NCBI GenBank assembly: GCA_945906305.1 | Contig: CAMDQT010000004.1 | Span: 1 to 64,000 of the forward strand | Direction of reading: 5' to 3' | DNA length: 64,000 nt | Source of the DNA: Ferrithrix thermotolerans DSM 19514 | Lineage (GTDB): Bacteria; Actinomycetota; Acidimicrobiia; Acidimicrobiales; CAIXPF01 | Shown here: positions 1-64,000 of the stretch, in pieces | How the letters are laid out: each line of letters starts with the position of its first letter | Position numbering within the stretch: position 1 is the first letter of the stretch | The notes under the pieces: model-generated | Told to the model about the DNA's origin: nothing | The model's database searches: none | What the model saw: only the letters and a program-made list of their open reading frames with translations | Made by a program: the position numbers and the translations under genes

Positions 1-986
1 ACGACGCCACCGGCCTTGCGCTGATGGCCCAGCATGTCTACGGCGGTCGAGGCATCTTGTTCTGGGCCACTCAGATCGCCACGTTCGCCATCCTCATCCT
101 GGCCGCTAACACCGCCTATGCGGACTTCCCGCGGTTGTCCTCGATCATCGCCGGTGACGGGTTCCTGCCCGGGCAGTTGGCCAATCGGGGTGACCGGCTG
201 GTTTTCTCCAACGGCATCCTTTTTCTTGCCGTCGTGGCCTCAATACTGGTTGTGGCCTTCAAGGGCAACATCAACGCGCTCATCCCGTTGTATGCCGTTG
301 GGGTGTTCACCGGGTTCACCTTGTCCCAGGCCGGCATGGTGCAGCACCATCGCCGGCTGAAGCAGCCACGATGGCAGGTCAACCTGGTGGTGAACGCGGT
401 GGGCGCTCTCACCACCGGTTTGGTGGCCTTGGTCGTGGTGGTGTCGAAGTTCACCGAAGGCGCCTATATCCCGGCTTTCGTGATCGCCTTTATGGTGTGG
501 CTGTTCCTCGCCATCAACCGCCACTACCGCAGCTGCGCCGATACCCTCGCCGTGACGCCCGCCGAGGTCCAGGCCATCTCGGTCAACCACACGGTCGTCG
601 TGCTGGTCTCCTCAGTGCACCGCGGGGTGCTCGAAGGGCTGGCCTACGCCCGCTCGCTGCGGCCTCAATACCTCATTGCCCTGCATGTGGCCAGCAGCGA
701 TGAGGAGCAGGAGACGATGCTTCGCCAGTGGCGTGATTTCGGGCTTGAGGACACCCTCGAGATCGTGTTCTCGCCCTACCGCGAACTCGCCAGCCCAGTG
801 CTGCGCTTCATCGACGAACTCGACCATAAGTGGGACGACGACACAATCACGGTGGTAATTCCCGAGTTTGTTGTAAACCGCTGGTGGGAACATCTGCTGC
901 ACAACCAAAGCGCCCTGCTGCTCAAAGCGCGGCTGCTGTTTCGCAAGGGCACCGTGGTCACCTCAATCCCTTACCACCATCGCTGA
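1..986 (+). CDS. APC-family permease, C-terminal part (5' end outside window)
   Basis: The reading frame is open from the first bases, so this is the 3' part of a longer gene. About five hydrophobic membrane segments are visible in the first ~170 residues, with the loop FPRLSSIIAGDGFLP, typical of amino acid/polyamine/organocation permeases. A soluble tail of about 145 residues follows, alternating hydrophobic strands and helices in a way that resembles a universal-stress-protein fold (inference). The family moves amino acids or other small solutes across the membrane; the substrate cannot be read from this part. It is probably unrelated to the downstream peptide operon, which has its own promoter. 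Confidence 0.85.
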   Translation, partial: DATGLALMAQHVYGGRGILFWATQIATFAILILAANTAYADFPRLSSIIAGDGFLPGQLANRGDRLVFSNGILFLAVVASILVVAFKGNINALIPLYAVGVFTGFTLSQAGMVQHHRRLKQPRWQVNLVVNAVGALTTGLVALVVVVSKFTEGAYIPAFVIAFMVWLFLAINRHYRSCADTLAVTPAEVQAISVNHTVVVLVSSVHRGVLEGLAYARSLRPQYLIALHVASSDEEQETMLRQWRDFGLEDTLEIVFSPYRELASPVLRFIDELDHKWDDDTITVVIPEFVVNRWWEHLLHNQSALLLKARLLFRKGTVVTSIPYHHR

Positions 987-1280
987 ACTTGGTCAGGCGT
1001 TCGCCGCGCCGTTGATGGGAACGGCGCTACGACTAGGGTCGAGGCACCAAGCGCCCTGTTCTCACCGTGGCGCCGTCCTGCCCTCATCGGGCATGTTGCA
1101 AAGGGTGAAGCCGCAGCTCAGAGCTGTGGCCGGATCGCCGAAGCAAGGATTCCGAAACGTGGTGCCGCCCGCCGGCAGCCGGGGCCGCGCCCCGTCGATC
1201 GCCGTGAACACGTCCATGACGACGGCCTGTCCGGCCACCGCACCGACCGGGAACCCGCCGCCGGAAGCTCGGAAACACAG
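987..1280. other. intergenic stretch before the RiPP operon
   Basis: This is about 300 bases without a convincing gene. A 93-codon plus-strand frame ending at 1293 and a minus-strand frame both cross it, but neither shows a recognisable domain or a good ribosome binding site. The likely promoter of the following operon lies at its end. Confidence 0.5.
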
Positions 1281-1286
1281 TAGGGT
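1281..1286 (+). promoter_or_regulatory. -10 element for leaderless ycaO transcript
   Basis: TAGGGT lies 6 nt before the ATG at 1293, placing the transcription start at or next to that ATG. No clear -35 element is seen. It would drive the whole RiPP operon. Confidence 0.5.
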
Positions 1287-1292
1287 CGGTTG

Positions 1293-2633
1293 ATGAAGTC
1301 CGGGGCCTCTTCGCTCGCCGAAGGGCCGCCAGGAGCGCCGCATGCGCCGGCGGCGGACGCCTCCCGCCTGCCCGGTCTGGCCCGGATCCTCGACCCCGCC
1401 GAGGTGGCCTCGGCCGGGTCGGTGACGCAGGACGTCTCCTCGTCGTCCCGGCCCGTCGATCCGGGCGCCATGCTGGAACGGGTCCTGCCCTACCTGGCCG
1501 ACTACGGCATCACCCGGGTTGCCGAGCTCACCCATCTCGACCGCCTGGCCCTGCCGGTGCACACCGCCTACAAGCCGATGGGCAGGTCGTTGTCGAGCGG
1601 GAGCGGCAAGGGCCTGACCGCCACCCAGAGCAAGCTCGGCGCGGTGATCGAGGCCATCGAGCAGACCTACTGGGAGCAGGCGTCCCTGCCGACGGTACGG
1701 GGGTCGCAGGACGATCTCGAACGCATGGGCCTCGTCGTGGCCGACGGGGCCGACCTGGTGAAGTACCGGGGAGCGATCTGGCATCCCGGCCTGTGTGTCG
1801 ACTGGACCCCGATGCACGACCTCGCCACCGGCGAGGAGGTGTGGGTCCCGGTCGATCTGGTCACGGTGCCCCGTCGTGGTGAGCGGCAAGGGATGGCCGG
1901 GGCGGTCGCCTTCATGTCCGGCACAAACGGGCTGGCCGGCGGCTACCATGTGGCCGACGCCCTCGTGGCCGCCGTCACTGAGGTGTTCGAGCGCGACGCC
2001 GTCACCATCGCCAAGCTCAGCCTCGTCGGCAGGGTCGATGCCCCCGGGCTGGTCGCCCGGGTCGGCGGCGATGTGGCGCCGTACGTGGCCTACCTCGAGT
2101 CCCGCCATCTGGAGCTGGGGCTGATCGACGCCACGAACGAGTCCGGCCTGCCCACGTACATCGCGTTGCTGTGGGATCTCGAGAACCGACGGGTGGGGAC
2201 CTTCGGCGGCTACGGCACCGGCTTCGACGAGCACCGGGCCCTGGTCCGGGCGATCACCGAGGCGGTGCAGTCCCGCGGCCTCATCACCGCCGGTGCCCGC
2301 GATGACGTGCTGGCCACCGAGCGCCGCGCCGCCCTGCGCCGCACCAGCAACGAGGCGCCGCCCAAGTCGTCGCAGACGCAGGCCCCGGTCCACCCCGTTC
2401 GTACTCCGGCCGACAGCATCACCGCGCTCGAGGAGCTGGTGGCCGCAGCGGCGCGCTGCGGCTGTGGCCGGGTGCTCGTGATGCGCCACAGCGCACCGGG
2501 GGATCCGGCCCAGGTCGTGCGTGCCGTCATCCCCGGCCTGGAGGGCTACCTGTTCCCGGGGTACGGACCGGGCCGCCGCGCCCGGGCGGCGATGGCAGCA
2601 GGTAACCGTGCGGCCGCGGCGGCCCAGCCGTGA
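1293..2633 (+). CDS. YcaO-family cyclodehydratase/thioamide synthetase
   Basis: A 446-residue protein with YcaO hallmarks: the ATP-binding stretch SLSSGSGKGLTATQSKLGA (Lys near residue 106) followed by EAIEQTYWE, a second acidic helix AAVTEVFERDA, and GYGTGFDEHRALVRAITEA before a QSR motif. YcaO proteins use ATP to activate peptide backbone amides, giving azolines or, with TfuA, thioamides. The C-terminus is Ala-rich and lacks the PxPxP tail of many azoline-forming members, which fits a thioamide role (inference). It overlaps the next gene, a TfuA protein, by GTGA. The ATG at 1293 is chosen over the TTG at 1290 because of the nearby -10 element. Confidence 0.95.
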   Translation: MKSGASSLAEGPPGAPHAPAADASRLPGLARILDPAEVASAGSVTQDVSSSSRPVDPGAMLERVLPYLADYGITRVAELTHLDRLALPVHTAYKPMGRSLSSGSGKGLTATQSKLGAVIEAIEQTYWEQASLPTVRGSQDDLERMGLVVADGADLVKYRGAIWHPGLCVDWTPMHDLATGEEVWVPVDLVTVPRRGERQGMAGAVAFMSGTNGLAGGYHVADALVAAVTEVFERDAVTIAKLSLVGRVDAPGLVARVGGDVAPYVAYLESRHLELGLIDATNESGLPTYIALLWDLENRRVGTFGGYGTGFDEHRALVRAITEAVQSRGLITAGARDDVLATERRAALRRTSNEAPPKSSQTQAPVHPVRTPADSITALEELVAAAARCGCGRVLVMRHSAPGDPAQVVRAVIPGLEGYLFPGYGPGRRARAAMAAGNRAAAAAQP

Positions 2634-4078
2634 ACGTCTACGGAGAACGACCCGACCTGGTGTTCCTGGGACCCAGCCTGTCGCACGATGAGGCCCGCCG
2701 GATCGCCCCCGATGCCGTGCTGTTGCCGCCGGCGGGGATGGGCGACGTCCTCACGGCACTCGAGCGGTTCCGGCCCCATGCCATCGCGCTGATCGACGGC
2801 AACTTCCTGCACACGATGGCCGTGTTCCACAAGGAGATCGTCGATGCCCTGGCCCGCGGGGTGTGGGTCATCGGGGCGTCGAGCATGGGGGCGTTGCGGG
2901 CTGCGGAGTGCGCACCGTACGGCATGATCCCGGTGGGGGAGATCGCCGCCGCCTACCTCAGCGGGGAACTTGAGGGCGACGACGAGGTGGCGCTGGTGCA
3001 CGCCGACGCCGATGACGGCTACCGGCCGCTGTCCGATGCCATGGTCGAGATCCGCGCCACCGTCCGCGCCGCCACCACAGCCGGGCTGCTCACCGCCGAG
3101 GAGGCCGACCGGCTGATCGCCGGTCAGAAGCGACGCTGGTTCCCGGAGCGGACACTGGCCGCTACCGTGGATGATGTCCGTGACCACCTCGGTTGGCCAG
3201 CGGAGCAGGTGGCGGCGTACCGGGCCTTCGTGCGGGCCAACCGGGTCGACCTCAAGAGCCGTGATGCCCGGGCGGCGTTGCAGGCGCTGGTCGAGCTCCC
3301 CGCCGGACCGGTGCCGGAGGCCGAGCGGCCCCTCCTGGAGTCCTCGGGCGTCTACCAGTTGATGGCGGCGCGCGACCGTTTCGTGGGCGATGGTCCCCCC
3401 GGCGTGCGCCTCGAGGACATTCGCACCCATGCCGCCCTGACCGACCGGGGGTACCTGACCGACTGGCGGCGCGCGGCACAGCGCGCGGCACTGCTCAACC
3501 TGTCGCAGTATCTCGACCTCGAGCCGCCGCCGGAGGCGACGGTCGCGGCCCGCCGGCGGGTCGCCCACGCCTTCGGCGTCGCTCCCGACGAGCTTGACGG
3601 GGAGGCCGCCGCGCTCGACCTCAGCCCGAACGGGCTCGAGGTGCTGCTGGGCGAAGAGGCACGGCTCGAGCAACTGGAACGGTGGGTCTTCGAGCTCGGC
3701 CGCGGGCACAGCGTCGACGTTGCCTACCACAACCTCATGCGCTTGCAGGGTCGGTACCGCAAGCTGCGCGCCGACGCCGAGGCGATCGAGAAGCTGGCGG
3801 CGGCGAGCGAGGAACGCGACATCGAGCCGCCGTTCCTGGTGGCCCTCAGCCAGCACATGGTCCTGAGCGGGTTCACCCTGCCCGTGTCGCTGGACGAGTT
3901 CGTCGCCGACAGCGGGTTCGGGACCCGGACCAAGCTGTACGACCGGTTGATGACCCATCTGGTGGCGGAGCGCGCCCTGCTCGGCATACCAGTCGGCATG
4001 GGCTTCGAGTTCGTCGATGACGACACGCCCGACATCGACCACGGGGCCGGCGAGATGAACGCACGCGGCGCCCGGTGA
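2630..4078 (+). CDS. TfuA-like protein, YcaO partner
   Basis: A 482-residue protein whose first ~210 residues are a TfuA core: FLGPSLSHDEAR at the N-terminus, then ALIDGNF and VIGASSMGALRAAEC. A helical C-terminal half of about 270 residues follows and is not recognised. TfuA proteins work with YcaO in peptide thioamidation, as known for thioviridamide-type RiPPs and for methyl-coenzyme M reductase. The GTG start overlaps the ycaO stop (GTGA), so the two are probably translationally coupled. It also overlaps the following gene by GTGA. Confidence 0.92.
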   Translation: MNVYGERPDLVFLGPSLSHDEARRIAPDAVLLPPAGMGDVLTALERFRPHAIALIDGNFLHTMAVFHKEIVDALARGVWVIGASSMGALRAAECAPYGMIPVGEIAAAYLSGELEGDDEVALVHADADDGYRPLSDAMVEIRATVRAATTAGLLTAEEADRLIAGQKRRWFPERTLAATVDDVRDHLGWPAEQVAAYRAFVRANRVDLKSRDARAALQALVELPAGPVPEAERPLLESSGVYQLMAARDRFVGDGPPGVRLEDIRTHAALTDRGYLTDWRRAAQRAALLNLSQYLDLEPPPEATVAARRRVAHAFGVAPDELDGEAAALDLSPNGLEVLLGEEARLEQLERWVFELGRGHSVDVAYHNLMRLQGRYRKLRADAEAIEKLAAASEERDIEPPFLVALSQHMVLSGFTLPVSLDEFVADSGFGTRTKLYDRLMTHLVAERALLGIPVGMGFEFVDDDTPDIDHGAGEMNARGAR

Positions 4079-4818
4079 ACGCCGCGCGCGCGACGCTCGA
4101 CGTGTCGGCCGGGCGTGTCACCCTGTACGCTCCCGGCCTGGGAACGGTCGGTGTCACCGCGGCCGAGGTCACCTGGCAGGAGACCGACGGTGCCGGGGCA
4201 GCCGAGCTCGTCGCCTGTCTCGGTGAATGGGCCTGGGGTCAGCAGCAGCTGCTGCGCGGCGTGACTGTCTGCCGGGGCACGGTGGTGGTCACCGCGTGGG
4301 GGGCGGTGCTGCTCGCCGCCATCAGCGGCTCGGGCGCGTCACTCACCGCGGCGCCGTTGGTCCTCGGGGGGGCGTCCGTCCTCGCCGACGGTGCCTGCCC
4401 GCTCGTCGTGGCCGACGGCACGGTGACGGCCCTGCCCGGGCGGTCCTCGCTCGAGCTTGACCCCGCCGTGGCTGCCTCCTGGCCGCACCCCGATGCCGTC
4501 ACCCCGCTGGGGTGTGGACGCCCGCGGGCGTTGGTCGAAGGGACGCCCGTGGCCGGGCCGACGGCGCTCACCGCAGTGGTACTGCTGCGCCGCGGGGGCG
4601 GGAGCGGCGACGCGCCGCTCGACCCGGGCCGCGCCGCGCACCTGCTGGCATGCTGCCTGGTGCCCTCGCTGGTGCATGCAGATCGAAACCATCGGGCCGC
4701 AGCGGCGCAGGCTATCGTCGCCGCCGTGCCTGTCGCCGAGGTCTCCGTCGCCGACCCGCCGCCGGCGGTCGCCCGGGCGGTGCTCGAGACGCTGGCAGCG
4801 CTCGGGGTCGCTCCGTGA
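4075..4818 (+). CDS. HPr-kinase-like protein with degenerate P-loop
   Basis: A 247-residue protein that resembles HPr kinase-related proteins found in some RiPP clusters. A beta-rich start leads to SGSGASLTAAP at residues 84-94, followed by a strand, ADGACPLV and a DGTV-LPG segment, in the order of the HprK fold. In active enzymes the loop reads GxSGSGKS/T, but here the Lys is Ala and the Asp-rich catalytic motif is also altered. It may therefore be a non-catalytic peptide-binding pseudokinase rather than a kinase (inference). It sits between TfuA and the sulfotransferase with GTGA overlaps on both sides. The family assignment is by eye and moderately certain. Confidence 0.5.
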   Translation: MNAARATLDVSAGRVTLYAPGLGTVGVTAAEVTWQETDGAGAAELVACLGEWAWGQQQLLRGVTVCRGTVVVTAWGAVLLAAISGSGASLTAAPLVLGGASVLADGACPLVVADGTVTALPGRSSLELDPAVAASWPHPDAVTPLGCGRPRALVEGTPVAGPTALTAVVLLRRGGGSGDAPLDPGRAAHLLACCLVPSLVHADRNHRAAAAQAIVAAVPVAEVSVADPPPAVARAVLETLAALGVAP

Positions 4819-5726
4819 GCGCGCCCCGGGTCACCGTGTGGCTCGCCGCCTATCCGAAGTCTGGCAACACCTGGGTACGGGCGTTGCTGTCGGCGGCGTA
4901 TCGGGGCCCCGGCTGGGGCTCCGAATGGCTGGGCTTGTACCAACCCGGCTCGCTTCGTACGTTGCACGATGGTCTCGGTCTGGCCGGCGCCCGCCTGTCG
5001 CGGCAGCAGCTGGCGCCGCTGCGCCGCCTGGCCGTGGAGCAGCTGCCTGCCGACGAGGAGGGGACCGTGCTGTGCAAGGTGCACGACGCCTTCCTGCCCG
5101 ACGCCGACGGCCACCCGCTGGCGAGGGTCCGCGGGATCAACCGCGCTATCTACGTGGTGCGCGATCCGCGTGACGTCGCCGTGTCCTATGCCCACCACTT
5201 CGCGGTCGACCACGCCACCGCCGTTGCGGTCATGGCCGCTGGGAACGACCTCGGCCGATCGCTCGCCCCGGGCCCGTCCACCGGTGCCGGCGGCGGCGAG
5301 GTGGGGGTGGACGTGGACGCCTATGCGGACAACTACCTCCTGCCCTTCTGGAGCCGGCACGTCACGTCGTGGTGCGACCAGGACGCGATGGACGTCCTGG
5401 TGGTGCGCTACGAAGACCTGCACCGGCGGCCGGCCGAGACGCTCGCCGCCATGCTCGACCTGCTCGAGGTGTCGAGGACCCCGTCGCAGATCGCCGACGC
5501 CGTCGAGGCCGCCTGCTTCGCCCGGTTGGCGTTCGCCGAGATCATTCATCCCTTCGCCGAGGCGGCGGCCCCCGACCGGGTGTTCTTCCGCCGCGGCGTT
5601 GTCGGTGGCTGGCGCGACGAGTTAGACCATGACCTGGCCCGGCGCATCGAACGCGATCACCACGCGGTGATGGCCCGATTCGGCTATCCGATCAACCCTG
5701 CCCTTCCCGAAGGACGAACCGCATGA
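4815..5726 (+). CDS. PAPS-dependent sulfotransferase
   Basis: A 303-residue protein with both PAPS-binding signatures of the Sulfotransfer_1 fold: YPKSGNTW at residues 13-20 (5'-phosphosulfate loop) and RDPRDVAVS at 116-124 (3'-phosphate site), then RYEDL further on. The enzyme would transfer sulfate from PAPS to a hydroxyl or amine. In this operon the simplest acceptor is the precursor peptide, whose core has two Thr and one Ser and no Tyr (inference). The GTG at 4815 is chosen because it overlaps the previous stop as GTGA. The gene ends in an ATGA overlap with the HlyD-like gene. Confidence 0.9.
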   Translation: MSAPRVTVWLAAYPKSGNTWVRALLSAAYRGPGWGSEWLGLYQPGSLRTLHDGLGLAGARLSRQQLAPLRRLAVEQLPADEEGTVLCKVHDAFLPDADGHPLARVRGINRAIYVVRDPRDVAVSYAHHFAVDHATAVAVMAAGNDLGRSLAPGPSTGAGGGEVGVDVDAYADNYLLPFWSRHVTSWCDQDAMDVLVVRYEDLHRRPAETLAAMLDLLEVSRTPSQIADAVEAACFARLAFAEIIHPFAEAAAPDRVFFRRGVVGGWRDELDHDLARRIERDHHAVMARFGYPINPALPEGRTA

Positions 5727-6516
5727 CCGCACCGACGACAGGCCCGCCCCCTCGTCCGGTGCCGCACCCGGCCCGTCGGCCGCGGCCCAGCGCCTCGAAG
5801 AGTCGATTTCGGTCACCCGGCCCGGTGCCTGGGTGGTCCTCGTCGCCGTCGGCGCTCTGATCGCGGTCGCCGTCGTCGTGGCCTTCGTTGTGCACGTGCC
5901 GAAGGTCGTCACCGTCCCGGCCACCGTCACCTTCCCCGGAGGGCGGATCACGGTGACGGCGCCGGTGCCGGGGACGGTGCAGGACGTCATGGTCGTGGCC
6001 GGTTCCGTGGTCGCCGCAGGCGGCGAGCTGGCAACGGTGCGGGGCGCCGACGGGACGGTGGTGACCGTCGTCGCTCCCGAGGCCGGGACGGTGTTGTCGG
6101 TTCCGGTCAACGTCGGGCAGGTGGTGGGTGCGGGTGAGGCCCTTGCGAAGATCTCCCGCTCGAAGGCCGGATTGGGGGTCTTGGTGGTGGCGTTTGTGGC
6201 TCCGGACCAGGCGCCCGATTTCGCCCCGGGCAGCAAGGTCGACGTGCTGCTGCGCGACGCGGCGGGAACCGGTACCGTCGAACGCGTCTCGCTGGTGCGC
6301 CTACCGCTCGAGGCGGTGGCCGAGGTGGTCGGCGGCGAGACGCTCGGTCAGGAGGTGTTCGAGCGGACCGATGGGGCACCCATCGCGGTCATCGTCTCGT
6401 TCGACGCCGCCGGCTCGGCCTCGGCTCCGGGAATACCTGAAGGTACGGCCGTGACCCTCCGGCGGGTGGTGTCCGATCCGACGTTGTGGAACGTCCTCCT
6501 CGCCGGGGGCCGCTGA
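5723..6516 (+). CDS. NHLM-type secretion (HlyD-like) protein, frameshifted near start
   Basis: The membrane-fusion-like partner of the two ABC exporters. The recognisable part has QRLEESISVTRPGAWV followed by a transmembrane helix (about 5827-5900) and two lipoyl-like halves, each a VxAPxxGTV segment. No long coiled coil is present, as expected without an outer membrane. The ATG at 5723 overlaps the sulfotransferase stop (ATGA), but its frame ends after about 45 codons. The homologous frame is one base off and has no ATG, GTG or TTG upstream of 5833. Restoring one C in the C-run at 5747-5751 joins the two into a single protein of about 264 residues. This is either a sequencing error or a real disabling mutation. 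Confidence 0.75.
5747..5751 (+). other. probable single-base deletion in C homopolymer
   Basis: Adding one C to this five-C run fuses the ATG at 5723 with the HlyD frame and gives a smooth Pro/Ser/Ala-rich N-terminus leading into the conserved region. Confidence 0.55.
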
Positions 6517-6517
6517 G

Positions 6518-7537
6518 ATGGCTGTCGTGGACAGCCCCCCGCTGGCGCCCCCGGAGCCCGGCCAGTTGCGGACCGGGCGCCGCGTCAAGGTTCCCACCGT
6601 GCTGCAGATGGAGATCGCCGACTGCGGCGCCGCCAGCCTGGGCATGATCCTCGCCCATCACGGCCGTTGGGCGACACTCGACGAGTTGCGCGAGGCGTGC
6701 GGGGTGTCGCGCGACGGCTCGAGCGCCATCGACATCATCTCCGCGGCCGACAACTTCGGGCTCGAGGCCGACGTCGGCATGGTCGCGGTCGGCGAGCTCG
6801 AAGGCCGGGCGATGCCCGCCATCGTCTGGTGGGACCGCCGCCACTTCCTGGTGCTCGAGGGCGCGACCGGCTCGCAGGTGTACCTCAACGACCCGGTCAA
6901 TGGGCGGCGCTCGATCACGGTCGAGCAGTTCGCCGGCCATTTCAGTGGTGCCGTGCTGTCGTTCACCCCGACCGAGAAGTTCCGCCCCGGCGGCGACCCG
7001 CCCCGCCTGCGCGGCGCGGTGACCCAACGCCTGGCCCACAGCCGCGCCGGCCTCGCGCTTGCCATCGCGGCCGGCACGCTGGCCGCGCTCCCCGTCTTGA
7101 CGTTGGCCCTGCTGTCGCAGCTGTTCGTTGACGCCGTGCTCGGCGACGGGGACCGCTCGCTCGGCCGGTGGATCGTGGTGGCAACGCTCGTCGCCGTGGT
7201 GAGCGAGGTGGTGCTGGTACGGGTGCAGTACCGCGCCCTGGCTGCGTTGCAGCACAAGCTCGCCATGGTGGGCACCGTGGGGTTGCTGGAACGCCTGCTG
7301 CGCCTTCCGCTCTCGGCGTACTTCCTGCGGGGGGCCGGTGATCTCGCCTCGCGCGCGACCGGCCCGGCGTCGTTGGCCCAGACCCTCAGCGGCCAGCTCG
7401 GTGCGGTGCTGGCGGGGTCGGCTTCGGTCGTGATCTACGCCGTCGCCATGGCGGTGCTCGAATGGCGTCTGGCCCTGATCGCGGTCGGGCTCGCCCTCGG
7501 CGCGCTTGTGGCCATGTGGCGCGGCATGCAGCGGTAG
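6518..7537 (+). CDS. C39 peptidase-ABC exporter, N-terminal half (ends at internal TAG)
   Basis: This half has a peptidase C39 domain (residues ~20-150) with Gln30, Cys36 in EIADCGAAS, His109 in RRHFLVLEG and Asp125 in NDPVNG, so the catalytic set is complete. The first transmembrane helices of the exporter follow. C39-ABC proteins of NHLM bacteriocin systems cut leaders after Gly-Gly and pump out the core peptide, which fits the GG at residues 58-59 of the precursor. The frame is interrupted by TAG at 7535-7537 in the loop after the fourth membrane helix and continues in the same frame. It starts 1 nt after the HlyD stop. Confidence 0.88.
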   Translation: MAVVDSPPLAPPEPGQLRTGRRVKVPTVLQMEIADCGAASLGMILAHHGRWATLDELREACGVSRDGSSAIDIISAADNFGLEADVGMVAVGELEGRAMPAIVWWDRRHFLVLEGATGSQVYLNDPVNGRRSITVEQFAGHFSGAVLSFTPTEKFRPGGDPPRLRGAVTQRLAHSRAGLALAIAAGTLAALPVLTLALLSQLFVDAVLGDGDRSLGRWIVVATLVAVVSEVVLVRVQYRALAALQHKLAMVGTVGLLERLLRLPLSAYFLRGAGDLASRATGPASLAQTLSGQLGAVLAGSASVVIYAVAMAVLEWRLALIAVGLALGALVAMWRGMQR

Positions 7538-7555
7538 CGCATCAACCAGGAGGCG

Positions 7556-8734
7556 GTGCTGCAGGCGCAGGGCGCCGCCCAGGGTGTCGCCGTGCGCACC
7601 ATCGGGGCCATCGAATCGGTGAAGGCCTCCGGTGCCACCAACGAGGCGTTCACCGGCTGGATCGAGAGGGTAGCGCAAGGCATCGACGCCCAGCGCCGCC
7701 TGGGCGGCATCGCCAGCGTGCTCGGCGTCGTGCCCGGTTTCGTCAACGCCTGCACCTCGGTGCTCGTGCTCGTGGTCGGGGCGATCCTCGTGTTCCACGG
7801 CAAGCTGAGCGTGGGTGGCCTGCTCGCCATCCAGATCCTCGCCGCCTCCCTGTCGGTCCCGGTGCAGCAGCTGCTGTCGAGCGCGGCCTCGATGCAGCAG
7901 GGTATGGCCCAGTTGCGGCGGATCGACGACATCATGGCCCATCCGGAGGACCCGCGTTTCGCGGAGGTCGGCGCCCGCCGTAGCGCGGCCGGGGGCGGCC
8001 GGCTGGAACTGCGGGCGGTCACCTTCGGCTACCGGCGCACTTCCATTCCCCTGATCCGTGAGGTGTCGCTCGAAATCGCCCCGGGCGGCTGGTTGGCGCT
8101 GGTCGGAGCGAGCGGGGCGGGCAAGACGACCATCGGCCGCCTGGCCTCGGGGTTGGCCACGCCGTGGCAGGGCGAGGTCCTCCTCGACGGGGTGCCGATC
8201 GTCGAATGGGACCGCGATGCGCTGGCGGCGACGCTGGCCGGTGTCGAACAGCAGGTGACCCTCTTCGCCGGTACGGTCCGCGACAACGTCGCCCTGTGGG
8301 ATCCCACGATCGATGACGAGCGCATCACGGCTGCGCTGGGCGACGCCGCCGTGCTCCGTGACGTGCTCGCCCGGCCCGGCGGCCTCGGCGCGCCGGTGCT
8401 TGACGGCGGACGCAATTTCAGCGGTGGCCAACGGCAGCGGATCGGCTTGGCCCGTGCACTGGTGCGCGACCCGCGGCTGCTGGTGCTCGATGAGGCGACC
8501 TCGGCGCTCGACCCGGTGACAGAGGTCGAGGTGATGCGGAACGTACGGCGGCGGGGGTGTTCGGTGTTGGTGATCGCCCACCGGTTGAGCACCGTGCGCG
8601 ACGCCGACGAGATCCTCTGTCTCGGCCGGGGCGGCCGGGTGCTCGAGCGGGGTACCCACGACGCGTTGCTGGCTGCCGGTGGTTGGTACGCCCAGTCGGT
8701 GTCGGCCTCAGGGGACGGTGGTGTCGGTGTCTGA
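7556..8734 (+). CDS. C39 peptidase-ABC exporter, C-terminal half (TMD end plus ATPase)
   Basis: This continues the preceding gene in the same frame after the TAG. It begins with the conserved loop INQEAVLQAQG (partly before the GTG used here), then the last membrane helices and a full ATPase domain: Walker A GASGAGKTT, signature NFSGGQRQR, Walker B LLVLDEATSALD and the switch His in VIAHRLS. An AGGAGG sequence at 7548-7553 lies just before the GTG at 7556, so reinitiation as a separate polypeptide is conceivable, although spacing is short. Without reinitiation or readthrough the exporter would lack its motor. Confidence 0.85.
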   Translation: MLQAQGAAQGVAVRTIGAIESVKASGATNEAFTGWIERVAQGIDAQRRLGGIASVLGVVPGFVNACTSVLVLVVGAILVFHGKLSVGGLLAIQILAASLSVPVQQLLSSAASMQQGMAQLRRIDDIMAHPEDPRFAEVGARRSAAGGGRLELRAVTFGYRRTSIPLIREVSLEIAPGGWLALVGASGAGKTTIGRLASGLATPWQGEVLLDGVPIVEWDRDALAATLAGVEQQVTLFAGTVRDNVALWDPTIDDERITAALGDAAVLRDVLARPGGLGAPVLDGGRNFSGGQRQRIGLARALVRDPRLLVLDEATSALDPVTEVEVMRNVRRRGCSVLVIAHRLSTVRDADEILCLGRGGRVLERGTHDALLAAGGWYAQSVSASGDGGVGV

Positions 8735-10931
8735 GCAACACCACGACCGGCTCGACGACGCCGTGTGGGCGGCGCGCACCGAAGCCACCCGTTCGGCCCA
8801 GAGCGACCGCCTGGAAGCGGCGTACCGCCGGGCCGAGCTCGTCGGCGATGCGGGGGGCCGGCGCCGCGTCGGCGCCGATGCCGGGTCGACGGCGCTGCAA
8901 CGGGTCGTCGCGGTCCTCGCCGCCGCCACCGCCGCGACGTCGCCCCCGCGCGGCAGCGGCGGCGGGCGGGGTGACGATCAGGCGACGGTGCTGGCCGAGG
9001 CCGGGCTGCGGGCGCGCTCGGTCGAGTTGCGTGCGGACTGGTACCGCCGCCCGGCGCTGGGCATGCTCGGCACCGTCGACGGCAGACCCGTGGCCTTGAT
9101 GCCGACCCGGCGGGGCTACGACCTCGTCGAGGACGACGGCCGGCGGACCCCGGTCACCGCGACGGTCGCCGCCGCCCTCGGCGGCCGGGCAGACGAGGTG
9201 TACGCGCAGCTGCCCGAGGACCGGGCGGTCGGAGTCCGTGACCTGCTGCGCGTGGCCCTCGCAGGCGAACGCCACGGCGCGGCCCTGGTGATCGGTTGCG
9301 CGGTCGTCGCCGCTGCGCTCGGCCTGCTCACCCCGTCGGTCACTGGCTGGGTGCTGGGCACGCTGATGCCGCTCGGCCGCGACGGGCTGATGGCGGCCAC
9401 GGGTGCGGTACTCGTCGCCTCGGCCGCGACCTCTGCGGTGCTGCTTTTGGTGCAGCAGCGGGCGTTGAGCGGTATCGAGCAGGCGGCCCAGGTACGCGCC
9501 CAGGTCGCGGTGTGGGACCGGGTGCTGGCTATGCCGGCGCCCTTCTTCCGCCGGTTCAGCCCCGGCGACCTGTCGGTACGGGTTAGCGCCGCGCAGCAGC
9601 TTGCCGGGGTGATCGGGGCGAGCCTGGTGTCGCAGGTGCTGGCCGCGACGCTGTCGCTGAGCAGCATCGTCATCATGCTGCGCTACGACCTGACGCTGGG
9701 CCTGATCGGGGCGGCGATGCTGGTGGTGACGGTGACGGGGCTCGGGTTGGTCCTGCGTCGGGCGCAGCCGCTGGCCATGGCCATGACGGCCAGCCTGCTC
9801 GAGGTGAACGCTCGGTCGGTAGAGACGATCATCGGTGCGACCACCATCCGCGATGCGTCCGCCGAACCCCGGGCACTGGCCCGGATGCTCGACCGGGTCA
9901 TCGACTACGTCACCTCGCAGGCCGAGATGACCCGCTTACAGGGCCTGTTCGCGGCCACCGTGGCGGCCGGCTCGGCGCTGACCTCGGCGTTGCTGTTCCT
10001 GGCGGTCATCACGCTGGGCTGGGGACCGCACGGGGTGTCGCTGTCGTCCGCCGACTACCTCGGTGTCACGTCGTCGTTCGGGACGGCCTACGCCGGGCTG
10101 ACCGCGCTTGTCGTGGCGGTGTTCCCGTTGATGACCGTGCGGCCCCTGCTGCTAATGGCCGCTCCGATCCTCGAGTCCCTACCCGAGCGCACGGTGGGGC
10201 GGGAGGCGTGGGTGCCCGCCGGCGCCCTGGAACTGCGGCATGTCACGTTCCGCTACTCGCCGGACAGCCCCGACGTGTTGCACGACGTCAGCCTCCGCAT
10301 CGAACCGGGTGCGTTCGTGGCGCTCGTGGGCCCTTCCGGCTCGGGCAAGTCGACGGTGTTGCGGCTCCTGCTCGGTTTCGAGACGCCCGACGAGGGGCAG
10401 GTGCTCGTCGACGGCCGTGCACTCGCCGATCTCGACCCGCAGGTGTTGCGCTCCGAGATGGGAGCGGTGACCCAGGACGCCGTTCTGCTCGGGTCCTCGA
10501 TCCGCACTACGGTCGCCGGTGGTCGCGCCCTCGACGACGACACCGTCTGGGGCGCCCTGGAGCGTGCCGCGGTGGCCGACGACGTGCGGGCCATGCCGAT
10601 GCAGCTCGAGACGTTGGTGACCCAAGCGACGGTGAGCGGCGGCCAGCAACAACGGCTGCTGCTGGCGCGGGCGTTGGCCCGCTCGGTCCGCCTCGTCCTG
10701 CTCGACGAGGCCACCAGTGCCATGGACGACCTTAGCCAGGCCGCGGTGATGGCGTCGCTCGACGCCATGGAGGCCACCCGGGTCGTGGTCGCCCATCGGC
10801 TCAGCACGGTTCGTGCTGCCGACCGCATCGTCGTGGTCGAGGACGGCCGGATCGTGCAGGACGGCACCTACGACGAGCTCGTCGTCCGTGACGGTCTGTT
10901 CGCCCGGCTGGTGGCGCGGCAGCTGGCATGA
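8721..10931 (+). CDS. NHLM-type ABC exporter, ATP-binding/permease protein
   Basis: A protein of about 736 residues that starts with a soluble extension of ~180 residues and lacks a C39 peptidase. A membrane domain (~180-490) and an ATPase domain follow, with Walker A GPSGSGKST near residues 537-545, TVSGGQQQR and LVLLDEATSAMDD. This matches the second transporter that accompanies C39-ABC proteins in NHLM systems. GTG codons at 8718, 8721 and 8727 are possible starts; all overlap the previous stop (8732-8734), and AGGGGA at 8710-8715 favours 8721 or 8727. It probably pairs with the peptidase-ABC protein. Confidence 0.9.
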   Translation: MSVSEQHHDRLDDAVWAARTEATRSAQSDRLEAAYRRAELVGDAGGRRRVGADAGSTALQRVVAVLAAATAATSPPRGSGGGRGDDQATVLAEAGLRARSVELRADWYRRPALGMLGTVDGRPVALMPTRRGYDLVEDDGRRTPVTATVAAALGGRADEVYAQLPEDRAVGVRDLLRVALAGERHGAALVIGCAVVAAALGLLTPSVTGWVLGTLMPLGRDGLMAATGAVLVASAATSAVLLLVQQRALSGIEQAAQVRAQVAVWDRVLAMPAPFFRRFSPGDLSVRVSAAQQLAGVIGASLVSQVLAATLSLSSIVIMLRYDLTLGLIGAAMLVVTVTGLGLVLRRAQPLAMAMTASLLEVNARSVETIIGATTIRDASAEPRALARMLDRVIDYVTSQAEMTRLQGLFAATVAAGSALTSALLFLAVITLGWGPHGVSLSSADYLGVTSSFGTAYAGLTALVVAVFPLMTVRPLLLMAAPILESLPERTVGREAWVPAGALELRHVTFRYSPDSPDVLHDVSLRIEPGAFVALVGPSGSGKSTVLRLLLGFETPDEGQVLVDGRALADLDPQVLRSEMGAVTQDAVLLGSSIRTTVAGGRALDDDTVWGALERAAVADDVRAMPMQLETLVTQATVSGGQQQRLLLARALARSVRLVLLDEATSAMDDLSQAAVMASLDAMEATRVVVAHRLSTVRAADRIVVVEDGRIVQDGTYDELVVRDGLFARLVARQLA

Positions 10932-10935
10932 GGTC

Positions 10936-10951
10936 TCGGCGGGCTCGCCGA
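10936..10951 (+). other. small hairpin between exporter and precursor genes
   Basis: TCGGCG and CGCCGA form a 6-bp stem with a GGCT tetraloop just after the exporter stop. It could be a weak terminator or an RNA-processing site that sets precursor mRNA apart from the long operon. No U-tract follows. Confidence 0.35.
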
Positions 10952-10994
10952 TCAGTTCCCCTACCCAATCCAAACATGATGAAAGGTGAATTAC

Positions 10995-11240
10995 ATGACT
11001 TTGAACCCTGTGATCGCGTTGATCAAGGACGATCCGGACATGATGCATCGGCTGATTGATGCGGGTTCCCGTGAGGAGCGCGCCGCGATCCTCACGGAGC
11101 TCGGGGTGGCCCTCCCCGAGGCCGAGCACGCGAAGGCGAAGTGGACCGAGCTGATGGCCATCAGCGGGGGCGCAGGGACCGCTACGGGCATTGCCGTGGG
11201 CCAGGGGGCGGCCTCGGCGGCGGCCGCGGCCGCCGTCTGA
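10995..11240 (+). CDS. RiPP precursor peptide (Nif11/NHLP-like leader, Ala-rich core)
   Basis: An 81-residue peptide. Residues 1-59 form an acidic helical leader resembling Nif11-like leaders (a DDPDMMHRLIDAG helix, then REERAAILTELGVALPEAE) and end in ISGG. The predicted core after Gly59 has 22 residues: 11 Ala, 4 Gly, 2 Val, 2 Thr, 1 Ile, 1 Gln and 1 Ser, with six Ala in a row before the final Val81. It has no Cys, Tyr or Lys. The ATG at 10995 is chosen because GAAAGGTG at 10981-10988 sits 6 nt upstream, a stronger ribosome site than elsewhere in the operon. It is last in the operon, 63 nt after the second exporter gene and directly before a strong hairpin. Confidence 0.85.
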   Translation: MTLNPVIALIKDDPDMMHRLIDAGSREERAAILTELGVALPEAEHAKAKWTELMAISGGAGTATGIAVGQGAASAAAAAAV

Positions 11241-11241
11241 G

Positions 11242-11291
11242 GGTGAAAGCCGCGTGACCGGTGCCTCGGCGCGGTCATCTTCGCTTTCACC
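11242..11291 (+). terminator. nested stem-loop after the precursor gene
   Basis: A perfect 9-bp outer stem (GGTGAAAGC with GCTTTCACC) and a 6-bp inner stem (TGACCG with CGGTCA) begin one base after the precursor stop. There is no U-tract, so it may terminate as a U-less hairpin or protect the precursor mRNA 3' end. Confidence 0.6.
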
Positions 11292-11601
11292 GCACTGCGG
11301 GTGACGACACCCCATCGAGCGGGTGTGGACCAGCCCATCATCGGGATGGGTTACCCGTCGGAGGGTGCGGATCCGTCGTTGGTGTGATGCCGGTGGATTG
11401 TGGTGGGGCGGTGGCGTCGGTGGCGCCGCCGCCCTGCGGCCTTTTCCGCGCTGCCGGGTCCAGACCCGGCCCAGCGGTCCCCGAGCCCGGTTCCAAGCCC
11501 GGAACACGGCTCCGGTAGGCTCTGCGCCGACAACGGCAGCGTTACTGAACCACTGGACCGGGTTAGCGACCGGCTTCGCGACACGGTTCGCAACATGCCC
11601 T
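11292..11601. other. intergenic stretch with a second hairpin
   Basis: No gene is seen here. An 8-bp stem with a 5-nt loop lies at 11332-11352 (AGCCCATC with GATGGGTT, one G-T pair). The rest is GC-rich with short inverted repeats of CCCGG type. Confidence 0.5.
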
Positions 11602-11674
11602 GCCCTCATAGCTCAGGGGATAGAGCAGCGGTTTCCTAAACCGTGTGTCGCAGGTTCGAATCCTGCTGAGGGCG
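11602..11674 (+). tRNA. tRNA-Arg (anticodon CCT)
   Basis: A full cloverleaf can be drawn: 7-bp acceptor stem GCCCTCA/TGAGGGC, D stem GCTC/GAGC, anticodon stem with loop TTCCTAA, and T stem GCAGG/CCTGC with loop TTCGAAT. The CCA end is not encoded. Confidence 0.95.
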
Positions 11675-11705
11675 CGTGGCCGAGGGCCAGCGAAAGGTGG
11701 AGGTC

Positions 11706-12269
11706 ATGACCGAGCGAAATTCGAACCTCGGGTTGTGGATCGCCCGTTTGCGTTCGGCGGATCCCGCGGTGGGCCTAGAGGAGGCACTCGACGCCATCGA
11801 CCGTGACGCCCTCGACAACGCAGTCGGTTTTGCCGCCGAGCATGCTCGGCGCTACGTGGCCAGCGGGGGCCTTCTCGATGGTTGGGACGGACCGCGCCCG
11901 ATCCTCATTCTCTATACGACAGGTCGGCGCAGCGGACGGATCCGCCGTAACCCTCTGTTGTTCTTCGAAGCCGACGGGAACCGTTACCTCATTGGATCCA
12001 AGGGTGGCGATGATCGTCACCCCGAGTGGTACCTCAACCTGACCCGCGAACCGCGGGTCCACGTGCGAGTCATGGACGAGGTGTATCAGGCCGACGCCCG
12101 CACGGTTGATTGGGCTACGCGGGAGCGACTCTGGCCTGCGTTGGTGGCCCGCTATCCGATGTTCGCCGATTACCAGCAGGCCACCGGACGCGAGATCCCC
12201 GTGGTCGAACTGCTGCGACCAACACCGGGCGAAGCGGGCAACGAGGGGGACGCCGGTCAGGCCGTGTAG
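11706..12269 (+). CDS. Ddn-like F420-dependent nitroreductase-family protein
   Basis: A 187-residue protein with the split-barrel deazaflavin-dependent nitroreductase pattern: ILYTTGRRSGRIRRNPLLFF, then YLIGSKGGDDRHPEWYLNL and a conserved V-V-MDEVYQADAR strand. Members bind reduced F420 and reduce diverse substrates; the natural substrate is unknown. AAAGG at 11692-11696 supports the ATG at 11706. Its end overlaps the convergent ammonium transporter by 13 nt. Confidence 0.88.
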   Translation: MTERNSNLGLWIARLRSADPAVGLEEALDAIDRDALDNAVGFAAEHARRYVASGGLLDGWDGPRPILILYTTGRRSGRIRRNPLLFFEADGNRYLIGSKGGDDRHPEWYLNLTREPRVHVRVMDEVYQADARTVDWATRERLWPALVARYPMFADYQQATGREIPVVELLRPTPGEAGNEGDAGQAV

Positions 12270-13510
12270 GCCGTCTCGGCGTGCAGGCTGACGTCGAGGC
12301 CGACGTCCTCGGATTCTTCGTCCACCCGCAGCCCGATGGTGAGATCGACACCTTTGGCAATCAAGAAGGTGACCACTGCGCTGAAGACCACCGTGGCCGA
12401 CACGGCGATGACCTGATTGATCAGCAAGTCGGCCCCACCACCGAAGAACACCCCGTCGGCCCCGAATCCGGTGGCCGACTTGTTGGCGAACAAGCCGAGC
12501 AGGAGCGAGCCGACGAGGCCACCCACGAGGTGCACCGCGATCACGTCGAGGCTGTCATCGAGCTTCAGTGCCTTCTTGATGGCAATGGCGAAGTAGCAGA
12601 TGATGCCGGCGAGAGCGCCGATGATGATGGGCGACATCCCACTGACGTAACCAGCGCAGGGAGTGATGGCCACCAGCCCGGCGACGGCCCCCGACGCCCC
12701 GCCCAAGGTGGTGGCGTGGCCGCCCGAGATGCGCTCCACCGCCAGCCAGCCGAGCATGGCGGCTGATGCGGCGAGCCCGGTGTTCACCAGCGCCTGGGCG
12801 GCCTGCCCGTTGGCGGCGAGCGCTGATCCGGCATTGAAGCCGAACCACCCGAACCACAAAATTCCGGTGCCGATGAGAGTCAAGGGAAGGCTGTGGGGGA
12901 GCATCGGATGGTTCGGATGGCCCCGGCGGGGTCCGATCAGCGCCACCACCACCAGAGCAGCCATGCCGGCATTGATGTGGATAGCGGTGCCACCGGCAAA
13001 GTCCAGCGCCCCCCGCTTGAACAGCCAGCCGGTGGGGGAGAATACCCAGTGCGCGACCGGCGAGTACACCAGGATCGACCACAGGGCGATGAACACGGCG
13101 TAGCTGCCGAACTTGAGTCGGTCAGCGGTGGCGCCGGTGATCAACGCCGGGGTGATGATGGCGAACATCATCTGGAAGGCGAAGAAGGCGACCGGCGGTA
13201 CGGTGAGAAACTCAAGTCCTGGCAGTTGGTTGACCAGAAACCCATCGGCGTCGAGCACGTTGATGTTCCGCATGAAGGTGAAGTCGAAGTCGCCGACGAA
13301 CCCCCCGCCATCCCCGAAGGCGAGCGAGAACCCGGTTACCGCCCACACCACCGCGATCAGGCCCATGGCGAAGAAGTTCTGCATGAGCATGCTGAGCACG
13401 TTCTTGGACCGCACCATGCCGCCGTAGAACAGGGCCAGACCAGGAGTCATGAACAGCACGAGTGCCGCCGCCATCAGGACCCATGCTGTGTCGCCCGCGC
13501 TGATCTCCAT
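12257..13510 (-). CDS. amt: ammonium transporter, Amt family
   Basis: A 417-residue membrane protein with about 11 hydrophobic helices and Amt signatures such as MTPGLALFYGGMVRSKN near the N-terminus, ILWFGWFGFNAGSAL and AVHLVGG. It conducts ammonium across the cytoplasmic membrane. No signal peptide is seen, in contrast to the second Amt protein at 27704. No glnK/PII gene follows it. A GGGGGAAG ribosome site lies just upstream of the ATG, so this gene is translated from a leader. It is divergent from folP. Confidence 0.95.
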   Translation of the reverse strand: MEISAGDTAWVLMAAALVLFMTPGLALFYGGMVRSKNVLSMLMQNFFAMGLIAVVWAVTGFSLAFGDGGGFVGDFDFTFMRNINVLDADGFLVNQLPGLEFLTVPPVAFFAFQMMFAIITPALITGATADRLKFGSYAVFIALWSILVYSPVAHWVFSPTGWLFKRGALDFAGGTAIHINAGMAALVVVALIGPRRGHPNHPMLPHSLPLTLIGTGILWFGWFGFNAGSALAANGQAAQALVNTGLAASAAMLGWLAVERISGGHATTLGGASGAVAGLVAITPCAGYVSGMSPIIIGALAGIICYFAIAIKKALKLDDSLDVIAVHLVGGLVGSLLLGLFANKSATGFGADGVFFGGGADLLINQVIAVSATVVFSAVVTFLIAKGVDLTIGLRVDEESEDVGLDVSLHAETAYTA

Positions 13511-13649
13511 TGATGTCTTCCCCCGGCTGTCGTTGGCATGATCGTGGTTTTGTTAGGACAGATTCGACCCAGATGGTTTCGGGCATGTTTCGTTGGGGTG
13601 GCGCGCTTGTGAAATGTGGTCCGGCTGCTCACCGCCGTGCTGCAATGCT

Positions 13650-13655
13650 TAGGGT
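13650..13655 (+). promoter_or_regulatory. -10 element for folP
   Basis: TAGGGT ends 6 nt before the folP ATG. Confidence 0.5.
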
Positions 13656-13661
13656 GGTCAC

Positions 13662-14537
13662 ATGGGTGTCTCGCTGCGTTGTGGCAGTCGAACCTTTGAA
13701 CTTGGTCGGGCCACCTACGTCATGGGAATCGTGAACGTGACCCCCGATTCCTTCTCCGACGGGGGCCGGTATTTCACCGCCGCCGCGGCCTACGACTGCG
13801 CCATGCGGCTACTGGAGGAGGGCGCCGACGTGGTGGATCTCGGGGCGGAGTCCACTCGTCCGGGGGCAACACCGGTGTCGGCCGAGGAGGAGCTAAGGCG
13901 ACTCGTGCCGGTACTCGAGCGGCTCGTGTCCTCGGGGATCGATTGCCTTTCGGTGGACACATCCAAAGCGACGGTGGCTGCGGCCGCACTCGACCTTGGA
14001 GCCGCATGGATCAACGACGTCAGTGGCCTTGCCGACCCCGAACTTGCCGCGGTGGCGGCGCGGGCCGACGCACTGGTGGTCATGCACGCCCGGCCGATGT
14101 CGGTCGGGCAGTTAGAAGACGCGGTTCGCTACCGCGATGTGCTGGGCGAGGTATCAGACCATCTTGGCCGGTTGTGCGCACAGGCTGAGGCCGCGGGGGT
14201 CGCGCCCGACCGCCTAGTGATCGACCCTGGCATCGGCTTCGGAAAGACGGTGCAAGACAACGTCGAGTTGCTCAACCGGGCGGACGAGCTGCGCCGACTG
14301 GGTCGGCCGATCTTGGTCGGCCCGTCTCGCAAACGTTTCGTCGCGATGCTGGCAGGCATCGACGGTGACGATCGGACCGGTCGGGATCACGCCACGGTGG
14401 GAGCATGCTGCCTGGCGGCGTTACGCGGCGCGGACCTCGTGCGGGTGCACGAGGTGCCCGCCGTTCGCCGGGCGCTGGCTGTTGTCGACGCGGCCATCCG
14501 CCCGACCTGGAGCAGGAAGGGGCAAGAGGGACGATGA
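13662..14537 (+). CDS. folP: dihydropteroate synthase
   Basis: A 291-residue TIM-barrel enzyme that joins para-aminobenzoate to hydroxymethyl-dihydropterin pyrophosphate in folate synthesis; it is the sulfonamide target. Signatures are GIVNVTPDSFSDGG near residue 22, LVIDPGIGFGKT and VGPSRKRF. The length is normal for the family. It stands alone, without folB, folK or folE next to it. The start is at the ATG following the -10 element at 13650; no ribosome site is seen. Confidence 0.96.
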   Translation: MGVSLRCGSRTFELGRATYVMGIVNVTPDSFSDGGRYFTAAAAYDCAMRLLEEGADVVDLGAESTRPGATPVSAEEELRRLVPVLERLVSSGIDCLSVDTSKATVAAAALDLGAAWINDVSGLADPELAAVAARADALVVMHARPMSVGQLEDAVRYRDVLGEVSDHLGRLCAQAEAAGVAPDRLVIDPGIGFGKTVQDNVELLNRADELRRLGRPILVGPSRKRFVAMLAGIDGDDRTGRDHATVGACCLAALRGADLVRVHEVPAVRRALAVVDAAIRPTWSRKGQEGR

Positions 14538-14554
14538 GCTCTCCCCTCTAGACG

Positions 14555-14567
14555 GTCCCGGCGGGAC
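14555..14567 (+). terminator. short GC hairpin after folP
   Basis: GTCCC-GGC-GGGAC forms a 5-bp stem 17 nt after the folP stop. It is a weak candidate terminator. Confidence 0.3.
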
Positions 14568-14646
14568 TTAAACGGTCTCTTTCGGCCCTATTTTTGAGGA
14601 AACAGGGTTCAGTCACGGGGGCGATCGGTCGAAACCACCCATCAAC

Positions 14647-17600
14647 ATGACTGTCTGTCCTACTCACTGGGTGAACGCCCTTAGGGTGACCGCTGACAAA
14701 GCGGTCCGACGGGCGCGGCTGGCCTGGGCGCTTGCCGTGGTGGCCGCCTTCGTCTGCCTGGTGTGGTCGGGGGCCGGCGTCGTGGCCGGGTCTGTGGCCT
14801 ACGGGCTGGCGGCGGTGGCGCTGATTGAAGCCTGTCGTGGTTTCGGGGTGCGGAGCGGATCGGCCTGGATGCCGATGGTTGTGCTCCTGGCCTGCGAGTG
14901 TCTCGGGCTCATCTTCCGCGGGGTAATACCCACAACCCTCGAGTCAAACCTTGCGCCCACGGTGTTGATGACGATCACGATTGCGCGCCTGGCGAGCGAG
15001 CGAGCGGGCAACTGGACCGCGGTGAGCAATGGGGTGATCGGTTCGTCAGTGACTCTGGCGGTCGCAACTCGCTTGATCATGTTGTCATCAACGAGGGTCG
15101 ACAAGGTCGAGCTCTTTATCACCCTCGGGGCCGGCCTCAAGGTCCTCGCCTTGGCGGTGCTCGGCTACGTGCTGCTCGCTCGAAAGTGCATTCGCATCCC
15201 GGCGCTACGGCTGCTCATGATCGGCGTCGCCTCCCGCTTGGCGATCGATGTGTTCCTTATGGCCTGGGGCCAACGACTGCCAGAACTCAACAACGTTGCC
15301 ACCTTTGTCCGCCTTGTGCCGTTGTTGGCACTGGTAGCGGGGGCGCTGCACCATTCAATGACCGGAGTCGGGGGCCGAACCAAGCCGAGCATCAAGTCGC
15401 CTTGGTGGTGGATGGTGGTGTTTGGGTTGTCTGGCCTGGTACCGGCGTCGCTGGTGGTGTTTGGGCGAAGCGTTGGGCGGTCAAACGACACAACGTTGGG
15501 CATCTTCGGCCTGGTTGCATTGTTGGCCCTTGTCTTCAAAATGGCCTTGGAGACCAGAGCGCGGGCAGCGGATCAGCGGAACGAGGCCTCATTTCATGCC
15601 TCGCTGGCTGGCTTACTGGTAGCTACGGACCACACCACGCTGGAGTTGGCTGCGGGCCTCGTCGTTCGCGGCGCCATGGGTGGCAGCGCGACCGATGCCC
15701 GCCTACACGTGCTCACGCCCGAACGGGCTGAGTCTTATCGCCACTGCGAGAGCACGCTCTGCTCCGCGTCGACAGTTGCCGAGGTGCCACCGGCCATCGC
15801 CAACTTGCTGTCATGGAAGCCGGATGGCTGGGCGAGGACCTGGCGGATGGTGCCGACGATGCAAGGGGAGTCCTATCTGTTCAGCGTCGCGACCGTCGTA
15901 GCCCCTTCAGAAATCCAGCTCACCTACATCTCACACCTCGCCGATCAGCTGGGCCTGGCCTTGGACCGAATGTCCACCTCCGACATGACCTATCGCCGCC
16001 ATGCGGAGCGTCGTCTCGCCGCGTTGGTGACGAAGGCCTCCGATGTCATCACCCTCGTCAATACGGACTTGGTCGTGGTGTATCAGAGCCCATCGGTGAC
16101 CGCGATGCTGGGCTGGGACGCCAACGAGGTCCTACACGTCTCGCTCCTCGGCTGGTTCGCACCCGACGAAGTCGAGGGCGTTGAAGCCGTCCTGCGAGAA
16201 CTGGCCATGGGCAAGCGACAGTCCGTTCGCCACCTTGAAACACGGCTGCGCCAAAGCGGCGGAGCGTGGCGCGACGTCGACATCGTGGCGACAAACCTGC
16301 TGGATGATCCCGATGTTGGTGGAATCGTTCTCAACATCCGTGATGTGAGCGAACGGCGGCAGCTCCAACAACAGCTCATGGTGCAGGCGTTGCACGATCC
16401 GCTCACCGGCCTCGCCAACCGGGCGCTGCTCGTTGACCGGACAGAGCACGCTTTGCAGGCCACGCTGCGTGGCGGACCAGGCCCCGCCGTGATGTTCCTC
16501 GACCTCGACAACTTCAAGATGATCAATGACAGCCTTGGCCACCAGGCTGGTGATCGCCTGCTCATCGAGGTCGCCAAACGCCTCGAGGCCAGCCTGCGGC
16601 CTGGTGATACCGCCGCTCGGCTCGGTGGCGATGAGTTTGCCTTGCTGCTGGCCAATTGCGGTGAGCTCGACCCGTCGGTTCTGAGAGATGCCGGTCAACG
16701 AGTGTTCGACGCGATCTCCGAACCGCTGCTGCTGGAAGGGGTGGAGATCAGCCCTCGGGCCAGTATCGGTGTTGCTGCAGTCGGAGCCTCAGCCAACTCC
16801 ACGAAGCATGAATCGGCTGATCTACTACGCAATGCTGACCTCGCGATGTACGTGGCTAAGAGCAACGGCGGGGGGGTGAAGCTGTATGACTCCTCTATGC
16901 ACGACAACAGGCGACGTCGTCTGCATCTGCAGGTGGAGTTGGGTCGGGCGTTGGAGCGCCAAGAGTTCGAGGTGCACTTCCAGCCCATCGTGGCGCTGCA
17001 AGAATCTGGCGTCGCGCTCGACCCGATGTCGCTGTTCAGCCGACCGGCCATCATCGGTGTAGAGGCCCTGGTCCGCTGGCGGCATCCCCAACGCGGCATG
17101 GTGGGCCCGATGGAGTTCATCGGCCCGCTCGAAGAGACCGGGCAGATCGTTCAACTGGGGCGCTGGGTCCTGCTTGAGGCCTGCCATTGTGTCGCGTCGT
17201 GGGCTCGTGGCGGCCTCGTCGACGAGTTGTCCCTTACCGTGAACGTATCGGCCCGCCAGTTGCAAGACCCGAGCCTGCTCGACGATGTGGCATGGGCCAT
17301 CCACCACTCGGGCCTCGACCCGACTTGGCTGTGTATCGAAGTGACCGAGAGCGTCGTCATGCGCGACAGCAAGGCCAGCGTTGAACGGCTGCAAGCCCTC
17401 AAGCAACTCGGTGTCCGCATCGCCATCGACGATTTCGGAACCGGTTATTCATCGTTGGCCTACTTGCAACTCTTCCCCATCGACCTCATGAAGGTGGACC
17501 GATCCTTCGTGTCGGGACTGGGCCAGGACCCCAAAGCCATGGAGCTGGTACGCGCGGTGATCAACTTGTCCCACGCTCTAGGCATGACCACGCTCGCCGA

Positions 17601-17826
17601 AGGCGTCGAGACAATCGAACAGCTGACCGTGCTCCAACAATTGGGCTGCAGCTTGGGCCAGGGTTTCGGTTTCGCCTGCCCGATGCCCCAGGCTGAGCTG
17701 ATAGCTGCGCTGCAAGACAACACGCTCACCATGGCCTGTCCGGGACCAGTCCAGGCCCTGCGCCAGCGTCACATCGGACAGCCGGAGCGGCGAAACCTCT
17801 CCGGGCTCATCCCACCCCGGGGTTGA
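14647..17826 (+). CDS. membrane GGDEF-EAL protein with PAS domain
   Basis: A 1059-residue protein of c-di-GMP metabolism. About eight membrane helices (~25-310) are followed by a GAF-like stretch (~315-450), a PAS domain (~451-574), GGDEF (~580-745) and EAL (~760-1040). The diguanylate cyclase site RLGGDEF is intact (GGDEF at 660-664), with an RxxD inhibitory site five residues before it. The EAL side keeps EALVRWRHP (Glu806), the ESVVM Glu, DDFGTGYSS and AEGVET, so phosphodiesterase activity is also plausible. Its last 20 nt overlap the convergent CoA-transferase gene. No riboswitch is recognised upstream. Confidence 0.93.
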   Translation: MTVCPTHWVNALRVTADKAVRRARLAWALAVVAAFVCLVWSGAGVVAGSVAYGLAAVALIEACRGFGVRSGSAWMPMVVLLACECLGLIFRGVIPTTLESNLAPTVLMTITIARLASERAGNWTAVSNGVIGSSVTLAVATRLIMLSSTRVDKVELFITLGAGLKVLALAVLGYVLLARKCIRIPALRLLMIGVASRLAIDVFLMAWGQRLPELNNVATFVRLVPLLALVAGALHHSMTGVGGRTKPSIKSPWWWMVVFGLSGLVPASLVVFGRSVGRSNDTTLGIFGLVALLALVFKMALETRARAADQRNEASFHASLAGLLVATDHTTLELAAGLVVRGAMGGSATDARLHVLTPERAESYRHCESTLCSASTVAEVPPAIANLLSWKPDGWARTWRMVPTMQGESYLFSVATVVAPSEIQLTYISHLADQLGLALDRMSTSDMTYRRHAERRLAALVTKASDVITLVNTDLVVVYQSPSVTAMLGWDANEVLHVSLLGWFAPDEVEGVEAVLRELAMGKRQSVRHLETRLRQSGGAWRDVDIVATNLLDDPDVGGIVLNIRDVSERRQLQQQLMVQALHDPLTGLANRALLVDRTEHALQATLRGGPGPAVMFLDLDNFKMINDSLGHQAGDRLLIEVAKRLEASLRPGDTAARLGGDEFALLLANCGELDPSVLRDAGQRVFDAISEPLLLEGVEISPRASIGVAAVGASANSTKHESADLLRNADLAMYVAKSNGGGVKLYDSSMHDNRRRRLHLQVELGRALERQEFEVHFQPIVALQESGVALDPMSLFSRPAIIGVEALVRWRHPQRGMVGPMEFIGPLEETGQIVQLGRWVLLEACHCVASWARGGLVDELSLTVNVSARQLQDPSLLDDVAWAIHHSGLDPTWLCIEVTESVVMRDSKASVERLQALKQLGVRIAIDDFGTGYSSLAYLQLFPIDLMKVDRSFVSGLGQDPKAMELVRAVINLSHALGMTTLAEGVETIEQLTVLQQLGCSLGQGFGFACPMPQAELIAALQDNTLTMACPGPVQALRQRHIGQPERRNLSGLIPPRG

Positions 17827-19099
17827 TCGGCTCGTTACCGATCACGTTGCTGGCGTGCAACTCATCGAGACGGGCGTCGTCGTAGCCAAGTAGCTGGCGC
17901 GGAACCGGCCGCGTGTGCTCACCGAACAGTGGCGCTGGTCGTTCCAACCTCGTGTCGGCGTTCATGAACCGCCAGGACGGCCCCGGCTGGCGCCAGTCCG
18001 GGTCCATGCGGGGATGCTGTAGCTGGATCCAGAACCCCCGCGAACGGAGGTGCGGATCGTCGTGGATGGCGACAGTGTCCAGGACTCGACTGGCGGCGAT
18101 CGCGTGGTCTCGCAGGGTCGCCACCGCTTCGGCGGCATCGAGCGGAGCGCACCACGCCGCAATGGCCTCGTCAAGTTCATCGTGACGGGCCACCCGATCG
18201 GCCAGGCTCAGCACCGCCCAAGCGGGTTGTCCCAACAGCGCAGCCAGGGCCGACCACATGGTGTCGTCGAGCACCGAGACCGCGATCCACTGCTCGTCGA
18301 CGGCGCGGGCTGGCAGCAGGCTGTACTCCGCGTTGCGGTACAGGCGAGCCTCGTCGGCACAGCGATAGCACCCCCGGGGAGCCACGGCGCTCTGTGGATG
18401 GCGGTTGCCGTGGTGCACGACGTGGGGATCGCGGGCCGCTGACACAAAGGCGGAACCGGCCAGCGTGGCCGCGACCTCTCGCTGGGCCAAGTCCACCACC
18501 ATGCCGACGCCAGTCCGACGGCGTTGCAGCAACCCCAATACCACGGCCCCGGCCGCGGCCACCCCGGCGACAGGGTCGCCGTAAGAGACCCCGCACTTGT
18601 AGGGAACATCCTCGCCTTCGTAGCCGGTGAGTGCGGCTAAGCCCGACATCTGTTCGATGACCGGACCGAAGCCCACCAGCCCCCTATCGGGGCCGGTCTT
18701 GCCGAACCCGGCCATCGACACGATGATCAGCCGCGGGTTGGCCGCCTGGAGCACGTCGTATCCGAGGTCCAGCCGGTCCAGGACGTCAGCCCGGTAGTTC
18801 TCCACCAGCACGTCACAATGGGCCAGCAGTTCCAGGAAGACCTGCCGACCCTGGGCCTGGGCGAGGTCGAGGGTCACGGACTTCTTGGCCCGGTTGTAGG
18901 TGTTGAAGTAATAGCTCGAGTTCCACGGGTCTGCCTTGCCCGGCTGGGGGATCAGCGTGCGGATGTTGTCCCAGGCGGTGGGTGATTCGATCTTGAGGAC
19001 CTCGGCGCCTTGTTCGCCGAGCAACTTTGTCGCAAACGGCCCGGCCCACATCATGGATAGGTCCGCGACGCGGATACCCGTGAACGGCGAGGACGTCAT
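17807..19099 (-). CDS. CaiB/BaiF class III CoA-transferase (Asp-containing subunit)
   Basis: A 430-residue protein of the CoA-transferase III family, which moves CoA between carboxylic acids or racemises acyl-CoA. The N-terminus GIRVADLSMMWAGPFATKLL and GAEVLKIES are typical. The catalytic Asp is present as Asp175 in GVSYGDPVAG. The gene upstream in the same operon encodes a paralog without this Asp, and the two genes overlap by ATGA, so a heteromer is likely. The start at 19099 is fixed by this overlap. The substrate is unknown. Confidence 0.9.
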   Translation of the reverse strand: MTSSPFTGIRVADLSMMWAGPFATKLLGEQGAEVLKIESPTAWDNIRTLIPQPGKADPWNSSYYFNTYNRAKKSVTLDLAQAQGRQVFLELLAHCDVLVENYRADVLDRLDLGYDVLQAANPRLIIVSMAGFGKTGPDRGLVGFGPVIEQMSGLAALTGYEGEDVPYKCGVSYGDPVAGVAAAGAVVLGLLQRRRTGVGMVVDLAQREVAATLAGSAFVSAARDPHVVHHGNRHPQSAVAPRGCYRCADEARLYRNAEYSLLPARAVDEQWIAVSVLDDTMWSALAALLGQPAWAVLSLADRVARHDELDEAIAAWCAPLDAAEAVATLRDHAIAASRVLDTVAIHDDPHLRSRGFWIQLQHPRMDPDWRQPGPSWRFMNADTRLERPAPLFGEHTRPVPRQLLGYDDARLDELHASNVIGNEPINPGVG

Positions 19100-20178
19100 C
19101 GGGACTGCCACCGCTGGGCCACCGTGGTCGCCATGGCGGGCTGGACGGCGGGGACTGCGCCGCCACCGCTCCAATCGAATGGGATGAACGGTCTTCCCGG
19201 CACCGGTAGGACATGACCGTCCGAGGTCGTGACGTGATCGAAGAATCCTCGTTCGTGCAGGGCGTGCCCGGCGATCAGTTCTGCCGGGGTGCGAACCTTG
19301 CCGAAGGGGATGCGATGCTCGGCGCCGAGGCGGGTCAATTCGTCGCCGGTGTGCTCGATCATGAAGGAAAGGACGTAGGCGGAGAGTTCCTCGTCGTGGG
19401 CCTGACGTTGGAGTGGATCTCGGAAGCGCTCCTCGCGCAGCACCGGATCGCCGATCAACGCGAACAGCGCCGGTACCTGCCGCTCGAGACAGAACACCCC
19501 GGCGTAGCCGTCGGCGCAGGGGTACACGGCCCATACCGCCCGGTGGTAGTTGCCGAAACGCAACGCCGCCGGCTCGCCGTTGGCCGCGGCTGGCCCGTAC
19601 AACTCGAGAGCCCCGGCGAGGCATTCTTGCAAGGACAGGTCAACCCATGCCCCCTCACCGTGAATCACCGAGCCGTAGTAAGCGGCGAGCAGTGCTGAGA
19701 AGGCGTGCAGGCCGGCGAAGTACATGGCCTGGGAGCCGCCGGTGATCAACGGTGTTGAGCCGGGGTCGCCGGTGAGAGACATGGTGCCACCGGCGGCGAA
19801 GGCAATGAGGTCATCGGCGCGCTGGTGGCGATCGGGGCCGGTCTGACCGAACGGCGCAATGGTGACGGCCACCAACGCAGGATTCGCCTGCCTCCAGGCT
19901 GGGACATCGTAACGGCCGGGCAGTCCGTCAGCCACCACGGCATCCGCCGCGGCCACGAGCTGGCCAAGCTCGCCGACGGGATCCTCGCCAAGGGCGATTC
20001 GATCTTTGCCCGGTAGGAGATAGATGGCTTCGTCCTCGCTCAACGTCCAGGTCTGGTCACCGTGGCCCTCGACCCGCACCACCTCGGCGCCATAGCCGGC
20101 CAACAGGTGGGTGCAGTAGGCCGCAGGCGAGCCACCGGCCAATTCCACCACCCTCATTCCTTGCAACGGCTGCTCCAC
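19096..20178 (-). CDS. CaiB/BaiF CoA-transferase paralog lacking catalytic Asp
   Basis: A protein of about 360 residues with the family start QGMRVVELAGGSPAAYCTHL and AEVVRVEG. At the position of the catalytic Asp the sequence reads GGSQAMYFAG, with Met152 aligned to Asp175 of the neighbouring subunit. It is probably the non-catalytic half of a heteromeric CoA-transferase, as described for BbsE of the BbsEF enzyme (inference by analogy). The GTG at 20178 is chosen because TAGTGT lies 8 nt upstream of it on the minus strand; a GTG at 20190 is the alternative. Confidence 0.85.
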   Translation of the reverse strand: MEQPLQGMRVVELAGGSPAAYCTHLLAGYGAEVVRVEGHGDQTWTLSEDEAIYLLPGKDRIALGEDPVGELGQLVAAADAVVADGLPGRYDVPAWRQANPALVAVTIAPFGQTGPDRHQRADDLIAFAAGGTMSLTGDPGSTPLITGGSQAMYFAGLHAFSALLAAYYGSVIHGEGAWVDLSLQECLAGALELYGPAAANGEPAALRFGNYHRAVWAVYPCADGYAGVFCLERQVPALFALIGDPVLREERFRDPLQRQAHDEELSAYVLSFMIEHTGDELTRLGAEHRIPFGKVRTPAELIAGHALHERGFFDHVTTSDGHVLPVPGRPFIPFDWSGGGAVPAVQPAMATTVAQRWQSR

Positions 20179-20186
20179 GGGGCCGC

Positions 20187-20192
20187 ACACTA
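20187..20192 (-). promoter_or_regulatory. -10 element for CoA-transferase pair
   Basis: TAGTGT on the minus strand ends 8 nt before the GTG at 20178. Confidence 0.4.
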
Positions 20193-20242
20193 GTGCGACG
20201 ACAACCGGGCCGGTTCGGTGCAGGGCACTATTGCCCGCCCTT

Positions 20243-20248
20243 TAGCAT
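20243..20248 (+). promoter_or_regulatory. -10 element for surE
   Basis: TAGCAT ends 8 nt before the surE ATG. Confidence 0.4.
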
Positions 20249-20256
20249 CGTGGGCT

Positions 20257-21093
20257 ATGAGCCTGCGACCGTTGCTGCTGCTGACCAACGACGATGGAAT
20301 CGATTCGGTTGGGTTGCACGTGCTGGCCCGTGCCATGCGTCGCCACGGCGATGTGCTCATCGTTGCCCCCGATGCGGAGTACTCGGGCTCAGGAGCGGCG
20401 CTCGGTGCCCTGCACCTGATCCGTCCAGAGGTGCACGAGGTCGCCATTGAGGGCATCGACCGGGCCTATTCCGTCAGTGGTCCGCCCGCGCTGTGTGCGT
20501 TGTTCGCTGCCCTCGGAGCCTTTGGAAGGGCTCCCGACCTTGTCGTCGCTGGAATCAATCCCGGCGCCAATGTTGGCCGGGCGGTCTATCACTCTGGCAC
20601 CGTCGGAGCCGTCCTCACTGCCCGAGGCCGTTTCATCAACGGGGTTGCGGTCAGCCAGGAAGTAGCCGAGATAGCGGTCGAAGGCCAAGGCGGCGAGGTT
20701 GGGTTGGCCACTCAGCGCTGGCAGGACGCGGCCGATGTGGCTGACGTCATCGTCGGTGGTCTGTTCCGGGGTGGTCTTCCCTCAGACCCGGTGGTGATCA
20801 ACCTCAACGTGCCAAACCGGCCGATCGCCGAGATGACCGGGTGGCAACTCAGCACGGTCGCCACCCAACCGCCGCGGACCATGTCTTCGGCTCGGCTCGA
20901 ACCCAGAGGGGGCCATATCGGGTCTTTCCATGTGGAGATGTCCTGGGGTGACCCCGTTGCCATGGCCGCCCATACCGACTCTGGTGCCATTGAGGCGGGG
21001 AAGATCTCGGTGAGCTTCTTGAGTCGGCTCGACCATGTCGAATCCACTGTCCACACCGGTGTAGAGCTGACCCTCGACGAACTTTTCCTCTAG
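20257..21093 (+). CDS. surE: SurE family 5'/3'-nucleotidase
   Basis: A 278-residue protein with the SurE N-terminus LLLTNDDGIDSVG, whose Asp pair binds the metal, then APDAEYSGSGAAL and AGINPGANVGRAVYHSGTVGA. SurE hydrolyses nucleoside monophosphates and short polyphosphate. The C-terminal part is slightly longer than usual but intact. It is divergent from the CoA-transferase pair. The start follows the -10 element and the SLRPLLLLTNDDG match; longer upstream starts would run through the promoter. Confidence 0.93.
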   Translation: MSLRPLLLLTNDDGIDSVGLHVLARAMRRHGDVLIVAPDAEYSGSGAALGALHLIRPEVHEVAIEGIDRAYSVSGPPALCALFAALGAFGRAPDLVVAGINPGANVGRAVYHSGTVGAVLTARGRFINGVAVSQEVAEIAVEGQGGEVGLATQRWQDAADVADVIVGGLFRGGLPSDPVVINLNVPNRPIAEMTGWQLSTVATQPPRTMSSARLEPRGGHIGSFHVEMSWGDPVAMAAHTDSGAIEAGKISVSFLSRLDHVESTVHTGVELTLDELFL

Positions 21094-21150
21094 CCATTGC
21101 CCGCTCTGACGGCGTAAGTCCGCCGACCGACCGTGCCGGTGGGCCGGTGC

Positions 21151-21627
21151 TCAGCCTTCAGCGGTCGCCTTGATCCCGGCCAGGGTCGCTTGCATCGAGG
21201 CGGTGTTGGTGGCGATGCGCTGGTCGATCGCGGCCTGACCACCCTCGGCAATGGTGGGGGGCACCGTCCGAAGTTCGTAATGCTCAGTCAGGCGGGTTCC
21301 GTCGCCGGAGGGTTCGATGATGTACTTCCACAGGGCGATGTTCATCGCGACCCCACCGGTGATGAAGGCCCAAGTCCTGGGGGCATCGGCCTCGACGATC
21401 TCCACCGGGGCCTTCCATTCCTGGTCACCGCTGCGGTTGACCCCGACGAACTGGTCGCCGACCTTGCCGGTCCCGGCCACCCCGTCGGCACCCTTGCGCC
21501 AGTAGCCGCCGCAGTTTTCGGTGCTCCACTCGCCGTAGCGTGCCATGTCGCTTACCAGGGCATAGACCGCCTCGGGTGAGGAGTTGATGTCGATGGACGC
21601 CTGCAGGACACAGATCGGTTCGGTCAT
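21151..21627 (-). CDS. SRPBCC-fold (START-like) protein
   Basis: A 158-residue protein with a helix-grip pattern: an N-terminal strand followed by SPEAVYALVSDMARYGEWS, a central beta sheet with FVGVNRSG and EIVEADAPRTWAF, and a long C-terminal helix. Such proteins bind lipids or hydrophobic ligands or act as polyketide cyclases; the ligand is unknown. The ATG at 21627 is preferred over the GTG at 21639 because AAGAGGTGA lies at a suitable distance. It may be co-transcribed with neighbouring minus-strand genes. Confidence 0.8.
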   Translation of the reverse strand: MTEPICVLQASIDINSSPEAVYALVSDMARYGEWSTENCGGYWRKGADGVAGTGKVGDQFVGVNRSGDQEWKAPVEIVEADAPRTWAFITGGVAMNIALWKYIIEPSGDGTRLTEHYELRTVPPTIAEGGQAAIDQRIATNTASMQATLAGIKATAEG

Positions 21628-21699
21628 TGGTGAGGTCACCTCTTGTCGGGCGCAGCGCCCGGTGCCTGCACGCGATGCGTCAAGCTAGCCGTGGCAGGG

Positions 21700-22341
21700 T
21701 TAGCGGATCGGGTTCTTGTAGCTGTCGAGGTAGGTGATCTCCTCGACGGGTGGCCGCTCGGCTGGTTTGAAGTCCGTTCCCTTGGTGTACGCCACCGGTA
21801 AGAGGCCCGCCTGGCTCATGTGGGGTGGAATGCCCAACAGCTCGGCGGCTTCCTGCTCGCAACTCAGGTGCAGGGTCGTCAGACAGGTGCCCAGGCCGCG
21901 ACTACGTAGGGCCAATTGGAAACTCCACACCGCAGGCAAGATGGAGCCCATCAGACCGGCCGCTCCGTTCGTGGTGCCATCGACCCGCCCGATGATCATG
22001 GGTATCACCATGACCGGCACCCTCGCCAGGTTCTGGGCGAGGAAGTTGGCCGAATCGAGCACCCGTCCGGTCTGGCTGCCGGCGTCGGCTTGTTCTGCCG
22101 CGGTGCGCAGGTAGTCACCACCGGCGCGCAGGTAAATCTCCGCTAGGGCGTCTTTCTTCGCCTGGTCTCGCACGATGAGCCATCGCCAGCTCTGGCGGTT
22201 CGAGCCAGTGGGAGCCTGCACGGCGAGTTGCAGACACTCCAACAACACCTCGTCGGGCACGGGGCGGTCGAAGTCGAGCCGCTTGCGCACGGCTCGGGTG
22301 GTCGAAAGAAGGGCGTCCACTTGGCTGAGGTCAAACTGCAC
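21700..22341 (-). CDS. nitroreductase-family oxidoreductase
   Basis: A protein of about 213 residues with the FMN-binding nitroreductase pattern: TTRAVRKRLDFDRPVPDEVL near the start, QAPTGSNRQSWRWLIV, then SRGLGTCLTTLHL and a C-terminal PVAYTKG. It would use NAD(P)H to reduce nitro groups, quinones or enones. The GTG at 22341 is used because CATAAT lies 6 nt upstream on the minus strand and the nearby plus-strand gene is divergent; an ATG at 22380 would extend it. Confidence 0.88.
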   Translation of the reverse strand: MQFDLSQVDALLSTTRAVRKRLDFDRPVPDEVLLECLQLAVQAPTGSNRQSWRWLIVRDQAKKDALAEIYLRAGGDYLRTAAEQADAGSQTGRVLDSANFLAQNLARVPVMVIPMIIGRVDGTTNGAAGLMGSILPAVWSFQLALRSRGLGTCLTTLHLSCEQEAAELLGIPPHMSQAGLLPVAYTKGTDFKPAERPPVEEITYLDSYKNPIR

Positions 22342-22405
22342 TGTTTGATTATGGCCGCCAGATCTGCCCGATGCCGCCACCGGCTCGAAGCGAAACGGCT
22401 GCGGC

Positions 22406-22411
22406 TAGTGT
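22406..22411 (+). promoter_or_regulatory. -10 element for crotonase gene at 22419
   Basis: TAGTGT ends 7 nt before the ATG. Confidence 0.45.
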
Positions 22412-22418
22412 CGGGGCC

Positions 22419-23219
22419 ATGGCCGATACCATTGAGTACGTCGTCGAGGATCGGGTTGCGACCGTTACCTTGAACCGCCCAGAAAAGCTCAATGCCATCA
22501 CCAGCCAACTCCAGGATGAGCTGGTCGAGGCGTTGCGCGAGGCCAGCGCGAACCCGGCCGTCCACGTGGCAGTGGTGTGCGGCGCCGGTCGAGGATTCAG
22601 CGCCGGTTACGACCTCAGCGGCGGTGTCCAGATCGGTGGCGGGGTGACGGGGGACCGTGATTGGCTGGAGCGCACGCTGCATGGCTGGCTCGCCATCTGG
22701 GACCTTCGCCTGCCAGTGCTGGCCAAGGTTCATGGTGTGTGCCTGGCCGGTGGCACCCAGCTGGCGGCGATCTGCGATGTCGGTTTCGTCAGCGACGAGT
22801 GCAAGGTCGGCACCCCGCAGCTTCCCCTCGGGGCGGGGTACGTCTCGGCGTTTTGGACTTGGTTCGTCGGGCCGAAAAAGGCCAAGGAGATCTTCTTCCC
22901 GACCGGAACGATCATCTCGGGCCGTGAAGCAGCCGACATGGGCCTGTTCAATCGGGCGGTACCGGCGGCGGAACTTGACGGGGTCGTAGCGGCCTACGCC
23001 GCGAGGGTGGCCCGCACCCCGAAAGACATCCTGGCGTTGCAGAAGCAATCGATCAACCGCACCCAAGAACTCGCCGGTTTCCGCAATGCGGTCATGCAGG
23101 GCGCAGAGATCGATGCCATCGCCCACGTCTCGCCGTCGGTGCGAACGGTGAACCGTTTCATCGCCCAGAACGGGCTGGGCGAGGCGCTGCGGGCCTTCCA
23201 GGCGGGCGAGTTGCTCTGA
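22419..23219 (+). CDS. enoyl-CoA hydratase/isomerase family protein
   Basis: A 266-residue crotonase-fold protein. VTLNRPEKLNAIT is the family start, and the oxyanion-hole segments GRGFSAGYDLS and HGVCLAGGTQLAAICD are present. The usual catalytic Glu region reads GTPQLPLGAGYVSAF and has no Glu at the common position, so its reaction may differ from hydration. It probably acts in fatty-acid or terpenoid acyl-CoA breakdown, in line with several neighbouring CoA genes. Confidence 0.88.
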   Translation: MADTIEYVVEDRVATVTLNRPEKLNAITSQLQDELVEALREASANPAVHVAVVCGAGRGFSAGYDLSGGVQIGGGVTGDRDWLERTLHGWLAIWDLRLPVLAKVHGVCLAGGTQLAAICDVGFVSDECKVGTPQLPLGAGYVSAFWTWFVGPKKAKEIFFPTGTIISGREAADMGLFNRAVPAAELDGVVAAYAARVARTPKDILALQKQSINRTQELAGFRNAVMQGAEIDAIAHVSPSVRTVNRFIAQNGLGEALRAFQAGELL

Positions 23220-23291
23220 CCGAGCGAGGCCGGCCGACCTCGACGGCTCATTCAGCCCGGCGTCGCCCGCCAAGCCCTTCGGCGGTTTTGG

Positions 23292-23693
23292 TCAGCCTTC
23301 GGCTTTCTTGCGGTTCTTCGCTCGCTCGAGCAGCGCAGCTGGGATGCGGGGGTTGGCCGGCGCCTCCGTGGCTGCGGTTGCGGCGGCGACCGCCCGTTTT
23401 GCCGCTTCGGCTGCTTGCGCCGCCGCGACGGAGGCCGCGTTGGCCTCGGCCTCGATTCGGGCGAGGTGGTAGGCCCCCCACTGCTTGGAACGCACAAGTG
23501 AGGACTGACTGATCGACCCGAGGTCGGTTCCGTTGTCGAAGAAGACCCAGTATCGGGTCCAGGTCAGGCCGTTGATCAGCTTGACTTTGCCGGTGGTGCC
23601 TTCGGGAACGCCGGGAAGGTCCACCGTGGCGGTGACCTTTTCGCCCTTGCGGAACCGCGTTTCGAAGGTGATCGAGGACTTGGATTTGGCCAT
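23292..23693 (-). CDS. hypothetical protein with SH3-like N-terminus and Ala-rich helix
   Basis: A 133-residue protein not recognised as a named family. Residues ~5-65 look like a small beta barrel with G-KVKLINGLTWTRYWVFFDNG; residues ~75-115 are an Ala-rich amphipathic helix, and the C-terminus is basic. The ATG at 23693 is supported by AGGAG just upstream. Coding is likely from codon bias and good initiation signals. Confidence 0.7.
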   Translation of the reverse strand: MAKSKSSITFETRFRKGEKVTATVDLPGVPEGTTGKVKLINGLTWTRYWVFFDNGTDLGSISQSSLVRSKQWGAYHLARIEAEANAASVAAAQAAEAAKRAVAAATAATEAPANPRIPAALLERAKNRKKAEG

Positions 23694-23765
23694 AGCGTCA
23701 GCTCCTAGGGTAGCTGCGGACACCGGTCAGGGGCGAAACACCGGGTGCGGGAGCGGCGCTGGGGC

Positions 23766-24491
23766 TCAAGGCGTCGGGCTCGCGGTGGTGACGCCAAGGC
23801 GTTCAGGGCTCACCACGACGAACTTCCCCGAGGCCTCCGACACGATGTCGCCGTCGGGGCTACCGGCCCGGGCGGTGGCCGTGATCGTCCATACCTTGCC
23901 TGCTCGGTCAGTGACAGCGGCGTCGAAATAGACCGGGGAACCAATGTGCATCGGGGCCTTGTAGCGAACGGTGAGCTCGCCGGTATAGGCCGCGGTGGCC
24001 TCCACGATCATGACGTAGCCCATGACATCATCGAAGGTGGCTGAGGTGATGCCGCCGTGCACTCGACCGGGCGAAGCTTCGCTGAGCCGGCCGAATGTGG
24101 CGACCGCTCTGACCGTCATCCCGTCGCGCCACAAGACCAGTTCGTTGGCGACGGGGTTGCCTGGGCCGGAAATCGGCCGGTCGGTGAAGGAGATCAGCCG
24201 GTCTCCGTCTTCGGGCGGGGCGATGGTGTAGCGCCGGGCCTGGTAGTCGTCGGCGCGTTGAATGGGCTCGTGCGGCTCGAGTCGTGCCGCGGCGGCGTCG
24301 GCCCAGCCGGCGATCTCGGCCAGCTCCTCCGACGTCACCTCCCGGCCGATCATGGCCTCGGCCAGGCGACGCACGGCCCGCCCGGCGCGGTCGCGTTCGG
24401 CCAGCATCGGATCGTCGTAGACGAGATGTACAGGACGCTCAGTGATGCCCGTAGGGTCGTTGGGGAGGCGCACGGCCCGCAATCTTGTCAC
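23766..24491 (-). CDS. hotdog-fold thioesterase (PaaI-like)
   Basis: A 241-residue protein. A helical N-terminal part of ~100 residues precedes a hotdog domain with GRVHGGITSATFDDVMGYV, which matches the HGG-Asp active-site pattern of PaaI-type acyl-CoA thioesterases, and then LTVRYKAPMHIGSPV. It likely hydrolyses an acyl-CoA, which fits the divergent CoA-transferase pair next to it. The GTG start at 24491 overlaps no other plausible gene. Confidence 0.82.
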   Translation of the reverse strand: MTRLRAVRLPNDPTGITERPVHLVYDDPMLAERDRAGRAVRRLAEAMIGREVTSEELAEIAGWADAAAARLEPHEPIQRADDYQARRYTIAPPEDGDRLISFTDRPISGPGNPVANELVLWRDGMTVRAVATFGRLSEASPGRVHGGITSATFDDVMGYVMIVEATAAYTGELTVRYKAPMHIGSPVYFDAAVTDRAGKVWTITATARAGSPDGDIVSEASGKFVVVSPERLGVTTASPTP

Positions 24492-24519
24492 TTTCCGGCC
24501 TTGCGGTCGACCGCTGCTC

Positions 24520-24525
24520 TAGGGT
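24520..24525 (+). promoter_or_regulatory. -10 element for second CoA-transferase pair
   Basis: TAGGGT ends 7 nt before the GTG at 24533. Confidence 0.45.
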
Positions 24526-24532
24526 CTGGTCG

Positions 24533-25771
24533 GTGGGGGACGGAGCACTCAGCCATGTTCGGATCTGTGATTTCACCGGCCAGCTAGCGGGAGCGGGGGC
24601 GACGAAGTTCCTGGCGGCATTCGGGGCCGAGGTCATCCGCATCGAAGACCCCGTCACCGGCGGTCGGTGGGACATCCTGCGCGGCGCGCCGCCGTTCAAG
24701 GATGAGCGCCGCGGCCCCGAGTTCGGTTCGGGGTTCAACAACCACAACGTGAACAAGCTCGGTATCACCCTCAACCTGCGCACCGATCGAGGCAAGCAGT
24801 TGCTCGCCGAGCTGGTCCGGCGCAGCGACGCGGTAACGGAGAACTTCGCCGCGGGAGTCCTCGAACGGTGGGGCTTCGGGTTCGAACGTCTCCGGGAGCT
24901 GCGGCCCGACATCGTCTATGTCAGCAACTGTGGTTTCGGGCAGGTCGGGCCGTACGGGAAGTTCAAGTCGTGGGGGCCGATCGCCCAGGCGGTGAGCGGG
25001 CTGACGTACACGTCGGGCCTGCCCGACCGGCCTCCAGCCGGTTGGGGCTACAGCTACATGGACCACACGGGCGGTTATTACATGGCCATCGCGATCCTCG
25101 CCGCGCTGTTCTGGAAGGCGCGTACGGGGCAGGGCCAGTGGATCGATCTTTCTTGTACCGAGGCCGGCGCCGCCTTACACGGACCGGCCTTGCTGGATGC
25201 TGCGGTGAATGGCCGGCCCATGCGACGAGCGGGCTCCCCCCACGCCAATCGCAACGCCTGGCCGGCGATGGCACCGCACGGCATCTACCCCGCGGCGGGC
25301 GAGGACAACTGGGTGGCCATTTCGGTGACCGATGACGAGGCGTGGGTGGCGTTCGCAACCTCGGTGGGTGAGGACTGGGCGAGCGATGCTCGTTGGGCAC
25401 CGCGCTCGGCGCGGCTACGCGACCAGGATGAACTTGATGCGCTGGTGGGTGCATGGACGGCGGGGTTCGACCGTTTCGCGTTGGCAGAGCGGTTGCGCTC
25501 GAACGGCGTTGCCGCCGCACCGGTGCAACGTCCGGGTGAGCGGATCGACGGCGATCCGTTCACTGCGGCCTGGGGGTTGTGGCCCACCGTCTCCCACGAG
25601 GCAATGGGGGAGGTCAGGGTGGACGGTCTGCCCGTACACCTGTCCGAGACCGACTGGGTCATCGACCGTGGCGCGCCGTTGCTCGGTCAGCACAACGAAC
25701 AGGTCTACGGCGAACTACTCGGGCTGACCACGGCGGAGATCGGCGCATTGCGCCAGGATGGGGTGATCTGA
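24533..25771 (+). CDS. CaiB/BaiF class III CoA-transferase (Asp-containing subunit)
   Basis: A 412-residue CoA-transferase III protein with VRICDFTGQLAGAGATKFLA, GAEVIRIEDP and a catalytic Asp177 in GYSYMDHTGGYY. It is the first gene of a pair; its stop overlaps the ATG of the next gene by one base (TGATG). The Asp-plus/Asp-minus arrangement repeats that at 17807-20178, although gene order within the pair is reversed. The GTG at 24533 is chosen from the promoter position. The acyl substrate is unknown. Confidence 0.9.
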   Translation: MGDGALSHVRICDFTGQLAGAGATKFLAAFGAEVIRIEDPVTGGRWDILRGAPPFKDERRGPEFGSGFNNHNVNKLGITLNLRTDRGKQLLAELVRRSDAVTENFAAGVLERWGFGFERLRELRPDIVYVSNCGFGQVGPYGKFKSWGPIAQAVSGLTYTSGLPDRPPAGWGYSYMDHTGGYYMAIAILAALFWKARTGQGQWIDLSCTEAGAALHGPALLDAAVNGRPMRRAGSPHANRNAWPAMAPHGIYPAAGEDNWVAISVTDDEAWVAFATSVGEDWASDARWAPRSARLRDQDELDALVGAWTAGFDRFALAERLRSNGVAAAPVQRPGERIDGDPFTAAWGLWPTVSHEAMGEVRVDGLPVHLSETDWVIDRGAPLLGQHNEQVYGELLGLTTAEIGALRQDGVI

Positions 25772-26985
25772 TGGCGCCCACGTCGCCGGGTGGACCGTTG
25801 CAAGGCATCGTGGTGGTCGAATTGGCCACGGAACTCACCGCGTACACCGGCAAGTTGCTCGTCGATCTCGGTGCGACGGTCATTCTGGTCGAGCCGATGC
25901 AGGGCAGCCCGCTACGCCGCTACGAACCCTTCGTGCAGGATCAGGCTGGCCCGGACCGAAGCCTGTGGTGGTGGCACTACCAGGTGTCCAAGGACGCGCT
26001 GGCCGCCGACCTAGACAACGCGGCGGACCTCGCCCGATTGGTCGAGCTGATCGGCCGCGCCGATGTGGTGGTGGAGGCGGAACAACCGGGTTCGTTGGCT
26101 CGAAAAGGCATTGACGAAGCCGCGTTGCGCGCTGGCAATCCCCGACTGGTATGGGTATCCATCAGCAGTCACGGCGCCGGCGACCCGCGCTCGCGGCAGC
26201 CCTCGACCGATCTCACCCTGCTCGCAGAGGCGGGGCCGGTGTGGAGCTGTGGCTATGACGACCATTCGGTGGCACCGGTGCGGGGCGGTGGAGGCCAGGC
26301 CGGCAACATGACGGCCCATTATGCGGTCATGTCCTTGCTCGTGGCTCTGCTCGCCCGGGAGGAACGTGGCGGAGGTCAGCACATCGAGGTGAACGCCTAC
26401 GCCGCAGCCAATGTGACCACGGAGTTCGCCAGCTACACCTGGTTGGTGGCGGGTCTGACCGTGCAACGCCAGACCGGCCGACACGCCGCCCCCGGGCCCA
26501 CGCTGCCCACCCAGGTGATGGCCGCCGACGGGCGTTGGGTCAACACCGGCCCACCGCGCCGCGGGGCCGATTTCGCCGCGTTGGCCACCTGGCTGGAGGA
26601 TCTCGGTGTGGCCGAGGAGTTCGACGAGTTCGCGCTGGTTCAGATGGGAACTGAACTCGAGCACATCGGTCTGGACCAGATGGAGGCCAACGACCTCGTC
26701 GGCGAAATCTTCGGCGCCGGACGAGCGGCGATGTTCTTTCTGGCCGGGCGTCTGTCTGCCTACGACCTCTTCGTTGGGTTGCAGCAACGCGGGCTGCCAG
26801 CCGGCATCATCTACAGCCCCGAGGAACTGCTGGAGGACCCCCACTTCGTCGCTCGGGGCTGGGTCCGTCCCGTCTTCCACGCCGAGTTGGGACGAACGCT
26901 CGGCTACGCCGGCGCTCCCATCACCTTCCCGGCGACGCCCGCCGCGGCCCTACGGCCCGCACCCACCCTGGCCGAGCGGTCGTGA
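25771..26985 (+). CDS. CaiB/BaiF CoA-transferase paralog lacking catalytic Asp
   Basis: A 404-residue protein with GIVVVELATELTAYTGKLLVD and GATVILVEP. The region aligned with the catalytic Asp of its partner reads GGGGQAGNMTA, with Gly178 in place of the Asp. It probably forms a heteromer with the product of the upstream gene, to which it is translationally coupled. A start further upstream would run inside the partner gene and is not supported. Confidence 0.87.
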   Translation: MAPTSPGGPLQGIVVVELATELTAYTGKLLVDLGATVILVEPMQGSPLRRYEPFVQDQAGPDRSLWWWHYQVSKDALAADLDNAADLARLVELIGRADVVVEAEQPGSLARKGIDEAALRAGNPRLVWVSISSHGAGDPRSRQPSTDLTLLAEAGPVWSCGYDDHSVAPVRGGGGQAGNMTAHYAVMSLLVALLAREERGGGQHIEVNAYAAANVTTEFASYTWLVAGLTVQRQTGRHAAPGPTLPTQVMAADGRWVNTGPPRRGADFAALATWLEDLGVAEEFDEFALVQMGTELEHIGLDQMEANDLVGEIFGAGRAAMFFLAGRLSAYDLFVGLQQRGLPAGIIYSPEELLEDPHFVARGWVRPVFHAELGRTLGYAGAPITFPATPAAALRPAPTLAERS

Positions 26986-27013
26986 TGGTGGCAACTCGAT
27001 CGGAGCAGTTCTG

Positions 27014-27514
27014 ATGAGGCAAGAGGTGCTTGTCACGACTACTACGGACAGCCCGGTAGGCCCATTGCGGCTCTACGCTGTGCCCGCAGGCCTGTGCGGG
27101 CTGTACTTCGCGGACCATCATCCGGCGCCACCGGCCCGCCTCGGTGAAGCCGTGGAGGCGTCCGTAGCGTCGGTGCCATTCGGTGCGGTGCTGGAACAGT
27201 TGGCCGAGTACTTCGCCGGAACTCGCGTCAGCTTTGATTTGGCGCTCTGCCCGGCGGGGACTGACTTCCAGCTCCAGGTTTGGGCCGAATTGAGGTCAAT
27301 CCCAGCGGGAGAGACCATGAGCTATGGGGAGCTGGCCCGTCGGATCCGACGTCCGGCGGCGGTGCGGGCGGTGGGCACGGCGAACAGCCGCAACCCGTTG
27401 TCCATCATCGTGCCCTGCCATCGCGTCGTGGGCGCTTCAGGCTCGTTGAGCGGCTACGCCGGAGGCTTGGACCGCAAACGTTGGCTGCTCGATCACGAGG
27501 CCGAACGGGGCTGA
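27014..27514 (+). CDS. ogt: methylated-DNA--[protein]-cysteine S-methyltransferase
   Basis: A 166-residue DNA-repair protein that removes alkyl groups from O6-alkylguanine onto its own Cys. The active site IIVPCHRVVGASGSLSGYAG is intact, and the helix-turn-helix part with MSYGELARRIRRPAAVRAVG is typical. The N-terminal domain is short. The ATG at 27014 is chosen as the start; longer frames run into the CoA-transferase gene. Expression may follow from that gene, 28 nt upstream. Confidence 0.95.
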   Translation: MRQEVLVTTTTDSPVGPLRLYAVPAGLCGLYFADHHPAPPARLGEAVEASVASVPFGAVLEQLAEYFAGTRVSFDLALCPAGTDFQLQVWAELRSIPAGETMSYGELARRIRRPAAVRAVGTANSRNPLSIIVPCHRVVGASGSLSGYAGGLDRKRWLLDHEAERG

Positions 27515-27519
27515 GTACC

Positions 27520-27539
27520 CGGCCCGCCAGCGTGGGCCG
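27520..27539 (+). terminator. hairpin after ogt
   Basis: CGGCCC and GGGCCG form a 6-bp stem with an 8-nt loop starting 6 nt after the ogt stop; no U-tract. Confidence 0.35.
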
Positions 27540-27703
27540 TCCGCCGATGCAAGTTTACGTTCAGGTTGCTGATCCTTTGCGTTCATCTCAAGGCGACAGA
27601 GACGAAACGACAACCGGCAATCCTTACAGCTACCTGTTCACGCCGAACGAAGGCGTGCCGGGACGGAAATGGCCGTCATCGCGGCACAAGCAGGAGGATG
27701 AAC

Positions 27704-29233
27704 GTGATTAGACGTGTACGGGTGGCACTCACAGCCGCCGCCGCCGTCCCCGCCATGTTGGGTACGGCCTTTGCTTTGCCCGCCTTGGCTCAGGAGTCCG
27801 AGGGGCCCCTCACCCCGGCGCTGGACGCTGGAACCCTGGCGCTCGATGTCAACATGTTGTGGATTCTCATCGGGGCCTGCCTCGTGATCTTCATGCAGGC
27901 CGGCTTCGCACTGGTGGAAACGGGATTCTGTCGGGCGAAGCACGCCGCTCACGTGGTGTCCACGAACTTCATGATCTTTGCGCTCGGCTTTGCCGGATTC
28001 TTCGTTATCGGGTTCCCGTTGATGTTCGGCGGCTACAGCTTCCCCGGACTGTGGGGTATGGATGAGGCGATCGGCGGTCCGCTGCTCGGTTCGGGTAACT
28101 GGGTGTTCCTCTGGAAGGGCCCGCTCATGCTGAGCGGGGCTGGGTACGCGCCAGCGGTGATGGTGTTCTTCCTGTACATGGTGGCCTTCATGGACACCGT
28201 GGCCACGATCCCGACCGGTTCGATGGCCGAGCGCTGGAAGTGGAACAGCTTCGTGGTCTGGGGTCTGTTCTGCGGTGCCATCTACTACCCGCTGTTCGGC
28301 GCATGGACCTGGGGCGGTGGCTGGCTCGCCAACGTGGGTAAGACCATGAACCTCGGCTTTGGTTACGTCGACTTTGCCGGTTCCGGAGTAGTGCACGCCG
28401 TCGGCGGCGTTGCGGCGCTCGCCGGTGCGATCGTGCTCGGTCCCCGACTCGGCAAGTTCGGCAAGGATGGCAAGCCCCGCGCCTTGATCGGCCACAACAT
28501 CCCCATGGCCATGTTGGGCACCTTCATTCTGTTGTTCGGCTGGTTTGGCTTCAACGCTGCCTCCACCTTCGCGGCGAGCGACACCCGCTTCGCCGTGGTA
28601 GCCACCAACACCGCCATCGCCGCGGCGTTCGGGGCCATCGCCGCCATGGTGTGGGTGATGTTCCGTACCGGCAAGCCCGATCCGTCCATGATGGCCAACG
28701 GCATGCTGGCAGGCCTCGTCGCCATCACCGCTCCGTGTGCGTTCGTGCAGCCGTGGGCGGCGGCGGTCATCGGCCTCATCGTGGGCTTGGTAGTGGTTGA
28801 GGTTGTGTGGTTGATCGAGCGCCGGTTCAAGATCGACGATCCGGTGGGTGCCATCTCGGTGCACGGGGTGTGTGGCACCCTCGGCGTGCTCTTCGTGGGC
28901 ATTTTCGCCGACGGCCAGTACGGCCAGGGCTGGAATGTCATGCTCGACGAGGAGGGCAACGCGCTGACTCTGGGCGGTAATGGTGTCGTAGGCATCCTGT
29001 ACTCCGGCCACGGCTGGGGCCAGCTCGGGGCTCAAGCGCTCGGCGCGCTGGTGATCTGGACGGTCATCCTGGGAATCGTCTATGGCTTCTTCTCGATCCA
29101 GAACAAGCTCACCAAGGGCGGCATTCGCCCCTCCGCCGAGGACGAGATGGCTGGTCTCGACCTCGCCGAGATGGGTGTTCCGGCGTACCACGACGGTGAC
29201 ACCGTGCCGGTCGGAGCCGGTAGTCGGGCCTAG
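27704..29233 (+). CDS. amt: ammonium transporter with signal peptide, Amt family
   Basis: A 509-residue Amt protein. A signal peptide is visible (RRVR, then a hydrophobic stretch ending ALPALAQE), so the N-terminus is outside. It has about 11 membrane helices with FALVETGFCRAKHAAHV, ILLFGWFGFNAAST and a HGVCGTLG motif. It differs clearly from the Amt at 12257, so the two probably have different affinity or regulation. AGGAGG at 27692-27697 is 6 nt before the GTG at 27704 and touches the ATG at 27698, which favours the GTG. No PII gene follows; a strong hairpin ends the unit. Confidence 0.95.
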   Translation: MIRRVRVALTAAAAVPAMLGTAFALPALAQESEGPLTPALDAGTLALDVNMLWILIGACLVIFMQAGFALVETGFCRAKHAAHVVSTNFMIFALGFAGFFVIGFPLMFGGYSFPGLWGMDEAIGGPLLGSGNWVFLWKGPLMLSGAGYAPAVMVFFLYMVAFMDTVATIPTGSMAERWKWNSFVVWGLFCGAIYYPLFGAWTWGGGWLANVGKTMNLGFGYVDFAGSGVVHAVGGVAALAGAIVLGPRLGKFGKDGKPRALIGHNIPMAMLGTFILLFGWFGFNAASTFAASDTRFAVVATNTAIAAAFGAIAAMVWVMFRTGKPDPSMMANGMLAGLVAITAPCAFVQPWAAAVIGLIVGLVVVEVVWLIERRFKIDDPVGAISVHGVCGTLGVLFVGIFADGQYGQGWNVMLDEEGNALTLGGNGVVGILYSGHGWGQLGAQALGALVIWTVILGIVYGFFSIQNKLTKGGIRPSAEDEMAGLDLAEMGVPAYHDGDTVPVGAGSRA

Positions 29234-29258
29234 GTCTGATCGAGGTACGGCAGTTCTG

Positions 29259-29289
29259 CGTGGCCCGGGGCATTGTTCCCCGGGCCACG
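29259..29289 (+). terminator. strong hairpin after second amt gene
   Basis: A perfect 12-bp GC-rich stem (CGTGGCCCGGGG with its complement) encloses a 7-nt loop 25 nt after the amt stop. No U-tract follows. Confidence 0.7.
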
Positions 29290-29350
29290 TCGCGTCCCGA
29301 GGGCCTCGCCCTGCTCGGTTCGGGGTCCGTCGGCATTACCGAACACGCTG

Positions 29351-29356
29351 TAGGGT
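29351..29356 (+). promoter_or_regulatory. -10 element for crotonase gene at 29365
   Basis: TAGGGT ends 8 nt before the ATG. Confidence 0.45.
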
Positions 29357-29364
29357 GTGCCGCT

Positions 29365-30147
29365 ATGGGGGAGTTCTGCCTAACCGAACGTGACGGGCGC
29401 CTTTTCACCGTCACCATCAACCGTCCCGATGTGATGAATGCCTGTCATCCGCCGGCCAACAAGGAGTTGGCGGAGGCGTTCGACGAGTTCGCGACTGACC
29501 CAGAGCTGTGGGTGGCCATTGTCACGGGCGCGGGGGATCGGGCCTTTTCCGCCGGCAACGACTTGAAATACCAGGCGTCCGGTGGCGACATGAGTGGCCA
29601 GCCGAAAGCGGGCTTTGGTGGCCTCGCCTCACGGAACGACCTTTTCAAGCCGGTCATCGCCGCGGTCAACGGCGTGGCCATGGGCGGCGGGTTCGAGATC
29701 GCCCTGGCCTGCGATCTGATCGTGGCGGCGGAGAACGCCGTGTTCGCCTTGCCCGAACCGCGCGTCGGGTTGGCCGCGCTGGCGGGTGGCGTCCACCGCT
29801 TGCCTCGCCAGATTGGCACCAAGCAGGCCATGGGGATGATCCTCACCGGTCGTCGAGTCGGCGCCACTGAGGGCAAGGAACTCGGCTTCGTGAACGAGGT
29901 CACCCCGGTCGGTGAGTCCGTCGCCGGCGCCCGGCGCTGGGCGGCGCAGATCCTGGAATGCTCGCCGATGTCGATCCGGGCGTCCAAGCAAGCAGTAATG
30001 GACGGCCTTGAGATCGGCGGTTCCCTGGCGGCGATGAAGGCCCAGGGCGGCTTCGATCACGTGCGGGCAATGTCGCGTAGCGAGGACTACATCGAGGGTC
30101 CGAAAGCCTTCGCCGAGAAGCGTCCGCCGAACTGGAAAGGTCGCTGA
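29365..30147 (+). CDS. enoyl-CoA hydratase family protein
   Basis: A 260-residue crotonase with VTINRPDVMNACHPP, oxyanion-hole segments DRAFSAGNDLKYQA and NGVAMGGGFEIALACD, and Glu in LPEPRVGLAALAGG, where many hydratases carry a catalytic Glu. It likely hydrates an enoyl-CoA in lipid or amino-acid breakdown. It is transcribed alone. Frames opening at 29260 run through the preceding terminator, so the ATG at 29365 is the start. Confidence 0.92.
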   Translation: MGEFCLTERDGRLFTVTINRPDVMNACHPPANKELAEAFDEFATDPELWVAIVTGAGDRAFSAGNDLKYQASGGDMSGQPKAGFGGLASRNDLFKPVIAAVNGVAMGGGFEIALACDLIVAAENAVFALPEPRVGLAALAGGVHRLPRQIGTKQAMGMILTGRRVGATEGKELGFVNEVTPVGESVAGARRWAAQILECSPMSIRASKQAVMDGLEIGGSLAAMKAQGGFDHVRAMSRSEDYIEGPKAFAEKRPPNWKGR

Positions 30148-30180
30148 AGGACCTCGCGTTGGGCTGAGCCAAGCCGGGGG

Positions 30181-30642
30181 TTAGCGTCGGTGAACGTCCG
30201 CCACCCACTTGTCGCCCAGCGGAATTGCCGTCAGTTGGGAGCTGGCCTGGAGCATAAGCTCGGCCAGATCTTCCGCGGGCGTGGTGGAGGGCACGGTGAG
30301 CACCAGGCCCCGGCGAGGATGGTCGGCAAGCACCTTCGTTCCAGCGGGAAGCGGTATTCCAGCTTCGTGCAATCGCCGCACGGCCTGGCGTCCAGAACCG
30401 TGCTCGAAGCCCAGTTGGTGGGGAGCCGTCCCGCGGCCCGCCACCAAGGTCGCAAGGGGCGCTACTCGGCCACTAGCGCTGAAGATGCTCGGCTTGCGCA
30501 AGGCCCGGGGGTCGATTTCTTCCGGGTCGGCTTGGACGTTCAGCCAACCGCCCTGGCCGATGACTTTGGCCACGATTGCGACGAGGTCCTCGGGTCGATG
30601 GCGCAGAAACTCGATTCTGTCCACCTCGGAGCGAGCGCTCAC
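30181..30642 (-). CDS. hypothetical protein
   Basis: A 153-residue protein of no family I recognise. It has a predicted helix near the N-terminus, a central GRGTAPHQLGFEHGSGRQAVRRLHEAG segment split by glycine turns, and a C-terminal alpha/beta part. GTG at 30642 is the likely start. It lies downstream of the peptide deformylase gene on the same strand, about 100 nt apart, and could be co-transcribed. Confidence 0.65.
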   Translation of the reverse strand: MSARSEVDRIEFLRHRPEDLVAIVAKVIGQGGWLNVQADPEEIDPRALRKPSIFSASGRVAPLATLVAGRGTAPHQLGFEHGSGRQAVRRLHEAGIPLPAGTKVLADHPRRGLVLTVPSTTPAEDLAELMLQASSQLTAIPLGDKWVADVHRR

Positions 30643-30741
30643 CGCGGCAGGTAGAGCCCGCCGCGGCGGGCGGAGCCGGCCCTGCGGGTGCCACGGGGGA
30701 GCAAGGCCCCAGCATGTCCGGCCAGTTCAGCGGGGCTGGAC

Positions 30742-31338
30742 TCAGGCATGCTTGCGCAGCAGCGCCTTGATGGTGCGGCCCGTTAGGAATGGGTCAGACG
30801 TGCCCAGCGTCCCCGAGACCCGCTGGCGCAGTTCCGCTTCGGTGGCGTTGCGGTTCTGCGGGCTGATCCGGTCGACGAACAGCAGCCCATCGAGGTGGTC
30901 CATCTCGTGCTGGCAGACCCGAGCCAACAACCCGTCGGCGTCGAGGTCGATCTCCTCGCCCTGCACACCCCAGGCCTTGAGGTGGACCTCATCGGGTCGT
31001 ATGACATCGACATAGAGTCCCGGGATGGAGAGGCAGCCCTCCTGGTAGACGGACTCGCCGCGACTCTCCACGATCACCGGGTTGATCAGCACCGCAGGGG
31101 CTTGGTCGCCGAGGCCGTGCACCAGCATACGAATGGACCGCCCGACTTGGGGCGCGGCGAGACCGATGCCATCCTCGTGGTCCATCGTCGCCAGCATCCT
31201 GTGGCCGAATTCCACGAGATCAGCCGAGATGTCGGAAATCTCGAGCGCCCGGCGGCGAAGAAACTGGTCGCCGAAATAGCGCAGCGGCATCAGCGCCTCA
31301 TCAAGGGACGCATCATCAGAGATGGGACGGGTGGGCAC
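30742..31338 (-). CDS. def: peptide deformylase
   Basis: A 198-residue metalloenzyme that removes formyl from the initiator Met. All three motifs are present: GIGLAAPQVG, EGCLSIPG and CQHEMDHLDG, giving the Cys-His-His metal site. The GTG at 31338 is chosen because TATACT lies 6 nt upstream on the minus strand, so the mRNA is probably leaderless. An ATG at 31290 with a weak ribosome site would give the more usual length of 182 residues and is an alternative. No fmt gene is adjacent. Confidence 0.95.
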   Translation of the reverse strand: MPTRPISDDASLDEALMPLRYFGDQFLRRRALEISDISADLVEFGHRMLATMDHEDGIGLAAPQVGRSIRMLVHGLGDQAPAVLINPVIVESRGESVYQEGCLSIPGLYVDVIRPDEVHLKAWGVQGEEIDLDADGLLARVCQHEMDHLDGLLFVDRISPQNRNATEAELRQRVSGTLGTSDPFLTGRTIKALLRKHA

Positions 31339-31344
31339 GAAATA

Positions 31345-31350
31345 AGTATA
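31345..31350 (-). promoter_or_regulatory. -10 element for def
   Basis: TATACT on the minus strand ends 6 nt before the GTG at 31338. Confidence 0.5.
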
Positions 31351-31432
31351 CGAAGACCGTCTCGATTGCGCGGTGAGAACAGCCTGGAGGACTTGGACCT
31401 GTTGTTCGCAGGGTCTGTGGGAGGCTGCGGTC

Positions 31433-32641
31433 ATGGCTGATTCGCTGCCCCTGGACGCCGACGCTCACCTTGGTGGCACCCGACCCGCCGGATTCGGCTA
31501 TTGGCCGCTGGCGCAGGACGCTCCGACGGTGGCGGTGCAACGGGAATCCATTCGGCTGGTCTCCCCCGATGGGGCGCTGGTGCGGGGCCTGCTGTGGACG
31601 CCGGCCGGACGCCAGCCGTCGACGGCGATTGTGCTTACCCATCCAAGGGCGGACTTTTCTGTCCACTATGCGTGCCCGCTGCTCGCCGCCGCCGGCTATG
31701 CCGTGTTCGGCTTCGCTACCCGCTATCTCAATAACGACATCGACTGCCTGCATGACAAGTGCGTGGTGGATGTGGCCACGGCGGTGGCGGAGATGCGACG
31801 GCGTGGTGCCGAGGCGGTAATCCTGTTCGGCAATTCCGGTGGCGGCTCGCTGATGGCGTTGGCTCAGGCCGAGCGAAGCCTCGGTGACGGTTGGGTGGGG
31901 GTGGCCGCGCATCCTGGTGAGGGGGTGTTCATGCTGCAGGTGATCGACCCGTCGGTGGCCGATGAGCACGACCCGTTCGGCACCGTGGACGAACTGGACA
32001 TGTACCACCCCGACAACGGCTGGAGGCCTTGGCCGGAGCCATGTCATTACGCCCCGGCATGGTTGGCCCGCTATCGACAGGCGCAACGGGACCGGGTCGC
32101 CCGAATCGATACCGTCGCCAAAGCCGCCCTCGCCGATCAAGAACGGTCCCGTCGGTTGGCTTCGGAGCTGGAGCGAGGCAGCCTGTCGTGGCGACAAGAG
32201 CGTGCCCGGGGCGTGGCGACGCGTTACTTGACTATCTACCGGACCTTGGCCGATCCCGCCTACCTCGATCTCGACATCGACCCCGACGATCGCCCGCTGG
32301 GCTCGTTGTTCGCCGCTCCTGATCCATTCGAGGCCAACTACGGTCGTGCCGGACTCGCTCGCACGATGACTGATCGTGGCTGGCTGTCGACCTGGTCGGG
32401 TTTGTCCAGCCACGCCCGGTTGGCTGACACGGCCCCCGGGGTAACCGTGCCGTCGCTGCTGGTGCACCCGCTGGCCGATACGGAGATCCGCCGCTGGCAG
32501 GCTCAGGAAGTTTTCGACAACCTCGGGGCACAGGACAAGTCCTTGGAGATGTTGCCGGGCGCGCCGCATTACCTCGAGGGCCACCGTCGAGTTGCCATGG
32601 ACCTCGTCGTGTCGTGGTTGGAGGCCCGTTTCCCGCGTTGA
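31433..32641 (+). CDS. alpha/beta hydrolase
   Basis: A 402-residue alpha/beta-hydrolase-fold protein with nucleophile elbow GNSGGGS, a strand-turn AIVLTHPRADFSVHY before it, and a C-terminal VPSLLVHPLADTEI strand with the likely acid and a HYLEGH His region. A long central cap (~200-310) is present. The substrate cannot be deduced. It is divergent from peptide deformylase. The ATG at 31433 begins the conserved part. Confidence 0.82.
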   Translation: MADSLPLDADAHLGGTRPAGFGYWPLAQDAPTVAVQRESIRLVSPDGALVRGLLWTPAGRQPSTAIVLTHPRADFSVHYACPLLAAAGYAVFGFATRYLNNDIDCLHDKCVVDVATAVAEMRRRGAEAVILFGNSGGGSLMALAQAERSLGDGWVGVAAHPGEGVFMLQVIDPSVADEHDPFGTVDELDMYHPDNGWRPWPEPCHYAPAWLARYRQAQRDRVARIDTVAKAALADQERSRRLASELERGSLSWRQERARGVATRYLTIYRTLADPAYLDLDIDPDDRPLGSLFAAPDPFEANYGRAGLARTMTDRGWLSTWSGLSSHARLADTAPGVTVPSLLVHPLADTEIRRWQAQEVFDNLGAQDKSLEMLPGAPHYLEGHRRVAMDLVVSWLEARFPR

Positions 32642-32684
32642 GGGTGGAGTCGGGGCCGGATCGGCTCACCGTTTCATCAGCGGC

Positions 32685-32690
32685 TACGTT
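32685..32690 (+). promoter_or_regulatory. -10 element for YihY-family gene
   Basis: TACGTT ends 8 nt before the GTG at 32699. Confidence 0.4.
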
Positions 32691-32698
32691 CAGCACCC

Positions 32699-33823
32699 GT
32701 GGGGAACAAGGCGCCGGCGTCGCCTCCGGCTGGCGGTGGGCTGATTGCTTCGGTGCTCGCGCTGGCGGCGTTTGTGGCGGTGGCGATCGGTGCGTGGCGC
32801 AACAAGCCCGGCGCGAAGACACCAACGCAACCACTGGAGGTGGTCAGGCCCGTCCCGGGCCCGCCCGCACTGTTGGTGGTCCTGGACCGTTGGCAGCGGC
32901 GTTGCCGTCCAGTGGGTTTCGGTCTGGCGGTGCTCCGAAAGTTCGGCCAGGACCGGGCCGGGTCGCTGGCGGCGTTGGTTTCCTATTTCGCCTTCTTCTC
33001 GGTGTTCCCGCTGTTCTTGGCCCTCACCTCGGTGTTGGGCATGGTGCTCGACGACGAGCCCGAACTGCGCGCCCAAATCACTGGCGCGGCGGTCGATCAG
33101 GTGCCCATCCTGGGGTCGAGCTTGGGCCGCGGTGAGCTGAGCGGTTCGAGGGCGGCGGTGGTGATTGGGATCACCGTGGCGCTGTGGAGCGGTCTCAAGG
33201 TGATCGACGCGGCGCAGAACGCGCTCAACGACGTGTGGGACGTGCCCATGATCGCCCGACCATCGGTGGCCAAACGGCGGCTGAAGTCGTTGCTGCTGCT
33301 GGGCCTTATCGGCGTGGCTCTGCTGGCTTCGGTGGTGATCAGCATTGCCGCCGGCCTCATCGCCAACCTTCCCGGCGAGGGGCGGCTGGCCATCTACGCC
33401 GCAAGCATTGTGGTGAACAGCGTGATCTTCCTCGCCGCCTTCAAGCTGCTGTCGGAGGCCGAGCACCGCTGGGCCGACCTGGTGCCGGGCTCGGTCTTCG
33501 CCGCATGCGGTTGGTTCGTGGTGCAGGTGCCAGGGGTGTACTACCTCGAGGGGACCATCCGGCATTCCGTCGGCACCTACCAGAATTTCGCCGCGGTAAT
33601 CGGGCTGCTCACGTTCTTCTTCCTGGCTTCGCAGGTAGTGATCATCGGCGCGGAGATCAACGTGGTGCGGACCCGGCGACTGTGGCCGCGGTCCATGACG
33701 GCCAAGTATGGCCAGTTGACCTCGGCCGACGAGCGGGCCTTGGAGGCCGCGGCGAGGGCCACGACGCGGCTGGCATCACAGCGGGTCGAAGTCGGTTTCG
33801 GCCCGACCAGGCCCAACCGGTGA
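32699..33823 (+). CDS. YihY/BrkB family membrane protein
   Basis: A 374-residue integral membrane protein. After an N-terminal helix and a variable linker, the YihY core (~80-330) shows SLAALVSYFAFFSVFPLFLAL, GLKVIDAAQNALNDVWDVP and GTYQNFAAVIGLLTFFFLASQVVIIGAEIN, which are family hallmarks. Function is not established despite the old 'ribonuclease BN' label. A cytoplasmic tail of ~40 residues ends it. It is convergent with the thioesterase gene, 3 nt away. Confidence 0.92.
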   Translation: MGNKAPASPPAGGGLIASVLALAAFVAVAIGAWRNKPGAKTPTQPLEVVRPVPGPPALLVVLDRWQRRCRPVGFGLAVLRKFGQDRAGSLAALVSYFAFFSVFPLFLALTSVLGMVLDDEPELRAQITGAAVDQVPILGSSLGRGELSGSRAAVVIGITVALWSGLKVIDAAQNALNDVWDVPMIARPSVAKRRLKSLLLLGLIGVALLASVVISIAAGLIANLPGEGRLAIYAASIVVNSVIFLAAFKLLSEAEHRWADLVPGSVFAACGWFVVQVPGVYYLEGTIRHSVGTYQNFAAVIGLLTFFFLASQVVIIGAEINVVRTRRLWPRSMTAKYGQLTSADERALEAAARATTRLASQRVEVGFGPTRPNR

Positions 33824-33826
33824 ACC

Positions 33827-34189
33827 TCAGCCGAAACGGCTGGTGTCGATCACGGCCCGCTGATGGGTCCCCTCGCCGAGGAGACGCTCGCCCGCAGTCG
33901 CTTTGACCTCGAAGGTCAGTCGCCGCTTGTTGCGCTCCGCCAGGCGCGCTGTGATCGTGACGGTCTCGCCGGATGCCGCCGACGCGACGTGGGACACACA
34001 AACGTGCGTTCCCACCGTGCTCTCGCTGGTCTCGAGATGATCGATGACCGATTCGAGGCAGGTGCGTTCCATCAGCATGATCATCGACGGGGTCGAAAGC
34101 ACTTTCATGGGCAGGTGGGGAGGCGACATGTCATCTGTCACGATGTGGTCGGCAGTGACCTCGATGCCAGCGGCGAGGGAGTCCTTCAT
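33827..34189 (-). CDS. FlK-like hotdog thioesterase
   Basis: A 120-residue hotdog protein similar to fluoroacetyl-CoA-type thioesterases: STPSMIMLMERTCLES, then a THVCVSHVASAASGETV strand pair and GEGTHQRAVID. The Thr/Ser, Glu and His positions fit that group. It likely hydrolyses a short acyl-CoA; true fluoroacetate specificity is unlikely to be general. The start codon follows TAGGGT by 6 nt. Confidence 0.83.
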   Translation of the reverse strand: MKDSLAAGIEVTADHIVTDDMSPPHLPMKVLSTPSMIMLMERTCLESVIDHLETSESTVGTHVCVSHVASAASGETVTITARLAERNKRRLTFEVKATAGERLLGEGTHQRAVIDTSRFG

Positions 34190-34195
34190 GGTCGG

Positions 34196-34201
34196 ACCCT
34201 A
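34196..34201 (-). promoter_or_regulatory. -10 element for FlK-like gene
   Basis: TAGGGT on the minus strand ends 6 nt before the ATG at 34189. Confidence 0.5.
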
Positions 34202-34251
34202 TCGTGTCCAGGTTCGTGGTCGGGGCGCGTCCGGGCCGGCCGCCGGCGCGA

Positions 34252-35220
34252 TCAGGTCCGCAGCACCATGGTGTCGGTCACGGAGAGATAATCGGACCAG
34301 GCCGCCTTGTAAGCGATGTCCTGCCCGAGGTCGTAGCGGGTCACGCCTTCGTGGGCCAGGCGACGAATCTGGCCCAGTTGAAGCAGGTTGCCGATGGACA
34401 GCGACCGTGCCTCCTCGGCGTAGGCCAGTTGCAGGCCTCGGTAGGAGACCCTGCGGCGGGCGCCCAGGATGTAGCCGATGTCGCGGCCATCGCGACGGGC
34501 GAAACCGGCCCGTAGCCGTGCCGTAGGGGCAAGGCCCGTGGCGATCTCGCGGTAGAACCGGGCGAACTCAACGTCCGCTAGGCCCGAGCCTTGTTGACCT
34601 TTCCAGCTGAGGGCTTCGGTTCGCATGGCCCGTTCGACCACCTCGGCCCCTCCGCCGCTGATCCACTCGAAGCTCACCCCGCTGTCTTCGGCCCGTCGTT
34701 GCGCCTGGCGGGCGTTGCGGCGGAAGGAACGCGCCCGTCGGGCCATATAGGCGTCGGGGCCCTCGCTGAGATCGGCAATGCGACGGCCGACCGGTTCGCT
34801 GGTCGCGACCAGCCGATGACCAAAACGTTCGACGAGGCGGGCGGCGAAGCGGCCGGTGCCGTCCACTCCGGTCAACACGACCGCCAGCACATGGTGGCGG
34901 TGGTCCTGCAGCACCTGATCGAGCAGGTCGATCCCGGAGTCGATCCCGGGCCCCACCACCGGTCGGGCGTATCCCCAGACGGTGTCAATACCGCACAGGA
35001 GGTTGTGTCCTTGAGGACCCGGTCGCAGGGCCAAAGCGACGGCAGCGTCCGCGGTGCAGGCCACCACCAACTCGCCCGAGCCGAAGGTGCGATGCAGTGG
35101 AATGATCCAGTCGGGGCTGGAGCAGAATTCGTCGATCCCGTCGGTGTCGCTTACCAGGTCGTCGAAGTGGGGACGCACGGCGAGCAATGCCGAGCAGAGG
35201 CCTTCGTTTGATTCGGTCAT
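34252..35220 (-). CDS. GNAT-type acyltransferase (BioF2/FemAB-like)
   Basis: A 322-residue protein resembling the double-GNAT BioF2-like group: an N-terminal half ending in SFRRNARQAQRRAEDSGVSF and a C-terminal half with ALSWKGQQGSG and LAYAEEARSLSIGNLLQLGQ followed by YDLGQDIAYKAAW. Related proteins are found in capsule, lipid or peptidoglycan modification; the acceptor is unknown. No neighbouring pathway gene narrows it down. Confidence 0.75.
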   Translation of the reverse strand: MTESNEGLCSALLAVRPHFDDLVSDTDGIDEFCSSPDWIIPLHRTFGSGELVVACTADAAVALALRPGPQGHNLLCGIDTVWGYARPVVGPGIDSGIDLLDQVLQDHRHHVLAVVLTGVDGTGRFAARLVERFGHRLVATSEPVGRRIADLSEGPDAYMARRARSFRRNARQAQRRAEDSGVSFEWISGGGAEVVERAMRTEALSWKGQQGSGLADVEFARFYREIATGLAPTARLRAGFARRDGRDIGYILGARRRVSYRGLQLAYAEEARSLSIGNLLQLGQIRRLAHEGVTRYDLGQDIAYKAAWSDYLSVTDTMVLRT

Positions 35221-35383
35221 CCAACCTCGGTCCGGGTTCGGATCGGTGCTGTATCCCCACTGATCCGATGAGTTGCAACGCGCAGATTACGGGTAGCGTT
35301 CCGCAACTGGGAGTTTGTCGGTCCCCGTGGTTCGGCGTTGGTCGAGGGGTGCGATTTCGGGCCGATCAGAGGATGGAGAGCAC

Positions 35384-36061
35384 GTGCCGCGCACGTTCAC
35401 ACCGCGCAGCCTTGGACGACGGGCCCTCCTGGTGGGGTCTCTGGCGCTGCTGGTGGGACTTGTTGGGTGCGGTGAATCGCAATACCAGTACGTCGCGAAC
35501 CGTTCGTTGGGCAGCTTCGTGCGTATGCCCACTCGGTGGGAGGTGCTAGATGTCACCGCCTCGCAGGGCGATGGGCGCGTCACCGCTTTGCCCAGCGGAA
35601 TCCAGTCGGTTTGGAAGCTGGCTTTCTCCAGCGTCGGCGGCGCGGCGGACGATGAGAAGGGCCTTCCAACCGAGGTGACCGGCAGGGTCGAGGTCTACCA
35701 AATCAGCGATTACTACCGCGAGCAATACTCGATCTCGGCGTTGCGCAGCACCCAAACGGTGTCGGTGTCCGTCGATCCGGTCTATCCGCCCGACGAGGTG
35801 GGCTCGGAGACCATCGAGCTGAGCGCGTACAAGAAGTTGAGCCGCGACGGCCTTACCGGTAGCCGTTCGGTGGCCAACATCAACACGGCCGAAGACGGTG
35901 AGGACCCCGCATGGGTGACCCAGGACCTCACCGTGCTTTTCGATCAGGACGGCGGCAAGATCTATGTCCTGTCGATGTATTGCTCCGGCTCGTGTTATCT
36001 GAAGTATCAGAAGACGATTGACACCGTTGCCACGTCCTTCGCAGTGCGCCATGACGCTTGA
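35384..36061 (+). CDS. lipoprotein of unknown function
   Basis: A 225-residue secreted protein. The N-terminus is basic (RRALL), followed by a hydrophobic stretch and lipobox LVGC with Cys29, so it is predicted to be lipid-anchored on the outer face of the membrane. The mature part is a mixed alpha/beta domain with two Cys near the C-terminus (MYCSGSCY). GGAGAG at 35375-35380 supports the GTG at 35384. It lies 27 nt upstream of the FtsH-like gene and may be co-transcribed with it. Confidence 0.8.
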   Translation: MPRTFTPRSLGRRALLVGSLALLVGLVGCGESQYQYVANRSLGSFVRMPTRWEVLDVTASQGDGRVTALPSGIQSVWKLAFSSVGGAADDEKGLPTEVTGRVEVYQISDYYREQYSISALRSTQTVSVSVDPVYPPDEVGSETIELSAYKKLSRDGLTGSRSVANINTAEDGEDPAWVTQDLTVLFDQDGGKIYVLSMYCSGSCYLKYQKTIDTVATSFAVRHDA

Positions 36062-36088
36062 CCCGTCGTTTCCTCGAGAGGACCGGCA

Positions 36089-38533
36089 ATGAGCCTGCCC
36101 ATTCCCGATTCGTTCATGGCCGGTCCGCCTGGCCCGCTGCACGAGCCGGTCTTTGACGACCACGAGCCGCTCACCCGGCGGCCCATCCTGTTCTGGGACC
36201 GGGTTCGGCTGTTGGTGGTTTTCGCAGTGCTGTTCGCGCTGTGCATCGCCATCAAGCAGCAAGACGTGCCCATCATGTCGTGGCGCGACGTTTTTCGTGA
36301 CCAGGCCGCCGCGAAATGGTGGTTGTTCGTCGCCGCCGGTCTCGAACTCCTCCACCAGTTGCACCTTTTGGTGTGCGAGCGAAGTGTCGGGTACCACCAA
36401 TTCTGGGAGCGGAAGGTGTGGGGTGCGTGGGAACGCCGCCTGTCCAAGCTCAACCCTTGGTTGCGCTACCGGCTCGGCCGCATGGTCAAGGTGGTGGCCT
36501 GGGTCAGCATCGGCTTGATGGTCTTCGCTCGGATCTGGGGGGTGAGCTTTCTCGAGGCGCTGGTCCAAGCCCCGGGCCGTATGTGGACCAACCCGTTCGG
36601 CGGAGCGGGCATGCCGTGGTTCTTCCAGCTCATCTTGGCCTTCGGCTACATCATGTTCCAGTTCATCGGCATGTTCTGGTTCTTGTCCCGGGGTGGGATC
36701 GACACCTACATGCCCCGCGATATCAAGACCCGCTTCGCTGACGTCTGGGGCCAGGACAAGGTCCTGGAGAAGGTGAAGGAGAACATCGTCTTCCTCGAGC
36801 ATCCAGAGTCGATCGAGGACAAGGGCGGCCACGTACCCGGGGGCATGCTGCTTTGGGGGCCACCGGGTACCGGCAAGACGTTGATGGCCGAGGCGGTTGC
36901 GGGCGAGACCGGTAAGCCCTACGTCTTCGTCGATCCCGGCGCGTTCATCCAGATGTTCTTCGGGGTGGGCATCTTGAAGGTCAAGCGTCTGTTCACCAAG
37001 TTGCGCAAGCTGGCGTTGCGCTATGGCGGGGTGATCGTCTTTTTCGACGAGGCCGACACGCTGGGTAGTCGGGGTCAAATCGGCGGCGGGTTTGGTGGCG
37101 GCGCCAACCGGGAGGAACTGCACCAACTGGCACGCCATCGTTGCTGCAACGCCCTGCACTACGTCAGCGAGTCGACGGCATCAATGTGGCTGGCGGACGA
37201 ACTGGCCGCGCAACGCGCCCAAGCGGTGACCGACCCCGGTGGGGGCCGAGTCCGCCCGTTGATCAACAACATGGTGATGGGGGCCGGCATGGGCGGCGGT
37301 GGTGGCGGCATGGGCACGCTGCAGGCGCTGCTCACCGAGCTCAGTGGCCTGAAGAAGCCTCGCGGGATGGTGAGCCGACGCGTCCGTCAGGTTCTCAACA
37401 TGAGGCCGAAGCAACCGCCGAAGTACCGGATTCTGGTGATGATGGCCACCAACATGCCGGAGGCTCTCGACGAGGCGTTGTTGCGCCCCGGTCGTATCGA
37501 CCGGCTGTACAAGGTCGACTATCCGAACCTCGAGGGACGGATCAGAACCTTCGACGGCTACCTCAACAAGGTCCGTCATGTGCTCACCCCCGAGCAGATC
37601 GAGCGGCTGGCCGTGATGTCACCGCACGCCTCCGGTGCGGTGATCAAGGACATCGTGAACGAATCACTCATCGTGGCCATCCGCGGCGGTCGGGACACGG
37701 TGAGCTGGCCCGACGTACTCGAGGCCAAGGCCTTCAAGGTGCACGGTCTGGCCGACGGGCCGGCATCGATGGAGCTCGAGCAGTTGCAGACGGCCTTGCA
37801 TGAGTCTGGACACGCGGTGTCGGGCTACCTGCTGCGCCGTCGGATGGTGATCGACATCGCCACCATTGAACAGCGTGGCGATGTGGGTGGTTTCGTGAGC
37901 TATGTGCCGGTGGAGGAACGCAAGTTCCGCTGGCGGAGCGAACTTGAGCACGACATCGTGGTCTCGCTGTCCTCGTTGGCCGCCGAGCGCATCTTCTTCG
38001 AGGGCGACAACAGTGTGGGTGTGGGTGGGGACATGCAGAATGCCACCAGCTTGGTCCGACGGATGCTGTCCCGATCGGCGATGGGTGAGACCCTGACCTC
38101 GCACATGTCCAACGACATCAGCGACGCTCAACGCGAGGAGTTCGATCGCCAGGTTGAGCTCAAACTCCAGGAGCTCTATGCCCGGGCTCACCAGCTGATG
38201 TTCGACAATCGCTGGTTCCTGGCCGCCATCGCCCACGCATTGCAGCAGCACAAGACCATTACCGGTGAGGACGTCGACGCCATCTACAAAGGCGTGCAGG
38301 GCCCCACGCTCGATGGTGCGGTCTATCGCAGTAGTGCCTTCCTCGAGCAGTACGGCGCCTACTTGACGGCTGCCCAGCAGGCGCATCGGACCGAGGGCCC
38401 CATCGACGCCGTGATGCCCCACTATGAACCTCATCCCGGTGGGGCGTATGCGGCATCGACACAGTTCGGCCCACCCGTGGGGTACGGGACGGGGCCGACC
38501 TTGCCATTCACCGGGTCGGGTCCGCTAAGATAG
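36089..38533 (+). CDS. FtsH-like ATP-dependent membrane metalloprotease
   Basis: An 814-residue AAA+ protease. About four membrane helices lie in the first ~210 residues. The AAA domain has Walker A GPPGTGKT at 257-264, Walker [12 protein letters not shown] with Asp near 320, and RPGRIDR. The M41 peptidase has HESGH at 571-575. Between Walker B and the helix [12 protein letters not shown] (~409) there are about 65 extra residues, Gly-rich with an Arg/Cys segment, compared with ordinary FtsH. A ~100-residue tail follows the peptidase part. GAGAGGACC supports the ATG at 36089. It likely degrades membrane proteins; it is a divergent paralog rather than the canonical FtsH. Confidence 0.9.
38526..38531 (+). 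promoter_or_regulatory. candidate -10 element for rpmB-rpmG
   Basis: TAAGAT overlaps the FtsH-like stop codon and would give a 5' leader of about 55 nt before rpmB. No Zur-type palindrome is seen nearby. Confidence 0.3.
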
Positions 38534-38592
38534 CGCGCCGCTGCAGCGCGCCCTGCGAGGTGCCGCGAGCATGCCCCGATCGAGGAACGCCC

Positions 38593-38829
38593 ATGTCAAA
38601 GATCTGCCAAGTGACCGGCCGCAAGCCCAGCTTCGGCAATACCGTCTCCCACAGCCACCGCAAGACGCGTCGCCGCTGGGACCCGAACATCCAGAAGCAG
38701 CGGTTCTGGATCCCGGCCGAGCGTCGCTGGGTGACGCTGACTCTTTCGACCAAGGGAATCAAGACCATCAACCGCAAGGGCATCGAGGCGGTCATCGCCG
38801 GGATGCGCGCCGCGGGCCAGAAGATCTGA
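38593..38829 (+). CDS. rpmB: 50S ribosomal protein L28 (zinc-independent type)
   Basis: A 78-residue L28 with [20 protein letters not shown] and a basic middle. Only one Cys is present, so this is the 'C-minus' form without the zinc ribbon, like actinobacterial RpmB2. GAGGAA at 38582-38587 is 5 nt before the ATG. It pairs with rpmG 25 nt downstream. In several Actinobacteria this form is expressed under zinc limitation, but no such regulation can be shown here. Confidence 0.96.
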
Positions 38830-38854
38830 ACGGGCTCGGGGAAGGAACGCCGAC

Positions 38855-39019
38855 ATGGGCAAGAACGACAAGCGGCCGATCATCAAGATGCGCTCGACCG
38901 AAGGTACCGGGTACACCTACGTGACCCGCAAGAACCGCACCAACACCCGGGAGCGGCTCGAACTTATGAAATACGACCCGGTGCTGCGCAAGCATGTGAT
39001 GTTCCGCGAGGAGCGCTGA
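38855..39019 (+). CDS. rpmG: 50S ribosomal protein L33 (zinc-independent type)
   Basis: A 54-residue L33 with [20 protein letters not shown] and the C-terminus HVMFREER. It has no Cys at all, so it is also C-minus. AAGGAA at 38842-38847 supports the start. It forms a two-gene unit with rpmB and is followed by a strong hairpin. The S14 and S18 partners often found with such genes are absent. Confidence 0.96.
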
Positions 39020-39049
39020 GGGCTCAGCGCACCCTGCACTCGATCGACA

Positions 39050-39082
39050 ACGAGCGCCGTGACCGAAGGGTCCGGCGCTCGT
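39050..39082. terminator. bidirectional hairpin between rpmG and the dehydrogenase gene
   Basis: A perfect 10-bp stem (ACGAGCGCCG with CGGCGCTCGT) encloses a 13-nt loop between convergent genes. Confidence 0.65.
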
Positions 39083-39103
39083 GTGCGTTGTGCGCCGTGT
39101 TGG

Positions 39104-40288
39104 TCAGCGAACCTTTTCGCCGCGCAGGTCGAAGCACACCTTCACCGACGCCCGCGGTCCCGCGGCTCGGGCGTGGGCGACCGCGTCGGCGTAGCGCTCG
39201 AGTGGATAGCTGGCTGACATGAGGGCACCGAGCCGGTCTCCGAGCTCGCTCGCGAGTTCGATGGCCAGCGAGAAACTGCTGCGCCGCTCACCCGAGGAAA
39301 GCGTCTCGGTGCAGTAGCAGTACGACCCCACCAGCTCTGTCTCCCGGTGCCACAGCGCAGTCAGCTCCAGTCGAACCCCCGCCGGCATCCCGAGCAGAAC
39401 GATCCGGCCCCGGGGTCGGGTGGTGCCGATGGCCTCGCGGATCGACGCTGAGGTGCCAAGAGTGTCGATGGTGACATCGGCGCCACCGGCGAGGTCCTCC
39501 CCGATGAGGTGGCAGCCCACGGCCCGCCGGACGGCTCGACGCAGTCCTGCCGGTTCGACCACCAGGTCGGCCCCGAAGCCGCGGGCCAGTTCCTGCTGGT
39601 GGCGGTATTTGGCGCCGACCAGAATGCGGCAGTCGGGGTGCATCGCTCGAAGGGCGGCCACGGTGAGCAGGCCCATCGTGCCGGCCCCGAGCACCGCCAC
39701 GGTGGCCGCAGTGGGGACCTTGGCTCGGCACACGCCGTGCACCGCGACGGCCAAGGGTTCGATCATCACCGCCGCCTCGTCGCTGAGCGCGTCGGGCACC
39801 GGGTGGAGCTGGCTGCGGTGGGCGACGAACTCGCCCGACCACCCGCCTCCGGTGGAGGCGCAGTAGCCGATCTGGATACCGGGCTTGAGCTCGCCGGTGA
39901 CGAGGTGGCCGTAGTCGTCCCCGTCGCCGGGTGCGGCGTCGGGCCACGGTGGCACGAAACCTCGCGCCTCGGGACCGAGGACCGGTTCGAGCACGACCCG
40001 GCGACCGTCCTCGTCCTCGCCGACCACTTCGTGACCCAGGGTGAAGGGGAAAGACACGAGGGGTGCGAAGTAGCGGGCCGATTCGCCGGCCACGGTGGCT
40101 AAGTCAGAGCCGCAGATCCCCGCTAGGCGGGGCCGAACCCGAACCCAGCCTGGGCCGGGCAACTCGATTGGGTCGACCTCGGCCAGGGTCAGGGGGCCGA
40201 TCTTCGCCCCGTCGCTGCCGAAGAGCCGGGATCCAACGGCGGCCGCGACGTAGCGGAGCTCCTGCCGGCGAAACTGCAGTGCTCTCAT
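39104..40288 (-). CDS. zinc-dependent alcohol dehydrogenase family protein
   Basis: A 394-residue medium-chain dehydrogenase. The catalytic zinc site is seen as GICGSDLAT, GHEVVGED and the Glu of EPLAVAVHGV; the Rossmann loop is VLGAGTMGLL. The usual four-Cys structural zinc loop is not evident. It oxidises an alcohol with NAD(P); the substrate is unknown. Its ATG overlaps the stop of the upstream pyrC (ATGA), so it is the second gene of that operon. Confidence 0.88.
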   Translation of the reverse strand: MRALQFRRQELRYVAAAVGSRLFGSDGAKIGPLTLAEVDPIELPGPGWVRVRPRLAGICGSDLATVAGESARYFAPLVSFPFTLGHEVVGEDEDGRRVVLEPVLGPEARGFVPPWPDAAPGDGDDYGHLVTGELKPGIQIGYCASTGGGWSGEFVAHRSQLHPVPDALSDEAAVMIEPLAVAVHGVCRAKVPTAATVAVLGAGTMGLLTVAALRAMHPDCRILVGAKYRHQQELARGFGADLVVEPAGLRRAVRRAVGCHLIGEDLAGGADVTIDTLGTSASIREAIGTTRPRGRIVLLGMPAGVRLELTALWHRETELVGSYCYCTETLSSGERRSSFSLAIELASELGDRLGALMSASYPLERYADAVAHARAAGPRASVKVCFDLRGEKVR

Positions 40289-41571
40289 CGTTGGGCCACC
40301 TCGTCGATCACGGTCGGGGTTCCCCGTAGCACGGTGTGTCGGACCTTGCCCGTCACCGTCCAATGGGCGAAGGGGGTGTTGTGGGACTTCGATGCCAAGC
40401 GGTCGGCGATGACCTCCCAGCGTCGGTTTGGGTCGATGACGCAGATATTGGCCGGCTCGCCTGGGGCGATGGGGCGACCGTGTTCGCTCAGCCCGGCGAT
40501 GCGTGCTGGTTGCCAGGAGAGCGCCGCGATGGCGCGTTCGAGGGGGATGCCGGCGCGGCCGACTACCACGGCCAGGGCGGTTTCGAGGCCCAGCATCCCC
40601 GGTGGTGCGCTCGCAAACGGACGGGCCTTGGTGTCGGGAGTATGGGGGGCATGGTCGGTGGCCACGGCGTCGATGACGCCGTCTCGCAGCGCGTCGCGCA
40701 GGGCGAGGAGGTCCTCCTCGCGCCGTAGCGGGGGATTGACCTTGAAGGTCGGGTCGGCCCCGGAGCAGCAGGCATCAGTCAGGGTCAGGTGCTGTGGGGT
40801 GACCTCCACGCTCACGGCCAACCCGGCGGCTTTGGCCCGACGGATCAACTCGACGGTGGCCGCCACCGATGCGTGCAGCACGTGGTAGCGAACGTTGCCA
40901 CCGACAAGGGCTACCAGCGCCAGGTCGCGGGCCACGGTGATCTCTTCCGCGGTACCAGGTCGACCGACGAGGCCGAGGGCCTGAGCCACCGGGCCTTCGT
41001 TGAGATGGCCAGCGGCCACGAGCGCGGCGCATTCGGCATGCTGGGCGATGACCGCGCCCGGCAACTGTCGGGCCAGTTCCAACGCTGCCCGCATCAGCGC
41101 CGCGTCGGCCACCTCGTTGCCGTCGTCGGTAAACACCCGTACCCCGTCGGCGTACAAGGCGGCGAGGTCGGCAAGTTGTTCGCCGCTTCGTCCCGCGGTG
41201 ATCGTCGCGGCCGGGTGCACATCGGCCAGGCCTGCCGCCTCACCCCACTGTCGGACCTGGCGGACCATCGCCACGCTGTCGGTGGCAGGGGAGGTGTTGG
41301 GCATGGCAACGAGCGCGGTGTAGCCACCGAGAGCACCGGCACGAGAGCCGGTTTCGACGGTTTCGGCCTCCTCATTGCCGGGTTGACGCAGATGGGTGTG
41401 TAAATCCACGAAACCCGGGCAGGTCACCGCGCCGTCGGCGTCGAGCACGGACGCGCCGCTCCCAACCTGCAGGCCGATCCCGACGGCCACGATGCGGTCA
41501 CCGTCGATCAGGACGTCGGCGCGGCGCCGTCCTGACTGGTCGATGACATCGCCTCCGCGGATCAACAGCAC
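40285..41571 (-). CDS. pyrC: dihydroorotase
   Basis: A 428-residue amidohydrolase for the third step of pyrimidine synthesis. DLHTHLRQPG is the metal-binding start, and TDHAPHTPDTK carries the catalytic Asp; a Lys-containing metal site region and HAE and HVLHAS motifs lie between. The GTG at 41571 follows TAGCAT by 8 nt. The other pyr genes are not next to it, and it is coupled instead to an alcohol dehydrogenase gene. A dihydroorotase-like hydantoinase function is less likely given the motif match. Confidence 0.92.
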   Translation of the reverse strand: MLLIRGGDVIDQSGRRRADVLIDGDRIVAVGIGLQVGSGASVLDADGAVTCPGFVDLHTHLRQPGNEEAETVETGSRAGALGGYTALVAMPNTSPATDSVAMVRQVRQWGEAAGLADVHPAATITAGRSGEQLADLAALYADGVRVFTDDGNEVADAALMRAALELARQLPGAVIAQHAECAALVAAGHLNEGPVAQALGLVGRPGTAEEITVARDLALVALVGGNVRYHVLHASVAATVELIRRAKAAGLAVSVEVTPQHLTLTDACCSGADPTFKVNPPLRREEDLLALRDALRDGVIDAVATDHAPHTPDTKARPFASAPPGMLGLETALAVVVGRAGIPLERAIAALSWQPARIAGLSEHGRPIAPGEPANICVIDPNRRWEVIADRLASKSHNTPFAHWTVTGKVRHTVLRGTPTVIDEVAQR

Positions 41572-41579
41572 GGGGCGGG

Positions 41580-41585
41580 ATGCTA
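41580..41585 (-). promoter_or_regulatory. -10 element for pyrC
   Basis: TAGCAT on the minus strand ends 8 nt before the GTG at 41571. Confidence 0.4.
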
Positions 41586-41641
41586 GCCGGGCCGATGCTG
41601 GGGACCCCTCCAGGGAGCGCCGCCGCTAGGATCGAACCATC

Positions 41642-42412
41642 GTGGCTGCTGATCGTGAAGTTCTTGATGTGGTGCTCCTGCAACCAGACCCGACCCGTGG
41701 CCTGTGGCAACTGGTTGATTGCGGCCGCGCCGCCGAACTGGTGCCAGAGCTTCCGGCCCTGCGCCTGGAACAAGATCCCATCCACCGCCACAAGGATGTG
41801 CTGAGCCACACCATTGCGGTGGTGGCCAAGACCACGCCAGAGCTCCGCCTGCGATTGGCGGCACTCTTTCACGACATCGGCAAGCCGCAAACCAGGGCCT
41901 ATGTCGATGGCCAGGTGACCTTTCACCACCACGAGGCGGTCGGGGCGAAGATGACCCGCCGTCGCCTGCGCACCCTGGGCTACGACGAAGACCTGGTTCG
42001 CGAGGTGACCGAGTTGGTTCGTTTGTCGGGTCGCTTCAAGGGTTACGCCGAGGGGTGGTCCGATTCGGCCGTACGCCGCTACGCCCGCGACGCTGGCAAC
42101 CTGCTGGGTGAACTGAACGAACTGGTTCGCTGCGACTGCACCACGCGCAACCAGGCCAAGGCCGAGCGGCTACAGGAAAAGGTCGATGATCTCGAGCTTC
42201 GGATAGCGGAGTTGGCGGTGCAGGATCGTCGCCGGGCGGAGCGGCCCGCCATCGACGGCACCGCCGTCATGCGGCTGCTCGGTATCGGGCCCGGTCCAGT
42301 GGTGGGTGAAGCGGTGCGGTACCTGCTGGAACTGAAACGGCATGGTGAGGCCATCGACGAGAGCGATGCCGAGGTCGCCCTGAAGGAATGGTGGGTAGCT
42401 CGTCAAGGCTGA
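41642..42412 (+). CDS. HD-domain protein, CCA-nucleotidyltransferase-like without catalytic head
   Basis: A 256-residue protein matching the C-terminal two thirds of CCA-adding enzymes: LLQPDPTRGLWQLVDCG, LPALRLEQDPIHRHKDVLSHT, the HD site LFHDIGKP and VRCDCTTRN. The N-terminal nucleotidyltransferase domain with its Gly-Ser and paired Asp residues is missing. Only 70 nt separate the start from pyrC, so the head is not encoded upstream. It may act as a phosphohydrolase rather than a CCA transferase (inference). TAGGAT lies 9 nt before the GTG start. Confidence 0.85.
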   Translation: MAADREVLDVVLLQPDPTRGLWQLVDCGRAAELVPELPALRLEQDPIHRHKDVLSHTIAVVAKTTPELRLRLAALFHDIGKPQTRAYVDGQVTFHHHEAVGAKMTRRRLRTLGYDEDLVREVTELVRLSGRFKGYAEGWSDSAVRRYARDAGNLLGELNELVRCDCTTRNQAKAERLQEKVDDLELRIAELAVQDRRRAERPAIDGTAVMRLLGIGPGPVVGEAVRYLLELKRHGEAIDESDAEVALKEWWVARQG

Positions 42413-42421
42413 CTTGGCGGC

Positions 42422-43609
42422 TCAGCGGCGCCAGGCGCCGGACTCATTCGAGCGGTAGCCGAGGCTGCGGTAGACCGCGTCCACTAGGCCTTGGCCTCGC
42501 TCGTTGAGCAGGATGCCCTCGCCCATGCGGTTCATGGCGTATCCGAAGCTGAGCTGCTCCGCCGGGTCACAAAACCCGATCGAGCCGCCTGCTCCGACGT
42601 GGCCGAAGGCCGTGTCCGACAGCAGCGCCGAGTCTCGGTCCCATCCCGCAGGCCGTCGCCGGTTGTCCATGGAGGCCATGAAGCCGAGCCCGAAACGGGT
42701 CCCGATCCCCAGGGTGGCATCGCGTGGTGTCGCCGCGCTGACCCGTCCCATCTGGGCCAGGGTGTCGGGCCGGACGGCCTCGCCGGTGGCGAAACCCCGG
42801 TAAAGGTGGGCCAAACCGCGGGCCGAGGCCACGCCGCCGCCGCCGCCGATCTCTGCTGCGTGACACTCGCGGGTGTTGGGGTTCATCCCACCCTGGTTGA
42901 GCAGCGCCAGGGCAGGGATGGAGGAACGGTCCGCTCGGACCTGCAGGGTCATGGCGCTCGGCTTGGCCGGATCGGGCATGAAGGGGATGATCCGGCTGAT
43001 GCGAGGCTCGACCGACTCGGTCGCGCCGAGATGAAAATCGGCCCCGGCGGGCTCCGCCAACGCCTCGCGGAGGAACGTTCCCAGCGATGTGCCCGAGACC
43101 CGACGCACGACCTCGCCAATAAGCCAACCAAAGCTGAGCATGTGGTAGCCCTGTCGGGTTCCCGGTTCCCAGAATGGTGCCTCGGCCGCGCAACGTCGGA
43201 CCATCCCATCCCAGTCGTAGACCTCGCCCTGGGGGATCTTTTCGCGCCAGGTGGGCAACCCGACGGTGTGGTTCAGCAGCATGGCCACGGTGGCTTCGTC
43301 TTTGCCGTTGGCGGCGAATTCTGGCCAGTAGTCGGCCACCAGGCGGTTGATGTCGATCTCGCCCCGGTCCACCAGCAGATGCGCGGCGAGCGCGGTGGCA
43401 CCTTTGGTGCAGGAGAACACCGTGACCAGCGTGTCCGCCTGCCATGGCTCGGCGTCCGCGCCGGCCTGTACCCCACCCCACAGGTCGACCACGGTTTCGC
43501 CGTGCACCGTGACGCAGACACCGGCCCCGACCTCGCCGTGGCGGGCGAAGTTGTCCTCGAAGGCCGCTTGAACAGCGGCGAAACGGTCCGAACAGTTACC
43601 CCAAGTCAT
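42422..43609 (-). CDS. beta-lactamase-family serine hydrolase
   Basis: A 395-residue class C beta-lactamase/esterase-type protein. The active-site Ser-x-x-Lys motif is SCTKG, the Tyr motif is YHMLSFGWL, and a FGHVGAGGSIGF segment stands for the third motif. No signal peptide is seen, so it is probably a cytoplasmic esterase or peptidase of the EstB kind rather than a beta-lactamase. The start codon follows TAGTGT by 6 nt on the minus strand. Confidence 0.88.
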   Translation of the reverse strand: MTWGNCSDRFAAVQAAFEDNFARHGEVGAGVCVTVHGETVVDLWGGVQAGADAEPWQADTLVTVFSCTKGATALAAHLLVDRGEIDINRLVADYWPEFAANGKDEATVAMLLNHTVGLPTWREKIPQGEVYDWDGMVRRCAAEAPFWEPGTRQGYHMLSFGWLIGEVVRRVSGTSLGTFLREALAEPAGADFHLGATESVEPRISRIIPFMPDPAKPSAMTLQVRADRSSIPALALLNQGGMNPNTRECHAAEIGGGGGVASARGLAHLYRGFATGEAVRPDTLAQMGRVSAATPRDATLGIGTRFGLGFMASMDNRRRPAGWDRDSALLSDTAFGHVGAGGSIGFCDPAEQLSFGYAMNRMGEGILLNERGQGLVDAVYRSLGYRSNESGAWRR

Positions 43610-43615
43610 GCGGTC

Positions 43616-43621
43616 ACACTA
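43616..43621 (-). promoter_or_regulatory. -10 element for serine hydrolase gene
   Basis: TAGTGT on the minus strand ends 6 nt before the ATG at 43609. Confidence 0.45.
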
Positions 43622-43643
43622 CGGGCCCCGATCCAGCCGGGCC

Positions 43644-43649
43644 TAAGGT
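43644..43649 (+). promoter_or_regulatory. -10 element for LLM oxidoreductase gene
   Basis: TAAGGT ends 7 nt before the GTG at 43657. Confidence 0.4.
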
Positions 43650-43656
43650 GTGCACT

Positions 43657-44673
43657 GTGGTGGACGTTGGACTTCTCAGCCTCCTCGATGTGCTACCCGA
43701 CCCGAGGACCGGAATAACGCCGACGGTTGCGCAGCGCTACCACAACCTCATCCACATGGCGCAGCAGGCGGAACAGGCGGGCTTCAGCTCCTTGGGGGTG
43801 GGCGAGCATCATTTCAGCCACTACGCCCTGCCTTCGCCGTTCCTGGTGCTCAGCAATGCCGCCGCGGCGACGCGGACCATCGGGCTCGGTACCTCGGTGA
43901 CCCTGTTGGCTAATGCCGATCCGGTACGCATCGCCGAGGATCTTGCCACCCTCGATGTGCTCTCCGATGGACGGGCCGAGGCCACCTTTGCCCGCGGCGT
44001 GGACATCAACACCATGACCGCGTTCGGAATTGGCAGCGTGGACGAACTGCGACCTCGCTTCGAGGAACACCTCCGCCTCGTACTGCGCCTACTAACTGAG
44101 GAGGAGGTTTCTTGGACTGGGCGTTATCGGGCGCCACTGCAGCGGGTTCACCTCGAACCTCGTCCGGTGCAAGTACCGCATCCGCGCATCAACATCGGTG
44201 GCGGCCTGTCCACCGTTTCGGCTGATCTTGCTGCCGATCTTGGGTTGCCCTTCGTCTTGCCCAGCCTGTTCCGTTTTCCGGCCGACTATCGCGACATCGT
44301 GGACCGTTACCGGGAGCGGATGATCACCAACGGCTTCGCCGACCGGGTGTCGGTAACCTTTCCGTGCTATTTGCACGTGGCCCGCACGACCCAACTCGCT
44401 CGGCAACGGTGGCGGCCGTACTTCGAGAACTATGTGGAGTTCGCCTCGATGGTGCGCTCGGCTGGGGCGCGCAGCTTCGACTTCGACGTGCTAACTGAAG
44501 GCCCGGCGGTGTGCGGCAGCCCGGCTGAAGCGGTGGACCGGCTCAGCTCGATAGCCGAACTGCTTGGGCTGAGTCGGTTGCTGGTACTCATTGATGCCGG
44601 GGGCATCCCGGTCGGCATGGTGGACGAGGTCGTCGCTGCGGTGGGCGCAGAGATCATCCCGGCCCTGCGCTGA
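43657..44673 (+). CDS. LLM-class flavin-dependent oxidoreductase
   Basis: A 338-residue luciferase-like TIM barrel. GFSSLGVGEHHFSHYALPSP, RTIGLGTSVTLL and DVLSDGRAEATFARG match flavin-type LLM proteins with the EHHF motif, which suggests FMN rather than F420 (inference). It probably oxidises or oxygenates a small organic compound. The GTG at 43657 is chosen for its distance to the promoter element; GTG codons at 43648 and 43660 are also in frame. It is convergent with the next gene. Confidence 0.88.
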   Translation: MVDVGLLSLLDVLPDPRTGITPTVAQRYHNLIHMAQQAEQAGFSSLGVGEHHFSHYALPSPFLVLSNAAAATRTIGLGTSVTLLANADPVRIAEDLATLDVLSDGRAEATFARGVDINTMTAFGIGSVDELRPRFEEHLRLVLRLLTEEEVSWTGRYRAPLQRVHLEPRPVQVPHPRINIGGGLSTVSADLAADLGLPFVLPSLFRFPADYRDIVDRYRERMITNGFADRVSVTFPCYLHVARTTQLARQRWRPYFENYVEFASMVRSAGARSFDFDVLTEGPAVCGSPAEAVDRLSSIAELLGLSRLLVLIDAGGIPVGMVDEVVAAVGAEIIPALR

Positions 44674-44674
44674 C

Positions 44675-45562
44675 TCAGAGCAAGGCGTCGGCCAGCTCGG
44701 TCCATTCATCCAGCGGAAGCTGACGGTCCCCGCGCAGTACCTGGAGGCACACGTGGTCCGCTCCCGCGTCATGGTGGGCCTTGACCCGTGCGGCGATCTG
44801 CTCGGTGCCACCCCAGGCTACAACGGCGTCCACGAGTCGGTCCGAGGCGCGGGTGTGGTCCACCCAGTCCGATTCGTCGAAGCCCAGACGAAGCAGGTTG
44901 TTGAGGTAGTTCGGAGCCCGCAGGTAGATCGACATTCCGGCGCGGGCAATGGTGCGGGCCTCGGTGGCGTCGGTATTGAGCACCACCATCTGCTCCGGTG
45001 CGAGCAGCGGTCCGTTGCCCATGACCTCACGGGCCATCGCCGTGTGCTCGGGAGTAGTGAAGTACGGGTGGGCGCCCTCGGTGGCGGTCGCGGCGAGTTC
45101 GAGCATCTTCGGACCGAGGGCGGCGAGCACGGTCGCAGGCTTCTCGGTCGGTTTCACCGCCATGTACAGGGCTTGGTCCATGCCGCTGAGGTAGTCGCGC
45201 AGGTAGGACAGGGGGCGGCTGTAGTCGTGCTTGCGGACCCCGGTAACGAGGTGACGGTGGCTTACCCCGAGGCCGAGTAGGAACCGGTCCGGGTAGGCCT
45301 CGGCCAGGGTGTTCTGGCATGCCGCGGTGGACATCGGGTCACGGGCGTAGATGTTGGCGATGCCCGTAGCGAGGCGCAGAGTCTGCGTGGCGGCGAGGAG
45401 GTTTGCGGCCGCGACGAACGGGTCGCGTCCGACGGCTTCTGGGATCCACAGGGTGGGGTAGCCGAGCGCCTCGAGGCGTTGGGCCGCCTCTTGGGCGGCT
45501 GAGGTGGAGTGGGCGTCAAGCGCCCCGGTCCAAATGCCGATGCGGCCGATTTCGAGCGTCAT
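44675..45562 (-). CDS. LLM-class oxidoreductase, probably F420-dependent
   Basis: A 295-residue LLM protein with IGRIGIWTG at the N-terminus, TLWIPEAVGRDPF, LRLATGIANIYARDP and YPDRFLLGLGVSHRHLV. This pattern is typical of mycobacterial and acidimicrobial F420-dependent subfamilies. The substrate is unknown. A TAGGTT sequence 9 nt before the ATG may serve as its promoter. Confidence 0.87.
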   Translation of the reverse strand: MTLEIGRIGIWTGALDAHSTSAAQEAAQRLEALGYPTLWIPEAVGRDPFVAAANLLAATQTLRLATGIANIYARDPMSTAACQNTLAEAYPDRFLLGLGVSHRHLVTGVRKHDYSRPLSYLRDYLSGMDQALYMAVKPTEKPATVLAALGPKMLELAATATEGAHPYFTTPEHTAMAREVMGNGPLLAPEQMVVLNTDATEARTIARAGMSIYLRAPNYLNNLLRLGFDESDWVDHTRASDRLVDAVVAWGGTEQIAARVKAHHDAGADHVCLQVLRGDRQLPLDEWTELADALL

Positions 45563-45638
45563 AGGATCGGGAACCTAGCCCAATGTGAGGGCAAAGAACC
45601 TATGGCTGCGCCCCCTGTTGAGGTGAACCCTTGGGGTC

Positions 45639-46142
45639 ATGGCCGACGAGGTGGAACTGGGCTGGTGGCGCGCATCGGACGGGTACGGGTATCCGTCCGA
45701 TGCGCAGCCGGGCGAGTTGTGGACCGGCTCGGTACGCGGACCACACGGCGAGGCGCCACCCGGACCGGGCTGGTGGCTGGCCAGCGATTACCAGTGGTAT
45801 CCGCCGGATGCTCGCCCGGGCGAACTTTGGCCCGATCTGGTCTTGGCGCCGCGCGTTACTCTCCGCCCCGCCAGTGTCCCTCCGCAGGCCGAATCGTGTC
45901 CTTCCCACGAACTTGTGCCTGTAGCACCCGCCCTTGAGGTTCGGGTTCCGCCGGTCTCTAGCCGGTTCATCCTCGGCCTCGGGGTCGCGCTCATCGTGGT
46001 CGGCGTGGCGCTCCTCGCCGCGGTCAAGGCCTATTTTCCAGAAGCGAGTACGGCTCTGCGACTGGTGGCATGGTCCCCCGTCGCGGTTGGCAGTTCGGTG
46101 ACCCTTGTCGGGGCGGTACGACACCTCGGCCTCGCCCCGTGA
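45639..46142 (+). CDS. small membrane protein with two Trp-rich repeats
   Basis: A 167-residue protein. It has two copies of a GWWxASDxxxYPxDAxPGELW unit (residues 8-28 and 44-64), similar to DUF2510-type motifs, then a Pro-rich linker and two transmembrane helices (~110-130 and ~140-160). The repeats should face the cytoplasm if the helices form a hairpin. Function is unknown; similar motifs are common in actinobacterial membrane proteins. Confidence 0.72.
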   Translation: MADEVELGWWRASDGYGYPSDAQPGELWTGSVRGPHGEAPPGPGWWLASDYQWYPPDARPGELWPDLVLAPRVTLRPASVPPQAESCPSHELVPVAPALEVRVPPVSSRFILGLGVALIVVGVALLAAVKAYFPEASTALRLVAWSPVAVGSSVTLVGAVRHLGLAP

Positions 46143-46157
46143 GGCCGAGGTAGGCCC

Positions 46158-47156
46158 TCAGCCCGAGCGGTAGGTGCTCGTCAGCTTGGGGTCGCCACCA
46201 CCATCGACGGCGAGACGGCCGTCCGTGACCATGCTCAGCACGTGGGCATACACCGAGCCTGCCGCGGGATACCACAAGCGCTTGTCGTAGGCGGCATACA
46301 GACCCGGCACAAGGTCCGCGATGGTGGCCGGCTGGGCGGAGAAGAAGCTGATGATTTGCGCCTCGCGCTCCTCGCGATGGTCCAAGAAGCTCTGTACGTA
46401 GGCGATTGGATCGTCGATGGCGGGACCATGGGTAGGCCAGTAGCGGCGGTCCTGGCGAGGGAGCAACTTGCGCAGCGACGCCAAGTAGTCCGCCATAGAA
46501 CCATCAGGGGGACCGATCACCGAGGTCGCCCAACCCATGACGTGGTCACCGGTGAACAGCACGCCCTCCTGATCCAACGCGTAGCAGATGTGGTTCGAGC
46601 AGTGGCCCGGGGTGTGCACCGCCTGTAGGCGCCAGTTGGCGTCCTCGGCGGCGAGTTCGTCGTTGTCGTCGAGCTTGTGGTCCGGGACAAAGGTGAGGTC
46701 TGGCCCTTCGCGCTTGAGGGCGGGGTCGAGGTCCTCGTATTCCTTGTCGTAGCGCTCCTTCTCCTCGGCGGAGAAGTAGGCGGAGAAGTCGACCTTGTCG
46801 TTGGGGTCGTTCGGCCCGACCTGGCCGTGCGGGCCAAAGCCGTAGGTCTGCGCCCCGGTCCGTTCCTTGATCCATGCCGCGCCGGGCGAGTGATCGGAGT
46901 GGGTGTGCGTGATGACGATGTGGGTGATGGCCTCGTCGGGTCCGAGCGCGTCGAGGACCGCCTGGAGATGTTTGTCCACCACCGGGCCGGGGTCGATGAC
47001 GGCGACCTGACCCCGTCCGATGAGGTAAGTCCCGGTGCCCTTGAACGTGAAGGGGCCGGGGTTACGGCACTCGACGCGGCGGATGAGGGGCGAGAGCTCG
47101 TCGACGGTGCCGTAGTCGACCTCGAAGTCGCGTCGGTGCTGGATCACGGTGGCCAT
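46158..47156 (-). CDS. metallo-beta-lactamase-fold hydrolase
   Basis: A 332-residue protein with the metal motif THTHSDHSPG, preceded by VAVIDPGP and followed by HTPGHCSNH and LFTGDHVMGWATS. It resembles the LACTB2/glyoxalase II-like branch. An insertion of about 40 charged residues lies after the first metal motif. The C-terminal part is a winged-helix-like region of that branch. The hydrolysed substrate is unknown. The ATG at 47156 opens the conserved part. Confidence 0.9.
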   Translation of the reverse strand: MATVIQHRRDFEVDYGTVDELSPLIRRVECRNPGPFTFKGTGTYLIGRGQVAVIDPGPVVDKHLQAVLDALGPDEAITHIVITHTHSDHSPGAAWIKERTGAQTYGFGPHGQVGPNDPNDKVDFSAYFSAEEKERYDKEYEDLDPALKREGPDLTFVPDHKLDDNDELAAEDANWRLQAVHTPGHCSNHICYALDQEGVLFTGDHVMGWATSVIGPPDGSMADYLASLRKLLPRQDRRYWPTHGPAIDDPIAYVQSFLDHREEREAQIISFFSAQPATIADLVPGLYAAYDKRLWYPAAGSVYAHVLSMVTDGRLAVDGGGDPKLTSTYRSG

Positions 47157-47298
47157 GGTCCATCCTGCCGCGAATAGGGGGTGTCGTGCACCTGGAACGG
47201 GGTTCGGCGCCATCACGGTCCGCCGGTGCCTTCGAGGGCGTCACCGTCTTAGGTCACCGGCCCGATGGTGGGCCGGGCGACGAAGGGGCCGGCCGTGC

Positions 47299-48648
47299 TC
47301 ACGGCGCGCTCCAACGCTGTAGCCGTGGCGCAAGTTCGGCCTCGTCCTCGTCGTCGGTGCACAAGGCCAGCAGGCCCCGGCCGTGACCGGGAATGACCAC
47401 CCCGGGGGCGGTCCAACCGGCTGGCCCCGCGAGTACGAGGCCTGCGCCGCCTAAGCCGCAGCGTTGTCGAAGCCGTGCGGCGCGGGCTGCGGTTTGGCTC
47501 ACCGCAGTCGCGCTCGCAAGTTGCATGGTTTCCAGCGCCGCGATGGCGGCGAGAATGTCCGGCGGGGCCTCGCGGGCCCGTTCGGCCAAAGCCGCTGACG
47601 GTCCAACCACGAGGTAGCGGTCGAATCCGCCGAACAGGCGAGGCCCGAAGGTGCCCAGCGACTCGCCGAGGGCGCTGCATCGCTCGGCCACCGGAACTGG
47701 CCAACCGGCGAGCAAGGACTCGTCGAGGTCGACTCCGTAGGGACGATCGGCCCAGCAGCTGGACCAGTGCTCGGGTAGCACGGCGCTCAGTCGACGTTGC
47801 AGCGCGTCGAGTGCCGGGTGGACCGGCCCGAGCTGCCAGCCCAGGGCCAACTGTCGTTGCAGGGCGATGGCCATACTCGGCGGTGTGTGCCCAAGCCACG
47901 CCCGGCCGTCGGCGAGATCGAGATCGAGATGGACAAGGCCTTCGTCGTCGAGCAGGCGGATTCCAGTGGCGCTGCACCAGCGTGGCCGGCGCGGGTGCGC
48001 GCTGCTCGGCGCCGTCGTCGCTTTGGGGTTGTGGTGTAGGTCATCCCATCCGCGGGGCAAAGGAAGCGGGGCCCACGAAGGGTTGGGGCGCCATTGAATC
48101 CACGGCTCGTCGAAGGGACCGCCGCCCCCGTGGCGCAAGTACTGTTCGACCTTTACCCGTTCGCGCTCGAAGGCTTCGTGTTCCGCACCGCTGAGCAGAC
48201 CCAATCGGATCAACTGGGCCAGATCGTCGAGATCTTTGGATTCCCAAGAGCTCAGATCGGTCGAGGCCAGAAGGTCGAAGCCTTGGTCCACGGTGTCGAA
48301 GCCGAGTTGGTGTCGGACTGGTGGACGGAAGAAGTCGATCTTCCAGCCAACGGGGACGCCGCTGTCGCGATCGAAGAACAACACCGCGGCAAAGCCCGTA
48401 CCGGCTGGCATGATGAACAGCGACCCGGGACCGTGCCACTGCTCACTGGGAAGCTGCCAGCCTTGGTCGGGGGTCTGACTCTGGGTATGTCCGTCGACCA
48501 GCCGGGGCCATGCCACCGTCGAGCGGGGCACCAGATATCCGACGAATCGGTCGGCGTTGTCGGCGATGACCCGCAGCGGCCGGGCCGACCGCACACGGCC
48601 CTCTACCACCTCGCGCAGAACCACGGTGGTACTCGGCGGGAAGATCAC
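47299..48648 (-). CDS. DUF402 protein fused to degenerate class III aminotransferase-like domain
   Basis: A protein of about 449 residues. Residues ~1-200 match DUF402 (FomD-like nucleotide hydrolases): VVLREVVEGRVRSARPLRV, then GWKIDFFRPP and LDDLAQLIRLGLLS. From ~222 a second part starts with ATGIRLLDDEGLVHLDLD and LGHTPPSMAIALQRQL, the opening of class III aminotransferases, and ends like their C-terminal domain. The central part with the PLP-binding Lys and Asp is not present, so transamination is unlikely. Upstream in-frame codons give no better start than GTG at 48648. It follows the quinone oxidoreductase gene on the same strand. Confidence 0.7.
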   Translation of the reverse strand: MIFPPSTTVVLREVVEGRVRSARPLRVIADNADRFVGYLVPRSTVAWPRLVDGHTQSQTPDQGWQLPSEQWHGPGSLFIMPAGTGFAAVLFFDRDSGVPVGWKIDFFRPPVRHQLGFDTVDQGFDLLASTDLSSWESKDLDDLAQLIRLGLLSGAEHEAFERERVKVEQYLRHGGGGPFDEPWIQWRPNPSWAPLPLPRGWDDLHHNPKATTAPSSAHPRRPRWCSATGIRLLDDEGLVHLDLDLADGRAWLGHTPPSMAIALQRQLALGWQLGPVHPALDALQRRLSAVLPEHWSSCWADRPYGVDLDESLLAGWPVPVAERCSALGESLGTFGPRLFGGFDRYLVVGPSAALAERAREAPPDILAAIAALETMQLASATAVSQTAARAARLRQRCGLGGAGLVLAGPAGWTAPGVVIPGHGRGLLALCTDDEDEAELAPRLQRWSAP

Positions 48649-48671
48649 GGCCTCAAACGTAGTTGGACGGG

Positions 48672-49610
48672 TCAGAACTGAATGATCATTCTGCCCCGTA
48701 TGCCGCCGGCTTCGAGCAGGCGATGGGCCTCGCTGGCCTGTTCGGGCGAGAAGATGCCCGAGACTCTTGGGGTCAGCCGACCGGCTTGCACGAGATGGCG
48801 CAGCCCGTCGAGACGGGCCTGCTCGAGCAGGTACTCCCGTACCCACGTACCGTGCAGCATGATGCCCCGCTCGCTGGGGCCATCCCAGCCGCGCACGCTG
48901 GCGAAGGCGCCTCCGTCGCGCACCGCCGCGATCACGGCGGAGCGCTGTACGGCCCCGTCGGCGAGGGCGTCGACGCCACCGGGGAAGAGCTGGCGGACCT
49001 GCGCCGCGAAGCCATCGCCTCGGGAGAGCACATGATCCGCCCCCAGGGACCGGACAAGCTCGATGTCGCTTTCGGCGGCGTCCGCGACCACGACGAGTCC
49101 TTCGACCTTTGCCAATTCTACGACGTAGCCCCCATACGCCCCTGCTGCGCCGGTCACCGCCAGGGTGCTGCCTGGTGCTAGAGCAAGTTGGTCGAGGCTT
49201 AGCCGGGCGGTCAGACCGTTCATCGGCAGGCTGGCCGCTTCGGCATGGGAGGTACCCATCGGGGCGAGGGCGACCGATGCGGCTGGTACCACTACGAACT
49301 CGGCATAGGCGCCGTGGGTGCCTTGCGGTAGGACGATGGCCATGACGCGGTCACCGACGGCGAGGTTGGTGTCGGTGTTGGGGCCGATGGCCGCCACGAT
49401 GCCAGCGGCATCCATACCGGGTACGTAGGGGCCGGGAAAGGCCTGCTGCGTAGCGGCCCGGTCACCGTTGCGCACATAGGTGTCCGTCGGGTTGACCGCC
49501 GCGGCATGGACGCGAATGCCGATTTCTCCCGTGGCGGGGACCGGCTCAGCTAACTCGACCACCTGCAGGGCCTGGGGCCCTCCGTAGTGCACCACTCCGA
49601 CTGCGCGCAT
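48672..49610 (-). CDS. quinone oxidoreductase-like medium-chain dehydrogenase
   Basis: A 312-residue zinc-free dehydrogenase of the NADPH:quinone oxidoreductase type: MRAVGVVHYGGPQALQVVEL, HAAAVNPTDTYVRNG and nucleotide loop VTGAAGAYGGYVV. No zinc ligands are seen. It reduces quinones or enones with NADPH. It is divergent from the M20 peptidase gene. The ATG at 49610 starts the conserved part; an upstream ATG at 49652 is less likely. Confidence 0.92.
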   Translation of the reverse strand: MRAVGVVHYGGPQALQVVELAEPVPATGEIGIRVHAAAVNPTDTYVRNGDRAATQQAFPGPYVPGMDAAGIVAAIGPNTDTNLAVGDRVMAIVLPQGTHGAYAEFVVVPAASVALAPMGTSHAEAASLPMNGLTARLSLDQLALAPGSTLAVTGAAGAYGGYVVELAKVEGLVVVADAAESDIELVRSLGADHVLSRGDGFAAQVRQLFPGGVDALADGAVQRSAVIAAVRDGGAFASVRGWDGPSERGIMLHGTWVREYLLEQARLDGLRHLVQAGRLTPRVSGIFSPEQASEAHRLLEAGGIRGRMIIQF

Positions 49611-49692
49611 GACGAATGGTCTAGCCGTTGGGCCGATGACTATCGATTTCAACGCCGGTGGTGCAGGTCTGCCGGGTTCTGCTGGGAGCCAC

Positions 49693-49698
49693 TAGGGT
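49693..49698 (+). promoter_or_regulatory. -10 element for M20 peptidase gene
   Basis: TAGGGT ends 8 nt before the ATG at 49707. Confidence 0.45.
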
Positions 49699-49706
49699 GC
49701 GCGCTC

Positions 49707-51179
49707 ATGAGCACGTTGTTGCCTGGTGTGGTCGAGCGTTGGTGGAACGATGACATCCTGCCCGCACTCGTGCAGTACATCCGGATCCCGGCCTTGTCGC
49801 CCGCGTTCGACCGTGAGTGGGAGGCCCACGGTGAACTTGAACGGGCGGTGGCGCTGCTCACTACCTGGGCCCAACGCCGGGCCATTGCGGGCATGACCGT
49901 GGAGGTGGTACGTCTCGAGGGTCTCACTCCCGTTGTCGTGGTGGAGGTGGCGGCCTTCGGTGAACTCGCCGATCAGGCCCGCGGGCTCGAGCCCTGCGTG
50001 CTGCTCTACGGCCACTATGACAAGCAGCCGCCGATGGAGGGCTGGCACGAGGGTCTTGGTCCGTGGACTCCGGTGCTGCGTGATGGGCGGTTGTACGGTC
50101 GCGGCGGAGCTGACGACGGCTACTCGCTGTTTGCGTCGTTGGCTGCCATCGAGGCGGTACAGGCATCGGGCGGCAGCCATGCCCGTTGCCTGTTGCTCAT
50201 CGAGGGCAGTGAGGAGTCGGGCAGCCCTCATCTGCCCGCTTATGTCGAGCATCTCCGTGATCGCATCGGCGAGGTTGCGCTGGTGATCTGTCTCGACTCG
50301 GGGTGTGCGGACTACGAGCGTTTGTGGGTCACGACCTCGCTCCGAGGCGTCGTGTCCGGGGTGTTGTCCGTCGAAATAACCGAGGAGGGTCGCCACTCCG
50401 GCGCGGTGGGTGGGGTCATCCCCTCGACGTTCCGTATCGCCCGTCACCTGCTCGACCGAATCGAGGACTCGTCCACCGGCGAGGTGTTGTTGCCCGAGGC
50501 CAACGTGGTGATCGGCGCCGACCGAGTGGCGCAGGCGGCCGAACTGGTGCGCGCCGTCGGCGACGGCATCGAGTCCTACCCGCTGCTTGCGGGCGTGGAG
50601 CTGCGGACCAAGGCCGGTCACGAATTGGTGCTGGACCGCACCTGGCGCCCCGCTCTGGCGGTCATCGGGGCTGATGGGCTTCCACCCACTGCGGTGGCGG
50701 GAAACGTGTTGCGCCCGCGCACGGCCCTAAAACTGTCTCTGCGCTTGCCTCCCACAGCGGATCCCGCCGCGGCCCTCGCGGCGTTGGGTTCGGCCCTGGT
50801 GGCAGATCCTCCCTACGGCGCTCGCGTCAGTTTCACCGCCGACGTCCCCGCGCCCGGCTGGAATGCCCTACCGCTGCAGCCCTGGGTCCTCGCCGCTCTC
50901 GAAGCTGGTTCACAGGCGCACTTCGGGACTCCGCTCGGTTACTTCGGCGAAGGCGGCACCATCCCGTTGATGGGCACCTTGCAGGCCGGCTTTCCCGACG
51001 CGCAGCTGCTCGTCATCGGTGTGCTGGGTCCCGGTTCCAACGCCCACGGGCCCAATGAGTTCCTGCATATCGCCACCGGAATGCGGCTGACGGCCTGCGC
51101 CGCGGATTTGCTCTCGGCCCATGCCCGCCACCTTCTGGGCGGCCCACCTTCTGGCCCGGAAGGAGTAGCTGGCCGATGA
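49707..51179 (+). CDS. M20-family metallopeptidase
   Basis: A 490-residue di-zinc peptidase. The metal ligands are seen in LLYGHYDKQPP, GRGGADDGY, the catalytic EE pair of EGSEESGS, CLDSGC and a C-terminal NAHGPNE. The dimerisation insert lies between ~215 and ~370. It resembles dipeptidases of the PepV/carnosinase-like group and probably cleaves dipeptides. It is coupled by an ATGA overlap to the thioesterase gene. Confidence 0.92.
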   Translation: MSTLLPGVVERWWNDDILPALVQYIRIPALSPAFDREWEAHGELERAVALLTTWAQRRAIAGMTVEVVRLEGLTPVVVVEVAAFGELADQARGLEPCVLLYGHYDKQPPMEGWHEGLGPWTPVLRDGRLYGRGGADDGYSLFASLAAIEAVQASGGSHARCLLLIEGSEESGSPHLPAYVEHLRDRIGEVALVICLDSGCADYERLWVTTSLRGVVSGVLSVEITEEGRHSGAVGGVIPSTFRIARHLLDRIEDSSTGEVLLPEANVVIGADRVAQAAELVRAVGDGIESYPLLAGVELRTKAGHELVLDRTWRPALAVIGADGLPPTAVAGNVLRPRTALKLSLRLPPTADPAAALAALGSALVADPPYGARVSFTADVPAPGWNALPLQPWVLAALEAGSQAHFGTPLGYFGEGGTIPLMGTLQAGFPDAQLLVIGVLGPGSNAHGPNEFLHIATGMRLTACAADLLSAHARHLLGGPPSGPEGVAGR

Positions 51180-51688
51180 GCGAACAGGAACCCTCCGAAC
51201 TGGTGGCGGACGGCCCGCGTTTCGACATGGCGAAACTCGATGGGCATTACCGCTACGACGACGGGACCTTTCTTTCCGGCCGCTCGTCGGTGGGTGACTG
51301 TTTCGGTTGCGGTCAGACCAACGACCGGGGCCTGCAGTTGCGCTTCCGTCTGTTAGGCCAAGACCGGGTCGCCACGACGGTGGACGTTCCCGCCTCGATG
51401 TGCGGGGTTGATTCCATCGTGCACGGGGGGATCCAAACGACGATCCTCGACGAGGTCTCTGGCGTGGCCGCGGAGTTGTGTTTGCCCGAAGGTTCCTCTA
51501 CCTCGCCTTGTGTCACGGCGGAGCTGACGGTGCGGTTTCGCCGGCCGGTCTCGCAGTTGGGTCCGGTGACCGCGGTGGCGCGGGTGATCCGTCGCGATGG
51601 ACGCAGCTTGTTTGTCGAAGCTGCCATCGTCTCTGACGATGGGACTGAGTTCACCACCGCCAGCTCTCGATGGGTGCAACTGGCTTGA
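51176..51688 (+). CDS. PaaI-like hotdog thioesterase
   Basis: A 170-residue hotdog protein with DCFGCGQTNDRGLQLRF, typical of a group that begins with a Cys-x-x-Cys motif, and DSIVHGGIQTTILDEVSG, the HGG-Asp/Glu active-site helix. It likely hydrolyses an acyl-CoA. Co-translation with the M20 peptidase is suggested by the ATGA overlap, although the functional link is unclear. Confidence 0.86.
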   Translation: MSEQEPSELVADGPRFDMAKLDGHYRYDDGTFLSGRSSVGDCFGCGQTNDRGLQLRFRLLGQDRVATTVDVPASMCGVDSIVHGGIQTTILDEVSGVAAELCLPEGSSTSPCVTAELTVRFRRPVSQLGPVTAVARVIRRDGRSLFVEAAIVSDDGTEFTTASSRWVQLA

Positions 51689-51696
51689 CAGGGCCG

Positions 51697-51715
51697 GACT
51701 CGCGTCCACCGAGTC
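51697..51715. terminator. hairpin between convergent genes
   Basis: GACTCG and CGAGTC form a 6-bp stem with a 7-nt loop 8 nt after the thioesterase stop, extended by two C-G pairs after one mismatch. Confidence 0.4.
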
Positions 51716-51728
51716 GGGTGTGACGGTG

Positions 51729-52217
51729 TCAGCCGCCGGGGTGCCAGGCGACGACGGCGCAAGCACCAATGAACAATGCCAGACAGCTCCGTGAGCCGAA
51801 CAGCAGGCGTCGGGAAACCGCGGCCAGTTGCTCCTGACGAAGGGCTGCGGCGGTCCGGGTGCCGGCGAGCTCACCCAGGATCACCAGCGCTGAACGCCGG
51901 GCCGGTTGCACCACCGTCAGTCGGATCGCCACGGTGAGTGCCCACAGCGCGAGCGCGGTCCACAGCCACGGTGCGGACCATTGCAGCCGCTGCTCGGACG
52001 TGGCCACCATGGCCAGGCCGGCGGGGCCCACCGCCAGTCCAGCCGTCTCCAGGCCGAATGCTCCGACCCGATAGGTGATCTGTGCGACCGCGGCGGCATC
52101 GCCCGGTTCCAGTCCTGCCGTGGCAGCGCCGAGCGCAGTGGCCACGAAGAGCGCGCCATAACCGACGACGGTGGACAGAACCAGAACGAAGGAGGCGATT
52201 GAGAACAGCAGGGTCAC
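51729..52217 (-). CDS. membrane protein of unknown function
   Basis: A 162-residue protein with about four transmembrane helices and a short Arg-rich loop (QPARRSALVILGELAG) before the last helix. It resembles small DUF2269-like membrane proteins in layout, but I cannot assign it. GTG at 52217 follows a TAACCT element by 9 nt. It is downstream of the GYF-RDD gene on the same strand. Confidence 0.65.
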   Translation of the reverse strand: MTLLFSIASFVLVLSTVVGYGALFVATALGAATAGLEPGDAAAVAQITYRVGAFGLETAGLAVGPAGLAMVATSEQRLQWSAPWLWTALALWALTVAIRLTVVQPARRSALVILGELAGTRTAAALRQEQLAAVSRRLLFGSRSCLALFIGACAVVAWHPGG

Positions 52218-52248
52218 GCGCCGTGCAGGTTAGAAGAACGGCTGGCCC

Positions 52249-53280
52249 TCAGCGGGTTCGTATTACCACCGAACCGACGATCTTGTCGTGCAAGGCTTGT
52301 TTTTGTCCGTCCCACAGCGGCCACAGGGAATCGACCACCAGGAATGGCAGGGCCAGACATGAGGCGAAGGGCACGTTGGCGAAGAACTGGATGACGTGGC
52401 GCGAAGCACCCCGAGTGGTGCCGATCGGTTCGTTCCCGTTGAGTCGCACCACCTTGATACCCAGAGCCTGTTTCCCTGGGGTTTGGCCACGACCATTGAA
52501 ATAGGCGTAGTAGCCGAGACCGATCAGCCCGCCGAGGACGCTCGAAACCGTCAGGCGCGTGGACACGGTGAACGCGGTGAAGTCGAAGTTGTTTTCGCTG
52601 GCTCGTTCGAGTTGGGCCCTGATGTCATCCCAGGCCACGGCGAGTGCGATGAGCAGGCTCGGGAGCATGAGAAGGAGAAAATCGATCAGTTTCGCCGCGA
52701 CCCGTTGACCCCAGGAGGCATAGGCCCGACTGGTCAGCGGTCCGCCCTGTGGTGGGCCCCACGGTTGAGCGACGCGGTCGGTTTCGGCCGCTGCCGGTGC
52801 CGCCGGCGCGTTCCAGCCGGGCTGGTCCTCGGTGGGGCGCGACGGGGGCGGGCTGCCCCAGACCTGTTCGCCGAAGGGCCGCGCCATCGGGTCGGCACTG
52901 GGTTGGGCCCTTGGTGCATGGGGGTTTGGGTCCGGTTGGGCCAGAGGTATCGGCGTCGCACCGGCGAGTGGTCCCAAACCGGATCCGGCGACGGACCCGG
53001 TGGCCCCTGCTGTCGGGCCCGGCCTCGGGGCCGGCGTCGGGGCGGGCGCAACACTGCGTTCCTCACCCTGCACTGGCGCGGCAAGGGCATAGCCACCACT
53101 CCCGGCCCGGGCTAGCCCCAATGGGGCTTCGACATCGCTGAGCAGCACCCAGACGGTGTCGCCTTGGGCCACCACGTAGGTGTTCGGCGTCAGGTCGCCA
53201 CGCCGGGCCATGGCGCGGATCTCGTCCTCGCTCACCGGACCCCGGGTCTCGAACCCGTCGGCGTAGTACCAGTTGGCCAT
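52249..53280 (-). CDS. RDD membrane protein with N-terminal GYF_2 domain
   Basis: A 343-residue protein. Residues ~1-45 match GYF_2 (NWYYADGFETRGPVSEDEI, LTPNTYVV), a Pro-binding fold. A Pro/Ala-rich linker (~65-180) leads to an RDD domain (~185-343) with Arg/Asp-type helices: WGQRVAAKLIDFLLLMLPS and GQTPGKQALGIKVVRLNG. RDD proteins are membrane proteins of unclear transport function. AAGGAG precedes the ATG at 53280. Confidence 0.88.
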   Translation of the reverse strand: MANWYYADGFETRGPVSEDEIRAMARRGDLTPNTYVVAQGDTVWVLLSDVEAPLGLARAGSGGYALAAPVQGEERSVAPAPTPAPRPGPTAGATGSVAGSGLGPLAGATPIPLAQPDPNPHAPRAQPSADPMARPFGEQVWGSPPPSRPTEDQPGWNAPAAPAAAETDRVAQPWGPPQGGPLTSRAYASWGQRVAAKLIDFLLLMLPSLLIALAVAWDDIRAQLERASENNFDFTAFTVSTRLTVSSVLGGLIGLGYYAYFNGRGQTPGKQALGIKVVRLNGNEPIGTTRGASRHVIQFFANVPFASCLALPFLVVDSLWPLWDGQKQALHDKIVGSVVIRTR

Positions 53281-53403
53281 GAGTGCTCCTTGCGCTGGGC
53301 GACGTCGAAACCCTACGGCGGTGCGGCCCATTGACCGACGATGAACCTCATGGGGCAGCTTTGAGGTACCGATCGCGCCGCTCGGGGTTGTCTCCGGGCC
53401 AGA

Positions 53404-55131
53404 ATGGCTTCCCCCATGTCGCGCTCTGTCAAGCTCCGTCCCTGGCAGAAGCGGGCAATCGAGCAATACCTCGCCTCGCCCTACCCCGACTTCCTCGCCG
53501 TTGCCACTCCCGGCGCGGGCAAGACGACCTTCGCCCTCACCGCGATGCGTTTGGAGCAGGCCCGCTCCGGTTGGCGTCGGCTGTTGGTGGTGGTCCCCAC
53601 ACAGCATCTCAAGGCCCAATGGGCCAAGGCCGCGGCCCGCTTCGACCTTCACATCGAGACGGATTGGGCCGCGTCACATGGGGTGCTGCCCGCCGACCTC
53701 GACGGGGTCGCGCTGACCTATCAGCAGGTGGCCGCGAACCCTGGCGCCCTAGTCGAACTCGCCCGTGACGCCCTGGTGGTCTTTGACGAGTTGCACCATG
53801 CCGCGAACGAGCGGGCATGGGGCGAGGGGGTACGCGCCGCGTTCGAGGGCGCCTTTCGACGCCTCGCCCTGTCGGGTACCCCGTTCCGTTCAGATACATC
53901 GGCCATTCCTTTTGTTCGTTACCGGCTGGAGGAAGCAGAGGCTGACTTCGAGTACGGCTACGCCGACGCGCTGGCGGACCGCCGGGTGGTCCGGCCGGTC
54001 TATTTCCCCCGTGTCGGCGGGCAGATGGAATGGTCCGCACCGGATGGGACGCTCTACGAGGCCACCTTCGAGGATCCCCTCACCCGGGCCTTGGCTAATC
54101 AACGGCTGCGCACTGCCCTGTCGGTGCAGGGCGAGTGGTTGCCTGCGGTGTTGTCCCAGGCCAATCGGGAGTTGATGAACCTCCGAGCTAAGGCGCAACC
54201 CGACGCCGGCGGGTTGGTGATCGCCATGGACGTCGAGCATGCCCGGGCCATCGCCGCGCTGCTGCGGGACCGATTGGGATCCCAAGCGGTGGTCGCCACC
54301 TCCGATGACCCCGACGCCTCGGCTCGCATTGCTCGTTTTGCCGGCGCCACCACGGCGTGGATGGTGGCGGTGCGAATGGTTTCGGAGGGGGTGGACATTC
54401 CCCGGCTGCGAGTGGGGGTGTTCGCCACCAACACCACCACAGAGTTGTTCTTTCGCCAGGCGGTCGGCCGGCTGGTCCGCTGGCAGCCCATTGCCGGGGC
54501 CGGCCGGCAGAAGGCATTCCTTTTCATCCCCGACGACATCCGTTTGCGTAGTTTCGCCCATCAGTTGGCAGACCAGCGGCGTCATTCGCTGCGCAAACGC
54601 AGGGAAGACGTCGATTCGCCCTTCGACGCCCCGGCCGATCCAGCGGCGCTTGACACCTTCGGCGAGACGGAACAGTTGTCGCTGTTCGAGGCGCTGTCCG
54701 CCACCCCGATCGAGGTCGAAGAGGAGTCCGTGTTCGACGACCACGGCGATCTCGACGACGCCGACGAGGGCGACGGGGTGGGGTATGACGACACCGCTCT
54801 GGAACTGACCCTGACGCCAGTGCTGCGGCCGTCAAGTGGCGCCAAGGGTGGTTCCGCGGGGTTCGCGGCGGACCCGGCGCAGGCTTTGCCCCACGAGTTG
54901 GCCGGCCTCGATCCCCGTCAGGCCCGCAATCGTCTGCGCGATCTCAACGCCGCAGTGGTGGCTCAGGTGGCGTTGGTCAGCGGCCAGACTCATGCTCAGG
55001 TCAACGCCGAGCTGAACCGCCGGGTCGGTATCCGCAAGGTCACAGAGGCCACAATGGCCCAGTTGCAGAAACGGTTTACGGTAGGTCGAACCTGGCTCGA
55101 CCAGGACCGCCGAGGCATGGTTCGACGCTGA
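53404..55131 (+). CDS. SF2 DEAD/DEAH-box helicase
   Basis: A 575-residue superfamily 2 helicase. Motif I ATPGAGKTTFA, motif II VVFDELHH, motif III LSGTPFRSD, and motifs V-VI in VRMVSEGVDIPRLRVGVFATN and FRQAVGRLVRW are present. It is of the XPB/type-III-restriction-like kind. A C-terminal extension of ~130 residues, acidic in part, ends in a helical domain with Arg-rich helices. It likely works on DNA in repair or recombination. ATG at 53404 or 53416 can start it. Confidence 0.9.
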   Translation: MASPMSRSVKLRPWQKRAIEQYLASPYPDFLAVATPGAGKTTFALTAMRLEQARSGWRRLLVVVPTQHLKAQWAKAAARFDLHIETDWAASHGVLPADLDGVALTYQQVAANPGALVELARDALVVFDELHHAANERAWGEGVRAAFEGAFRRLALSGTPFRSDTSAIPFVRYRLEEAEADFEYGYADALADRRVVRPVYFPRVGGQMEWSAPDGTLYEATFEDPLTRALANQRLRTALSVQGEWLPAVLSQANRELMNLRAKAQPDAGGLVIAMDVEHARAIAALLRDRLGSQAVVATSDDPDASARIARFAGATTAWMVAVRMVSEGVDIPRLRVGVFATNTTTELFFRQAVGRLVRWQPIAGAGRQKAFLFIPDDIRLRSFAHQLADQRRHSLRKRREDVDSPFDAPADPAALDTFGETEQLSLFEALSATPIEVEEESVFDDHGDLDDADEGDGVGYDDTALELTLTPVLRPSSGAKGGSAGFAADPAQALPHELAGLDPRQARNRLRDLNAAVVAQVALVSGQTHAQVNAELNRRVGIRKVTEATMAQLQKRFTVGRTWLDQDRRGMVRR

Positions 55132-55208
55132 AGTGGCCCGGAGGCGCGGCCGGGCCAGGCCGCTACGATCGCCCCTTGCGCGAGCTTCCCTCGGCTAGGA
55201 AGGGCGTC

Positions 55209-57314
55209 ATGGCAGCCCGCACTCGCACCAGCCGTGACCGCTTTGCCCAGCAGCACGCGGCTACCCGTCGCTTCAGCCTCGGTGAGCCGCGAAATCTGAC
55301 CGTCGCCGGCAACGGTGAATGGGTTCTGTTCCTGAGATCACGTAGCGGCAGCGACCCGCTGACCTGTCTCTGGGCCCTCGACATCGGGACCGGTATGGAG
55401 CGGCTGGTGGCGGACCCGACGGCGTTGGGCGAAGCCGGTGAGGTCGAGTTGCCCGAGGCTGAGCGACGCCGACGTGAACGGGCCAGGGAGAGCGCCGAGG
55501 GAATTACCGCCTACGCCGTGGATGATCGTGGTGAGCGGGCGTGTTTCGGCCTGGGCGGTCAACTTTTCGTGGTGGACATCGTTGACGCCACGGTGAGGTC
55601 GTGGCCCACGACAGGAGCGGTGTTCGACCCGCGGTTTGACCCTGCCGGAGTTCGTGTGGCCTATGTCTCGGATCGTTCGCTGCGCGTGGTCGGTGTCGGC
55701 GAGCAGGACCGAGTGTTGGCCGGGGAAGCCAAGGCTGAGCTCAGTTGGGGGCTGGCCGAGTTCATCGCGGCGGAAGAGATGGGGCGCAGCCGGGGGTTCT
55801 GGTGGTCGCCCGAGGGGCAGCACCTCGCCGTGTGTCGGGTTAACAACGCCGCGGTGCAGCGTTGGCACATTGCCGATCCGTCCCAGCCCGAGCGGCCGCC
55901 GGTGGTGCATCGCTATCCCCAGGCAGGAAGGGCCAACGCCGTAGTGGAACTGGTGGTGGTGGGCTTGGACGGCAGTCGGATCAACGTGCGCTGGGACCGC
56001 AAGGCCTTGCCTTACCTGGCCAACGTGGTGTGGCAGCCCGGTCGGCCGCTGACGCTGGTGGTGCAGTCGCGCGATCAGCGCACGGTCGAAGTACTTGCCG
56101 CCGATAGCGAGACGGGCAGGACGCGGTTGGTTCAACGCGTGACCGATGAGCGCTGGGTCGAGTTGGTGGCCGGCGCGCCCCGTTGGGTTGGCGACACCTT
56201 GGTCACTGTGGTGGACCGAGACGGCGCCCGCCGGGTGATGGCCGGTGACGAGTCGCTCACCCCCGACGGATTGCAGGTGCGGGCGATTGTCGGCACCCTG
56301 GGCGAGGATCTGGTGGTGAGCGCGTCGACCGAGCCCACCGAGGTGCACCTGTACCGGGTGTCCTTGGGTGGCTCGTGTCGTCGGCTCAGCGTGGGCGCGG
56401 GCGTGCACAGCGGCACGGCGGCGGGCGAGGTCCTGGTCGTGGCCTCCCGGTCGATGAGCCGCTTCGGGTCCGCGGTGCAGGTACGGGTGGGTGCCCGCAG
56501 CGTCGGGCAAATCGCCTCGCTGGCGCAACGCCCGGCGATCACCCCCCGAGTTGGTTTCCACATTGTCGGGGACCGGAACTTGCGTGCTGCGTTGCTCGTG
56601 CCCCGGGCTGGTCGCTTCGAGGCGCCCTATCCGGTGCTCATGGACCCCTACGGCGGTCCACATGCTCAGCGGGTGATGCGTTCTCGCCAGGAGTACTTGG
56701 TGTCCCAGTGGTTTGCCGATCAGGGTTTCGCAGTCGTGGTGGTGGACGGCCGCGGAACCCCGGCCCGTGGTCCGCAGTGGGAACGGGCGGTGTGGGGTGA
56801 CCTTGCCGGGCCGGTGCTCGACGATCAGGTCGATGCCCTGCACGGCATCGCCGCGCACGACGAGCGCCTCGACCTCGGCCGGGTAGCCATCCGAGGTTGG
56901 TCCTTCGGCGGCTACCTCGCGGCCTTGGCGGTATTGCGTCGACCTGAAGTCTTTCGGGCGGCGGTGGCCGGCGCGCCGGTCACCGACTGGAAGCTTTACG
57001 ACACCCATTACACCGAGAGGTATCTCGGCCATCCCGATGAGTATCCTGACCATTACGAGCGCACCAGCCTGCTCGTGGACGCCGAAAAGCTGCAGCGTCG
57101 GCTGCTGCTGATCCATGGTCTCGCCGATGACAATGTGGTGGTGGCCCACACTTTGGCGTTGTCTGCCGCGTTGCTGGCGGCGGGTCGCGCCCATTCGGTG
57201 CTGCCGCTCAGCGGGGTGACCCACATGACTCCCCAGGCGGTGATCGCCGAGAACTTGTTGCGGCTACAACTCGAGTTCCTGGGTGGCGCGCTGGACATGG
57301 TCCCGCCGGCCTGA
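55209..57314 (+). CDS. S9-family prolyl peptidase (dipeptidyl peptidase IV-like)
   Basis: A 701-residue serine peptidase with a beta-propeller part (~20-430) and an alpha/beta-hydrolase part. The catalytic Ser is in GWSFGGYLAAL, Asp in HGLADDNVV and His in GVTHMTPQ. EFIAAEEMGRSRGFWWSPEG resembles the double-Glu DPP4 motif that holds the peptide N-terminus, so it probably removes X-Pro dipeptides. No signal peptide is seen. AGGAAGGG just before the ATG at 55209 supports this start; a TACGAT at 55164 may be its promoter. Confidence 0.93.
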   Translation: MAARTRTSRDRFAQQHAATRRFSLGEPRNLTVAGNGEWVLFLRSRSGSDPLTCLWALDIGTGMERLVADPTALGEAGEVELPEAERRRRERARESAEGITAYAVDDRGERACFGLGGQLFVVDIVDATVRSWPTTGAVFDPRFDPAGVRVAYVSDRSLRVVGVGEQDRVLAGEAKAELSWGLAEFIAAEEMGRSRGFWWSPEGQHLAVCRVNNAAVQRWHIADPSQPERPPVVHRYPQAGRANAVVELVVVGLDGSRINVRWDRKALPYLANVVWQPGRPLTLVVQSRDQRTVEVLAADSETGRTRLVQRVTDERWVELVAGAPRWVGDTLVTVVDRDGARRVMAGDESLTPDGLQVRAIVGTLGEDLVVSASTEPTEVHLYRVSLGGSCRRLSVGAGVHSGTAAGEVLVVASRSMSRFGSAVQVRVGARSVGQIASLAQRPAITPRVGFHIVGDRNLRAALLVPRAGRFEAPYPVLMDPYGGPHAQRVMRSRQEYLVSQWFADQGFAVVVVDGRGTPARGPQWERAVWGDLAGPVLDDQVDALHGIAAHDERLDLGRVAIRGWSFGGYLAALAVLRRPEVFRAAVAGAPVTDWKLYDTHYTERYLGHPDEYPDHYERTSLLVDAEKLQRRLLLIHGLADDNVVVAHTLALSAALLAAGRAHSVLPLSGVTHMTPQAVIAENLLRLQLEFLGGALDMVPPA

Positions 57315-57347
57315 GGTCGTCCTCATCGGCCGGCGGAACTGGACCGC

Positions 57348-58157
57348 TCAGCGAAAGCGGGGAGCGCGCTTGTCCATGAAGGCGGCAACAGCCTCGTGGT
57401 GCTCGGGGGTGGCGTAGGCCCTTTGCAAGGCGCTCAGCTCGCCCTGTTGCACGGCATCGAGGTCGACCCCGGCGCCGTTACGGGTCAGCAGATCCTTGAT
57501 CATGCGCAACTGCGGATCGGGATTGGCGGCATATTCCCCCGCCAGGGTCAGCGCGACGTCGAGCACCTCGGCGGCGGGAACGGCCCGGTCGACGAGGCCG
57601 ATGGCGGCGGCCTCGGCTCCGCTCACGATCCGTCCGGACAGCGCCAGGTCGCTCGCCGCGCCCCAGCCGCAGCGCTGCACGAGAAAGTGCGAGCTGGCCA
57701 GCTCCGGAACAAGGCCCATCTTGACGAAGCGGGCCGACAGCTTGGCGTCGGATGCGGCGATGAGTTGATCCATCGGCAAGGTGAGTGTCAGGCCCAGGCC
57801 GATCGCGGCGCCGTTGATGGCGGCCACCATCGGCTTGGACCCCCGGACCAGGTTCACCCAGTTGGTGCCGGCCTCGGGTTCGTCGGACTTGGCCCGCTCC
57901 GCGCCAGAGGCCGCAGACTGCTTGGAGGACTCGATGCGGGTCTGGAACTGTCGACCGATATCAGCGCCGGCACAGAAACCGCGTCCCGCTCCGGTGAACA
58001 CGATGGCCCCGACGGCACGGTCGGCATTGGCGACCTGCACCGCGTCGGTCAGCTCCGCATGCATCTGGCGGGTCCACGCGTTGAGCTTGTCGGGCCGGTT
58101 GAGGGTGATCAGGGCCACATCGCCGCGCTGCTCGTAAAGGATCTCGTCGTACGCCAT
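57348..58157 (-). CDS. enoyl-CoA hydratase family protein
   Basis: A 269-residue crotonase with ITLNRPDKLNAWT, GRGFCAGADIG and NGAAIGLGLTLTLPMD, and a Glu in KMGLVPELASSHF at a catalytic position. A variable insertion with RIESSKQSAASGAERAKS extends the region after the first oxyanion motif. It probably hydrates an enoyl-CoA. GGGAG precedes the ATG at 58157. The longer frame upstream is not supported. Confidence 0.92.
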   Translation of the reverse strand: MAYDEILYEQRGDVALITLNRPDKLNAWTRQMHAELTDAVQVANADRAVGAIVFTGAGRGFCAGADIGRQFQTRIESSKQSAASGAERAKSDEPEAGTNWVNLVRGSKPMVAAINGAAIGLGLTLTLPMDQLIAASDAKLSARFVKMGLVPELASSHFLVQRCGWGAASDLALSGRIVSGAEAAAIGLVDRAVPAAEVLDVALTLAGEYAANPDPQLRMIKDLLTRNGAGVDLDAVQQGELSALQRAYATPEHHEAVAAFMDKRAPRFR

Positions 58158-58296
58158 GGGGCTCCCGTGGTTCGTGCCGGCGTCGCACCCGGCTCTGCGC
58201 CGAGACGTTAACGGTTGGGCCGCTATCTGGTCAGACCCGCTCGCGGGCCATGGCGCGCCGACCATCCACTTTGGGCGCCGGATGCCCTGATGGCGT

Positions 58297-59565
58297 TCAG
58301 CTGCAGGTCCTCGGTAACGCTCCGTAGTACGCCAGCATGGTTGGCCCACGCTCGCACAGCATCGTTCGGGGGTCAGTCGGGCCGCCGTTGGTCCCGCCGC
58401 CTTCGGTGCGTAGCCCCAGCCAGTTGAGAACGACACCGAGACCGAACAGGCCACTGCCGCCCTGATCGACGCGGGCAACTTGCCAGTTGCCGGGCTTGAG
58501 CTTGGCCAATTCCGCCGCTTGGGCGTAAGCCTGGTCACGGTTGCCGACCTCGTCGAGCAGGCCGTGGTGCAGCGCCGTTCCCTCGTCGAAAATGAGGGCG
58601 CCGAGTTGGCTGCGGATGGTTCCGGCATCGATGGCACGGCCCGCGGCCACGTGCTCGACGAAGGCGTCATAGTTGTAGTCGACGCCTTGTTGGAGGACCG
58701 CGCGCTCCTCGGTGGTGAGGTCGCGAAAGGGGTTGCCGAGGTCCTTTGATCGCCCTGCGGTGATGTATTCCTCGACGATGCCGCCGGTGGTCTGCACTCC
58801 ACCCATCAGGAGCCCGCCGTCAAGGCCGACCACGTTCGTGTAGCGGCTCAGCGGACCGAAGATCACCCCGATGCTGCCAACCAAGGTGCCGTGGTCAGCG
58901 ATGATGTGGTCGGCGCCGGCCATGGCGTAGACCCCACCGGAGGCGGAGATGCCCCGTACGTAGGCGACCACTGGGCGTCCGGTGCGACGTTGGTAGGTCT
59001 GCACCGCGTCAGCGATCGCCTTGGCGCCGAAGATGGTGCCACCAGGAGTGTCCATCTCGAGGATGACGGCCTTGATGTCGCTGCGCCGCGCCGCTTGTTC
59101 GAGATCGGCCTTGACCTGGTAGCCGTAGGTGGCCAAGCCCAGATCCGAGAACAGCGAGGTGCCTTGTTTCTCGCCGAGGATTACGCCGGTCACCGCAATG
59201 GCGAGCAGCACATTGGGGTTGCCCTCATCGCCCGCCACGAAATCGGTGGGCAGGGGGTCGCTGGACGCGGCAGAGCCCGTGACCGCGGCAAGCCCCACCG
59301 CGACCAGCGCGATCAGGCCGATGACGCCCACGCCCAGGGTGACGATCGCCGCCAGGGTCTTGGCCACGGTTCTGGCCACGGCCTGTCCGATGGACTCCCG
59401 GGCCACGAGGCCGGTGAAGGGCACCGGTCCGCTATACCAGCCGCTCCGCCCTAACGGGTCACCGCGGCGGTTCGGGTCGTCCGGCGGGCCGGAGTGGGCT
59501 CCGGTGCGCAGGTCCCTCGGTGAGGGTGCAGCCGACGCTGCCGGCTCGCCAGGTTGGTCGCTCAT
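58297..59565 (-). CDS. sppA: signal peptide peptidase SppA-like S49 protease
   Basis: A 422-residue membrane protease. An N-terminal Pro-rich part (~1-60) is followed by a transmembrane helix (~75-105). The S49 core has MDTPGGTIFGAKAI, ASGGVYAMAGADHI and the catalytic Ser in GTLVGSIGVI; the Lys is in AGRSKDLGNPF. It degrades signal peptides or other small peptides in the membrane. GAGGAGCGG precedes the ATG. Confidence 0.9.
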   Translation of the reverse strand: MSDQPGEPAASAAPSPRDLRTGAHSGPPDDPNRRGDPLGRSGWYSGPVPFTGLVARESIGQAVARTVAKTLAAIVTLGVGVIGLIALVAVGLAAVTGSAASSDPLPTDFVAGDEGNPNVLLAIAVTGVILGEKQGTSLFSDLGLATYGYQVKADLEQAARRSDIKAVILEMDTPGGTIFGAKAIADAVQTYQRRTGRPVVAYVRGISASGGVYAMAGADHIIADHGTLVGSIGVIFGPLSRYTNVVGLDGGLLMGGVQTTGGIVEEYITAGRSKDLGNPFRDLTTEERAVLQQGVDYNYDAFVEHVAAGRAIDAGTIRSQLGALIFDEGTALHHGLLDEVGNRDQAYAQAAELAKLKPGNWQVARVDQGGSGLFGLGVVLNWLGLRTEGGGTNGGPTDPRTMLCERGPTMLAYYGALPRTCS

Positions 59566-59630
59566 GGTGGTGCCGCTCCTCGGCCTACCACGTTACCGGC
59601 GGTGCAGCCCCGGGCGCTTGGGCCCTCAGC

Positions 59631-60596
59631 TCAGGTCTTCTCGCCCAGTTCTCGGCGGACCGCGGGTAGGACAACCTCGAGGTAGGCGGAGAGGGCTTGC
59701 TCGTCCCAGGGGGCCCGAAGTGCAATATTGACGCCCTGGGCGCCGGCCTCACGGTACGCCAGGATCTTCTCGACCGCAGCCTCCGCCGTGCCGAGCAGCG
59801 CACCCTCGCTGACCCGGGCGGCGCGTTCCCCCCATTGTTCGTTCATTTGCGCTTTGAGCCGTACCTCCGCCGCGGCATCGACGGACAACATGAACAACAG
59901 GTTTGCCGACCGCTCGAGGGTTGCTGGGTCACGGCCGATGCGTTCGCATGCCTCATTGAGCGTTCCGCAGCGTCGACGGAACATTTCCGGGCTGATGTAG
60001 GCGCCGTTCCAGCCGTCGGCGTGGGCGGCGGCGATGGCCGGAGTGCGCTTGGGCCCGGTGCCCCCGATCCAGATGGGCAGCCGCCGGCCGCCGACGGGGG
60101 CCGGCAGGCAGGAGGCTTCGAAGGTGCGATAGAAGCGGCCCTCGTGCGTTACCCGTTCGATGTCAGGGTCGAGCAGGCCGCGGATCAGCGGAAACGCCTC
60201 CTCGAGCATGTCGAAGCGCGTCCCCAGCGGCGGGAAGTCGTAGCCGAAGGCCTTGGCTTCTTCTTCGTGCCAGCCCGCGCCGAGGCCCAACTCGAAGCGT
60301 CCACCGGAAAGGTGATCCAAGGTCACCGCCGCCTTGGCCAACAGCCCCGGGTTGCGGTAGCCGACGTAGAACACCAGCGTGCCGATGCGGGCTCGCTTGG
60401 TCTCCACACACAGCGCACCGAGGGTGGCGATGGCCTCGAAGTGGGGTTGCGTTCCCCCCGCGGGTGGGGCCTCGTAGAGATGGTCCCAGACTGAAATCCA
60501 ATCGAGACCGGCTTCATCGAGACGCCGCCAGACCGCACGCATGGTCGACATGTCCATGTTCTGTTGGCCGACGTGGGCGCCGAGCTGAAAGTTCAT
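59631..60596 (-). CDS. LLM-class F420-dependent oxidoreductase
   Basis: A 321-residue LLM protein: FQLGAHVGQQNMDMSTMR, DWISVWDHLYEAP, LGTLVFYVGYRNPGLLAK (with variation) and LSGGRFELGLGAGWHEEEAKAFG. This last motif is typical of F420-binding members. The reaction is unknown. TAGCGT lies 8 nt before the ATG on the minus strand. Confidence 0.9.
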   Translation of the reverse strand: MNFQLGAHVGQQNMDMSTMRAVWRRLDEAGLDWISVWDHLYEAPPAGGTQPHFEAIATLGALCVETKRARIGTLVFYVGYRNPGLLAKAAVTLDHLSGGRFELGLGAGWHEEEAKAFGYDFPPLGTRFDMLEEAFPLIRGLLDPDIERVTHEGRFYRTFEASCLPAPVGGRRLPIWIGGTGPKRTPAIAAAHADGWNGAYISPEMFRRRCGTLNEACERIGRDPATLERSANLLFMLSVDAAAEVRLKAQMNEQWGERAARVSEGALLGTAEAAVEKILAYREAGAQGVNIALRAPWDEQALSAYLEVVLPAVRRELGEKT

Positions 60597-60604
60597 GAGC
60601 GTGC

Positions 60605-60610
60605 ACGCTA
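60605..60610 (-). promoter_or_regulatory. -10 element for LLM gene
   Basis: TAGCGT on the minus strand ends 8 nt before the ATG at 60596. Confidence 0.4.
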
Positions 60611-60714
60611 GGCCTCCGGGAGATGAGCACGCTGAAGTGTCCGTCACGGGCTGGTGGAGGACCGATACCATGCCGTTTGGCACAAGTCGTGCTCGGCTGT
60701 TGGGAGGAACCCCC

Positions 60715-61326
60715 ATGTCTATGCCCCCGCCAGGTACCCCCCCGTCCGGGCCCGATGAGCCCAACGAGGGACTCCCGACGCCTCCCGGGTACACGCCGTC
60801 TGGTTTCCCGCCCCCGCCCCCGGGCGCCGATTCGTTCCCGCCCCCGCCGCCACCCTCGGGCACTGATTGGTTCCCGCCCCCGCCGGGAGGTGGCTATTCG
60901 CCGCCGAGTGGTGGAGCCAACGCGGGGCCCGGCTTGTATCCTGGCCCGCTGGCGGAATGGCCCCAGCGTGCCCTCGGAGCGCTCGTGGACTGGGTGGCCC
61001 CAACCGTTGTTTACCTGTTCATGGGACGCGTCAGCCTTTTGCTCGGGGTGTTGTTCTGGTTCGGGTGGATCGCCTGGGCGGTGTACGGCGGGTACTTGAA
61101 CGGCACCACCGGCCAAAGCCTGGGTAAGCAGATGGCGGGCCTCAAGACCGTCGGCGAGCAGACCGGTGAGGTCGTCGGGGCGGGTATCGGTATCGCTCGC
61201 GCCTTCGCCCACATAGTGGACGGCCTCATCTGTTACATCGGCTGGTTGTTTCCGTTGTGGGACGGTAAGAAGCAGACCCTGGCGGACAAGATCGTCAAGA
61301 CAGTCGTCGTGGTCGTGCCCAAGTGA
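60715..61326 (+). CDS. RDD-family membrane protein with Pro-rich N-terminus
   Basis: A 203-residue protein. The first ~75 residues are Pro-rich with repeated FPPPP units. The RDD-type part has WPQRALGALVDWVAPTVVYLF, then GQSLGKQMAGLKTVGEQTGEV and a C-terminal DGKKQTLADKIVKTVVV. Two or three membrane helices are seen. GGAGG at 60703-60707 is 7 nt before the ATG at 60715, which rules out the longer upstream frame. It resembles the RDD part of the gene at 52249. Confidence 0.87.
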   Translation: MSMPPPGTPPSGPDEPNEGLPTPPGYTPSGFPPPPPGADSFPPPPPPSGTDWFPPPPGGGYSPPSGGANAGPGLYPGPLAEWPQRALGALVDWVAPTVVYLFMGRVSLLLGVLFWFGWIAWAVYGGYLNGTTGQSLGKQMAGLKTVGEQTGEVVGAGIGIARAFAHIVDGLICYIGWLFPLWDGKKQTLADKIVKTVVVVVPK

Positions 61327-61409
61327 GCTGCTCCGCCTGAGCTGCACGTCGGCCCCGCTGAGCGCATTGTCCTCTACGCTCGGGGGCGACACGCCAGACA
61401 GGGGAAGCC

Positions 61410-62069
61410 ATGCTGCTCGATGAAATCACCCACACCATGGCGACCTGCCGCCAGTTCCGGCCCGACCCCGTCGATGACGAGACGCTGCTGACGGTGCTCG
61501 ACGCCGGTCGCTGGGCTCCCCAGGGCGGCAACCGACAGCCGGTGCATTTCGTGGTGGTCCGCGACCCGTACAAGAAGGCCAAGCTCGGTGAGTGGTATCT
61601 GGCGCCGTGGCGGGCCTATATGGCCGAGCGAATGGGTACCACGTCCACCAACAGCGACCAGCGTCACCAACGTTCGTCGCTGGCCGAGGCCGACAATTTC
61701 GCCGCGCACTTCGGTGAGGCGCCGGTCATTGTCGTGGTGTGCGCCGAGCTTGCCGGGGTACACCCCACCGACACCAACCTCGATCGTTTGTCGGTGGTCG
61801 GTGGCGGCTCCATCTACCCTGCGGTGCAAAACGTGCTGCTCAAGGCGCGCGAGATCGGCCTCGGGGCGGCGTTGACGACGCTGCTGTGCGAGGCCGAGCC
61901 CCAGGTACGCGAGTTGATCGGGCTCCCGGAGGGATTTATCACTGCGGCGCACATTCCCATGGGTTGGCCGTTGTTGCCCTTCCCCAAACAACTGAAGCGA
62001 CGGCCGTTGAGCCGCACCACCCACCTCGACAACTTCGGCTCGCCGATGGTGAGTGACGCCGGCCGGTGA
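61410..62069 (+). CDS. nitroreductase-family oxidoreductase
   Basis: A 219-residue FMN-type nitroreductase: MATCRQFRPDPVDDETLL, DAGRWAPQGGNRQPVHFVV, QNVLLKAREIGLGAALTTLL and IPMGWP near the end. It reduces nitro groups or related substrates. AGGGGAAG supports the ATG. Its stop overlaps the GTG of the next LLM gene (GTGA), so the two likely act in the same pathway. Confidence 0.9.
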   Translation: MLLDEITHTMATCRQFRPDPVDDETLLTVLDAGRWAPQGGNRQPVHFVVVRDPYKKAKLGEWYLAPWRAYMAERMGTTSTNSDQRHQRSSLAEADNFAAHFGEAPVIVVVCAELAGVHPTDTNLDRLSVVGGGSIYPAVQNVLLKAREIGLGAALTTLLCEAEPQVRELIGLPEGFITAAHIPMGWPLLPFPKQLKRRPLSRTTHLDNFGSPMVSDAGR

Positions 62070-62983
62070 GCATCACGGTGTACAGCACGCCGGCGGAGGA
62101 TTTCTTTCGGGCCGGTGTCGACGAGCGACGCGAGGTGCTCGCCCGTATGGCTGGCGTAGGGATCGACGGCGTGTTCTACGCCGACCATGTCACGTTCCGT
62201 AACGGTGCGGGAATGGACGGGCTGATCTTGCTGGCCGGGTTGTCTCAGTTGCACCCCACGCTTGGCCTGCAGATCGGCGTGTACCTGCTGCCCCTGCGCC
62301 ATCCGGTCCTGGTGGCCCGCCAGTTGTCCTCATTGTGGGAACTCGCCCCCGGTCGGGTGTCCTTCGGGGTGGGGATCGGCGGAGAGGATCGTCACGAGAT
62401 CGAGGCCTGCGAGGTCGATCCACGCACCAGGGGACGTCGTTGCGATGAATCTTTGGCGGTGCTCCAGCGCTTGCTGGCGGGCGAGACCGTGACCCACCAC
62501 GGCACCTTCTTCCACCTCGACGAGGTGCTAATCAGGCCGACGCCGGTGCCGCCCATTCCGCTCTACGTCGGTGGCCGCTCCGATGCCGCGGTGCGCCGTA
62601 CCGGAACGTACGGGCAGGGGTGGATTGGGAGTTGGTGTTCGCCCGAACGGTTTGGCACGGCAACAGAGCTGTGTCGGACCGTGGCCGAAGAAGCCGGTCG
62701 GGGTGAGGTCGACTGGCATCACGAGATGCAGGCCTGGGTGGGGCTCGGTGCAGACCGCGACTCCGCTCGGGCGGCGGTCTCTGTGGCCATGGAACGTTTC
62801 TACGGGGTGCCCTTTGCCGCCTTTGAACGCTACGTCCCCTATGGGACGCCGCAGGAGGTGGCCGAGTTCTTCTGGCCTTATGTCGAGGCCGGGGCGAAAC
62901 AGTTGAACCTCACGCCCTGCGCCCAACCCGGGGTCGACGTCGTTGGCTTGACCGGCGCGGTGCGAGCGGCTTTGGTGCGCTGA
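62066..62983 (+). CDS. LLM-class oxidoreductase
   Basis: A 305-residue LLM TIM barrel with GIDGVFYADHVTFRNG, LGLQIGVYLLPLRHPVLVARQ and LAPGRVSFGVGIGGEDRHE. F420 or FMN use cannot be decided by eye. It is translationally coupled to the nitroreductase gene upstream through a GTGA overlap, and the pair may form a two-enzyme reductive step (inference). Confidence 0.88.
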   Translation: MSITVYSTPAEDFFRAGVDERREVLARMAGVGIDGVFYADHVTFRNGAGMDGLILLAGLSQLHPTLGLQIGVYLLPLRHPVLVARQLSSLWELAPGRVSFGVGIGGEDRHEIEACEVDPRTRGRRCDESLAVLQRLLAGETVTHHGTFFHLDEVLIRPTPVPPIPLYVGGRSDAAVRRTGTYGQGWIGSWCSPERFGTATELCRTVAEEAGRGEVDWHHEMQAWVGLGADRDSARAAVSVAMERFYGVPFAAFERYVPYGTPQEVAEFFWPYVEAGAKQLNLTPCAQPGVDVVGLTGAVRAALVR

Positions 62984-63104
62984 CACCGGGCAAGGGGACC
63001 GTTTCGCGCCGTTCCCTCGGCGCGGTTGCCGCGGTGAGTCGCGTCAAGTCCCCACGATGGGCAATGCGGGGTTGATGGTGCCCGGTCGGTGGCTTGAGAA
63101 CCGT

Positions 63105-63110
63105 TACGGT
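63105..63110 (+). promoter_or_regulatory. -10 element for gene at 63118
   Basis: TACGGT ends 7 nt before the ATG. Confidence 0.4.
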
Positions 63111-63117
63111 TTGGGTC

Positions 63118-63576
63118 ATGGAGCTGTTGGCCGAGGACCGTGGTGCACCCCAACAGTTGCGGGTCTCACGGCGCAAGGTGATGCTCGTCGGGTCTCTGGT
63201 TGTGCTGATCGCCCTCGGCGCCGGGGTTACGGCCGTGTTGTGGAGTGCAAGCCGCCCCGGCGTGGAGGAAGTTGCCGCCGAACTCAAGGCGGCGATCGGC
63301 CAATCGGCGCCACCACACGCGGCCGACGGTTCGGCAGGCCGCTTCGATACGGCCGCGTTGCGGAACCTGCTCGACGGGATGGTCCAAGGCTGGTACGTCG
63401 ATCTCGCCGCTGACAACGGGGCGACCAGGGTAGGCGCCGCCGCTCGGGAACTCGACGGCGGTAGCTGCGTGTTTGCCTGGTCCGATGTGGGCGGCCCGCT
63501 GAGCGCGATCGTCACCGACCCGGCGCTGCCCTGTGTGGCCGACATCGCCCTCGTCGCCGCCAAAGCGCCGAGCTGA
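63118..63576 (+). CDS. single-pass membrane protein of unknown function
   Basis: A 152-residue protein with a basic cytoplasmic start (RVSRRK), a transmembrane helix (~22-45) and an extracellular domain of ~105 residues with two Cys (GSCVFAW and LPCVAD) that could form a disulfide. No family is recognised. The next gene has a similar layout and the two may be related in function. Confidence 0.7.
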   Translation: MELLAEDRGAPQQLRVSRRKVMLVGSLVVLIALGAGVTAVLWSASRPGVEEVAAELKAAIGQSAPPHAADGSAGRFDTAALRNLLDGMVQGWYVDLAADNGATRVGAAARELDGGSCVFAWSDVGGPLSAIVTDPALPCVADIALVAAKAPS

Positions 63577-63604
63577 TGGGGAGCTGCTCGCGTCAAGTCG
63601 TGGA

Positions 63605-63610
63605 TAGCCT
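63605..63610 (+). promoter_or_regulatory. -10 element for gene at 63617
   Basis: TAGCCT ends 6 nt before the GTG at 63617. Confidence 0.35.
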
Positions 63611-63616
63611 GAGCAG

Positions 63617-64000
63617 GTGACCATGCCACCACAGCGCGGAGCTCCGCTCCCGCCGACGCCATGGGCGACACGCTGGCGTCTCGGCGTGGCCCTCGTCGGG
63701 CTGGTCGTAGTTTTGGGTGTTGCGATGGTGGTGGTGTCCATGCTCGGCGGTGAGGATGGTTCGGCGAGCTTTCCGGGGGCTGCACCGGCTGACGCCGAGC
63801 AGGTGCCGAGTGCCCCCGAGGAGCAACTGCGGGCCACTCCGGCACTGCGTATCCACCCCCAACGGGCGCAGGCTGGTCCGCCGCTCGAGCTGCAGGTCCA
63901 CGGCATTGGCTGCCCGGGTAGCTCGGGTGTGTTGACCGTCACCGAGGCTGGTTCGGCGGCCCAGGCAGGCGGCGTGGATCGATTGGTGGTCCGTCGCCGC
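63617..64000 (+). CDS. membrane-anchored protein, truncated by window end
   Basis: The frame is open from GTG 63617 (or ATG 63623) to the end of the window with no stop, giving at least ~126 residues. A basic N-terminus (TRWRLG) and one transmembrane helix are followed by an Ala/Pro/Glu-rich linker and an outer part that starts with a beta-rich segment LELQVHGIGCPGSSGVLTV. It is not recognised; codon use and the absence of stops support coding. Confidence 0.65.
   Translation, partial: MTMPPQRGAPLPPTPWATRWRLGVALVGLVVVLGVAMVVVSMLGGEDGSASFPGAAPADAEQVPSAPEEQLRATPALRIHPQRAQAGPPLELQVHGIGCPGSSGVLTVTEAGSAAQAGGVDRLVVRRR

Follow-up and report, generated by a model that had tools for sequence, protein, structure and literature searches.

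The characterised RiPP classes built on a YcaO-TfuA pair (thioviridamide-like compounds, thiovarsolins, thioamidated thiopeptides, chimeric lanthipeptides and std; PMC13174530) have adjacent YcaO and TfuA genes and a precursor peptide in common. Thioamidation is supported for other YcaO-TfuA pairs as well (PMC8120280, PMC13174530), and a Nif11-related precursor has been shown together with such a pair (PMC8120280). The initial annotation of the window (the whole stretch of 64,000 nucleotides analysed here, from a 52-contig draft assembly that is 98% complete) held that a sulfotransferase (ST) and a degenerate HprK-like protein are not part of known thioviridamide-type clusters, and that the product may be a thioamidated and sulfated peptide. 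None of the characterised YcaO-TfuA peptides that a preprint of May 2026 lists is sulfated (PMC13174530). An ST near YcaO-TfuA is not entirely new, as one is reported, together with a type III PKS, for the mycobacterial clusters of RiPPER network 1 (PMC6511847).

Compared with the characterised YcaO-TfuA RiPPs, the window locus has a Nif11-like leader, C39/NHLM export, an ST, an HprK-like pseudokinase and a core free of Cys. This core, and an operon devoid of decarboxylase or dehydration genes for an AviCys-type ring, set it apart from the thioviridamide-like type, whose core ends in Cys. The RiPPER mycobacterial clusters share YcaO-TfuA and a nearby ST with the window, whereas they are described with a type III PKS, and NHLM terms are absent from the main text of that paper (PMC6511847). 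The NHLM/Nif11 export clusters have the NHLM HlyD, C39-ABC1, ABC2 and a leader with a GG site in common with it, but use azoline or lanthionine enzymes, and their description mentions neither TfuA nor a sulfotransferase (Haft 2010, PMC2887384). Lasso clusters with ST and HPr-kinase tailoring contain the same types of tailoring gene (PMC8498205), but the window kinase is degenerate, and its operon has neither an asparagine-synthase-like cyclase nor a transglutaminase-like protease/B protein, as a lasso cluster would. An ST also acts in a bacterial RiPP pathway in the sulfotyrosine lanthipeptides (SscST/SslST, cited in PMC12135136), where Tyr is sulfated; the window core contains no Tyr and the operon no lanthionine synthase.

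Each part is thus known, while the combination with NHLM export, a pseudokinase and a repeated ST association appears to be undescribed in the open papers searched. No paper joining sulfotransferase, NHLM and RiPP was found among the open-access papers searched. That the locus represents a family of RiPP clusters is well supported. We interpret it as a RiPP operon, a variant of the YcaO-TfuA (thioamide) clusters, whose product would probably also be sulfated on Thr/Ser, and give this reading as a whole, its chemistry being predicted, a probability of roughly 0.58.

Operon layout and the state of the export genes

The gene content, order and strand given by the initial annotation, from YcaO to an 81-residue precursor, agree with both profile matches and open reading frames. 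All genes lie on the + strand between about 1293 and 11240:

1293..2633, +, YcaO; start TTG 1290 or ATG 1293; PF02624 E 1.4e-49
2630..4078, +, TfuA, 482 aa; PF07812 E 6e-40
4075..4818, +, HprK-like pseudokinase; HprK fold by model; NCBIfam E 0.087
4815..5726, +, sulfotransferase, cytosolic type; PF00685 (Sulfotransfer_1) E 5e-23
5723..6516, +, HlyD/NHLM adaptor; HlyD_3 E 1.6e-14, NHLM_micro_HlyD E 1e-13
6518..8734, +, C39-peptidase ABC exporter (NHLM_ABC1); two pieces, NHLM_ABC1 E 4e-89 and 9e-132
7535..7537, +, premature in-frame TAG inside the C39-ABC gene
8721..10931, +, second ABC exporter (NHLM_ABC2); TIGR03797 E 1e-172
10995..11240, +, precursor peptide, 81 aa; ATG 10995; Nif11-like leader, GG site, core AGTATGIAVGQGAASAAAAAAV
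11241..11295, +, strong hairpin directly 3' of the precursor gene; RNA fold -36.1 kcal/mol, z -2.66

The 4-nt overlaps said to join the genes exist at four of the seven junctions (YcaO/TfuA, TfuA/HprK, HprK/ST and ST/ATG 5723), but HlyD and ABC1 are spaced by 1 nt, ABC1 and ABC2 overlap by 8-14 nt, and a gap of 54-63 nt separates ABC2 from the precursor, whose ATG is preceded by the ribosome-binding-like motif AAAGGTG. A promoter-like element had also been placed ahead of the operon; a search upstream of YcaO found no sigma-70-like promoter. The terminal hairpin has no T-run and may serve as mRNA end or stabiliser; tRNA was the sole family matched in an Rfam search.

The NHLM HlyD, ABC1 (C39) and ABC2 were all matched, yet with scores below the NCBIfam equivalog cut-offs. 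The initial annotation had assigned the HlyD-like and C39-ABC genes to the right families and had missed that both are apparently damaged. The TAG, also flagged by an independent genome search ('1 TAG'), splits the gene into a first piece with the C39 domain and some of the membrane domain and a second piece with the ATPase, and none of 30 other matches to the C39-ABC family in the same order has an internal stop. The body of HlyD is out of frame with ATG 5723; it is read in the frame of 5725/5833, in which no ATG, GTG or TTG precedes GTG 5833, so that the gene shows an apparent 1-nt frameshift or else a late start at GTG 5833. Because of the premature TAG and this frame break, the window copy is possibly non-functional: the exporter of this genome may be disrupted and export lost there, or else both lesions may be sequence errors.

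The genomic setting is that of a locally variable, probably acquired island. Between the same permease and tRNA-Arg, the congener G003 has about 0.86 kb with a different small gene where the window has its 10.5 kb cluster; the cluster has a G+C content of 72-73% against about 66% in its surroundings; and a search for TfuA found it in none of the five other genomes of the family. We give close to an even chance to the view that the window copy is a decaying relic with broken export genes, from which nothing is released, while live versions persist in relatives. The proximity of the two lesions, which fall within 1.8 kb, and the congener that lacks the cluster at the same site speak for decay. 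This has to be set against the integrity of everything else, as frame and GC3 show no sign of damage in the remaining genes, among them those for the precursor and for the two modifying steps, and against the base errors that a draft assembly in 52 contigs can contain. Decay of this copy would be compatible with the thioamide-RiPP reading of the family.

Related clusters and their sulfotransferases

Genomes with a TfuA like that of the window are rare, numbering six of 395 in the class (single-protein search), 11 of 397 in the order (profile search) and three of 396 in the phylum, window genome included. The single-protein pattern is too narrow, and the window TfuA alone as query over genome contigs recovered one Agrobacterium locus only. 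Plasmid matches to TfuA belong mostly to rhizobial, Azospirillum and Streptomyces clusters, and in the three plasmid clusters inspected no gene within 9 kb is annotated as an ST.

The closest counterpart is found in G396, a genome from another family of the same order, whose locus (L009) contains the complete set in the order of the window, with intact HlyD and ABC1 and two precursors upstream. Homologues of the precursor beside such genes had been named beforehand as a test of the RiPP assignment, and the two copies in G396 provide them; the retention of both ST and TfuA, likewise looked for in a related cluster, is evident there too. Since the full set recurs, it is not a chance association, and since protein identities between window and G396 are only 26-41%, it has persisted while the two lineages diverged for a long time.

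Trees of YcaO and of TfuA both place the window in a clade with G396 and G558 (support 100/99); the G558 locus has nothing but YcaO, TfuA and a Nif11-like ORF nearby. The sister clade (G508, G547, G438, G290 and G509) pairs YcaO-TfuA with an ST of another family, Sulfotransfer_3. In G508, G547 and G438 this ST (E 3e-21 to 2e-12) is linked to YcaO-TfuA, NHLM export genes and related precursors, and G509 has YcaO-TfuA-ST. In G290 the ST gene, next to TfuA, runs off the end of one contig (C6), and the rest of it opens another contig (C21) with precursor and NHLM genes, from which we infer a linkage across the two contigs. G490 combines YcaO-TfuA, an HprK-like gene and an ST of the window type, without NHLM genes on that contig. 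Searches of the families of G396 and G508 revealed no further clusters. Judged from the two ST families, an ST seems to have been recruited to the YcaO-TfuA pathway twice, in separate events, and because the sister clade repeats the same functions with a different family, the case for sulfation is strengthened.

An ST is adjacent in all five of the order's strong NHLM_ABC1 loci that have TfuA on the contig (window, G396, G508, G438 and G547), or in six of six with the inferred linkage of G290, as opposed to none on the contig in 21 NHLM loci without TfuA (genome-wide PF13469 and PF00685 searches, the latter of which also recovered the window ST). Under random labels, 6/6 versus 0/21 has a probability of about 3e-6, a hand count that ignores shared ancestry and short contigs; an earlier first count of 6/6 versus 0/18 gave 7e-6. 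The ST is not obligatory for YcaO-TfuA, because G1012, of the same phylum but outside the order, has YcaO-TfuA and NHLM with no ST within 19 kb, and the TfuA loci of G204, G331 and G558 within the order, plus a second locus of G438 at a contig edge, also have none. As these counts and the ST-less TfuA loci suggest, the ST accompanies YcaO-TfuA within the NHLM-exported branch rather than NHLM as such.

Precursor, modifying enzymes and proposed pathway

The window precursor aligns with the two G396 precursors, and the HMM-based precursor family further comprises members in L027, L029, L030, L031 and L010. The leaders share a Nif11-like pattern and have GG at their end (GA in G396); the sister-clade precursors, which are related, have clear VAGG sites, and the window leader matches the Nif11 profile weakly (E 0.14). 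Cores of the ST-containing clusters have no Cys and mostly no Tyr, as illustrated by G290 (VGTATGVGVTLAATVVAAAAFI), and the window core, without either residue, is rich in Ala, Gly and Val. An Ala-rich core is also a feature of thioviridamide. A [ST]xT stretch occurs within 11 residues of the cleavage site in all eight cores tested from clusters with an ST and in none of four from clusters without, a contrast whose p value is optimistic given that the motif was picked post hoc and the cores are related. The candidate core of G490 has no [ST]xT. Hypothetically, [ST]xT could be a core motif linked to the ST.

In the pathway that we propose, the precursor leader would be bound first, either by a helical extension of TfuA or by the HprK-like pseudokinase as candidate binders. 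YcaO with ATP, and TfuA delivering sulfur, would then introduce at least one thioamide into the backbone of the core, which is rich in Ala, Gly and Val, and the ST would use PAPS to sulfate a Thr/Ser within the [ST]xT stretch by which the core begins, the presumed acceptor in a core that lacks Tyr. Finally, the C39 domain would cut behind GG and the ABC1/ABC2/HlyD exporter would release the peptide, probably a membrane-active bacteriocin. A sulfated Ser/Thr would be unusual for a bacterial RiPP.

The window ST itself has intact PAPS-site motifs, as read from alignments with solved SULT chains and with relatives from L009 and lasso-type loci: YPKSGNTW (5'-PSB loop), KVH (KxH), RDPRDVAVS (3'-PB) and FFRRGVVGGW (RxG). 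Its product need not be a sulfated peptide: sulfation of a Ser/Thr hydroxyl could be an activation step, followed by elimination or cyclisation with loss of the O-sulfo group, which would leave a dehydro residue or ring in a thioamide peptide, in analogy to kinase-lyase dehydration. We consider such a transient sulfate improbable: the Thr/Ser retained in the [ST]xT stretch of the cores and the kinase ancestry of the pseudokinase would agree with it, but profile searches of the operon show no lyase or cyclase gene, and STs usually leave stable sulfates.

The thioamide part of the proposed pathway is suggested by the resemblance of the adjacent YcaO and TfuA to archaeal thioamidating enzymes. 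The closest solved chain to YcaO is archaeal MJ1094 (6pe3/6peu, E 1e-11), ahead of azoline enzymes. For TfuA the nearest NCBIfam model is the TfuA-related McrA-glycine thioamidation protein (E 3e-53, under the cut-off of that model), and in a predicted structure (pLDDT 81) residues 7-227 match 6xp8, the thioamidation TfuA of Methanosarcina (Foldseek E 1.7e-13, Z 27.2, rmsd 2.0, 31% identity). The C-terminal extension of about 230 aa is helical in the model, with no trustworthy structural match for this half beyond a weak SurA-like hint. Azoline-forming enzymes do occur in the YcaO family, and TruD and MusD rank next among the solved chains, so that (methyl)oxazolines formed from Ser/Thr in place of thioamides have to be considered; we rate this as unlikely given the rank of MJ1094 and the TfuA matches, a partner that is TfuA and not an E1-like/ThiF protein, an operon without a dehydrogenase and a core without Cys.

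That the HprK-like protein is degenerate, as the initial annotation proposed, is borne out. Its own sequence match is weak (NCBIfam E 0.087), but a homologue gives Hpr_kinase_C at E 3e-5 and the predicted model (pLDDT 86, pTM 0.85) matches HprK/P by Foldseek (E 1.2e-5, prob 1.0), while the P-loop Lys and the second Asp of the DD motif, both part of the GxxxxGK[ST] and DD signature of functional HPr kinases, are missing. An active kinase that also phosphorylates the product, as in paeninodin-type lasso peptides, is very improbable despite the HprK fold and relatives with an intact P-loop beside the same ST type (L118, L116), as both residues are missing from all three TfuA-linked members, the other two being the homologues in G396 (L009) and G490 (L032). 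With a kinase fold devoid of ATP-binding residues, the protein would probably present the peptide to the ST.

The relatives in lasso-type loci of G409 and G100, beside the same ST type, keep GxxxxGK[ST]. HprK-ST pairs adjoin asparagine-synthase genes in three lasso-type loci (L116, L117 and L118, same order). Because pairs occur in both TfuA-linked and lasso-type loci, they seem to be a tailoring cassette common to more than one RiPP type. Taken together, these observations allow a more far-reaching view that we put forward tentatively and with some doubt, namely an actinobacterial RiPP class that unites backbone thioamides with O-sulfo-Thr/Ser. Its ST would receive the peptide from a dead HprK-type pseudokinase, the cassette of these two would be shared with lasso clusters, and the sister clade would have gained another ST independently. 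In G198, a degenerate HprK-like gene is located next to an ST and an asparagine-synthase gene.

Genomic setting and TfuA of the cluster

The cluster forms a high-GC island of the window (987-11463) flanked by a permease gene and tRNA-Arg(CCT), and at the same site the congener (G003) carries a different gene of about 0.5 kb instead. In the C-terminal half of the window TfuA (2630-4078), residues about 230-455 constitute a helical extension common to the long TfuAs of the order, for which structure comparison gave no more than a weak hint of SurA likeness.

YcaO loci with part of the gene set

YcaO-TfuA genes accompany parts of the set in the following loci:

L072 8329-18999, YcaO-TfuA adjoining NHLM ABC genes
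L032 1705-7267, YcaO-TfuA, 72-aa ORF, HprK-like pseudokinase, Sulfotransfer_1 gene

L072 has NHLP-type leader ORFs with a VAGG site and the core VSSEVDVNIVVIAIVI, and lacks a sulfotransferase; its genome, a single contig of 7 Mb, belongs to the window's phylum but not to its order. In L032 the 72-aa ORF ends C-terminally in KGG-VEAPWTTWRLTS, the Sulfotransfer_1 gene lies on the opposite strand, and the contig is devoid of NHLM genes. Other YcaO genes occur close to NHLM loci without TfuA:

L080 3000-5351
L100 13274-15760

HprK-like and sulfotransferase pairs in lasso-type loci

In three lasso-type loci from the bacterial order to which the window belongs, an HprK-like/sulfotransferase gene pair adjoins asparagine-synthase genes:

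L118 1361-3231
L117 9481-11588, HprK-like protein likewise degenerate
L116 2-2077, single open frame spanning both

Further precursors in the sister-clade genomes

Several additional Nif11-leader precursors with Ala/Val/Thr-rich cores are found close to NHLM loci in G290 and G509, which suggests that one YcaO-TfuA-sulfotransferase set may serve many precursors:

L076 16622-16918
L077 473-832
L075 13227-13550
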